From assembly GCA_018816345.1 (NCBI GenBank), contig JAHIWG010000009.1, positions 1-33,365 of the forward strand: a stretch of DNA of 33,365 nt, read 5' to 3'. Within the stretch, counting starts at the first letter, position 1, and every line of letters begins with the position of its first letter. Position numbers and translations under genes: made by a program. Origin of the DNA: Spirochaetota bacterium (GTDB lineage Bacteria > Spirochaetota > Spirochaetia > Treponematales > UBA12059). The notes under the pieces were generated by a model. That model ran no database searches. It was not told the origin of the DNA and saw nothing but the letters and a program-made list of their open reading frames with translations. This document shows, piece after piece, positions 1 through 33,365 of the stretch.

Positions 1-279
1 GTTCAAGGACGATAGCGCCTCGTACGGGACTGAAAGCCTCGCGGCGACGGCGAATAGATCCTCGCCGCCCGAGGCTATCCACGTGCAGATGAATAAGTCC
101 GGGAACTCGGAGCCCGAGCGCTCGGCTTGATACCCTTGAGACAATGAATCCTGGACTTGCCTGAAAATTATATCTCGAGGAGCGAGTCTGCGTATAACTG
201 GATAATCAGGGGGGGCCGCGAAAGATAAGCCTGCGGAGGCGCTCAATGCGACGGCTATCGCTACGCTCGCGCGCTTCAC
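1..279 (-). CDS. Secreted LysM-like protein, probably M23-type envelope peptidase (N-terminus only)
   Basis: An open frame of 93 codons runs from a GTG at 279-277 to the left edge of the window with no stop, so only the N-terminus is present. It begins with a typical signal peptide (KR, then a hydrophobic Ala/Val stretch, probable cut after LSFA). Around residues 72-93 it reads G-G-E-D-L-F-A-V-A-A-R-L-S-V-P-Y-E-A-L-S-S-L-N, which has the spacing of the first half of a LysM repeat. Spirochaete proteins with this N-terminus commonly end in an M23 peptidase domain, but that part lies outside the window, so the peptidase call is inference. The GTG overlaps the TGA of the upstream gene as GTGA, indicating translational coupling and the same operon. 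Confidence 0.72.
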   Translation of the reverse strand, partial: MKRASVAIAVALSASAGLSFAAPPDYPVIRRLAPRDIIFRQVQDSLSQGYQAERSGSEFPDLFICTWIASGGEDLFAVAARLSVPYEALSSLN

Positions 280-569
280 GTATCCGAAGGCCCGTCCGGC
301 GCTACGGGGGGTCGGGGTAAAGCAGGCGATAACGCGGCCGCTGGCCTCGGGGACCGCCTCTTGCCGATTCTAACGACTGCCGAGTAGACTATGCCCGCGA
401 TTATGAGTACGAGCGACAGAGCGGTAAAAAGACGCGTATGGGCCGTCGCCAGGTACCAAATCGGCCAAACGAGGGCGCAGGAGCAGGCCGCGACGGCTAT
501 CGCGCCTATGAATCCAAGCAAGGCTCCCCTTAGCGCTCCCCGCGTAGCGCCTTTTCCCCGGTTCTTCAA
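276..569 (-). CDS. Small two-helix membrane protein, unknown function
   Basis: This is a 97-residue protein that I do not recognise. It has a basic N-terminus, two strongly hydrophobic segments (about residues 16-40 and 46-66), and a Pro/Ala-rich basic tail. The start is TTG at 569-567, overlapping the upstream TGA as TTGA; the stop TGA at 278-276 overlaps the GTG of the next gene. Couplings at both ends support it as a real gene despite its length. It probably sits in the inner membrane with a short loop between the helices. No catalytic motif is visible. Its neighbours suggest an envelope role, but no function can be assigned. Confidence 0.6.
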   Translation of the reverse strand: MKNRGKGATRGALRGALLGFIGAIAVAACSCALVWPIWYLATAHTRLFTALSLVLIIAGIVYSAVVRIGKRRSPRPAAALSPALPRPPVAPDGPSDT

Positions 570-1318
570 TCAGCGACCCCTACAGCCAGCGGAATCAATC
601 GTATATACGCTAGGGCCAGGGCGCATTCGGCGTCGCCTAGCCTCCTAGCGACTTTATCGAGCAGCGCGCCGGGTACCCGGCCATCGATTACGGCATCGTA
701 AAGCTCCGCTACGACTGGGGCGGCCTTCCATCGGCGAGCCAGTAGCGCGCACAGCGCCGCGGCTTCGGCTTTCTCTTCTTCGCCCAGGACCGGCTTGGCC
801 GCGTCGGTCTTGTAGAAGGCCGCGGGACCGAGGGCCAGGGCCTCGTCCCGCCACGCCTCGACGAGATCGACGACGCGGCTCTCGTTGAAGTAGACGGCGT
901 CGATCGCCCTGCGCAGACTCAAAACCGTCCCTAAATGCCGCTGAGACGACAGGGCCCTCCGCTCGCTTCCGAAGAAAACGGCGGCGGCGGCTAAGACCCC
1001 GAGCCCCAGCTCATCGATGATCGGGACCGGATCCCGGACCACTATGGATAGGAAGAGGTATGCCGCGATAAACGTGATCGCCGCGGCCGCGAGGCGTAGG
1101 TAGTAGCCCTTATTAAGGTAATGGCGGCGCGTGCCCTTCTCCATCCTCGCGTACAGCTCGGTACGGATCGAGTCGGCGTCCCTCAGCGATTCTCCGGTAC
1201 CGAAGCGCCCTTGTATGGCTACCTGGTCAGCGTCCTCGAATACATCGCCCGTGTCGAAGGGATGGAGGATTATTGGAGAGTCGCCTCTAAGAAGGAAAAC
1301 GAAATCAGTTCGCGTCAT
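566..1318 (-). CDS. Membrane protein with central hydrophobic hairpin, unknown function
   Basis: A 250-residue protein that I do not recognise. Residues 1-70 are soluble and mixed charge. Two hydrophobic segments follow (about 74-94 and 104-121), separated by a short loop with R-D-P-V-P, so both soluble parts should face the same side of the membrane. The C-terminal 120 residues look alpha-helical and Ala/Leu-rich. The ATG start lies 34 nt after the stop of the 1039-residue gene, with no good Shine-Dalgarno, and the stop overlaps the start of the next gene. It therefore appears to be the second gene of a membrane-protein operon. Confidence 0.65.
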   Translation of the reverse strand: MTRTDFVFLLRGDSPIILHPFDTGDVFEDADQVAIQGRFGTGESLRDADSIRTELYARMEKGTRRHYLNKGYYLRLAAAAITFIAAYLFLSIVVRDPVPIIDELGLGVLAAAAVFFGSERRALSSQRHLGTVLSLRRAIDAVYFNESRVVDLVEAWRDEALALGPAAFYKTDAAKPVLGEEEKAEAAALCALLARRWKAAPVVAELYDAVIDGRVPGALLDKVARRLGDAECALALAYIRLIPLAVGVAD

Positions 1319-1352
1319 TGATTAGTAAGGTACGGTCGGCCGATCCGAGCTG

Positions 1353-4300
1353 TCAAGCTCCCCGGTTAGATAAAACCGAATCGGCGAGGTCCTTTAGCAT
1401 CGGGTCCTCGGGCATCGTGCTCGAGGCGACGCTGCGGTTTATCATATACACGCCGTCTACCAGGATAATAACGTCTTCCGCGCCCGGTTCGTCCATCGGA
1501 ATGGCATCGCTAGGTTCTGTATCTGAGATAATAGGTAATTCCTCTATCGCTTGGCCCGAGATCGCGGGACGATGGTAGGAGAACGCGCTCACGCTCTTCA
1601 TTCCGATCGGGCCGCCGAGCGGCTCAAGTTCGTGAATCTCATCGTCCTCTAGCTCGAAGGCCTGCAGCTCTTCTATTTTATCCCGCAACTCGGCGGATAG
1701 CATAGATATCTCGTCCCCGAAATCTTCTATGGAGTAATCGGCCTCGGAGACGGGCGGCTCGACTAGCACAGAGAAGCTCTTATCGTCTATCTCAAGGAAT
1801 CCATCCTCATCGCTATACCCGTCGAGGCCGCTGAGGTCGAGGGCGCTAAGGAACAGGTCGAACTCGACCTCCTCGAGCAGTTCCTCCATAGCCTCTTCCG
1901 CGATCGTCTCCTCCATATCGAGTTCCGGTCCCGATCCTAAGTAATCGGAAGCCGGCCCGAGGCCCAATCGCGATACTGAATCTGCGAGAGACTCGAACGG
2001 CGACTCGAACACGAGGTTAGACATTTCGTCTCCCTCGACAGCCGGCTCCTCGACGGGCGCGGGACCGTCGGCTACCGCCGCTTCGTCCTCGAGATCCTTA
2101 TTGTTCGCCGACCAGGAGTCGAGATAGCCGATGACGTCGGCGAGGTCGGTTTCTTCGACTAGTTCTAGTCCCAGGCTCTCGGGAATCAGCGGCAGGTCGT
2201 CTTCGTCGTCCAAAGCGAGGGCGAGCGCCTCCGCTGAAAGGCTACCCCACTCTATGGTCTCGGAATCGCCTATCTCGGAGAGTCCCTCTAGCGTTTCAAG
2301 GGTTTCGCTAGGTCCTCTTGCATCGGCTATTTCCGCGGCTACGGCCGCGACCGTACCATCACTCTCATCTAGTTCTTCTAATTCTTCAAGTTCCTCAAGC
2401 TCTTCTAGCGTGCCAGTTTCGTCAAGCCGAGCGGCGACGACGGGCTCCGCCCGTTCCTCTTCCTCAAGCTCCTCAAGCTCCTCAAGCTCCTCAAGCTCCT
2501 CAAGCTCCTCAAGCTCCTCAGGCTCTTCAATTTCATCAGCGGATGGGAGCGCACTAGGCGGGACCGCGTCCGAGGATACTACCTGCTCGATAGCTTCTGT
2601 TGTGGCTTCAGATTCCTCGAGCTCAGCGAGCTCTTCAAGTTCTTCCAAGTCCTCCACGGTATCGATAGCGGAAGCTTCAGAAATCCGAGCCTCTTCGATG
2701 GATTCAAGCTCAGCGGCTTCCGCGAACTCCTCGGCTTCCTCGAGTTCCTCGGCTTCAGCGAGCTCCTCGGCTTCAGCGAGCTCCTCGGCTTCTTCGAGCT
2801 CCCCAGCTTCTTCGAGTTCTTCCGCTTCCTCGGCTTTCTCGATCTCAGCCTCAGAAAGCTCCTCGGCTTCTTCGAGCTCCTCGGCTTCCTCGAGCTCCCC
2901 AGCTTCCTCGAGTTCTTCCGCTTCCTCAGCTTTCTCGATCTCAGCCTCAGAAAGCTCCTCGGCTTCTTCGAGCTCCTCGGCTTCTTCGAGCTCCTCGGCT
3001 TCCTCGAGTTCTTCCGCTTCAGTCAGCTCAGAAAGCTCCCCGAGCTCCTCGACTTCCTCGGCCTCCTCGAGCTCGTCAGCCTCCGTCAGCTCAGAAAGCT
3101 CCTCGAGCTCCTCGGCCTCCGCGGGTCCCAAGACAGGCATGGCCGGCTGAGCGGCCTGCGTAAGCGCGATAACTGCGGGCGCAGGCTGGGCCGCGCCTAT
3201 GACGAACGAACCCTTGCTTAAAGCTTCCTTTAATAGCGCCTCGAATCGTGCCATATCGACGCCGCCGGAACGTTCGCCGGGCCTCTCGCCGCGAGAAGTC
3301 ATGACGGCTATGATCTCATCCCATGACTTGTCGATGAGGGCGTCCACGTCGAAGGCTCTCTTGACGGCCAGCTTTCCGGCGCTCTTCCTGATGCGCTCTT
3401 TCGTCTCCCCTCGCCTCGCCTCTAGCTCGCCCTTCCATCGATCTATGTCCATGTCGCCCTTGCGTTCCAGGTATTCCTCGAGGAGCTCGATCTGGAAACG
3501 CTTTATGCGGGCAGCCAGGATAGCGAATCGATCCTGGCGAAGGTTGAGAGCCAAGAACAACGAAAGATAGACGGTTACGAAGAAGGCCGAAAGAAGGAGC
3601 CAGCGGAAGGACTCCGGCATCACGAACCACGACGACGGGACTAGCCGGCCCAAGAGGCCAGCGTCGCCGCGCCGGGAGAAGAGGACGAACGCTCCAGACG
3701 CCTCGGCGGCGCCGATGGGGACGGGCTCGGCGTTCGGTCCGGACGACCATAGCGAGGCGACCCGGGAAACGAGATCCTGGCCTCCCCACGACGGCGCGCC
3801 GAGGAGCACGCCCAGGCTTCCGACGGCTACGACATCGTCCCCGAGCGGGATCCGGCCGTCTTGGACCAGGCTTTCTATGAGCCCGGAGAACGAGACGTAG
3901 AATACCGCGCTGCCGCGATAGACGTCGAAGGCGTCGACGAACGGGAACCTATACGCGAAAGCCCGTTTCTCCGGAGAAGTCGAGACGGAACCCTCGGAGC
4001 CCTCGGGCTCGGCGAGGGAGGCGTACGCTTCGTCCCCGGCCTCGCCGTAGTTCCTGTATATGACGCGCAACGACTCTGATCGGAGTACATCGCCGGAGAA
4101 GGTACTGAAATGTACGCGGACGCCGTCCTGGTCTATGAACCTTACGCCCATCAATCCAGGGGTCGCCTCGCCGAGGAGGCCGAATGCTTTCGTCCTGTCG
4201 AAGGCGTCCTGCGCGCTTTGGTTGGGGAGGAAGCTCCTCCGGACGAAATCGTTCTTGAGGAGCTCCGAGAACCTCTCGGCGTTCCGTTGGTGGTAGGCGT

Positions 4301-4472
4301 TAGCGGAGGAAGCGAGCCCGTCGACGGAGGCTTCCACGGTGCGCTTCACTCGCTCGTCGAAAAAACTAGTCTCGATGACTGAGAATAAGCCAGAATAAGC
4401 CAGCGCGGCGAAGCCGGCGGCCAGCAAGGTGGAGACGAGTAGGCTTACGGAGGCTTTCTGTCCTACGGTCAT
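1353..4472 (-). CDS. Two-pass membrane protein with extracytoplasmic sensor-like domain and long Glu-rich repeat tail
   Basis: A 1039-residue protein. One transmembrane helix lies at about residues 8-30 and a second at about 290-312, enclosing a roughly 260-residue extracytoplasmic region whose layout (helical start, then G-V-R-F-I-D-Q-D-G-V-R-V) recalls Cache-type sensor domains. After the second helix comes a charged helical segment, then from about residue 447 a long tail dominated by E, L and A in E-E-L and E-E-A-E-E-L repeats, followed by a less repetitive acidic C-terminus. No kinase, cyclase or methyl-accepting domain follows, so the output may be protein binding through the acidic coiled-coil-like tail. 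A Shine-Dalgarno AGGA lies just upstream of the ATG. It heads the minus-strand cluster and diverges from the chemotaxis gene. The family is not recognised. Confidence 0.75.
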   Translation of the reverse strand: MTVGQKASVSLLVSTLLAAGFAALAYSGLFSVIETSFFDERVKRTVEASVDGLASSANAYHQRNAERFSELLKNDFVRRSFLPNQSAQDAFDRTKAFGLLGEATPGLMGVRFIDQDGVRVHFSTFSGDVLRSESLRVIYRNYGEAGDEAYASLAEPEGSEGSVSTSPEKRAFAYRFPFVDAFDVYRGSAVFYVSFSGLIESLVQDGRIPLGDDVVAVGSLGVLLGAPSWGGQDLVSRVASLWSSGPNAEPVPIGAAEASGAFVLFSRRGDAGLLGRLVPSSWFVMPESFRWLLLSAFFVTVYLSLFLALNLRQDRFAILAARIKRFQIELLEEYLERKGDMDIDRWKGELEARRGETKERIRKSAGKLAVKRAFDVDALIDKSWDEIIAVMTSRGERPGERSGGVDMARFEALLKEALSKGSFVIGAAQPAPAVIALTQAAQPAMPVLGPAEAEELEELSELTEADELEEAEEVEELGELSELTEAEELEEAEELEEAEELEEAEELSEAEIEKAEEAEELEEAGELEEAEELEEAEELSEAEIEKAEEAEELEEAGELEEAEELAEAEELAEAEELEEAEEFAEAAELESIEEARISEASAIDTVEDLEELEELAELEESEATTEAIEQVVSSDAVPPSALPSADEIEEPEELEELEELEELEELEELEEEERAEPVVAARLDETGTLEELEELEELEELDESDGTVAAVAAEIADARGPSETLETLEGLSEIGDSETIEWGSLSAEALALALDDEDDLPLIPESLGLELVEETDLADVIGYLDSWSANNKDLEDEAAVADGPAPVEEPAVEGDEMSNLVFESPFESLADSVSRLGLGPASDYLGSGPELDMEETIAEEAMEELLEEVEFDLFLSALDLSGLDGYSDEDGFLEIDDKSFSVLVEPPVSEADYSIEDFGDEISMLSAELRDKIEELQAFELEDDEIHELEPLGGPIGMKSVSAFSYHRPAISGQAIEELPIISDTEPSDAIPMDEPGAEDVIILVDGVYMINRSVASSTMPEDPMLKDLADSVLSNRGA
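2461..2523 (-). repeat. 9-bp tandem repeat, seven copies, coding Glu-Glu-Leu
   Basis: Plus-strand unit TCCTCAAGC is repeated seven times in a row, the last copy with one mismatch. On the coding strand it gives consecutive E-E-L triplets. The near-perfect DNA identity in a codon-degenerate stretch implies recent slippage expansion rather than selection on protein alone. Confidence 0.9.
2760..2951 (-). repeat. 96-bp tandem duplication inside the Glu-rich tail
   Basis: Two adjacent 96-bp units encode nearly the same 32-residue block, each starting S-E-A-E-I-E-K-A-E-E. The distinctive plus-strand string GATCTCAGCCTCAG occurs at 2841 and again at 2937, exactly 96 bp apart. The unit is built from smaller E-E-A-E-E-L hexapeptides, so repeats are nested at 9, 18 and 96 bp. 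Confidence 0.85.
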
Positions 4473-4540
4473 CGCCTTCCTAACTTAATAAGCATTCGAT
4501 TCATTATCGGCCGGAACCGCGCGGGGATTGAGGCCATCCT

Positions 4541-4573
4541 TTGCTTGTTCAGCTCGACGTATAATAATATACT
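4541..4573 (+). promoter_or_regulatory. Probable promoter of the chemotaxis receptor gene
   Basis: The divergent intergenic stretch (4473-4623) contains an AT-rich patch unusual for this GC-rich window. TATAAT is at 4560-4565, TAATAT at 4565-4570 and TATACT at 4568-4573. TTGCTT at 4541-4546 is 18 nt from TAATAT. Which hexamer is used is unclear. Confidence 0.4.
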
Positions 4574-4623
4574 GCATGCGCGCGGCGCGCCAAGGCAAGG
4601 CGGCCGGTCGCCTAGGAGAAACA

Positions 4624-6498
4624 ATGCACGTACGTGATGTAAGCCTCAAGATAAAGGTATTGGCCATGACGCTAGCCGGCGTCGTCGTCATAGCGCTCAT
4701 AATCGCGAGCATGTATATACGGGATATTTCGAAGATCGCCGAGGAGAACATACTGGAGAAGAGCCGGGCCGTAGTTTTCACGGTAGAGGCCGCGCGCGAG
4801 GCCATGGCCGAGAAGCTGGCGCAGGGCGTCATAACGGACCTGGAGACCCTTGCATCCGAAGGCGATAGGGAAAAGCTCCTGGCCGCGGTGCCGATAATAA
4901 CCGCGATAGACGTGGCGTCGCGCAACGCCGAGGCTGGCAACTATGCCTTCAGGGTCCCCAAATTCGAACCGAGGAACCCCGCCAACGAACCCGAGGGCGT
5001 CGAGATCGAGGCTCTCCGGCAGCTCGAGTCCGGAAAGCTCGACGAGTACGTCGTCGCCGAGCGTCATCAGATCCGCTACTTCAGGCCGGTGCGGCTGTCG
5101 AGCGAATGCCTCCTCTGCCACGGAGACCCGGCCGGCGCTCCGGACCCGGCGGGCGGAGTCAAGGAGGGCTGGCGAGAGGGAGAAGTACACGGGGCGTTCG
5201 AGATAATTAGCTCCCTAGACGCGGCCAAGGCTATAGGCTCCAAGGCCACCGTCAACATCAGCGCCTTCACGGGGGGCGTGATGCTCTTACTGGGCGTCGC
5301 GCTTTTCTTCATCGTGCGATTGGTGCTCAAGCCTATAGTCTCGTACGTGGACGCCTTCAAGGCGGCGTCCACGGGAGACCTGACCGTCAGGGCGGAGGTC
5401 CGGGCCAAGGACGAGGTGGGCCGCATAGCCCATTTCTTCAACGACTTCATCGGGACGCTCGAGGGCATGGTCCGCGAGGTAAAGGGAGTCGCTGGCTCGA
5501 CGGAGCGTATATCGCAGGACCTGGCCGCGAGCTCCGAGGAGACGGCCGCCAGCCTCCACGAGATACGGGTCAACACCGAGGGCATGAAGAACAAGATAAT
5601 CCACCTTGATAGCGAGGTCTCGTCGTCGTCAAAGTCGGCGATCGACGTGGACGTCTACCTGTCGCGGCTGTCGGAGCTCATAGGCGACCAGGCCTCCGCG
5701 ATAAACGAGTCCAGCGCCTCTATCGAGGAGATGACGGCCAGCATCACTAATATCGCCAAGGCGGCGGAAGAGAAGCTCAGGATAGCCAGCGAGCTCGAGA
5801 CGACCGCCCTCGACGGGCAGACCGAGATGGAAGAGACCGAGCAGATGATAAAGAAGGTCGCCGCGAGCGCTAGCGTCATCATGGAGATGATACAGATCAT
5901 CCAGGATATCGCCAGCAAGACCAACCTCCTCGCGATGAACGCCGCGATCGAGGCCGCGCACGCGGGCGATTTCGGCAAGGGCTTCGCGGTCGTGGCCGAC
6001 GAGATAAGGAACCTGGCCGAATCCAGCGCTGAGAGCGCCAAGCAGATAACGCAATCCCTCGGGGAGGTCGCCGACTATATCTCGGTATCGGAATCGAGCA
6101 CCGTGAAGACGGGAGAGATCTTCAGCCGCATCGTCGACCAGGTCAAGGACGTCGCGATGAGCATGTCCGAGATGAAGAACGCCACCCACGAGCTCTCCAT
6201 AGGCGCCCAGCAGATCCTCGAGGCGCTCGGGTCGCTCGTATCCACGACCGAGGAGGTCAAGGGCTCGTCGGTCGATATGAAGGACCGGGTCGCGGCCATA
6301 GTCGAGGCGATGAGAAGCGTCTCGGCCATATCCAGCGATACGAAATACGGGATGGAAGAGATAACGCTCGGCATCAACGAGATATACAAGGCCGCGGAAG
6401 CGATATCAAAGGCGGGCGGGGACAACTCGGAGAGCGTCTCCGCGCTCAAGGAGCTCGTCGAGCGCTTCACCGTAGGGAACGAGGCGACAGGCGCATAG
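4624..6498 (+). CDS. Methyl-accepting chemotaxis protein with CxxCH haem-c sensor domain
   Basis: A chemotaxis transducer of 624 residues from this ATG, chosen because AGGAG at 4614-4618 is correctly spaced; the open frame extends 32 codons further upstream without a ribosome site. Transmembrane helices lie at about residues 11-31 and 214-234. Between them is a periplasmic domain resembling the DUF3365/Tll0287-like haem sensor family, with C162-L-L-C165-H166 as the covalent haem-c motif. A HAMP linker follows (about 235-285), then a long coiled coil with the conserved signalling tip [15 protein letters not shown], where CheW and CheA bind. There is no C-terminal CheR-docking pentapeptide. It probably reports redox state or a gas ligand to the flagellar motor. 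Attached haem would require a cytochrome c maturation system, which is not visible here. Confidence 0.92.
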
Positions 6499-6532
6499 CC
6501 GTCCGCGGTCGTTGCGCGCCTGTCGGGTTTTT
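6486..6532 (+). terminator. Rho-independent terminator of the chemotaxis receptor gene
   Basis: A 9-bp perfect stem, GACAGGCGC (6486-6494) with GCGCCTGTC (6516-6524), is followed by GGGTTTTT. The stop codon TAG (6496-6498) lies in the loop, so the 5' arm is coding sequence. Confidence 0.75.
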
Positions 6533-6541
6533 ACATATACT
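6512..6541 (+). promoter_or_regulatory. Possible promoter for the metallopeptidase-like gene
   Basis: TATACT at 6536-6541 lies 18 nt after TTGCGC at 6512-6517, which is inside the 3' half of the preceding terminator. Transcription would start near 6548, at the base of the hairpin that holds the ribosome site. Confidence 0.4.
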
Positions 6542-6579
6542 CTCCGCGCGGCCGATCCCCCTGGTCGCCGCGCGGAGGG
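6542..6579 (+). promoter_or_regulatory. Hairpin sequestering the Shine-Dalgarno of the metallopeptidase-like gene
   Basis: CTCCGCGCGGC (6542-6552) pairs perfectly over 11 bp with GCCGCGCGGAG (6567-6577), loop 14 nt. The 3' arm contains most of the GGAGG (6574-6578) serving the downstream gene. Such a stem should strongly limit ribosome access unless it is opened by a protein, heat or another RNA. Confidence 0.6.
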
Positions 6580-9381
6580 ATGCCATTGAATCGTACTATC
6601 GCGGCGGTCGCGTTTGCCGCAGTCTTCGTCTGCGCGGCCAATGCAGACCTGTTCTCTCCGGATAGGCCCCTCGAGACCTTAGAGACCGAGTATTTCACGT
6701 TTATCTTCCCTCTCGAATCCGAGCCGGCGATAGAGTACCTAGCCTCGTTCGCCGACGGCGCCTACCGCGAGATCGCGTCCTTGCTGGGGACGACGCCTAA
6801 GCACCGCATACCCGTGGTCATGACGCCGGATTCCGAGGAACTGAGCGGCTACTTCACCTGGCAGCCGTACCTGCGGATAGTCCTGTACCAGGCCCCGATA
6901 GACCCTAATTCCACGCTCGGATGCTACGACGACGACCTTCGCAAGCTGTTCTACCACGAGCTCACGCACGCGGTCTCGATGACCGTGCGCTCCGGTTTCG
7001 AGGACGCGCTCGTCGCAATATTCGGCTCTCCGCTCGGCGTATCGACGTACCTGAGCCCGCCCACGTTCGTCGAGGGGGTCACCGTGTCCTTCGAGAGCCG
7101 AGACGGCTTCGGAAGGGCCGCGGATCCGCTCTCCGGCGCCTATCTAAGGCAAGATAGCGTAGAGGGCCGCTGGAAGACGTTCGCCCAGGCGTCCGGCGCC
7201 TATGACGGCTATCCCTACGGCGCTCTATACTACCTATACGGCGGCTACTTCTCGCGCTACCTGCAAGCCAGGTTCGGCATGGAGGCCTACGCCGGAATTT
7301 GGAGGGAATTCGGCGCGGCCTCGGTATTCAGGAGCCTCGACGACGGTCTGTTCGGGCCGGGCCGCTTCTCGAAGGTCTTCGGCATAAGCCTCTCGGAAGC
7401 CTGGGACGACTTCGGCGAATCGATGAAGCCCAGGCTCCCTGTTATCATGGCCACGGAACCTCTCGCGAGGCCGTCGGTCGTAAGCGCCATAGCCGGAAAC
7501 GGCGACGCTCTGTACTTCGCGGATTATCATAGCGAGACGGTCTACGCTATGGCGACGGGTTCCCGCGAAGCGCCGGGGGAAGCGCCAGGCGAGGTAAAAG
7601 CGCTGTTCAGGGCGGGCGCGAAGGTCGAACGGCTAGACGTGGCGAGGGACGGCTCGCGGATCCTCGTCTCGACCGTGCGCTACGAGGCTGGATTCCCCAG
7701 GCTCGTCCTCAAGGAGTGGAACGCCGAGACTGGCGGGCTCGCCACCCTACCCGCCCAAAAAACGAGGGACGCGGCCTACCTTCCCGACGGGACGGGCATC
7801 ATAGGCATCTCCATAGACGGGTACCAAACGAACGTCACGCTCGTCAGGGGAGACCGTAGCGTCGTGCTCCTCAGGGGGACAGAGCGTATCGGGTACGCGT
7901 CACCCGTCGTCTCGGCCGACGGCGAGACCGCCTACGTCCTGGCCAAGGAGGGCGGGAAGGTCTCCGTCGTTCGCGTCGGACTCGAGGGGACTGGTATTTC
8001 GCGCCTTGAGCTGCCCGATTCCCTCTCGTGGGTCAGGTACCTTTCCCTAGGCGACGACGGGGTCCTCAGATTCTCTTGGGACGACGAGTCGTTCTACCGG
8101 CTCGCCGAGCTCGACGGGAATACGCTCAGTTACCAGACCGTTCCCCTATCGGGCGGCGTGCACAGGCCCGTACTGGCTGGCGGCCGGGTGCGCTACATCG
8201 GCAGATTCTCTGAAGGGATGGCGCCATGCTCCTTCCCGGAGGACCGGGGCCCGTTAGCTTTCGTCGAGGCCTCCGTAGGATGGTCCGACGCCGGCGACCT
8301 CGGGACCGCCGCCTCGGTATACGATTATCCCTCTACCCGCGCTTACGGCCGCTATAGCGCCCTAGGCTGGTTGGCTCCTCGCTTCTGGCTGCCCGTCGGA
8401 TCGGGCGACGAGCGCGGCATATCGACGCTAGGCCTCCTCTTCTTCATCGCCGACCCCGCCGAGCGGCTGAGCGCTACGCTCGGGGCCGACTGGAACCTCA
8501 GGGCCTCGGCCGTCGACGTCGAAGTACAGGCCGACTGGTCCCGATTCGCCTTCCCGGTAAGCCTGAGCGTAGTCGATTCGTTCGAAACGTACGGGACGGG
8601 CTCCATCCTCAGGCGATCGTCGGCCCTGCTGGGCGCGGGCGACGCCGTCCCGCTATTCTCCGGCGGGACGGTATCGTGGAGCCTGGACGCGGGGCTCGCG
8701 GGCTACGCGATCAGCGAGACAGGCCCCTACGCGGCGTGGTCCGACGCCGCGGCCACGTTCGCGGCCTCTCTCGGCCTGACGGACACGACCGCGCCGACGG
8801 CCGACCCCGAGGCGAGGACGGGATACTCGATCTCCGCCCTCGCCCGGATCGGAGCGCCCGCGCTTCCCGTCGTCGGCCCGCCGTCGGTAGGCGTCGAGGC
8901 CTCGGCGAGGGGGTTCCTCGAACCGGCCGCCCTGGCGTTCTCCGCGTACGGAGCTGCCGCCGTCGTCGGGGGCGTACGGTACGGACCGCGGGGACAGGTC
9001 TCCGCCTCGGGGATAGAGCTATCGAAGGCCTACCCCGCCTGGGTAGAGTTCGAGGACGGGACGTCCGGCTCGTGGTTCGCCCAGGGCGAGGCGAGCCTCA
9101 GGCTGCTCGGGCTCGAGGCTCAGGCGGGATTAGGGCCCCTATACCTGAACAGGCTGTCCATCAGGATGGGGGCCAGGGGCTACGCCGCGGGCGAGGCCGC
9201 GGCGGTCCTCGACGCGGGATGGTCGGCGTTCGCCCGGGCCAGCCTCACCTGGACGCCGGTGATAGGCGCCTTTTCCAAGGTGCATCCCGTCTCGTACCTG
9301 GAATTCTGGTGCCGCCCCGATCGGGCCTCCGCCGGGGCCCTGCCGCACGGGATAGCCTATATGCTCGTAGCCTCGTACTGA
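6580..9381 (+). CDS. Exported HExxH metallopeptidase-like protein with beta-propeller and barrel-like C-terminus
   Basis: A 933-residue protein. It starts with a signal peptide cut near C-A-A-N-A. Residues 30-280 form a peptidase-MA-like gluzincin domain with F-Y-H126-E127-L-T-H130 and a downstream Glu in F-V-E-G-V-T as likely third zinc ligand. Residues about 295-560 contain several short beta repeats with the pattern of WD40-like/Tol-type propeller blades. The last 350 residues are Gly/Ala/Tyr-rich alternating strands ending in an aromatic residue (A-S-Y), as in outer-membrane barrels. It probably acts at the outer membrane or in the periplasm; the substrate is unknown. The ATG at 6580 is only 1 nt from GGAGG; a TTG two codons later (6586) has better spacing (7 nt) and may be the true start. 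The hairpin upstream suggests translational control. Confidence 0.75.
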   Translation: MPLNRTIAAVAFAAVFVCAANADLFSPDRPLETLETEYFTFIFPLESEPAIEYLASFADGAYREIASLLGTTPKHRIPVVMTPDSEELSGYFTWQPYLRIVLYQAPIDPNSTLGCYDDDLRKLFYHELTHAVSMTVRSGFEDALVAIFGSPLGVSTYLSPPTFVEGVTVSFESRDGFGRAADPLSGAYLRQDSVEGRWKTFAQASGAYDGYPYGALYYLYGGYFSRYLQARFGMEAYAGIWREFGAASVFRSLDDGLFGPGRFSKVFGISLSEAWDDFGESMKPRLPVIMATEPLARPSVVSAIAGNGDALYFADYHSETVYAMATGSREAPGEAPGEVKALFRAGAKVERLDVARDGSRILVSTVRYEAGFPRLVLKEWNAETGGLATLPAQKTRDAAYLPDGTGIIGISIDGYQTNVTLVRGDRSVVLLRGTERIGYASPVVSADGETAYVLAKEGGKVSVVRVGLEGTGISRLELPDSLSWVRYLSLGDDGVLRFSWDDESFYRLAELDGNTLSYQTVPLSGGVHRPVLAGGRVRYIGRFSEGMAPCSFPEDRGPLAFVEASVGWSDAGDLGTAASVYDYPSTRAYGRYSALGWLAPRFWLPVGSGDERGISTLGLLFFIADPAERLSATLGADWNLRASAVDVEVQADWSRFAFPVSLSVVDSFETYGTGSILRRSSALLGAGDAVPLFSGGTVSWSLDAGLAGYAISETGPYAAWSDAAATFAASLGLTDTTAPTADPEARTGYSISALARIGAPALPVVGPPSVGVEASARGFLEPAALAFSAYGAAAVVGGVRYGPRGQVSASGIELSKAYPAWVEFEDGTSGSWFAQGEASLRLLGLEAQAGLGPLYLNRLSIRMGARGYAAGEAAAVLDAGWSAFARASLTWTPVIGAFSKVHPVSYLEFWCRPDRASAGALPHGIAYMLVASY

Positions 9382-9391
9382 GGGCCAGCCT

Positions 9392-11848
9392 ATGCGAGCG
9401 AGCGAGCGCTTTACCGACGAGGCGGCGGAAGCACTGCGAGCGGCTATCGCCGACGCCGGATATAACGAGGTCTTCGCCGCCGGCAGGCTAGACGAGCGCG
9501 GCCTCGTGTGCGAGATAACGGTCGGCGCGCGGGGCGGCCCCGTGAGCGTCCCGGCGATCGCGGGATTCCTAGACCGCGGCGACGTGCTCATCCACAATCA
9601 TCCCTCGGGCTTCCTCGAGCCCAGCGACGCCGACCTGTCAGTAGCCTCGAGGGTCGGCGAGAACGGCGTCGGCTCCTATATCGTCGACGGCGACGTCCGC
9701 GAGGTGTACGTAGTCGCCGAGCCGGTGCGGGCCAGGGCCCTCGTCGCCGTGAGCCCGGGAGAGCTCTCGGGGGTGCTCGAGGAGGGCGGCAAGCTAGCGG
9801 CCCTGCTACCCGGCTACGAGCCGCGGCGCAGCCAGATAGAGCTGGTCAAGGCGATAGCCGAGGCCCTGAACGGCGGGTACGTCCTCGCCGCGGAGGCGGG
9901 CACTGGAGTGGGCAAGTCGTTCGCGTACCTCATCCCGGCGTTCGCGTGGGCCGCCCGCAATAAGGAGCGGGTAATAGTCTCCACGGCCACCATCAACCTG
10001 CAGAAGCAGCTGATGGACAAGGACATCCCCCTCGTCGCTTCAATCTTCAGGAAGAAGCTCAAGGCCGTGCTGGTCAAGGGAAGGGGCAACTACCTATGCA
10101 GGACCCGGCTGCTCGAGGCCATAGAGGAGGAGGGGCTCTTCGCCGGCGACGACCATCCGCTCCGTCAGGTCGCGGCCTGGGCCGAAACGAGCCCGACGGG
10201 GGACCGCGCCGACCTGTCCTTCTGGCCGGAGGAATCGCTCTGGTCCCGCGTGCGCGCGGAGGCGGACGACTGCCTCAACATGAGGTGCCCGCACCGGGAG
10301 TCGTGCTTCGTCCTCAGAGTCAAGCGCGACTCCGCCGACGCCGACCTCATCGTCGCCAACCACCACGTCCTCTTCAGCGACATCGCGGCGCGGTCGGCCG
10401 GCGCCGGCTACGAGTCGACCGCCGTCCTACCGCCCTATAACGCCGTCGTATTCGACGAGGCCCACGCGATCGAGTCGAGCGCGACCAGCTTCTTCTCCGA
10501 GGAGCTGACGCGCTTCTCCGTCATCAAGCAGAGCTCGCGGCTCTATAGGGAGCGTCGAGACCGGAAGTTCGGCATAGTCGTCAAGCTGCAGAATCTCAAG
10601 GGGCTCCCCCCGGCCGTGCTTAAGCGGTTCCCCGACTCCGCGGACGCCCTCCTCGCCGCCATGGACGCGGCCGATTCCTCGGCGCTGGGCCTAATCGGGA
10701 GCGGCATGAACTATCGCCTGGCGGCGAAGAACCCCGAGGTCGAGGCCTCGGTCCTGAAGCCGCTAGGCGTCCTCGAGCGGGCCATACTCTCGGTCGCGGA
10801 GCTGCTCAAGGACGCGCTCGACGGCGTGGCCGAGGAGGACGAGGCGGACCAGTCGGTCCGCGAGGCCGAGCTAGCCTATGCCCGGCTCTCCTCGCTCGCC
10901 GGCGTCTGCGCGCGCTTCTCCGGCTTCGACGAGGACGCCGATCACGTGTACTGGCTGGACAAGGGCCGCACGAGCCAAGGAGAGGCCTTCGCCCGCTTCT
11001 GCGTGACCCCGCTCGATATCTCGACGACCATGAACGAGGCCGTCTTCGACCAGTACAGGACCGTCGTATGCCTATCGGCGACCCTCGCGGTCGGAGACTC
11101 GTTCGAGTTCTGGAGCCGTCGGGTAGGCCTCGCGTACTCGGCCACGCGCGCCGAGTGCATGGCCTTCCCCTCGCCGTTCCCGTTCAAGAGCAACGCCCTG
11201 CTCGGAGCCGCGAGCGACGCCCCGACCCCGGACTCCCCGGGCTGGCAAGCCTGGATCAACGAGGCCGTGTATACGCTCATAGAGGCGTCGGGAGGCAGGG
11301 CGCTCGTGCTCTTCACTTCCTACGCGGCCCTCCGCGCCGCCTGGGACTCGGCGAAGCCGAGGCTCGACGCGCTTGGCATATCGGCGTTCCGCCAGGGCGA
11401 CGACGAGCGCGCGAGGCTGATGGACTCGTTCAAGGCCGACGTCTCGAGCGTCCTCTTCGCCACCGACTCGTTCTGGGAGGGAGTCGACGCGCCCGGGGAA
11501 ACGCTCGAGCTCGTGATCATAACGAAACTGCCCTTCCGCGTGCCTACCGACCCGGTCCAGAAGGCCCGGGCGGAGGCCGTCGAGCGGAGGGGCGGGAATT
11601 CCTTCATGGACCTATCCCTTCCCGAGGCGGTGATACGGTTCAAGCAAGGTTTCGGCCGCTTGATCAGGCATTCCGACGACCGGGGCGCGGTAGTCGTGCT
11701 AGACGTGCGCCTGCTCGCGAAGCGCTACGGCCGGGTATTCGTGTCGTCGCTACCGGAGACGAGGTCCAGTTTCGGGCCGATAGAGGCGGTGGCCGCGGAC
11801 CTCCGCGCATTCATCGGTAGACCGCCCGGCGGACCGCGGGTACAATGA
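9392..11848 (+). CDS. dinG: DinG-family helicase with N-terminal RadC-like JAMM domain
   Basis: An 818-residue fusion. Residues 1-130 carry a JAB/JAMM signature: H68-N-H70-P, then P-S78-D-A-D81, the H-x-H-P-x6-S-x-x-D pattern of RadC and Prok-JAB domains. From about residue 140 it is an XPD/DinG-type superfamily 2 helicase: Walker A A-E-A-G-T-G-V-G-K-S (167-176), a four-cysteine iron-sulphur cluster set (N-Y-L-C, then D-C-L-N-M-R-C and E-S-C), the box V-F-D-E-A-H, and the motif VI segment Q-G-F-G-R-L-I-R. It should unwind DNA with 5' overhangs, R-loops or D-loops during repair. GAGGG at 9380-9384 overlaps the preceding stop and supports the ATG. It begins 10 nt after the metallopeptidase-like gene and is closely followed by manA. 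The role of the JAMM domain is unknown. Confidence 0.88.
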   Translation: MRASERFTDEAAEALRAAIADAGYNEVFAAGRLDERGLVCEITVGARGGPVSVPAIAGFLDRGDVLIHNHPSGFLEPSDADLSVASRVGENGVGSYIVDGDVREVYVVAEPVRARALVAVSPGELSGVLEEGGKLAALLPGYEPRRSQIELVKAIAEALNGGYVLAAEAGTGVGKSFAYLIPAFAWAARNKERVIVSTATINLQKQLMDKDIPLVASIFRKKLKAVLVKGRGNYLCRTRLLEAIEEEGLFAGDDHPLRQVAAWAETSPTGDRADLSFWPEESLWSRVRAEADDCLNMRCPHRESCFVLRVKRDSADADLIVANHHVLFSDIAARSAGAGYESTAVLPPYNAVVFDEAHAIESSATSFFSEELTRFSVIKQSSRLYRERRDRKFGIVVKLQNLKGLPPAVLKRFPDSADALLAAMDAADSSALGLIGSGMNYRLAAKNPEVEASVLKPLGVLERAILSVAELLKDALDGVAEEDEADQSVREAELAYARLSSLAGVCARFSGFDEDADHVYWLDKGRTSQGEAFARFCVTPLDISTTMNEAVFDQYRTVVCLSATLAVGDSFEFWSRRVGLAYSATRAECMAFPSPFPFKSNALLGAASDAPTPDSPGWQAWINEAVYTLIEASGGRALVLFTSYAALRAAWDSAKPRLDALGISAFRQGDDERARLMDSFKADVSSVLFATDSFWEGVDAPGETLELVIITKLPFRVPTDPVQKARAEAVERRGGNSFMDLSLPEAVIRFKQGFGRLIRHSDDRGAVVVLDVRLLAKRYGRVFVSSLPETRSSFGPIEAVAADLRAFIGRPPGGPRVQ

Positions 11849-11852
11849 CGCC
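11818..11852 (+). promoter_or_regulatory. Promoter placing the manA start codon at the transcript 5' end
   Basis: TAGACC (11818-11823), a 17-nt spacer, then TACAAT (11841-11846), with only 6 nt to the ATG at 11853. There is no Shine-Dalgarno. This fits a leaderless transcript. The elements lie within the last codons of the helicase gene. Confidence 0.45.
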
Positions 11853-13076
11853 ATGGCAATCTACTCGCTGAAGAACGTCGTCCAGAGATACGACTGGGGC
11901 TCGCCTACCGCCTTGCCGCTCATCCTGGGCAAGGATAACCCCTCGGGGGAACCATGGGCCGAATTATGGATGGGCGCCCATCCCAAGGCTCCGTCCATCG
12001 CCGTCGACCCCTCCACGGGAGCCGAGGCACCTCTCGACGCGCTGATTTCGGACGCTCCCGCCGCGGCGCTCGGGGAGGAGACGGCCGCGCGCTTCGGAGG
12101 CGTCCTTCCCTTCCTATTGAAGATACTATCGGCGGCCAAGCCCCTGTCCATACAGGCCCATCCGTCCAAGAGGAAGGCCGAGCACGGCTTCGCGCGCGAG
12201 GAGTTCATGGGCATCCCGCTCGACGCGCCCGAGCGCAATTACAAGGACTCCAACCATAAGCCGGAGACTGTAGTGGCGCTTACCCGCTTCGAGGGACTCT
12301 GCGGCTTCAGGGCGCTGGATGATATAATCCAGAACGTGAAGCTTCTCGCGCCGAGCGACTGGGAGCGCTACGCGGGACGCTTGGCGCGCGATCCTGGCAG
12401 GCTCGAGCTATCGGTTTTCTTCTATACTTTCATATCGCTCGCGGATGAAGAGAAGAAGAAGCATCTTAATAGCGCGCGCGCGCGGAGCGGGAGGATAGTC
12501 GAGACGGAGCCCGCCGGCAGCGTAACGAGCAAGCTCTTCTCGCGGGTCCTGACTCTCATGGAAGCCTATCCGGACGATATAGGGGCCCTCGCCCCGCTTA
12601 TCCTGAACCTTTTCGAGCTCGAGCCCGGGCAGGCGCTCAATCTCGCGGCCGGAGTGCCGCACGCCTATCTGGGCGGGACGGCGGTCGAGATCATGGCGAA
12701 TTCCGATAACGTGCTCCGCGGCGGGCTGACGCATAAGCATATGGACGTGCCCGAGCTGGTATCCGCGCTCAGCTTCGAGAGCGCGAGCATCGAGCCGCTC
12801 GCCCCGGTCGCAGCCCCCGACGGCTTCAGCCTCTACCCCTGCGATATCCCGGACTACTCCATCTCCAAGGCCGTCGTCGACGGCCTTCTTAGGACGAGCG
12901 GCAGGGCGGCCGCCCCGGAGATAGTGCTCTGCGTAGACGGGAGCCTTGAGATCAGCGCGTCGAGCGGCGCCTCCGTCCCATTGCCGCGAGGAGCCTCGGT
13001 ATTCGTGACGGCCGACGAGGCGGAGTATTCCATCTCGGGCGGCGGCACGGCGTTCAGGGCGAGCGTCCCGGTATGA
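11853..13076 (+). CDS. manA: Mannose-6-phosphate isomerase, class I
   Basis: A 407-residue cupin-fold zinc enzyme interconverting mannose 6-phosphate and fructose 6-phosphate, feeding mannose into glycolysis or supplying GDP-mannose for glycans. Visible landmarks are R-Y-D-W-G-S near the N-terminus, the zinc ligands Q101 and H103 in Q-A-H-P-S-K, E138 in H-K-P-E-T, a His in G-V-P-H-A-Y-L-G-G, and the active-site stretch N-S-D-N-V-L-R-G-G-L-T-H-K. Length matches the class I family. The ATG is 5 nt after the helicase stop, lacks a Shine-Dalgarno and follows a -10 box by 6 nt, so it may be read both as a leaderless message and by coupling. Its TGA overlaps the next ATG. Confidence 0.95.
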   Translation: MAIYSLKNVVQRYDWGSPTALPLILGKDNPSGEPWAELWMGAHPKAPSIAVDPSTGAEAPLDALISDAPAAALGEETAARFGGVLPFLLKILSAAKPLSIQAHPSKRKAEHGFAREEFMGIPLDAPERNYKDSNHKPETVVALTRFEGLCGFRALDDIIQNVKLLAPSDWERYAGRLARDPGRLELSVFFYTFISLADEEKKKHLNSARARSGRIVETEPAGSVTSKLFSRVLTLMEAYPDDIGALAPLILNLFELEPGQALNLAAGVPHAYLGGTAVEIMANSDNVLRGGLTHKHMDVPELVSALSFESASIEPLAPVAAPDGFSLYPCDIPDYSISKAVVDGLLRTSGRAAAPEIVLCVDGSLEISASSGASVPLPRGASVFVTADEAEYSISGGGTAFRASVPV

Positions 13077-13648
13077 CGCTCTGGGCGGACGCCGACTCGT
13101 TGCCTAGGGAAGTCAAGGATCTCATAGGGCGGCGCGCAAGCTCTTCCAGCGGCGATTTCCCCATCAGGGCCGTTTTCGTAGCCAACAGGTCGATGCCGCT
13201 ACCGCCCGGGAAGAACCTCTACGCCGTCATCGTAGGTCCGGCCGGCGCGTCGGCGAAGCCTCCCGCAGAAGCATCGAAGCCTCCCGCAGAAGCCTCGAAG
13301 CCTCCTTCCGTAACTTCGGCGTCTCCCGCCGCGAAAGCCTGCGATAACGCCGACGATTACATCATGGACTCGGCCTCGCCGGGCGACGTGCTCGTCACCA
13401 GGGACTTGCCGTTGGCCGCCAGGGCCGTCGAGAAGGGCCTCGTAGCGATAAACGACCGCGGAACGCTGTGGACAGCCGGCGCGCTACGCGAGCGGGTATC
13501 GCTACGGGATCACATGGCGACCCTACGCGAGCTCGGCGTCGCGCCGCCGTCGCCGAAGGGGCGCGGCTTCGGTCCCAAGGACGTCAAGGCCTTCGCCGAC
13601 GCGCTCGACAAGGCTATTAGGACGGCCTCGATCGCTCAGCGGACATAG
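13073..13648 (+). CDS. DUF188 (YaiI/YqxD) family protein with a repeat insertion
   Basis: A 191-residue cytosolic protein of the DUF188 family, a PIN/NYN-like fold of uncertain function. The N-terminal L-W-A-D-A-D-S-L-P corresponds to the family's acidic D-A-D-x-x-P motif; V-F-V-A-N-R, D-Y-I-M-D and V-T-R-D-L-P-L-A are the other expected blocks. Between the second and third blocks (residues about 58-90) there is a Pro/Ala/Ser-rich insertion made of K-P-P-A-E-A-S repeats, absent from the usual 150-residue members. The start overlaps the manA stop as ATGA, so translation is coupled. The last 13 bases overlap the convergent mtgA gene. Confidence 0.85.
   Translation: MTLWADADSLPREVKDLIGRRASSSSGDFPIRAVFVANRSMPLPPGKNLYAVIVGPAGASAKPPAEASKPPAEASKPPSVTSASPAAKACDNADDYIMDSASPGDVLVTRDLPLAARAVEKGLVAINDRGTLWTAGALRERVSLRDHMATLRELGVAPPSPKGRGFGPKDVKAFADALDKAIRTASIAQRT
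13255..13309 (+). repeat. 21-bp tandem repeat inside the DUF188 gene
   Basis: About 2.6 copies of a 21-bp unit beginning GAAGCCTCCCGCAGAAGC, with starts at 13255, 13276 and 13297. The first two differ at one base. The unit encodes K-P-P-A-E-A-S in frame, so expansion leaves the domain intact. Confidence 0.85.
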
Positions 13649-14427
13649 CGCGCCGCGAGGAATTCGTAGCGCGACGATAACAGGGCGCTCTTGGCGAGGG
13701 TCTTAGGCGTGAAGCGGATCGGCGATGAAAGCACCGCCATCAACCGCGCCGTCTTGTCGGGGCTGAGCTTGGAGACGGGCGCGCCGTAGTATAGCCGGGC
13801 CGCGGCCTCTATCCCGAACACTCCCTTGCCCCATTCCGCCCAGCCGAAGTAGAGTTCGAGGATGCGCTCCTTGGGCAGGAGGGCCTCGAGCTCGATCGCG
13901 ACTATCAGCTCGAGATACTTCCTCGCATAGCTCTTGAACGGCACGAGGAACAGCGTCCTCGCCGTCTGCATGGTCAGCGTCGAGCCTCCGTACATAGGCC
14001 TGCCTATCCGCTTGTTTACCTCGTAGGCCCGTTCGAAGGCCTCGAGGTCGAAACCGGGATGCGTCCAGAATTTCGAGTCCTCGACCGAGACGAGCATCCT
14101 CCTGGCCAGCCTGGGGACGCTCTCCAGGTCCGTGCGCACCGGTCTCTCGATCTTCCACCCGTCGACGTACTTCCGGTACACAGACAGCGTCGTCGCGGCG
14201 GGATCGACGAAGGCGAAGCACGCGACGAGGAGGGTCGTCGTCCCGATGAACCAGAGGTGCGCGATCGCGACGACCGCGGCGACGCGCCTGCAGGCCTGGG
14301 CCGCACGGGACGTTAATCGCCCGAGCGCCGAGATAGGGGCCTTTTTTAGGCAGCTCCCAGAATCGTGCTTTAGCCTAAAAGCGAGCCGAGAACGTCGGAT
14401 GGCGCGGTCGAATAGAATCGTAATCAT
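13636..14427 (-). CDS. mtgA: Monofunctional peptidoglycan transglycosylase (GT51)
   Basis: A 263-residue inner-membrane enzyme polymerising lipid II into glycan strands. After a basic 47-residue N-terminus a transmembrane helix (about 48-72) anchors the GT51 domain outside. The catalytic region is visible as S-V-E-D-S-K-F-W-T-H-P-G-F-D, with Glu as base, then G-G-S-T-L-T-M-Q-T-A-R-T-L and the helical E-R-I-L-E-L-Y block. There is no transpeptidase domain, as expected of MtgA. The start has no Shine-Dalgarno; TATAGT lies 10 nt upstream (14443-14438), so the leader may be only a few bases. The 3' end overlaps the DUF188 gene by 13 bases. Confidence 0.9.
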   Translation of the reverse strand: MITILFDRAIRRSRLAFRLKHDSGSCLKKAPISALGRLTSRAAQACRRVAAVVAIAHLWFIGTTTLLVACFAFVDPAATTLSVYRKYVDGWKIERPVRTDLESVPRLARRMLVSVEDSKFWTHPGFDLEAFERAYEVNKRIGRPMYGGSTLTMQTARTLFLVPFKSYARKYLELIVAIELEALLPKERILELYFGWAEWGKGVFGIEAAARLYYGAPVSKLSPDKTARLMAVLSSPIRFTPKTLAKSALLSSRYEFLAARYVR

Positions 14428-14563
14428 CGGCTGCTATACTATACTATCGGCCTCTATCAGACTAGCACCGGTCGCGCGAGAGTACATACACCCCAGTATC
14501 GTTATATATAGCCCTGTATTCCGCAACCTTAATAGACCCGCAAGCGCTGAACGCATGATTCCC

Positions 14564-14610
14564 TTGACAGGACCAGGGGTCGAACCTACCCTGTAACTGC
14601 TTAAGGAGGA
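14564..14610 (+). promoter_or_regulatory. Promoter and ribosome site of the M16 peptidase pair
   Basis: A consensus -35 TTGACA at 14564-14569 is followed after 17 nt by a weak -10 TACCCT at 14587-14592. AAGGAGGA at 14603-14610 lies 7 nt before the ATG. The rest of the 190-bp gap back to mtgA is AT-richer than average and holds no other gene that I can see. Confidence 0.55.
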
Positions 14611-14617
14611 ATCAATA

Positions 14618-16087
14618 ATGAAACGTCATGTGGCGATCGTCGCCGTCCTCGCTATCGCGACGGCCTTCTACGCCTTCGCCGACGAAACCCCGATCTCCGG
14701 GCTCCATCGTTATTCTCTTGGCAACGGGCTCGAGCTGTTCGTGCTCGAGAACCACGCGGTGCCGCTCTCCAGGATCCAGATCACGTTCCGTTGCGGTTCT
14801 ATCACGCAGGAACCGGATACCGCCGGCCTATTCCACCTCTACGAGCACATGCTCTTCAAGGGCAACTCGAAATACAGGACCGAGACGGAATTCTCGGCGG
14901 CTATGACCGACCTCGGCGTGGCCGAGTGGAACGGCGGGACGTCCACGGAATACGTCACGTACTACTTCACGGTTCCGTCGGACAAGACCGAGGCGGGCCT
15001 CGAGTTCTGGTCGTACGCGATGCGCGAGCCTTTATTCGACCCCGCCGAGCTCGGGATCGAGCAGGGCGTCGTGTCTAACGAGATCAACGGCAACCTATCG
15101 GACCCGGACCGCGTCTACTCGGCGGCCATGGACAAGGCGCTCTTCGGCAAGTACCCGTGGCGACGCGACATAGGCGGCAACGAGGCCGTGATCCGGTCGG
15201 CGACCGTCGAGACGCTCAGGGCGATACAATCGGAATACTACCTGCCCAATAACGCCGCCCTGTTCGTCGGAGGAGACGTCGATCCCGAGGCGGTCTACGC
15301 CATGGCCAAGCGGTGGTACGGCGAATGGAAGGCCGGAGCCGACCCGTGGAAGAACCCCGCGCCCGCGCACCCGACTCCCGGAACGGAGACGCCCGTATAC
15401 CTTGCCTACCCCGACGAATCCCTGCCGGAAGGCATAGCCTATATAGAGACCCGGTATCGCGGGCCCGACGTGCTCGCCGAGCCCGCTCCGACCTACGCCG
15501 CCGACGTCTGGGGCTACCTCATCCAGGCCCCCGACGGACGGTTCAAGACATCGGTATACGACGCCGTCCCGGCGCTCTACGACAAGGACTATATAGGCGG
15601 CTACTACTACACCCAGCGAGACGGCGGGCAGGTCTCGTTCTATACCTACTGCTTCGTCGATCCGGCCTTTCCCCTGGCGGAGCGCGCGAAGGCGGCTTTC
15701 AAGGGCGCCGTCGTCTCGGGCGAGGTCCAGGCCATGGTAAGCGACGCCGCGTACTTCTCTGACGATGATTATTCAGTCGTCAAGCGGAAGATGGAGGACG
15801 AGCAGATACTCAATCTCGAGACGCCCGAGAAATTCATCGAGACCCTGTCGTTCTGGTGGTCGGTGGCGTCCACGGACTACTTCTTCAGGTACGTGCCTAA
15901 CATGAAGAAGGTCCAGCGCTCCGATATCGGCGCGTTCCTCACGAAGTTCGTGCTATCGAACGTGGAAGTGATGGCCATTCGCATGAACCCCGCCGATTTC
16001 GCGGCCGAGTCGGAGTCGCTCGCCGCCGCGGGCTTCGCTACTGTCAGCGCCGAGACGGCGTTCTGGTGGAAGGACGGAAAGAAATGA
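14618..16087 (+). CDS. Secreted M16 zinc peptidase (catalytic subunit)
   Basis: A 489-residue pitrilysin/M16-family peptidase. It has a signal peptide (M-K-R-H, hydrophobic core, cut near Y-A-F-A). The inverted zinc motif is intact: H73-L-Y-E76-H77 in F-H-L-Y-E-H-M-L-F-K-G, with the downstream Glu in V-S-N-E-I-N-G-N. The length corresponds to the two-domain bacterial half-size form, which normally pairs with a second, inactive M16 subunit to close the cage around peptides. Exactly such a partner follows with a four-base overlap. A consensus -35 and strong ribosome site suggest good expression. It probably degrades peptides in the periplasm. Confidence 0.9.
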   Translation: MKRHVAIVAVLAIATAFYAFADETPISGLHRYSLGNGLELFVLENHAVPLSRIQITFRCGSITQEPDTAGLFHLYEHMLFKGNSKYRTETEFSAAMTDLGVAEWNGGTSTEYVTYYFTVPSDKTEAGLEFWSYAMREPLFDPAELGIEQGVVSNEINGNLSDPDRVYSAAMDKALFGKYPWRRDIGGNEAVIRSATVETLRAIQSEYYLPNNAALFVGGDVDPEAVYAMAKRWYGEWKAGADPWKNPAPAHPTPGTETPVYLAYPDESLPEGIAYIETRYRGPDVLAEPAPTYAADVWGYLIQAPDGRFKTSVYDAVPALYDKDYIGGYYYTQRDGGQVSFYTYCFVDPAFPLAERAKAAFKGAVVSGEVQAMVSDAAYFSDDDYSVVKRKMEDEQILNLETPEKFIETLSFWWSVASTDYFFRYVPNMKKVQRSDIGAFLTKFVLSNVEVMAIRMNPADFAAESESLAAAGFATVSAETAFWWKDGKK

Positions 16088-17691
16088 TATACAACGAATC
16101 GACGCCTAGATCGCCGGAGCGCCGCCCCTCTGCGCCCGTCGCCGTAGCCTTGGCGGCGGCCGCCCTAGCGGCGGCGTTCGCCGCTAGCTCCTGCGTCAGC
16201 TCCCCCGAGCCGGAGCCCGATCCGGCCGCATCGGCGCCCGTAGCGGCCGCGCAAGCCGCGCCGGCCGCCGCGGCCGCTACGGGGACCGCGCCGGAACGGA
16301 CCCCGTGGTCCCTGCCCGGCGAGCCCGTTTCCGCCTGGACCATGCCTTCGGCCCCGAGCGCGTTCATGCGCGCCAACCTGCCGACCATAGAGACGAGGAC
16401 CCTGGCGAACGGCGTGACGCTCATCGTGAAGAAGAACCCGGCCAACCGCGTATTCTCGATGAAGATAGCCTTCCGCGGGGGCTCCGCGATGACCGGCCCG
16501 GAGCGCGCCGGCATCGAGGCCATGACGCTGGCGATGCTAGCCCGCGGATCGACCGCCTACCCGTACGCCGCGCTGCAGCGCGCCCAGTACGAGCGCTCGA
16601 GCTCGATAGGCTACAGCGCCTCCAGCTACGACTGGGCCAGCTTCGACCTGAATACCATCGACAAGTACTGGGACGAGATGTTCGCCATCTACGCCGACTG
16701 CGCGCTCTCGCCCGCCTTCGACCCCGCGCAATTCGCGGTCGTCCAGAACGATTTCAAGGTCAGCATACAGAAGTCCTTGGCGGACCCGTATAATTTCGCC
16801 GTTACGCGGCTCCACGGCAAGATGTTCGCCGGGCATCCGTACGCGGCCGAATTCGGCGGCAGCGCGGAGTCGGTCGCCGCCATCACCCTCGACGACGTGA
16901 AGGCCTACTACCGCGACGCCATGAGCGCCGACAGGATGGTCGTCGTAGCCGTGGGTAATTTCGACGCGGACGCCCTGGCCGCCTCTCTGAACGCCACCGT
17001 CGGATCGATGCCGAGGAAGGGGATCGCCGTCCCCGCCGTCGAGCGCTTCGAGCCGAAGGAGGCCCTCTACCTCGAGCGCTTCGACAAGTCGAAGGGCGTC
17101 GCGTACGTCCGCGGCGACTTCCCCATCGCCGATCCGAGGAGCCCCGACTTCCCGACGCTCCAGCTCGCGTTCTCGATGCTCGACGAGCTCCTGTTCAGCA
17201 TCGTCAGGACCGACCACGGCGCCTGCTACTCCGTCTGGTCCAAGGCCTTCGGCTTCGAGAGCGCCTACGGCTCGCTCGTCGTCTACAAGACGGACAGGCC
17301 CGGCGAGGCCAAGGGCTGGGTCGACGAGGCGATCGCGCTCCTGGCCTCCGGCAAGACGCTCAACGTCAAGGGCGGAGACGAGAAGTACGCGCCGATAGCC
17401 TCGACGATAGAGGCGTACAAGGCCAAGTACATCAACTCGTTCTTCGGTAGCCAGCAGACGAACGCGGAGACGGCCGCCCAGCTCGTCGCCGGCAGCGTCT
17501 ATTTCGGGGACCACCTCGAGTACCTGCGCTTCATCGATAAGGTCAACGCTATACGTCCGGAGGACGTAGTGGCCGCGATCAAGGCCTACGTGGTCGACGC
17601 GCCCGTCAGCTGGATAGTGGTGGCGGACCAGGGCACGCTCTCGAAGGTCGACGCGACCCGGTTCGAGCGCTTCACCGGGACGGTGGAATAG
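16084..17691 (+). CDS. Lipoprotein M16-like peptidase subunit, degenerate active site
   Basis: A 535-residue M16-fold protein. I take the ATG at 16084 because it overlaps the upstream stop as ATGA; an in-frame ATG exists 18 nt earlier. The N-terminus is a lipoprotein signal with a hydrophobic Ala run and A-S-S-C37 as a relaxed spirochaete lipobox, followed by a Pro/Ala-rich linker to about residue 95. The M16 domain starts at T-R-T-L-A-N-G-V-T-L-I-V. At the zinc-motif position it reads R-A-G-I-E-A-M-T-L-A-M-L, so both His ligands are missing and it should be non-catalytic. It probably anchors the catalytic partner to a membrane and completes the peptide-binding chamber. Confidence 0.88.
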   Translation: MIYNESTPRSPERRPSAPVAVALAAAALAAAFAASSCVSSPEPEPDPAASAPVAAAQAAPAAAAATGTAPERTPWSLPGEPVSAWTMPSAPSAFMRANLPTIETRTLANGVTLIVKKNPANRVFSMKIAFRGGSAMTGPERAGIEAMTLAMLARGSTAYPYAALQRAQYERSSSIGYSASSYDWASFDLNTIDKYWDEMFAIYADCALSPAFDPAQFAVVQNDFKVSIQKSLADPYNFAVTRLHGKMFAGHPYAAEFGGSAESVAAITLDDVKAYYRDAMSADRMVVVAVGNFDADALAASLNATVGSMPRKGIAVPAVERFEPKEALYLERFDKSKGVAYVRGDFPIADPRSPDFPTLQLAFSMLDELLFSIVRTDHGACYSVWSKAFGFESAYGSLVVYKTDRPGEAKGWVDEAIALLASGKTLNVKGGDEKYAPIASTIEAYKAKYINSFFGSQQTNAETAAQLVAGSVYFGDHLEYLRFIDKVNAIRPEDVVAAIKAYVVDAPVSWIVVADQGTLSKVDATRFERFTGTVE

Positions 17692-17692
17692 C

Positions 17693-18157
17693 CTATGCTA
17701 GGTCCGCGAACTCGGCTCCGGCCGCGCGGGCCAGGTCGGAGGGCGAAAGGATCATCTGGAGCCCCCGAGCCCCGGCGCTGACGGAGACCGTCTCCCATAG
17801 GGAGGCGGTCTCGTCTATGAGGACGGGGATCGCCCTCTTGACGCCGACCGGCGAGCATCCGCCGCGGACGTAGCCCGTGAGCGGCTCGAGCTCTCGCAGG
17901 GGCAACGGTTCCACCGACTTATCGCCCGAGGCCTTCGCGGCCTTCTTGAGGTCTACCTCCGCCGAGCCTGGCACGACGCACAGGAAGGGGCCGGTGGACG
18001 AGCCGCGCACCGCTATGGTCTTGAACACCCTGTCTGGATCCAGGCCGAGCTTGGCCGCCGCCGAAGCGGCTGACAGGTCGTCGTCCGACCAGGCGTACTC
18101 GCGCGTCTCCACGGCTATCCCTAGCGACCGAACGATGCGGAGCGCGTTCGTCGTCAT
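17693..18157 (-). CDS. ybaK: YbaK/EbsC-family Cys-tRNA(Pro) deacylase
   Basis: A 154-residue cytosolic protein of the YbaK/ProX editing family, which hydrolyses cysteine wrongly attached to tRNA(Pro). Family landmarks are R-V-F-K-T-I-A-V with the catalytic Lys, the F-L-C-V-V-P-G-S-A-E-V-D-L strand, G-Y-V-R-G-G-C-S-P-V-G, and the closing I-L-S-P-S-D-L block. Length is typical. It ends 1 base from the stop of the convergent M16 gene and begins 12 nt after the GH57 gene, with AGGGA 10 nt before the ATG, so it may be the last gene of that minus-strand run. Confidence 0.9.
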   Translation of the reverse strand: MTTNALRIVRSLGIAVETREYAWSDDDLSAASAAAKLGLDPDRVFKTIAVRGSSTGPFLCVVPGSAEVDLKKAAKASGDKSVEPLPLRELEPLTGYVRGGCSPVGVKRAIPVLIDETASLWETVSVSAGARGLQMILSPSDLARAAGAEFADLA

Positions 18158-18169
18158 CGGTGGCGTTCC

Positions 18170-19759
18170 CTAGCGCTTGCGCCTGAAGACGCGGTAGTTG
18201 ATGTTGGGGAAGATGTTATTGCGCTTCTCGAGCCGCGTGAGCCACTCCGTCCCGACGGTATTGGCGCACAGCATCTCGTAGATGCGGTTGAAGTTAGTGA
18301 CGGCATCCTCGATCTGCTTCCGCGCGAAGGATCCCGACTTGCCGGCGCGCAATAGGAAGGGCCAATCCGACGCCTGGGCGAGCAGTACCTCGCGGGCCGC
18401 CTGGTTGAGCACGCGCTCCCGCAGGCCGCTCTCGTTGGGGAAGCGCTCGGCGAGCTCTATCATACGCTCAATCATCTTGAAGACGTGCCGATACACCCAA
18501 TCGTTCGACTTCTCCATCCAGACGCCGCCGTACCCCCCGTCTCCCCAGGAGGCGTACTCGGGCACGGACTCGAAGTTATCGGGATACGAGCGACGGTACT
18601 CCGAGAGCGTGATGAAGCGCAGGCCGTCTACCCCTTGGGCCTTCCTGAATATCGATTCTATCCACTGAGGCCCCTCGAACCACCAATGCCCGAATAGCTC
18701 GGCGTCGTACGGGGCGACCATCAGGGGAGGCCGTCCGTCCATGTGCGCGGCCGCCGCCGTCGCCTGGCCTATCCTGTCGCGTATGAAGCGCTCGGCGTGC
18801 TCGGCGACGCGGCCCCTGGCCGCATCGGGGGAGTACGGTATCTTCTGGTCGCCCTTGCCCGTGATGGCCCAGTACTTGAAGCCCGTGAAGGTCCGTATCT
18901 GGTTCTGCTCTATATACGGCCCGACGTACTCGAGCGGTAGGTCGAAGCCTATATCGCGGTAGAAATCCCTGTACGCGGGATCGGCGGGGTAACCCTTGGT
19001 CTCCGACCAGACCGCGTCGGTCGCGGCGACGTCGCGGATGAAGGTCGTGAACCCGTTAGGGCACGACACCGGCGCGTACGAGCCCTGGCGCGGCGTGGGA
19101 TCCCCGAGCAGGGCGCCCCTCGTCGAGACGACGCTATACTGCAGGCCGTAGGCGCTCAGGGTCTCCTCGACCCCGGGGTACCAGCCGAGCTGAGGCATCC
19201 AGAAACCGGAGGGCGAACGGCCGAAAGCGGCGCGGAACGATACGACCGCGGCCTCGACCTGCGCGGTCGTGGCTTCCGGGTAGTTCCTGTATATGGGCAT
19301 GAAGGCGTTAGTGGCGCCGCTCGTCATCAGGTCGATACGGCCCTTCTTATAGTAGAAGTCCAGGGCGCCGAGTATATTGCCCCCGTACAAGACGGTGAAA
19401 TCCTCGTAGTTCTTCCTATAGAGCTCGTAGTAGACCTCGGAGAGCGGGGCGAATACCGGGTTGCCCGAGCAGCGGGCCTTTTCCTTCTCGGCCAGCTCTA
19501 GCTGCGAAGACAGCCACGAGACGTATCGGGAACGGAGCAGAGAATCGCCGAGCATCGCCTCGAGAGTCGGGGAAAGCGCTAGGCTGATCTTCCAGGGGAC
19601 CTTGTCCGCCTCGAGCCGCGCGAAAACCCGGAGAAGGGGGAGGTAGGTCTCGGAAATGGACTCGAAGAGCCAACGCTCCTCCAGGAACCTAGGGTAATCA
19701 GGCTGCCGTACGAACGGCAGGTGCGAATTTAATACCAGCGCTACTAATCCGCTTTCCAC
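18170..19759 (-). CDS. GH57/DUF1957 branching-enzyme-like protein with Gln at the nucleophile position
   Basis: A 529-residue protein of the GH57 glucan branching enzyme type (N-terminal GH57 barrel plus DUF1957 C-terminus). The N-terminal S-H13-L-P-F-V-R matches conserved region 1. Region 3 reads G-F-W-M-P-Q190-L-G-W-Y-P-G, where characterised members have W-L-P-E with Glu as nucleophile; the CAG codon is at 19192-19190. The acid/base Asp is present in A-P-Y-D352-A-E-L-F-G-H-W-W. Glycogen branching is the family role, but this copy may be inactive or altered. The start is GTG, preceded by GGAGGG at good spacing, 12 nt after the DUF4912 gene, a partner often seen next to DUF1957 genes. Confidence 0.85.
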   Translation of the reverse strand: MESGLVALVLNSHLPFVRQPDYPRFLEERWLFESISETYLPLLRVFARLEADKVPWKISLALSPTLEAMLGDSLLRSRYVSWLSSQLELAEKEKARCSGNPVFAPLSEVYYELYRKNYEDFTVLYGGNILGALDFYYKKGRIDLMTSGATNAFMPIYRNYPEATTAQVEAAVVSFRAAFGRSPSGFWMPQLGWYPGVEETLSAYGLQYSVVSTRGALLGDPTPRQGSYAPVSCPNGFTTFIRDVAATDAVWSETKGYPADPAYRDFYRDIGFDLPLEYVGPYIEQNQIRTFTGFKYWAITGKGDQKIPYSPDAARGRVAEHAERFIRDRIGQATAAAAHMDGRPPLMVAPYDAELFGHWWFEGPQWIESIFRKAQGVDGLRFITLSEYRRSYPDNFESVPEYASWGDGGYGGVWMEKSNDWVYRHVFKMIERMIELAERFPNESGLRERVLNQAAREVLLAQASDWPFLLRAGKSGSFARKQIEDAVTNFNRIYEMLCANTVGTEWLTRLEKRNNIFPNINYRVFRRKR

Positions 19760-19771
19760 GAAAGCCCTCCG

Positions 19772-20512
19772 TTAGTCGTCAAAAGCGCCGAGGATGCGAG
19801 AAGGATGATGCTCGGGCGCCGGAACAATCTTTAGGCTCGCGAGGCCCGATAGCGCCGCGAGTTCGGCGGCGTCGGGATCGAGATCGGCGAGAGAATCGGA
19901 CATCAAGGCCCTCGGGGTACGGATAACGGGAGAGTGAGCGAGCAGGCGCGCCTTGGCGCCTATCTTCGCGTATAGGTCGACGCGATAGGCCCTATCTTCC
20001 TCGGGAAGGTGCAGGTACCAGTGATCGTCCTCGTCGCCGACCACGACCTCGAAGGAGGCGGAAGTCTTCCCGTCGTAGCCCGGCTCCTTGATGACGCGTA
20101 GGAATAGGTGAGAATAGGCGTCGGAGGCGTGCAGCTCGTCGAAATCCTCGTCCTTGACGTCCCAGAATACGAAGGCCCACTCGGGGTCCCTGGCTATCAC
20201 CTGCACGACGGTCTCGTTATACCGGCATTCTATGCACGGCGCGGCGTCGATCGAGGCGTCGATCTCGTCCAGCTCCGATCCGGAATACTTCTTTTCCTCG
20301 ATATGAACGGCCGCGTCGCCCGCCGACTTGCGCTCGGCGCTATCCTCCTCTATCGCCTCGAGGAGGGCTTCGACTACGAAGACGCGTTCCAGGGCCGGCG
20401 GCAGGTCGAGCCCCATCTTATCCGCGAGGGCGTAGAGGGCTTCAATCGATAATCCGTTCAAGCGTTCGACGTTCACCGGGGCATCATCCGAGAAATCGCG
20501 TCGCCGTGTCAA
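19772..20512 (-). CDS. DUF4912 domain protein
   Basis: A 246-residue protein. Residues about 15-55 resemble a small helical SAP/Rho-N-like segment (N-G-L-S-I-E-A-L-Y-A-L-A-D-K-M-G). The DUF4912 domain spans about 90-205, with R-D-P-E-W-A-F-V-F-W-D-V and Y-R-V-D-L-Y-A-K-I as its two signature strands, a carbohydrate-binding-like beta fold. Its biochemical function is unknown; it usually neighbours GH57/DUF1957 glucan enzymes, as here, which suggests a role in glycogen metabolism. The TTG start has no Shine-Dalgarno and follows TATAAT by 8 nt, so the message may be leaderless or nearly so. Confidence 0.85.
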   Translation of the reverse strand: MTRRRDFSDDAPVNVERLNGLSIEALYALADKMGLDLPPALERVFVVEALLEAIEEDSAERKSAGDAAVHIEEKKYSGSELDEIDASIDAAPCIECRYNETVVQVIARDPEWAFVFWDVKDEDFDELHASDAYSHLFLRVIKEPGYDGKTSASFEVVVGDEDDHWYLHLPEEDRAYRVDLYAKIGAKARLLAHSPVIRTPRALMSDSLADLDPDAAELAALSGLASLKIVPAPEHHPSRILGAFDD

Positions 20513-20520
20513 GCCGTATC

Positions 20521-20546
20521 ATTATAATCCCGCGTCCCGCGGTCAA
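20521..20546 (-). promoter_or_regulatory. Probable promoter of the DUF4912-GH57 genes
   Basis: On the minus strand TTGACC (20546-20541) is followed after 14 nt by a perfect TATAAT (20526-20521), 8 nt before the TTG start. The spacer is shorter than ideal. The -35 overlaps the pcnB stop codon. Confidence 0.4.
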
Positions 20547-21682
20547 TCCCCGTCGCGCGGGGCGTCTTCCGGGCCGCCTCGGGTAGCTTGGTCGCCCGAG
20601 CCGGACGGGGCCTTCCTTCTTCGCCTACGCCTAGGCCGCTTAGGCTTCTGCTTTGGATCGGGAGCCTTGAAGACAGCGCGGACCGCGGCTTCCACTTCTA
20701 CGCGAGGCATGGTAAGCGGAGCGAGGAAATCGCGGGCGGCCTCCAGGGCGTTCTTGAACGAGGCCTGCACGTCCTCTTCCGGAATCGCCTGGGCGGCCGC
20801 GACGGCGTCCTTGACTATGAACGAGAGCAGGGCGCCGAGCGTCTTGTCGCCGGTCTCGGCTACGTAGGCGTCGAGATCGGACAGGGCGGCCCTCATCGAA
20901 GGGGCTGTGGGGCCGGAGAGCCTGGCCTCGACGCCGGGGAGGATCGGTGAGAGGAGGCCGAATCTCCTGAGCGAGTCGATTATCTTCCCCGCGTTGCCCG
21001 AATAGAGTATCTTCGTCGCCTCCTCGCCGAGCCTGCTTACCGAGGCGCCCGCTAGCAGCGGGGCGTGCCGCTTTATAGCCATCCGCGTCATGAACGGGAT
21101 GGTAAAGCCCGTGGCCTCGGCGTATTTTACCGCCCGGATCATCCGAACCGGGTCCTCGGCGAAGATAGTCTTGAGCGGTATCACGGGGACGATGCGCCCG
21201 GCCCGCATATCCTTGAGCCCGCCGACGTAATCGACCAGCTTCCTCTCCAGAGGGTCGAAATAGAGGGCGTTCATGGTGAAATCGCGACGCCTGGCGTCCT
21301 CGTCGATGGTACCGTAGGTATTGCCGACGGTGCCGTTCGCGATGGACCTGAAGGTCGAGACCTCGTAGATGCGAGGTCCCATGTAGACGTGGACCAGCCT
21401 GAAGCGCTTCCCAATGATGCGGCTGCGATAGAACAGCTTCTTGATACGGGGCGGCTCGGCGTCGGTGACTATGTCGTAATCCTTAGGCGAGCGACCGAGT
21501 ATGAGGTCGCGAACGGCTCCGCCGACGATATACGCGGAATGACCTCCGCTCCTCAGGCGTTCAACTATCCTGACTGCGTCCGGGTCGACGGCGGACGGCT
21601 CGATGCCGTGCTCGCGTTCGGTATAGACTATGGCTTTCTTGACCGGCTTGCCATCCGGTCCGTTCTGATATCGTACGAGCAA
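20543..21682 (-). CDS. pcnB: Poly(A) polymerase (polynucleotide adenylyltransferase)
   Basis: A 379-residue class II nucleotidyltransferase. The head domain shows I-V-G-G-A-V-R-D-L-I-L-G-R, then K-D-Y-D-I-V-T-D with the metal-binding Asp pair. The segment I-I-G-K-R-F-R-L-V-H-V, followed by E-V-S-T-F-R, matches the signature separating bacterial poly(A) polymerases from CCA-adding enzymes, so pcnB is preferred. The R-R-R-D-F-T-M-N-A-L-Y and E-D-P-V-R-M-I-R-A motifs are present. The C-terminus is a basic tail with a run of Arg, as in RNA-binding PcnB tails. It adds 3' A-tails that promote RNA decay. The start is TTG with AGGGG five A residues upstream. Confidence 0.9.
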   Translation of the reverse strand: MLVRYQNGPDGKPVKKAIVYTEREHGIEPSAVDPDAVRIVERLRSGGHSAYIVGGAVRDLILGRSPKDYDIVTDAEPPRIKKLFYRSRIIGKRFRLVHVYMGPRIYEVSTFRSIANGTVGNTYGTIDEDARRRDFTMNALYFDPLERKLVDYVGGLKDMRAGRIVPVIPLKTIFAEDPVRMIRAVKYAEATGFTIPFMTRMAIKRHAPLLAGASVSRLGEEATKILYSGNAGKIIDSLRRFGLLSPILPGVEARLSGPTAPSMRAALSDLDAYVAETGDKTLGALLSFIVKDAVAAAQAIPEEDVQASFKNALEAARDFLAPLTMPRVEVEAAVRAVFKAPDPKQKPKRPRRRRRRKAPSGSGDQATRGGPEDAPRDGD

Positions 21683-21749
21683 TTTTTCCCCTGAACTAGA
21701 GATAGGGATCGTTTAGCGCCCTCGTCATACGAAGGCATGCGGACGGTTA

Positions 21750-21780
21750 ACTATACTCCCTCCCCGGCCTCTCTGGTCAA
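21750..21780 (-). promoter_or_regulatory. Possible pcnB promoter
   Basis: On the minus strand TTGACC (21780-21775) and TATAGT (21755-21750) are 19 nt apart. The -35 lies in the loop of the hairpin at 21760-21790. The leader would be about 60 nt. Confidence 0.4.
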
Positions 21781-21790
21781 GGCCGGGGAG
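21760..21790 (-). terminator. GC-rich hairpin downstream of the lipase gene
   Basis: A perfect 10-bp stem, CTCCCCGGCC (21760-21769) with GGCCGGGGAG (21781-21790), 11-nt loop, lies 35 nt beyond the lipase stop. No U-run follows on the minus strand, so termination would be weak or Rho-assisted. Confidence 0.45.
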
Positions 21791-21825
21791 AAGGAGCGAC
21801 GCGATCATCGAATACGCGCTCCGGA

Positions 21826-22746
21826 TCAGGCTCGGGCGTCGAGCCAGGCTATGACGTCCGAACCGGCCTCGTCCCTGCACGTATCGTTCAGGACCTCGTG
21901 CCTTCCGTCCGGATAGAGCTTCTTGCCTACGTCCGCGACGCCAAGGGAGCGATATCGCTCGAATAGCTTGTCGAAGGTCCCGGGGGCGGCCCCTACGGGA
22001 TCCTTGGCGCCGGCTATCATGTAGATGGGAAGATCCTTAGGGATAGCGGCGGCGGTCGCGGGAGCGTGTATCCAGGATAGCCCCCCGAGCAGGTCCCGGA
22101 AGAACCCGTAGCTGCAGAGGAACCCGCAGAAGGGGTCGGAAACGTACTTATCTACCTCGGCGGGGTCTCGGGACAGCCAATCGAAGTCGGTCCTGGCGGG
22201 CTGGAAGGCGTTATTAAAGGAGCCGAAGCTCATGGAATTCATCAGCGGCGCCTTGGCGCGCTGCCCCTTGAACGCGCAGCCCAGGGCGGCGACTACCCTG
22301 CCCGCCTTGACCGCGGCTCCGCCGTCGCCGGCCGTTCCGCAGAGCACGCAACCTGCGAGATCGGCGCCGTATAGCGATATGAAGCCCTGAGACAGGAAGG
22401 ATCCCCATGAATGCCCGAAGAGGAACAGTTTCTTTCCTGGGCGCTCTCCGTGAATCCTGACCGAGAGGCCGCGGAGATCCTCGACGACCCGCCTGAAGCC
22501 GTCGGAGTCCGCGAGCCATCCCAGCTCGCCTTCCGCGGCGGTCTTCCCGTGGCCCCTATGGTCGGGAGCCCAAACCTCGTACCCCGCGCCCGTCAGCGCC
22601 TCCGCGAACCGGGCGTACCTAGCGGCGTGCTCGGCCATGCCGTGGGCGATGAGCACGCAAGCCTTGGGCTCGGCCCGGGGGCTCCAGTGATAGACGTGAA
22701 CACTCTTGCCGTCGTCCGCTATTAATGAGAATTCTTCGGTTTTCAT
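21826..22746 (-). CDS. Alpha/beta hydrolase, monoacylglycerol-lipase type
   Basis: A 306-residue serine hydrolase cleaving ester bonds, most like lysophospholipase/monoacylglycerol lipases. The fold markers are I-A-H-G-M-A-E-H (oxyanion region), D-H-R-G-H-G, the nucleophile elbow G-H-S-W-G-S, an acid Asp in G-A-K-D-P-V, and the catalytic His in D-G-R-H-E-V-L-N. There is no signal peptide, so it is probably cytosolic. The frame is open 40 codons upstream of this ATG, but homology starts at M-K-T-E-E-F, and the promoter elements overlap the extension. There is no Shine-Dalgarno; a -10 box is 6 nt upstream. Confidence 0.87.
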   Translation of the reverse strand: MKTEEFSLIADDGKSVHVYHWSPRAEPKACVLIAHGMAEHAARYARFAEALTGAGYEVWAPDHRGHGKTAAEGELGWLADSDGFRRVVEDLRGLSVRIHGERPGKKLFLFGHSWGSFLSQGFISLYGADLAGCVLCGTAGDGGAAVKAGRVVAALGCAFKGQRAKAPLMNSMSFGSFNNAFQPARTDFDWLSRDPAEVDKYVSDPFCGFLCSYGFFRDLLGGLSWIHAPATAAAIPKDLPIYMIAGAKDPVGAAPGTFDKLFERYRSLGVADVGKKLYPDGRHEVLNDTCRDEAGSDVIAWLDARA

Positions 22747-22751
22747 TATGA

Positions 22752-22781
22752 AAGTATACACCCGCTTGAACCGCTGCGCAA
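22752..22781 (-). promoter_or_regulatory. Promoter of the lipase gene, leaderless configuration
   Basis: On the minus strand TTGCGC (22781-22776), exactly 17 nt, then TATACT (22758-22753), and 6 nt to the ATG at 22746. The transcript should begin at or within a base or two of the start codon. Confidence 0.55.
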
Positions 22782-22862
22782 ACGAGATCGTCGGAACCAC
22801 GGGCGGCGAACCCCGGGCGCCGAGCTCCGGGCGGAGGCAATTTCGAATCGTAGAAATAGAGC

Positions 22863-22890
22863 TCAAGGAAACGCCCGGGCGTGCCGATGA
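22863..22890 (+). promoter_or_regulatory. Candidate sigma-28 (FliA) promoter of the first flaB
   Basis: TCAAGGAA (22863-22870), 12 nt, then GCCGATGA (22883-22890) resembles the FliA pattern TAAAGTTT-N11-GCCGATAA, with the -10 differing at one base and the spacer one longer. It would give a leader of about 220 nt. Evidence is by pattern only. Confidence 0.4.
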
Positions 22891-23077
22891 TTGAAGAGGA
22901 GATGGGTTATCGATACGGCGGAGGCCTCTAGGCCTTCCCCGTCGCGCCCTACTCTACGATCATCGGCTTGGGCACGGATAACTTAAGCGCGTTCCGACAG
23001 GCGGAACGCGTCGAGGGAGTCGCCGATAGGCGAGAGGAGGATCATAGGGCGACGCCGGCTAAGACGGAGATCGAATC
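22891..23077 (+). other. Structured, non-coding leader upstream of the first flaB
   Basis: No credible gene lies in the 373-base gap between the lipase start and flaB. This part holds three local inverted repeats: AGGCC/GGCCT (22922-22926/22931-22935); a 9-bp stem CGCGTTCCG/CGGAACGCG with a 5-nt loop (22988-22996/23002-23010); and TCGCC/GGCGA with a GATA loop (23020-23024/23029-23033). They suggest a folded 5' untranslated region. A GAGGAGG string at 23034-23040 has no start codon after it. Confidence 0.45.
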
Positions 23078-23115
23078 GCGGGACAAGGATGCCCCGCTTC
23101 TAGACTCAAGGAGGA
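23078..23115 (+). promoter_or_regulatory. Probable CsrA-binding hairpin plus Shine-Dalgarno of the first flaB
   Basis: GCGGG (23078-23082) pairs with CCCGC (23093-23097); inside, C84-G91 can also pair, leaving AAGGAT as the loop. The loop region ACAAGGATG matches the core of the known CsrA consensus (ACARGGAUG). A second GGA lies in the Shine-Dalgarno AAGGAGG (23108-23114), 23 nt downstream. Two GGA sites at this spacing, one over the ribosome site, are the usual CsrA repression layout. Confidence 0.6.
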
Positions 23116-23119
23116 AGTC

Positions 23120-23980
23120 ATGATCATCAACCACAACATCAGCGCTATGTACGCCAACCGCCAGCTCGGCGTCAACGGTCTTTCCGTGGACAAGAGCATG
23201 GAGAAGCTCGCCTCGGGCCTGCGCGTGAACCGCGCCGGGGACGACGCGTCGGGCCTCGCGGTCTCGGAGAAGATGCGTTCCCAGATCCGCGGCCTGAATC
23301 AGGCCTCGAAGAACGCCGCGAACGGCGTATCGTTCATCCAGACCACCGAGGGCTACCTCCAGGAGAGCCAGGATATACTCCAGAGGCTCAGGGAGCTCTC
23401 TATCCAGGCCGCCAACGGAATCTACACCGCGGAAGACCGCATGCAGATCCAGGTCGAGGTCTCCCAGCTCGTCGACGAGATAGACCGCATCGCCAGCCAC
23501 GCTCAGTTCAACGGGATGAACCTCCTGACCGGGCGATACGCCCGCGAGGACGGCGAGAACCTCATCACCGGTTCGATGTGGTTCCACATCGGCGCCAACA
23601 TGGACCAGCGCGAGCGCGTGTACATAGGCACGATGACCGCCAAGGGACTAGGCGTCAAGCAGATCGGTAGCGAGGAGATCGTGTCGCTGGCCTCCCCGGA
23701 CGGCGCGAACAGGACCATCGGGGTCCTCGACGAGGCCCTGAAGAAGGTCAATAAGCAGCGAGCCGACCTCGGCGCCTACCAGAACAGGCTAGAGCACGCG
23801 GTCCGCGGCATAGATATCGGCGCTGAGAACCTCCAGGCCGCCGAGAGCCGCATCCGCGATACCGACATGGCGTCCGAGATGGTCCGGTACACCAAGGACA
23901 GGATCCTGGTCCAGGCCTCCAGCGCAATGCTCGCCCAGGCCAACCAGAAAACCGCGTCCGTCTTGCAGTTGCTCCAGTAA
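23120..23980 (+). CDS. flaB: Flagellar filament core protein FlaB
   Basis: A 286-residue flagellin forming the core of the periplasmic flagellar filament. The N-terminal helix region [14 protein letters not shown], the stretch [20 protein letters not shown] and the C-terminal [13 protein letters not shown] are the conserved D0/D1 segments. The middle is short, as in spirochaete FlaB, which lack the large variable D2/D3 domains. There is no signal peptide; it is exported by the flagellar type III apparatus. AAGGAGG is 5 nt before the ATG. It has its own leader with a candidate sigma-28 promoter and a CsrA-type hairpin. It is similar to the next gene along its length, the product of an old duplication. 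Confidence 0.97.
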
Positions 23981-24003
23981 GGGGTTATACTCTTAATCGA
24001 TCG

Positions 24004-24044
24004 GGCGGCGGGCCCTCAAGGCTCGCCGCCGCAGGTCGTTCTTT
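24004..24044 (+). terminator. Hairpin between the two flaB genes
   Basis: GGCGGCGGGC (24004-24013) pairs with GCTCGCCGCC (24021-24030) over 10 bp with one G-U, 7-nt loop. The following bases are only partly T-rich (GTTCTTT), so this may be an attenuator or 3' stabiliser rather than a full terminator. TTGACA occurs at 24043-24048 without a matching -10. Confidence 0.4.
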
Positions 24045-24182
24045 GACAAATACCCTCGTGCGTATGCCGGCGGAGACGCCAGCCCCCTAGCGGGGACTGG
24101 TATCCCCGCCGTATGGGGCACGAACGGACGGGAACGGGCGCGAGAACACGAACTCCCGGCCCCAACGCCATACGCGCGGGAC

Positions 24183-24223
24183 GCGCGGCAAGGAATGCCG
24201 CGCAGTGAGTCCTGCAAGGAGGG
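24183..24223 (+). promoter_or_regulatory. Probable CsrA-binding hairpin plus Shine-Dalgarno of the second flaB
   Basis: A perfect 7-bp stem, GCGCGGC (24183-24189) with GCCGCGC (24197-24203), displays AAGGAAT as its loop. The Shine-Dalgarno AGGAGGG (24217-24223) holds a second GGA 26 nt downstream. Stem-loop GGA and ribosome-site GGA again form the paired CsrA layout. Upstream, CGGGGA/TCCCCG forms another small stem near 24093-24110. Confidence 0.6.
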
Positions 24224-24227
24224 TCAT

Positions 24228-25076
24228 ATGATAATTAACCACAACATGAGCGCAATGTACGCCAACAGAGCGTTGGGCGTTACGCAAACCGAGCTCAACA
24301 AGAATATGGAGAAGCTCGCTTCCGGCCAGCGCATCAACCGCGCCGGGGACGACGCTTCGGGCCTCGCGGTCTCCGAGAAGCTGCGCGGACAGATCCGCGG
24401 CCTGGGACAGGCTCAGCGTAATATCGAGAACGGCGTGTCCTTCATCCAGACCACCGAGGGCTACCTCCAGGAGACGCAGGACATCCTGCACCGAGTACGC
24501 GAGCTGGCCGTACAGTCGGCCAACGGCATCTACACCGCCGAGGACCGCATGCAGATCCAGGTCGAGGTTTCCCAGCTCGTCGACGAGGTGAACCGCATCG
24601 CCAGCCACGCCCAGTTCAACGGCATGAACATCCTGACCGGACGCTTCTCCAAGGAAGGCGGCCAGATCATGCAGCTGCAGGTCGGCGCCAACATGGACCA
24701 GAACGAGCGGCTCTTCATCGGTACGATGACGGCTCAGGCTCTCGGCCTCCAGGGCGCGCAGGGCACCGCGGAGATGATCTCCATATCCACGCCGGATAGC
24801 GCCAACCAGGCTATCGGCAATCTCGACGCCGCGCTGAAGTCGGTATCGAAGCAGCGCGCCGACCTCGGCGCCTACCAGAACCGCTTCGAGATGGCCTCCA
24901 AGGGCGTCGCTATAGCCGCCGAGAATCTACAGGCCGCCGAGAGCCGCATCCGCGACACCGACATGGCCTCGCAGATGGTCGATTACGTAAAGAACCAGAT
25001 CCTGACGCAGGCCGGCGGAGCTATGCTCGCCCAGGCCAACACCAGGACCCAGTCGGTCATGCAGCTGTTGGGTTAA
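24228..25076 (+). CDS. flaB: Flagellar filament core protein FlaB (second copy)
   Basis: A 282-residue core flagellin closely related to the preceding one. It has the same N-terminus ([14 protein letters not shown]), the same [14 protein letters not shown] block and the same C-terminal I-R-D-T-D-M-A helix, but differs in the central loop ([12 protein letters not shown] instead of the longer version in copy one). The ATG at 24228 is fixed by the Shine-Dalgarno and by alignment; the open frame extends 11 codons upstream. Spirochaetes assemble filaments from several FlaB isoforms, so both copies are probably used together. It is separated from copy one by a 247-nt gap holding two hairpins. Confidence 0.97.
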
Positions 25077-25149
25077 TGAAACCGTTCTGCGATTCGTAGC
25101 GGAGAGCTTCCTGGACGTCGTCTTTCCGCGACGGGTTTCTATGCGACAG

Positions 25150-25188
25150 GAGGGGAGGGATCGCGCCCTCTCCCCTTCACTTTACTAG
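25150..25188 (+). terminator. Possible terminator after the second flaB
   Basis: G-rich AGGGGAGGG (from 25151) faces CCCTCTCCCC (25166-25175) across a short loop, with a bulge, followed by TTCACTTTACT. It is 75 nt beyond the stop and would separate flagellin expression from flaG-fliD. Confidence 0.4.
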
Positions 25189-25232
25189 TTAGGCCGCGCA
25201 GTCGCGACGCCAGCGCGTCCCGGCGACGCGGT

Positions 25233-25251
25233 CGTTCCGATAGGAGGAACG
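25233..25251 (+). promoter_or_regulatory. Hairpin holding the flaG Shine-Dalgarno in its loop
   Basis: CGTTCC (25233-25238) pairs with GGAACG (25246-25251), loop GATAGGA. The Shine-Dalgarno AGGAGG (25242-25247) runs from the loop into the 3' arm. An AGGA in a hairpin loop at the ribosome site is a plausible CsrA target, matching the two flaB leaders. Confidence 0.5.
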
Positions 25252-25252
25252 T

Positions 25253-25585
25253 ATGTCGATCGACGTTTCTGCCGTTAGCGCGCTTCCCGGCGCGCTTTCA
25301 GCCAAGCCGCAGGATATCGCGCCCCAACGCGCGCAGCGCGTCGACGTGATGAGGACGGAACCGCCCGTGTCGATGGACGCCATCCTCGGAGAACTCGTCG
25401 ACGTGAGCGCCGCCTTCAACAAGAGGCTATCGTTCAGCATCAACGAGAAGCTCGACCAAGTCGTCGTCAAGGTAATCGATACCGACACCGATAAGGTTAT
25501 TAGGGAAATTCCGCCCACCGAGCTCCAGCACGTCCATGAGCGTATCAAGGAGGTACTCGGCATCCTGTTCGACGAGAGGGCGTGA
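25253..25585 (+). CDS. flaG: Flagellar protein FlaG
   Basis: A 110-residue FlaG-family protein. The conserved C-terminal half reads F-S-I-N-E-K-L-D-Q-V-V-V-K-V-I-D, then D-K-V-I-R-E-I-P-P-T-E-L, the family signature; the N-terminal half is variable and low complexity. FlaG proteins influence filament length in several bacteria; the mechanism is unclear. AGGAGG lies 5 nt before the ATG but within a hairpin. fliD begins 25 nt after the stop, so the two are almost certainly co-transcribed. Confidence 0.9.
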   Translation: MSIDVSAVSALPGALSAKPQDIAPQRAQRVDVMRTEPPVSMDAILGELVDVSAAFNKRLSFSINEKLDQVVVKVIDTDTDKVIREIPPTELQHVHERIKEVLGILFDERA

Positions 25586-25610
25586 CCCGGAAGGAAGGCC
25601 TCTAGGCCCT

Positions 25611-27614
25611 ATGTCGGACATCAGCATCCCAGGCGTCTCGAGCAAGTACCAGACTCAGAAACTCGTCGAGGACCTCATGAAGGTCGAGCGCATACCCGTT
25701 ACGCGCGCCGAGGAGCGGCTGAAGCAGATCCAGCTCCAGAAGACGACCTGGCTAGACCTCAATCGCCGCCTATCGTCCCTAAGGGAAAGCTCGCGGTCCC
25801 TTTTCTCGTTCCAGAATCCCTTCAACGAGCGTAGCGCGACGTCGAGCGACGAGTCCGTCCTTACCGGTACCGCCACGAGGGAAGCGATAGAGGAAACCAA
25901 GGCCTTTACCGTAAAGCGTATCGCCTCGGCGGACCGTTTCATGTCCGATCCTATCGCCGCCGATATGAGGGTCTCTTCAGGCAACTACACGCTCACCGTC
26001 GGGGAATCGTCCGTAAAGCTATCGTTCGGCGGGGGCTCCCTCAAGGAATTCGTCGACGCCCTCAACCGGAAGGGCGGAGAGACGGTACGCGCGCAGCTTA
26101 TATCTGTCCGCTCCGACTCCCGGGTACTCGTCGTGGAATCGCTAAGGACCGGCGAGAAGAACCGGCTCGCCTTCGCGGGCGACGCGGAGGGATTGGCGCT
26201 TTCCGTCGGGCTGGTGGAGAGGGCGAGCTCCTCGAGGAAGGACCTGCCGGCCGACGCGCCCAGCCGGTTCGAGAAGCCCCTGGACCCGGCCAAGGCCTTC
26301 GTAAAGGACGGGGCGCTCTACGTCGCCCCCGGGGCCGAGGCGGCCTTGAGGCTTCCGTCGCCCTCCCCCTCCTCCGGGCTAGTACTGGAGCTCGAGCTCG
26401 AGCTGGCCGATCGCGCCGCCGGCGCCTCAGCGGAGGAAGGCCCTCCGCCGGGTCCGGCCATCCCGCCGACCGGTACGATGGAATACGAGGGCATACGCAT
26501 AGAGAGCGCGCCGTCGGAGGCTTCCCTACCCGCCTGGGTCCCGCCGCCCGTGCCTCCCAGGAAAGACGATCTCGCACCGCTCTACCTCATCGACGGCTCT
26601 GGCCGGCCGATTCCCCTGCCCGCCGTCGCGCCTGGAAACGGATTCAAGACAATAACGGTGCCGCTCGAGGCGTACCTCGACTCGTTCGCCGGGCTAGGCG
26701 TCAGGAACGGCAATACCGACAGGGACGTGAGGGTCAAGTCGGCCCGCGTTTTCGACCCGACCGAGACGGCGGGTTTCAGGCCCAAGAATCCAGTGCAGAC
26801 GGCCGGCGACGCAGTCGTCTCCATGGACGGCATCGAGATACGGCGCCCCGAAAACGCCATTTCCGACCTGGTGCCGGGGCTCACCGTCAACCTATGGCAG
26901 CCGTCGGAAGAGGCCGTCAGGCTCAAGATCGAGCCCAACCGGGAACTGGTCAAGGATTCCCTGATAGAGCTCGTCGGCAACTATAATAGGCTGATGGCCG
27001 AGCTTAATATACTGGCTAGGAATGACGAGAAGATACTCTCCGAGATTTCCTATTTCACCGACGACGAGAAGAAGAGATACGAGGAGCGCCTCGGGCTATT
27101 CCAGGGCGACACCACCCTTTCCCAGCTCAGGACGGTCCTCCAAAGAACGATGATGGACGCCTACCCTACGGGCGGCGGGTCGGACCAGCTCGCGGCATTC
27201 GGCATCTCGACCGATTCCAGGCGGGGGGGCTCCTACGACGCCTCGCGGCTGCGCGGATATATAGAGATAGACGAGTCGGCCCTCGACAAGGCCCTCCTCG
27301 AGAGCTTCCCCCGAGTAAAGGACCTGTTCGGCTTCGATACCGACGGCGACCTGCTTATTGATTCCGGGGCCGCGTTCAGGCTCGATACCATGATGAAGGC
27401 CTACGTGGAGACCGGCGGGATAGTCTCGATACGCACGAGGACCCTCGACGACCAGGAAACCAGGCAGAAGAAGGAAATCGATACCTTGGAGACCCAGCTC
27501 GTCCGCAAGGAGGCCGACTTGAAGCGGAAGTACGGCCTCATGGAGAGCGCGCTGGGGCAGATGGAGAAGTCGTCCAGCGCCTGGGACAATTTCAATAGCG
27601 GGCAAAGCAAGTAG
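25611..27614 (+). CDS. fliD: Flagellar filament cap protein FliD
   Basis: A 667-residue filament cap that folds flagellin at the growing tip. The N-terminus S-D-I-S-I-P-G-V-S-S-K-Y-Q-T-Q-K-L-V shows the FliD signature, and the C-terminal third contains the conserved L-V-G-N-Y-N-R-L-M-A-E-L-N block, D-S-G-A-A-F-R-L and a terminal coiled coil. It is longer than the roughly 450-500 residues of enteric FliD because of a central expansion (about residues 240-400) with a Pro-rich linker, a feature I associate with treponemal FliD. I chose ATG 25611 by homology; the frame is open 25 codons earlier, overlapping flaG. Its AAGGA ribosome site lies 15 nt from the ATG with a small GGCC-TCTA-GGCC hairpin between them. 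Confidence 0.93.
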   Translation: MSDISIPGVSSKYQTQKLVEDLMKVERIPVTRAEERLKQIQLQKTTWLDLNRRLSSLRESSRSLFSFQNPFNERSATSSDESVLTGTATREAIEETKAFTVKRIASADRFMSDPIAADMRVSSGNYTLTVGESSVKLSFGGGSLKEFVDALNRKGGETVRAQLISVRSDSRVLVVESLRTGEKNRLAFAGDAEGLALSVGLVERASSSRKDLPADAPSRFEKPLDPAKAFVKDGALYVAPGAEAALRLPSPSPSSGLVLELELELADRAAGASAEEGPPPGPAIPPTGTMEYEGIRIESAPSEASLPAWVPPPVPPRKDDLAPLYLIDGSGRPIPLPAVAPGNGFKTITVPLEAYLDSFAGLGVRNGNTDRDVRVKSARVFDPTETAGFRPKNPVQTAGDAVVSMDGIEIRRPENAISDLVPGLTVNLWQPSEEAVRLKIEPNRELVKDSLIELVGNYNRLMAELNILARNDEKILSEISYFTDDEKKRYEERLGLFQGDTTLSQLRTVLQRTMMDAYPTGGGSDQLAAFGISTDSRRGGSYDASRLRGYIEIDESALDKALLESFPRVKDLFGFDTDGDLLIDSGAAFRLDTMMKAYVETGGIVSIRTRTLDDQETRQKKEIDTLETQLVRKEADLKRKYGLMESALGQMEKSSSAWDNFNSGQSK

Positions 27615-27633
27615 CGCGTAGCGCGAGGAGCGT

Positions 27634-28503
27634 ATGATGGTTTTTACGTTGAACGGAACGGCGGCCTCGGTCGAGCTAGAGGGCCGTACGATAGGCGATA
27701 TTCTCGCGGAGCTCGACGAGCGAGCGGAGGCCATGGGCTCGATAATCGTCGAGGTCGCGATAAACGGCGCGCCGCTCAGCCCCGACGAGCTGGCCGAGGC
27801 CTCGAACGGCGACGCCTCCGGCGAGGGTACCGTCGGCCTCGTCGCCGAGCCCGCGGCCGACCTCAAGGCCCGCGGGCTGGAGACGCTCCTCGAGCTGGTG
27901 GGCGCTGCGGCCGAGGCCGCGGGCTCCGGCGACGCGGATGCCGTACTGGCGGCGAGCGACGCCTGGGCCGCCTATAGGCGGTCGTTCGGGGGGCTGTTCT
28001 CCGCGGAAGAGGCTTCGTTCGTCGACGCCTTCGGGGAACGCCTCTCGGGAGGCCGCCCGGAGGCGGACTTGGCGCAGCTGGCCGAGAGCCTCTCGGCGTT
28101 CTTCGGCGAGCGCCTCGCGGAGCTACGCGATCCGGCGGCGGCCATGGAGGCGGCGGCCCGCGTCTTCGACGCCATCAAGGACGACCTTTCCGAGGTCCCC
28201 GTGCGCCTGCAGACGGGCAAGGACGCCGCGGCGATGCGGACCATGGTCGTCGCCGTGGAGCTTATCAACAAGACTGTCAGGATCATGCCGGAATTCATCA
28301 GGACCGCCTCCGGACTGCCGCTCGAGGTCGACGGGGTCGCCATGCCCGAGTTCTACGGCCAGCTCAACGAGGTCTTAAGGGAGCTCGCCCAGGCCTTCGA
28401 GAGCAAGGACGGCGTCCTCATAGGGGACATCGCTGAGTACGAGATACGCCCGAGGCTCGACTCGTTCTATTCCGCCGTCAGGGCGGCGGCGGGCGCGCCG
28501 TGA
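27634..28503 (+). CDS. Conserved-position protein between fliD and PilZ, unknown function
   Basis: A 289-residue acidic, Ala/Glu/Leu-rich, mostly helical protein with no signal peptide or membrane segment. Residues 1-45 (V-F-T-L-N-G-T-A-A-S-V-E-L) look like a small beta start; the rest is predicted helix bundle. I do not recognise the family. It lies 19 nt after fliD, where many bacteria place the export chaperones fliS or fliT, so a chaperone or filament-assembly role is a reasonable guess. Its TGA overlaps the GTG of the PilZ gene, so the two are coupled. Confidence 0.7.
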   Translation: MMVFTLNGTAASVELEGRTIGDILAELDERAEAMGSIIVEVAINGAPLSPDELAEASNGDASGEGTVGLVAEPAADLKARGLETLLELVGAAAEAAGSGDADAVLAASDAWAAYRRSFGGLFSAEEASFVDAFGERLSGGRPEADLAQLAESLSAFFGERLAELRDPAAAMEAAARVFDAIKDDLSEVPVRLQTGKDAAAMRTMVVAVELINKTVRIMPEFIRTASGLPLEVDGVAMPEFYGQLNEVLRELAQAFESKDGVLIGDIAEYEIRPRLDSFYSAVRAAAGAP

Positions 28504-29606
28504 CCTCGCCGTCGGACTCGCGCTACCTGCTCGCGCAGATCACCTACTGGAAAGAGACGGACCCCGCCGATACGAGGAATTTCCTCCTGATCGTCGGCGG
28601 CATCATCCTCTTCTCCGTGGCCTATTCGCTCATCAAGCGCATCTCCTCGGGCAAGGGCCTATCCTTAGGGCCGAAGCCGTCTCAGGGATTCAGCCGCAGC
28701 GCCTTCAGGCGCAGGGCCGAGGACTTCGGCTTCTCCACCGGGGAGGCCGAATTCCTGGAGTACTACGCGAGGAAGCTGGGAGCGACGAGCCCTCAGGCGG
28801 TATTCGGCGGGAAGTCGCAGCTGGACGCCTTCATACGCAGCGCGTTCAAGTATATCGAGCGCCACGCCGACACCGAGGAGCTAGCCGAGGAGCAGAAGCA
28901 CCGGCTCTTCATCATCCGCGAGGCGCTCGGGGCCAGGACCAACTCCGGCGCGTCGCCGCGATCGTCGCGGCAGCTCAAGCCCAAGACGCCGCTCTCGATC
29001 GTGACCGCCAAGGAATCGCACTACTCCACCATCCTCGTCGTGAACGAGACCAAGGCGATGTACCTCGAGCCGGCCCTTGACGCTTTCGGGGCGCCCATAC
29101 GCATACCGTTCGGCGCCCGCCTTACGCTCTATTTCTATTCCGGCAACCACGTCGGCTATAGCTTCCAGTCGCGCTCCCGCGGCATGGTCGACATAGACGG
29201 GAAGAAATTCCTGTCCATCTCCCATAGCGACAAGATAAAGCCGCTCCCGGCGAGGCGGCACCAGCGTAGCGAGGTCCGCATCTCCGGCCGCTTCTATCTG
29301 GTGCACGTGCGCGCGGCGCGTGACAAGGGCAAGGTCGTGAAGACGGTACAGGTCGAGCGCGCGGCCGTCGCGGGGATCATCATCGACCTTTCGGGCGGGG
29401 GGCTTTCCATGCAGACGATGAGCCCGGCCAACGTCGGCGAATTCGTGAAGGTGGAATTCGACCTGGGATCCGGATCAAGGTCGGCCTACGCCTCGGTGGT
29501 CAGGGTAAGCAAGACGAGGACGGGAGCGCTGATGCACATGAAATTCGTCAAGGCCTCCAGGAAGACCGTCAACGAGATACGCGCCGTGGTCTACGGCTAC
29601 GATTGA
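28500..29606 (+). CDS. Membrane-anchored PilZ domain protein (c-di-GMP receptor)
   Basis: A 368-residue protein with one transmembrane helix (about residues 27-46), a helical charged region (60-145), a YcgR-N-like beta region (about 160-250), and a C-terminal PilZ domain. The c-di-GMP binding motifs are intact: R252-R-H-Q-R256 (RxxxR) and D296-L-S298-G-G-G301 (DxSxxG). By analogy with YcgR/FlgZ it should adjust motor or filament behaviour when c-di-GMP is high. It starts with GTG overlapping the previous stop. An HD-GYP gene lies four genes downstream, so signal receptor and a probable degrading enzyme share the locus. Confidence 0.9.
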   Translation: MTSPSDSRYLLAQITYWKETDPADTRNFLLIVGGIILFSVAYSLIKRISSGKGLSLGPKPSQGFSRSAFRRRAEDFGFSTGEAEFLEYYARKLGATSPQAVFGGKSQLDAFIRSAFKYIERHADTEELAEEQKHRLFIIREALGARTNSGASPRSSRQLKPKTPLSIVTAKESHYSTILVVNETKAMYLEPALDAFGAPIRIPFGARLTLYFYSGNHVGYSFQSRSRGMVDIDGKKFLSISHSDKIKPLPARRHQRSEVRISGRFYLVHVRAARDKGKVVKTVQVERAAVAGIIIDLSGGGLSMQTMSPANVGEFVKVEFDLGSGSRSAYASVVRVSKTRTGALMHMKFVKASRKTVNEIRAVVYGYD

Positions 29607-29621
29607 CGGCACGGGCCTTAC

Positions 29622-29657
29622 TTGACCGCGCGCGGCTCGGCACATACAATTTAGCCC
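29622..29657 (+). promoter_or_regulatory. Strong promoter, leaderless configuration, for the 86-residue gene and tsaEB
   Basis: TTGACC (29622-29627), exactly 17 nt, TACAAT (29645-29650), then 7 nt to the ATG at 29658. No Shine-Dalgarno is present. Transcription should start on or next to the A of the ATG. Confidence 0.65.
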
Positions 29658-29918
29658 ATGAAGATAGTCGACCTCACCAATATTCTGCGTAAAGAGACGC
29701 ACATCTATTACCGTAGGGAATTCAAGGCGGACGCCGTCATAGAGATAATGCAGCAGACGAAGAGCGTCCCGGTGGAATTCGTGCTCGAGCACAAGCCTAC
29801 GGGGAACGTCGACGTCAGCGCAACGATAATAGACGACCTCGATTACCCGGTCATGCCTATAGTCGCGATGCTCAAGACCCATATCGCCGAGCTGGACAAG
29901 CGCGGGGCCCTCCCCTGA
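29658..29918 (+). CDS. Small protein of unknown function at the head of the tsaE-tsaB run
   Basis: An 86-residue soluble protein that I do not recognise as a named family. It has mixed alpha/beta character, with V-P-V-E-F-V-L-E-H-K-P-T-G and V-D-V-S-A-T-I-I-D-D-L-D-Y-P as probable strands and a final helix. The start codon lies directly at the predicted transcript end, and the stop is 5 nt before the tsaE GTG. A hypothetical gene in this position also occurs in other treponemes as far as I recall. Codon use is like its neighbours, supporting a real gene. Confidence 0.75.
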   Translation: MKIVDLTNILRKETHIYYRREFKADAVIEIMQQTKSVPVEFVLEHKPTGNVDVSATIIDDLDYPVMPIVAMLKTHIAELDKRGALP

Positions 29919-29923
29919 TCCTC

Positions 29924-30352
29924 GTGGCCTGTCCCGACGTCGCGTCTACCGAGGCTCTCGGCGAGCGGATCGGCAGGGCGGCCGTGGCCCGGACGGTGAT
30001 TGCGTTCCGAGGCGGCCTGGGCGCGGGCAAGACGGCCATGTGCCGCGGCATAGCCAGGGGGCTCGGCGTCGCGGAGCCTGTGACGAGCCCTACCTATACG
30101 CTCATAAACGAGTACTCGGGCGCCCTGCCCTTCTATCATTTCGACGCGTACCGCCTCTCGTCGGCGGAGGAGCTTAATCAGCTGGACGCGTCGCGCTATT
30201 TCTACGGCGACGGCGTCTGCGCCGTCGAGTGGAGCGAGCGCGTCTCCGAGGCGATACCCGATAGCGCCGTCGTCGTCGAGCTCATCCCCGAGGACGACGG
30301 GTCGAGGACCGTACGGATACAGGGTTCGCCTATCGAGGAGGCCCTGTCGTGA
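29924..30352 (+). CDS. tsaE: tRNA threonylcarbamoyladenosine synthesis ATPase TsaE
   Basis: A 142-residue P-loop ATPase of the TsaE/YjeE family. It regulates the TsaB-TsaD complex that makes N6-threonylcarbamoyladenosine at position 37 of ANN-decoding tRNAs. The Walker A motif G-G-L-G-A-G-K-T is at about residues 30-37; V-T-S-P-T-Y-T-L-I-N-E-Y and Y-H-F-D-A-Y-R-L are the family's switch and Walker B regions; C-A-V-E-W-S-E-R is the conserved tail motif. The start is GTG, 5 nt after the small gene. Its TGA overlaps the GTG of tsaB, so the two subunits are translated together. Confidence 0.95.
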   Translation: MACPDVASTEALGERIGRAAVARTVIAFRGGLGAGKTAMCRGIARGLGVAEPVTSPTYTLINEYSGALPFYHFDAYRLSSAEELNQLDASRYFYGDGVCAVEWSERVSEAIPDSAVVVELIPEDDGSRTVRIQGSPIEEALS

Positions 30353-31113
30353 ACGTCCTCGCGGTCGATTGCTCCGGGGACATCCTCTCCGTCGGGGTGG
30401 GGCGCGGGCTGGGATCCGGCGGCCGGGGCCCCGCCTCGCCTAAGCATCCGTACCGGGAGGAGTCCGGCCACGGCCACGCCGCGGGCCCCGCCTTCATAGG
30501 CGTATCGATAGACGCGGGCTTCCGTCACGCGGAGCGGGTGATGAGCGCCATAGAATACTGCGTAGCCGAGGCGGGCCTCGCGCCTTCCGACCTTGACCTC
30601 CTCGCCTGCTCCGGGGGCCCGGGATCGTTCACCGGCCTGCGCATAGGCATGGCCACCGTCAAGGGCCTGTCGCTCGGGCTCAATAAGCCGTTCGTGACGG
30701 TTCCCACGCTCGACGCGATGGCGGCCGATTGGGAAGGCGCGGCGCGAGTCGTAGTGCCGGTGATAGACGCTAAGCGTTCCCGTTTCTATTTCGCCGCCTA
30801 CGACGGCGGCAGGCTCGTGGCAGGGCCCTTCGACGACGGGCTCGAGCGGATCATCGCCGTGACGCAAGGCTATCCGGAGGTGCTGTTCGTCGGGCCGGAC
30901 GCCGATATGCTCGAGCCTACGGCGTCCGAGCGCTCCGGCTATAGGATAGCCCGCGAGCGGCGGCGCTCCTCGGCCGGCGCCATGACGAGGCTGGCGGTCG
31001 ATATCCTGGAGCGTTCCGGGCCGTGCGCCTCGAGCGCGGGGCTCTTCTATATCAGGCCTAGCGACGCCGAGGAAACGGCCCTCTCGGCGGCGGCGAAGGA
31101 CGCCGGCCAATGA
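30349..31113 (+). CDS. tsaB: tRNA threonylcarbamoyladenosine synthesis protein TsaB
   Basis: A 254-residue ASKHA-fold protein, the scaffold partner of TsaD in t6A synthesis. It begins N-V-L-A-V-D-C-S-G-D (phosphate-1-like motif) and has the signature S-G-G-P-G-S-F-T-G-L-R-I-G at about residue 88. A Gly/Pro-rich insertion at about residues 18-47, immediately after the first strand pair, is not usual for TsaB and may be a surface loop. The start is GTG, overlapping tsaE; the stop overlaps the ATG of the HD-GYP gene. Confidence 0.93.
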   Translation: MNVLAVDCSGDILSVGVGRGLGSGGRGPASPKHPYREESGHGHAAGPAFIGVSIDAGFRHAERVMSAIEYCVAEAGLAPSDLDLLACSGGPGSFTGLRIGMATVKGLSLGLNKPFVTVPTLDAMAADWEGAARVVVPVIDAKRSRFYFAAYDGGRLVAGPFDDGLERIIAVTQGYPEVLFVGPDADMLEPTASERSGYRIARERRRSSAGAMTRLAVDILERSGPCASSAGLFYIRPSDAEETALSAAAKDAGQ

Positions 31114-32237
31114 TAGACGACGGGCCGTACGAGGTAGAGCCGCTCGAGGAGCTGGAAGCGCTCGAAACGGCCGACGCGGCGGCGGCCGAATCCTCGCTAT
31201 CCGCCGGATCGCTGGAGCTCGCGGGCTTCGCCGCCGGCCACGCTTCCGAGCCCGTCAAGGACCTCGTCTCGTCCTACTCCATAGTCCCTATACCCATCGC
31301 CATCCTGGACTCGTCGCTCGAGTTCCTCTACAAGAACGATCCGTTCAAGCGCTTGCTGGCCTCGTTCAGGGCCGCGAGGGAGCCGACCCTGCTAGGGGCC
31401 ATAGGTCGCTTCATCGATGCCGAGACGGCGCGCTCGCTGTACGTAGGGCTTAAGGATCCTAAGCGAGGCCATAGCTGGAGCGGCACTATCAGGCTGAAGT
31501 CGAAGGACTCGAGCAGCGTGCTCGCCAAGACGACCATCATGCCCTTCAAGCCCGAGGGATCTGCCGGCCAGGAGCCACAAGCCTGGGTCGCGTTCTTCGA
31601 TGACGTCACGGAGGAACGCAACGGCTTCCTGCGCGGCCTCTTCTCGAGCCTGCTCGAGGCCTCGAAGCTGAAGGACAACGATACGGGGAAACATATCGAG
31701 CGCGTCAACCTCTATACGGAGCTGCTCGCCAGGGAGCTATACCGGCTCGGGAACTGGCCGGACGTCGACGTGGACTTCGTAGAGAACATCGGTTTCCTCG
31801 CCGCCATGCACGACGTAGGCAAGATAGGCACCCCGGACGATATCCTGAACAAGAAAGGCCCTCTGGACGAGTTCGAGTGGAGCATCATGAAGGAGCATAC
31901 CATTAACGGCGCCTTCATCCTCTCGAGCTACCCCAATCCCATGGCCAAGCAGATCGCTCAGTCACACCATGAGTGGTGGAACGGCACCGGATACCCGTAC
32001 AACCTGGTAGGCGACATGATTCCTCTGCCCGCGCGCATCGTGGCCCTGGCGGACGTCTACGACGCCCTGCGCATGCGGCGCAGCTACAAGGCGCCGTTCG
32101 ACCACGGGAGGGCGTCGCTCCTGATCGCGTCCGATAGCGGCACCCACTTCGACCCTTCGCTCGTAGAGATATTCAAGTCCATAGGCGGCGAATTCGCCGC
32201 CATCTACGATTCCAACGCCGACGAACCCTCGGCCTAG
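31110..32237 (+). CDS. PAS-like/HD-GYP protein, probable c-di-GMP phosphodiesterase
   Basis: A 375-residue cytosolic protein. Residues 1-45 are acidic and low complexity; about 55-168 resemble a PAS sensor domain (I-A-I-L-D-S-S-L-E-F-L-Y-K-N-D). The HD-GYP domain follows with H195-I-E-R-V, H234-D235-V-G-K-I-G, H-H286-E-W-W-N-G-T-G-Y-P, D-V-Y-D-A-L and G-T-H-F-D-P, all metal-site and signature residues present. It should hydrolyse c-di-GMP in response to an unknown cue. Its ATG overlaps the tsaB stop as ATGA, so it is expressed with the tRNA-modification genes and probably with the flagellar block. The gene is followed by a convergent small gene after 30 bases. Confidence 0.93.
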   Translation: MIDDGPYEVEPLEELEALETADAAAAESSLSAGSLELAGFAAGHASEPVKDLVSSYSIVPIPIAILDSSLEFLYKNDPFKRLLASFRAAREPTLLGAIGRFIDAETARSLYVGLKDPKRGHSWSGTIRLKSKDSSSVLAKTTIMPFKPEGSAGQEPQAWVAFFDDVTEERNGFLRGLFSSLLEASKLKDNDTGKHIERVNLYTELLARELYRLGNWPDVDVDFVENIGFLAAMHDVGKIGTPDDILNKKGPLDEFEWSIMKEHTINGAFILSSYPNPMAKQIAQSHHEWWNGTGYPYNLVGDMIPLPARIVALADVYDALRMRRSYKAPFDHGRASLLIASDSGTHFDPSLVEIFKSIGGEFAAIYDSNADEPSA

Positions 32238-32267
32238 CTGGCTCCTCGGAGCGCTCGGGCTAGCGAG

Positions 32268-32516
32268 CTACCTTCCCGAAGACTCCCATTCGGATACGAA
32301 ACTCTCGTACGCGTCGAGCGTCGCCTGCATGACTATGTCCTGGAGCTCGCCTCTTCCCACCCAATTATTTCCGTCCTGGACGTAGAGGTGCTTCAGCACT
32401 CCCTTGGCGCCGTCGAGCGTGAACTCCGTATCCTCGGCTCTCCTCCTGCGGAGGCTCGCCAAGGTAGTGGAGTACGACTCGTCGTAGGCTGAATCCTTCC
32501 AAGCGGTCGATGCCAT
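32268..32516 (-). CDS. Small soluble protein, unknown function
   Basis: An 82-residue protein that I do not recognise. It is hydrophilic, with a central R-R-R-R-A-E-D-T-E-F-T-L segment, the stretch H-L-Y-V-Q-D-G-N-N-W-V-G-R-G-E-L, and a helical end. GGAGG lies 7 nt before the ATG, which supports a real gene. It lies downstream of the tRNA terminator on the same strand and converges with the HD-GYP gene. No own promoter is clear, so it may depend on read-through. Confidence 0.6.
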   Translation of the reverse strand: MASTAWKDSAYDESYSTTLASLRRRRAEDTEFTLDGAKGVLKHLYVQDGNNWVGRGELQDIVMQATLDAYESFVSEWESSGR

Positions 32517-32560
32517 CCGTTCCTCCGGCTTCCCTGGACTTGTATGGGCTAGTAAAGAGA

Positions 32561-32586
32561 AAAGGCCGCCCGTACGGGCGGCCTTT
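32561..32586 (-). terminator. Perfect palindromic terminator after tRNA-Met
   Basis: A 26-bp perfect palindrome with AAAGGCCGCCCG as each half gives a 12-13 bp GC-rich stem flanked by A/T runs. On the minus strand it is followed by TTTTCTCTTT, so it works for the tRNA gene 5 nt upstream. Confidence 0.8.
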
Positions 32587-32591
32587 CATTA

Positions 32592-32664
32592 TAGCGGCGG
32601 GGGGGATTGAACCCTCGACACAACGGATATGAGCCGTTTGCTCTGCCAACTGAGCTACGCCGCC
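32592..32664 (-). tRNA. tRNA-Met (anticodon CAT)
   Basis: The minus strand folds into a 73-nt cloverleaf. The acceptor stem is GGCGGCG with CGCCGCT (one G-U at position 1-72), the D arm contains AGCTCAGTTGG, the anticodon stem is ACGG/CCGT with loop CTCATAT giving CAT, and the T arm contains GGTTCAATCC. The discriminator is A. The 3' CCA is not encoded and must be added enzymatically. The G-U acceptor end and A73 favour elongator methionine; a lysidine-modified Ile2 tRNA would share the anticodon and cannot be fully excluded. Confidence 0.93.
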
Positions 32665-32681
32665 ATTCCTGACGCCCGGAC

Positions 32682-32710
32682 TTTATACAGAAAGGAGCGT
32701 CTTTTGTCAA
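32682..32710 (-). promoter_or_regulatory. Near-consensus promoter of tRNA-Met
   Basis: On the minus strand a perfect TTGACA (32710-32705), a 17-nt spacer, then TATAAA (32687-32682), 17 nt before the first base of the tRNA. The -35 overlaps the last codon and stop of coaX. Confidence 0.8.
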
Positions 32711-33365
32711 CCGCCGTCGCTCGCCGAGGCGTCTCGGGCCGCCGCGGTCGCCTTCCTGTTGCGCTCGGCCAGTATGGCCAGGCCGTCCAAGGCGAGGTTG
32801 GGCCGGAAGTCGCGGTAGCCGGCCGCCTCCATGAGCGCCCTTCCCGCCTCGTCCCCGGTACCGATTACCGTAGTATCCTCGCCTATCTCGACGACCATGG
32901 CGTCGACGACGGCCCGTATCAGGCCTCCGTAACCGAGCAGGATGCCCGATTGCACGGCCCCGGCGGTATTCTTACCGATAGCCCGCTTAGGGCGCTCCAG
33001 CCTGACGTCCGGGATCTGCGCGGCCGCCGACCGGAGCGCGCGCACGGCCGTCTCGAGGCCGGGCGCGATCGACGCCCCCAGCAAGCCGCCCGAGGAATCG
33101 ATCGCCGACATGACGAGGGCCGCGCCGAAATCCACGACTATGACCGCCCCCTCCCGTTCCGACCTCGCGGCGACGGCGGAGCACACGATGTCGCTCCCCA
33201 ACTCCGACGGGTTATCGGTACGTATCTTGACGCCGGTCCTGGTCCCCGGGCCGACTATCGAAGGCTCGATGCCGAAGCTCGACGAGACGGCCTGGACGAC
33301 GCGGGGGGTAAGCGCCGGCACGACGCTCGAAACCCAGGCCTCGTCGAGGCCGAGCTCGCCGCCGA
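32707..33365 (-). CDS. coaX: Type III pantothenate kinase (N-terminus beyond window)
   Basis: The open frame continues through the right edge, so about the first 40-60 residues (with the D-x-G-N-T phosphate motif) are missing; an internal GTG at 33321 is not the true start, since the upstream codons V-S-S-V-V-P fit the family. CoaX phosphorylates pantothenate, the first step of coenzyme A synthesis. Visible motifs are G-P-G-T-R-T-G (pantothenate region), D-N-P-S-E-L-G-S-D, V-V-D-F-G-A-A, G-A-S-I-A-P-G-L and G-K-N-T-A-G-A-V-Q-S-G-I. The usual G-A-D-R and D-F-G-T-A are G-S-D-I and D-F-G-A-A here. The gene ends in the -35 box of the tRNA promoter. Confidence 0.88.
   Translation of the reverse strand, partial: GGELGLDEAWVSSVVPALTPRVVQAVSSSFGIEPSIVGPGTRTGVKIRTDNPSELGSDIVCSAVAARSEREGAVIVVDFGAALVMSAIDSSGGLLGASIAPGLETAVRALRSAAAQIPDVRLERPKRAIGKNTAGAVQSGILLGYGGLIRAVVDAMVVEIGEDTTVIGTGDEAGRALMEAAGYRDFRPNLALDGLAILAERNRKATAAARDASASDGG

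Follow-up and report, generated by a model that had tools for sequence, protein, structure and literature searches.

The flagellin locus and the flaB1 leader

The window, which is the whole stretch of DNA analysed here (33,365 nucleotides), contains two tandem flagellin genes, flaB1 and flaB2. The features of the first gene and its leader are listed below.

23078–23097, forward strand: SL1 hairpin of the flaB1 leader, with loop AGGA (GGA at 23087–23089), matching the CsrA core ACARGGAUG and ranked first in the genome by covariance model R1
23103–23119, forward strand: weak hairpin SL2 of the flaB1 leader, with stem GACT/AGTC and loop CAAGGAGGA, which comprises the Shine-Dalgarno sequence and a second GGA (23110–23112)
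23076–23122, forward strand: whole flaB1 leader element (SL1, spacer, Shine-Dalgarno sequence and ATG), a covariance-model match of 46.4 bits
23120–23980, forward strand: flaB1, first tandem flagellin, 286 aa, with Pfam Flagellin_N and Flagellin_C

SL1 reads GCGGG-A-CA-AGGA-TG-C-CCCGC, in which five pairs and an A.C mismatch are followed by a C-G and an A-U pair flanking AGGA. The Shine-Dalgarno sequence GGAGG is located at 23110–23114, the start codon ATG at 23120, and the distance from GGA to GGA is 23 nt. Both the hairpin presenting AGGA and the second GGA within the Shine-Dalgarno sequence are thus found where the initial annotation placed them. The same annotation claimed that the loop matches the core of the CsrA binding consensus, and this holds in full: ACAAGGATG in SL1, nine consecutive letters, fits ACARGGATG at 9 of 9 positions, the SELEX consensus of CsrA being RUACARGGAUGU (PMC7652899).

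Counting both strands, the whole 3.8 Mb genome contains just 11 copies of ACARGGATG. The ten copies other than that in SL1 all overlap open reading frames, and no more than 2–4 contiguous pairs form around their loops. By our arithmetic, the chance of finding ACARGGATG in a given 60-nt leader is about 1e-4. SL1 is predicted for the flaB1 leader by ViennaRNA, but dinucleotide shuffles fold about as well (z 0.15 and -0.21). The single sequence by itself is therefore no proof.

Upstream of flaB1, a conserved block (CTACTCTACGAT) is located at 22949–22960, and this region contains no sigma28-like match.

Presence and co-distribution of csrA and fliW

Using profile searches against the genome to which the window belongs, we found csrA (87 bits) and fliW (114 bits) adjacent to each other in a flgK-flgL-fliW-csrA cluster; the two genes that the initial annotation presupposed are therefore both present, as neighbours downstream of flgK-flgL. 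CsrA is a protein of 74 aa which matches the NCBIfam equivalog TIGR00202 above cut-off, and its best solved-structure match is 5dmb_D, a carbon storage regulator homologue, while FliW matches Pfam above cut-off. A flgK/flgL/fliW/csrA-type arrangement is also reported for Treponema denticola and Leptospira (PMC9481697; PMC8668096).

The distribution of csrA follows that of the flagellins. Among 58 relatives from the order, all FlaB-less genomes (8 of 8) are without csrA and fliW, and all flagellin-less genomes in a phylum sample of 247 (7 of 7) are without csrA, giving 15 of 15 for the order and the phylum sample together. The exceptions, with a flagellin and no csrA match, are mostly incomplete assemblies. 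Five genomes of the window's own family gave no csrA match, and four of these are less than 90% complete. One genome (G255), 99% complete, gave no csrA match, yet it contains the flagellin leader element (contig C63, L248).

Conservation and covariation of flagellin leaders

We gathered 132 flagellin gene leaders from relatives, in which a hairpin with GGA in its loop was detected in 99 (p <= 0.05 compared with dinucleotide shuffles of the same leader). In the alignment of 41 distinct first-tandem leaders (A1), the loop always contains A and GGA, with A, C or U as the N between them, while two-sided changes are found at 8 of 9 stem pairs; 89.4% of the cells are paired, a percentage that is inflated, as it is in alignment A2, because the leaders of both were chosen for GGA in a hairpin loop. 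The covariation score of A1 is 0.763, whereas shuffled partners give 0.233 and slid partners no more than 0.204. Second-tandem leaders have a like covariation with a five-base loop. Leaders of alignment A5 were chosen by a structure-containing model, so that paired percentages are inflated there as well and stem covariation is to be read as consistency. Counts of compensatory changes are less affected by such selection. The stem and the loop GGA, on whose conservation in relatives the initial annotation depended, are thus retained, the loop GGA being invariant in aligned first-tandem leaders and the stem changes compensatory.

The distance between the two GGA sites in tandem leaders is mostly 21–27 nt, which is within both the bridging range (10–63 nt) and the optimum (>18 nt) reported for Escherichia coli CsrA (PMC7652899).

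Some second-tandem leaders deviate. In family f3, seven of them (L049, L053–L057 and L062) keep the hairpin and have no GGA in it (e.g. GCATGATGC and AAAGCATGAAGCTTT), which suggests that one paralogue may have escaped CsrA in part of Treponemataceae. In genus g26 of family f5, neither the GGA hairpin nor the complementarity between leader and terminator described below is retained in the second-tandem leaders L063, L064, L293 and L294.

The leader element across the phylum

Covariance model R1 is based on 30 leaders, none of which comes from the window's genus. In the window's own genome the flaB1 site ranks first with 46.4 bits, the best non-flagellin match reaches 23.5 bits and the flaB2 leader 23.0 bits. 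This best non-flagellin match contains a Shine-Dalgarno sequence only, without a GGA hairpin. The next R1 matches, on contigs C14 and C135, were considered as further CsrA targets and rejected, having a Shine-Dalgarno sequence and no GGA hairpin.

At E<=0.01, R1 also matches flagellin-less genomes, the best of these at 3.1e-6, so a census at that level was dropped, the threshold was set to 1e-6 and weak matches were left uncounted. At E<=1e-6, matches were found in 140 of 247 phylum genomes from 33 families. All inspected matches across the phylum (20 of 20, from 18 families) are flagellin leaders, and the stems of these 20 fetched leaders covary. Leaders of flaB in family f7, which is probably Borrelia-like with a single flaB, score weakly or not at all with R1, and they carry the hairpin by eye, e.g. 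GACAAA-TGGA-TTTGTC. As judged from sequence and predicted structure, a CsrA-type element is present in front of flagellin genes across the whole spirochaete phylum.

GGA is frequent and part of Shine-Dalgarno sequences, so that a purine-rich Shine-Dalgarno sequence beside a random hairpin could imitate such an element by chance; the covariation, the first rank of the flaB1 site under R1 and the recurrence across the phylum refute this reading, to which we give practically no weight. It is also very improbable that SL1 is a general mRNA-stability or ribosome-standby hairpin in which GGA is incidental. Leader hairpins are common and the energy of SL1 is ordinary, as such a function would allow, but a stem free to vary around an invariant A-N-GGA loop is the opposite of what a pure stability hairpin should present, and the strong genome matches of R1 fall on flagellins. 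The comparative evidence is decisive here, and it marks SL1 as an evolutionarily maintained candidate docking site for CsrA.

The leaders of flaB2 and of the third flagellin

The second tandem gene has a longer and more elaborate leader, with the features below.

24047–24073, forward strand: putative sigma28-like promoter CAAATACC-N11-GCCGGCGG upstream of flaB2, a consensus match by eye only, conserved in the genus
24101–24182, forward strand: conserved 5' domain of the flaB2 leader, with a long P1 and a nested P2 hairpin, in a layout like Rfam Termite-flg
24136–24143, forward strand: P2 apical loop GGGCGCGA, which would form the 5' side of the proposed pairing between leader and terminator loops
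24183–24203, forward strand: SL1 hairpin of the flaB2 leader, with loop AGGAA (GGA at 24192–24194)
24216–24223, forward strand: flaB2 Shine-Dalgarno sequence AAGGAGGG, with the second GGA at 24218–24220
24228–25076, forward strand: flaB2, second tandem flagellin, 282 aa, with Pfam domains and a start set by alignment and model
25152–25173, forward strand: terminator-like hairpin 3' of flaB2, whose loop region contains TCGCGCCC (25161–25168), complementary to 24136–24143

Alignment and model both place the true start of flaB2 at ATG 24228, and the start in the list of open reading frames (24195) is too early. Downstream of the gene, a second conserved hairpin (GGAGAGCTTCCTGGACGTCGTCTTTCC) is located at 25101–25127, and a CTGGACGTC...TCTTT block recurs 3' of second-tandem flagellins across the order.

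A third, solo flagellin is encoded on the reverse strand of another contig of the genome (C9, L008), and its leader carries the hairpin CGGCA-AGGA-TGCCG. The consensus of this hairpin is CGGCA-NGGA-TGCCG, and it is located farther upstream than in tandem leaders. In the third flagellin and its relatives (L065–L108), another potential hairpin lies between SL1 and the Shine-Dalgarno sequence, with a GGA spacing of 34–57 nt; this intervening hairpin could draw the two CsrA sites closer to each other. Hence the site described in the initial annotation for the first flagellin gene is present there but is not peculiar to it, being found on flaB2 and the third flagellin as well, and each of the three filament flagellins in this spirochaete has a predicted CsrA-type site of the same kind.

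Relation to the Termite-flg RNA family

An Rfam scan of the window at the gathering score returned only a tRNA. In a permissive scan, the flaB2 leader matched Termite-flg (RF01729) below threshold (18.6 bits, where the gathering score is 40), and its best relative from the same genus reached 27.9 bits, while relatives from family f5 match above threshold. Across 294 genomes of the order, there are 67 matches to RF01729 above threshold. Nearly all of the fetched matches (29 of 30) end 17–22 nt before a flagellin start codon, the flagellin is the second of the tandem pair wherever both are on the contig, and every placed match (29 of 29) contains NGGA in its 3' hairpin together with a GGAGG Shine-Dalgarno sequence. 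The accessible part of the founding paper gives neither a function nor a link to CsrA (PMC2864571). The constant NGGA before flagellins argues that the 3' hairpin of this orphan family is very probably a CsrA-type hairpin.

The flaB2 leader of the window likewise directly precedes the second tandem flagellin gene and ends in an NGGA hairpin. Its 5' domain has the same layout as the f5 copies, including the GGCGCGA loop; model R2 recognises this domain across family f1 and in family f4, and its match to f5 is not significant.

Proposed pairing between the flaB2 leader and the terminator-like hairpin

The flaB2 leader loop GGGCGCGA (24136–24143) is complementary to the loop TCGCGCCC (25161–25168) of the hairpin after the stop codon. 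In leaders with GGCGCGA, the exact complement is found 3' of the same gene in 46 of 52, compared with 2.45% for other 7-mers from the same leaders. TCGCGCC is located 3' of 46 of 55 second-tandem genes and of none of 70 first-tandem genes. The same relation was fixed as a prediction beforehand for Treponemataceae: their leaders have GGCGCA, and TGCGCC is found in the majority of the downstream loops. Further re-paired variants exist, such as GGGGGCA/TGCCCCC (L030), AGCGCGA/TCGCGCT (L174 and L225) and GCGCGT/ACGCGC (L292), and G.U forms are found in L045 and L278.

Across 57 distinct loop pairs, three base pairs change on both sides, with 15 such cells against 4.3 after shuffling and none of 500 shuffles equal, a count to be read with the cautions that GCGC is self-complementary, that alignment A8 is anchored on GCGC and that one inherited change fills many cells. 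When the loops were chosen independently by hairpin score, the own-species helix scored 6.13, a value reached in 2 of 20000 permutations, compared with 5.62 for cross-species combinations and 4.09 when loops were shuffled. Extension of the helix past the 7-nt core was tried as covariation evidence and discarded (own 0.70, cross 0.74, permutation p 0.68), so the support for the pairing rests on core changes in other families.

Taken as a whole, the start of the flaB2 message appears to pair with its end. We consider it probable that, throughout Treponematales, flaB2 mRNA is closed into a loop by kissing between the leader and the 3' hairpin beside the CsrA site, or alternatively that the 3' hairpin works as a trans-acting small RNA directed at the leader. 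If true, cis or trans pairing would add a layer of flagellin control.

A model for CsrA control of the flagellins

With high confidence we propose that the flaB1 leader contains two target sites of CsrA, as in hag and flaA; a CsrA dimer would bridge them, and FliW would relieve the repression. The initial annotation read the leader as a CsrA-type control element, a view strengthened by the presence of csrA and fliW, the covarying stem, the invariant loop GGA and the hairpin in putative Borrelia-family leaders. Binding, repression and relief by FliW are inferred from Bacillus, Campylobacter and Borrelia.

In the proposed process, one face of the CsrA dimer would bind the AGGA of SL1 (23078–23097) with high affinity, and the other would reach the GGA of the Shine-Dalgarno sequence in the SL2 loop (23110–23112), 23 nt downstream, thereby blocking the ribosome. 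As flagellin leaves the cell by export and becomes scarcer in the cytoplasm, FliW would be freed to bind CsrA, repression would be relieved, and filament supply would track assembly. The element shared by flaB1, flaB2 and the third flagellin would place the three filament subunits under a common homeostatic switch.

Two other roles for CsrA at these leaders have to be weighed. Flagellin leaders might mainly be a sponge that titrates CsrA off other mRNAs, which is compatible with repression; the flaA mRNA of Campylobacter jejuni has such a second role (PMC4894983), three strong sites are located on presumably abundant mRNAs, and the Rfam scan, which covered the window, contained no CsrB-like RNA. 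However, the second GGA overlaps the Shine-Dalgarno sequence, which would be needless for a pure sponge, and we regard this main role as possible but doubtful. It is unlikely that CsrA activates or stabilises the flagellin mRNA instead of repressing it: a site over the Shine-Dalgarno sequence has the repression geometry of hag, flaA and Borrelia flaB, against which stands the rise of flaB1, flaB2 and flaB4 transcripts on csrA overexpression in Leptospira interrogans (PMC8668096), so that control may be negative in some species and positive in others.

Repression at the double site, our preferred reading, is not a new mechanism, since CsrA repression of flaB is known in Borrelia and CsrA control of spirochaete flagellin is therefore known in kind. 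In the open-licence literature we found no description of a phylum-wide covarying element, of such an element before each flagellin gene in a genome, of the Termite-flg link or of the loop pairing, and an earlier description elsewhere is possible. Scattered reports (Borrelia, Leptospira and a remark on T. denticola) are brought together here as a candidate phylum-wide RNA element with a testable consensus, and the orphan family Termite-flg gains a likely function. Lineages that keep the hairpin and have lost the loop GGA in one paralogue provide natural experiments on paralogue-specific release, and the flaB2 loop pairing is a candidate mode of flagellin mRNA control addressable by compensatory mutation.

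Comparison with known systems

For the proposed loop pairing, icaR of Staphylococcus aureus (PMC3868564) is comparable in that the untranslated 5' and 3' ends of one mRNA base-pair, whereas the present case involves two hairpin loops of a flagellin mRNA, separated by about 1 kb, with compensation across genera, recognised from sequence. RF01729 and the flaB2 leader share their place in the 5' leader of the second-tandem flagellin and a nested hairpin with loop GGCGCGAA, but the window's leader is below the gathering score and is not filed as a member.

For the CsrA site, the available text on T. denticola suggests CsrA sites near the Shine-Dalgarno sequences of flaB1 and flaB2 (PMC9481697) and has a flgN-flgK-flgL-fliW-csrA cluster in common with our case, while structure, covariation and phylum scope are not given in that portion of the account. 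In Borrelia burgdorferi, CsrA was shown experimentally to repress flaB by blocking translation initiation (Sze 2011, as related in PMC3757020 and PMC8668096). Phylum and gene are the same, and the hairpin is common to putative Borrelia-family leaders; the differences are the single flaB and the weak or absent covariation-model score of those leaders. The hag system of Bacillus subtilis (PMC7652899, PMC6529632) likewise has two sites, one over the Shine-Dalgarno sequence, and both fliW and csrA, but a single flagellin target.

The closest architecture is that of flaA in C. jejuni, whose leader has two hairpins each presenting ANGGA (PMC4894983). Shared with it are the second site over the ribosome-binding site, the presence of fliW and csrA, and compensatory changes in relatives, whereas the present system belongs to another phylum, involves three paralogous flagellins and a weak SL2, and is known from sequence alone.

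Follow-up and report, generated by a model that had tools for sequence, protein, structure and literature searches.

A conserved hairpin in a spirochete flaB leader as the probable upstream half of a two-site CsrA operator

Results

In a window of 33,365 nucleotides (the whole stretch of spirochete DNA that was analysed), the leader of the flagellin gene flaB2 carries a hairpin whose stem covaries across the phylum, and an ANGGA motif both in the loop of this hairpin and at the Shine-Dalgarno (SD) sequence, the two being held at a constrained distance. The same genome has a csrA gene, and in another family of the order csrA and flagellin are lost together. We read the flaB2 leader as a CsrA-FliW leader of the type found in Bacillus subtilis hag and Campylobacter jejuni flaA, in which a CsrA dimer would bridge the hairpin to the SD and block translation. 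We put the probability of this reading at roughly 0.87.

The gene flaB2 (24228..25076, forward strand) starts with the ATG at 24228 and codes for a flagellin of 282 aa (Pfam Flagellin_N, 2.5e-42; Flagellin_C, 2.4e-23), the putative target of regulation. The candidate CsrA site in its leader, or site 1, is a hairpin at 24183..24203 (forward strand), delimited from the sequence, RNAfold and orthologous hairpins across the phylum. The initial annotation had described a perfect 7-bp GC stem displaying AAGGAAT, with the SD GGA 26 nt further on, and direct reading agrees: the arms GCGCGGC (24183-24189) and GCCGCGC (24197-24203) form seven perfect G-C pairs around the loop AAGGAAT (24190-24196), and the GGA of the loop (24192) stands 26 nt from that of the SD (24218). 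RNAfold also pairs A24190 with U24196, giving 8 bp that enclose AGGAA, and adds an outer stem of 7 bp, GCGGGAC/GUCCUGC (24176-24182 with 24209-24215), that stops just 5' of the SD. This extended stem, in which the outer helix encloses a 5-nt bulge, spans 24176..24215 (forward strand) in RNAfold and in the leaders of relatives, although the GGAC/GTCC of the outer helix is kept only by close relatives (six leaders). The region 24176-24227 folds with a z of -4.2, and none of 200 shuffles was equally stable (RNAfold). The loop also contains an in-frame ATG (24195), which was dismissed as an alternative start since relatives have ACG or other codons at that place. No Rfam family reached its gathering score within 22700-25300.

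The CsrA SELEX consensus, RUACARGGAUGU (PMC7652899), has the loop CAAGGAUG as its core. By analogy with characterised leaders, the hairpin is very probably a CsrA site. One point speaks against this reading: most of the SELEX ligands had four or fewer pairs (PMC7652899), and the flaB2 stem, with its 7-8 pairs, nearly all of them G-C, and its outer helix, exceeds most of them in stability. The SD, AAGGAGG (24216..24222, forward strand), is read as the second site (ANGGA, site 2), from its sequence and from the A found invariably at -2 in flagellin SDs (see below). In the predicted fold the GGAGG of the flaB2 SD is partly paired, with an unpaired probability of 0.08-0.36, so that repression could in part be intrinsic.

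Leaders were gathered from 80 flaB loci of named genomes and from more loci of 120 sampled genomes of the phylum, which gave several hundred distinct leaders. Across Spirochaetota, about two-thirds of some 365 flagellin leaders have a stem of at least 6 bp at the hairpin position, and about 30% have no perfect hairpin of at least 6 bp there. When stems of at least 6 bp were picked by position, blind to the sequence of the loop, 216 of 255 (85%) showed ANGGA, the N being free (A, C, G or T), which is also true of CsrA sites. Hairpins with GGA in the loop and at least 4 bp were found in 171 of 197 flaB leaders, compared with 50 expected from dinucleotide shuffles, and those with at least 6 bp in 147, compared with 9 expected. 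A comparable hairpin (at least 5 bp) accompanies 77% of the flagellins, as against 18% of the other genes of the same loci.

Covariation was assessed in a structure-free alignment of 56 leaders, most of which belong to first copies; that of the third flaB is among the few exceptions. All eight pairs of the stem vary on both sides, and 87% of the cells are paired. The covariation score was 0.782; shuffling lowered it to 0.247, and sliding the partners gave no more than 0.255. The cells are counted per sequence and not per event, and scores of this type rise with relatedness, but the slid control retains that relatedness. The second-copy leaders were aligned by their position anchor alone, and at least 5 of 6 positions are paired in 41 of 56, compared with 27% when the arms of different leaders are mixed. 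MAFFT followed by RNAalifold gave no consensus structure for the second-copy leaders, because loops of 5, 6 and 7 nt shift the register. Judged by these sequence comparisons, the flaB2 hairpin is under selection, with covarying stems. Selection on the motif had been suggested before, and the covarying stems and conserved loop uphold it for an ANGGA hairpin suited to CsrA.

In 13 leaders from several families, mostly of downstream copies of flaB, the stem at the hairpin position is perfect (6-12 bp) but its loop shows ANGA (ATGAT, ATGAA, AAGAT or ACGAT) in place of ANGGA. These copies may have escaped CsrA control, since the change of GGA to UGA in SL1 of C. jejuni flaA abolished CsrA control (PMC4894983), or CsrA may read ANGA there.

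The upstream gene flaB1 (23120..23980, forward strand; 286 aa; Pfam Flagellin_N, 5.8e-41) has a homologous hairpin in its leader at 23078..23097 (forward strand), GCGGGAC AAGGAT GCCCCGC, with one A.C mismatch, and an SD AAGGAGG, the second site, at 23108..23114 (forward strand). The flaB1 hairpin was recognised from the sequence and is strongly backed by its orthologues through the covariation of the 56 first-copy and related leaders. The third flaB, on another contig of the same genome, has a perfect hairpin, TTTCGGC AAGGAT GCCGAGG. As first annotated, the stem letters differ between flaB1 and flaB2 (GCGGGAC/GCCCCGC versus GCGCGGC/GCCGCGC). That loop and spacing are kept holds approximately: the loop has 6 nt in flaB1 and 7 nt in flaB2, and the sites are 23 and 26 nt apart. 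The view of the flaB2 hairpin as independent, arguing against shared ancestry, is not supported. All three flaB paralogues have the hairpin, as do single-flaB spirochetes of another, distant family, so that common descent of the whole element, its stems covarying, is simpler; the hairpin is probably an ancestral element common to the flaB paralogues and retained by selection.

Covariance searches with model R1, built almost wholly from first-copy leaders, showed that the hairpin is not unique to this locus. R1 matched many second-copy hairpins. Matches at E <=0.01 were obtained in 50 of 58 genomes of the order, and all 29 newly fetched match loci have a flagellin gene, which in nearly all of them adjoins the match. 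Matches below about 27 bits are untrustworthy, because flagellin-free genomes also yield them, by chance and up to 26.7 bits; the flaB2 hairpin scored 15.1 bits (E 0.66 genome-wide), which is not significant by itself. A genome-wide R1 search for other genes bearing the element gave no convincing case. Of its four top matches, three are the flaB leaders themselves; the other (C162, 18.7 bits) lies inside an apparent coding sequence.

Weaker R1 matches lie just 3' of flaB2 in a few relatives (L009:1400-1466, reverse strand; L041:3406-3475; L085:3412-3481). They are no stronger than chance matches and perhaps precede flaG. In the window, the SD of flaG sits inside a hairpin, CGTTCC-GATAGGA-GGAACG (25234-25252), whose loop has no ANGGA and which is a possible SD-sequestering fold.

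The SD of the flagellin genes is kept as CANGGAGG. When GGAGG is preceded by a base other than A, an A stands at -2 in 70 of 70 flagellin leaders, compared with 49 of 90 other genes, a control set that includes some other flagellar genes. An invariant A(-2) is expected if a second CsrA site lies over the SD, and is not expected from pairing with 16S rRNA alone. The distance from GGA to GGA is 18-30 nt in 90% of the hairpin leaders, and the spacers average 10.5 nt. Bridging by a CsrA dimer works over 10-63 nt (PMC4066749), and the 26 nt of the flaB2 leader fall within this range. Longer spacers often hold an extra hairpin (11 leaders, two of them from one locus), and 5-18 nt remain once it is discounted. 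For all leaders with a distance of at least 33 nt, folding of the spacer gave a combined p of 9e-5 against dinucleotide shuffles, compared with 0.38 for control segments 5' of the hairpin in the same leaders. Borrelia-type leaders depart from this pattern: their spacers are long, rich in A+T and unstructured. That spacer hairpins bring the two sites back to their usual distance is suggestive of bridging by one dimer.

The genome to which the window belongs has one csrA, immediately 3' of fliW and with flgL upstream (flgL-fliW-csrA). In an alignment its CsrA retains R44 and N55, which we take to matter for the binding of RNA and of FliW, and its best PDB match is a chain in the FliW-CsrA complex 5DMB. 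Of 39 genomes sampled in the phylum, 38 have fliW and csrA side by side; the exception (G023) has neither. This genome was considered as a natural csrA knock-out and rejected, as fliW is missing too, ANGGA hairpins still occur in its flaB leaders (L030, for example) and its assembly is in 150 contigs; the absence is likely an assembly gap. In one family of the same order (f40), five of 14 genomes have both flagellin and csrA and nine have neither detectable flagellin nor csrA, counts that come from related, not independent, lineages. Such coupling is as expected if CsrA there serves mainly in flagellin control.

These data also bear on other explanations of the hairpin. The best of them, which we nevertheless consider improbable, is that it stabilises the 5' end, or serves as a ribosome-standby element, independently of CsrA, its AAGGA loop merely mimicking an SD. 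The flaB2 stem is indeed very stable, and in some lineages the stem outlasts the GGA of the loop (ATGAT, ATGAA, ACGAT), so that it may have a value of its own. Such an element, however, accounts neither for the dominance of ANGGA among the position-matched loops nor for the A kept at -2 in the SD when -1 varies, and it explains neither a constrained spacing that spacer hairpins restore nor the joint loss of csrA and flagellin. We see very little room for an intrinsic terminator, attenuator or processing hairpin between flaB1 and flaB2. A G-C-rich hairpin within the 247 nt that separate flaB1 from flaB2, both read in the same direction, would fit one, but AGUGAGUCCUGC, with no U run, follows the stem, the position of the hairpin is fixed relative to the SD and not to the upstream gene, and the same hairpin also occurs where no flagellin gene lies upstream, before first copies and before lone ones. 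Equally hard to credit is that the hairpin arose by chance, or that it was passively copied from the flaB1 leader and retained by descent only: the flaB paralogues are related and the flaB1 hairpin alone is no more stable than its shuffles (z -0.2 to -0.4), but the stem letters have diverged with pairing kept and the loop fixed, and the flaB2 hairpin is the sole ANGGA-loop hairpin in the window with at least 7 perfect pairs, for which chance predicts 0.18 per strand (0.03 for at least 8 bp).

Discussion

We propose a CsrA operator with two sites, of which the flaB2 hairpin is the upstream, high-affinity one. One face of the CsrA dimer would dock on the ANGGA loop (24190-24196), and the other would reach the ANGGA at the SD (24216-24220), some 26 nt away. 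The bridged CsrA would keep the 30S subunit off, and no FlaB2 would be made. During export of flagellin, FliW would bind CsrA and lift the repression; when flagellin backs up, it would itself bind FliW, and CsrA would be freed. With the same operator in front of flaB1 and the third flaB, one sensor could tune all three filament flagellins. Binding of CsrA, repression and switching by FliW are projected here from characterised homologous systems. The leader is very probably part of a conserved switch that halts the production of flagellin once the protein accumulates inside the cell.

Spirochete filaments mix flagellins, and it is conceivable that each paralogue has its own version of one ancestral CsrA operator, in which differences in the loop (ANGGA or ANGA), the stem and the spacer, inserted hairpins included, set the strength of repression and hence the ratio of the flagellins. 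We offer this idea tentatively, at less than even odds.

Switches of this kind in flagellin control are already known from Bacillus, Campylobacter and Borrelia. Described so far in a few model species, CsrA-FliW homeostasis of flagellin would thereby reach, through a conserved RNA element with covarying stems, the spirochetes at large and all filament flagellins of the present genome. In the literature searched, which took in few subscription papers, we did not find the upstream hairpin described as an element covarying across the phylum, and priority is uncertain. With the alignment and the model, it should be possible to predict CsrA control in uncultured spirochetes from their sequences. 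Natural variants that have lost the GGA, or that combine a stretched spacer with a compensating hairpin, offer a ready test of two-site bridging by CsrA.

Among spirochetes, a parallel in both phylum and gene is flaB of Borrelia burgdorferi, which is repressed by CsrA(Bb) (Sze 2011, as cited in PMC8668096 and PMC9481697). Borrelia-type leaders (genus inferred; a single divergent flaB) have GACAAATGGATTTGTC upstream and CACGGAGG at the SD. Unlike that of flaB2, their spacer is longer and unstructured, with 38-41 nt from GGA to GGA. According to the main text of PMC8668096, CsrA binds Leptospira flaB3 through GGA in gel shifts, and that of PMC9481697 names CsrA sites near the SD of Treponema denticola flaB1 and flaB2. 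In both organisms (flaB3 and flaB4 in Leptospira), the sites given in these texts lie at or near the flagellin SD, as does site 2 of flaB2; a term search of the same main texts found no description of an upstream ANGGA hairpin for these four genes.

In C. jejuni flaA, CsrA represses through two ANGGA stem-loops 21 nt apart, with FliW as the antagonist (PMC4894983), and compensatory changes occur within the genus (PMC4894983). The flaB2 leader resembles it in the ANGGA of the hairpin loop and at the SD, in the proposed role of FliW, in its covariation and in its spacing, 26 nt here as against 21 nt. It differs in that the SD site of flaA is itself a hairpin loop, whereas that of flaB2 comes after a long stem. 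In B. subtilis hag, as reviewed in PMC7652899, CsrA represses through two sites in the leader, one of them at the SD (Yakhnin 2007; Mukherjee 2011). The likeness to flaB2 lies in two sites, here candidates, in a flagellin leader, one of them over the SD, and in a genome with csrA and fliW. Unlike hag, several flagellin paralogues in the present genome each appear, from their sequences, to bear the operator.
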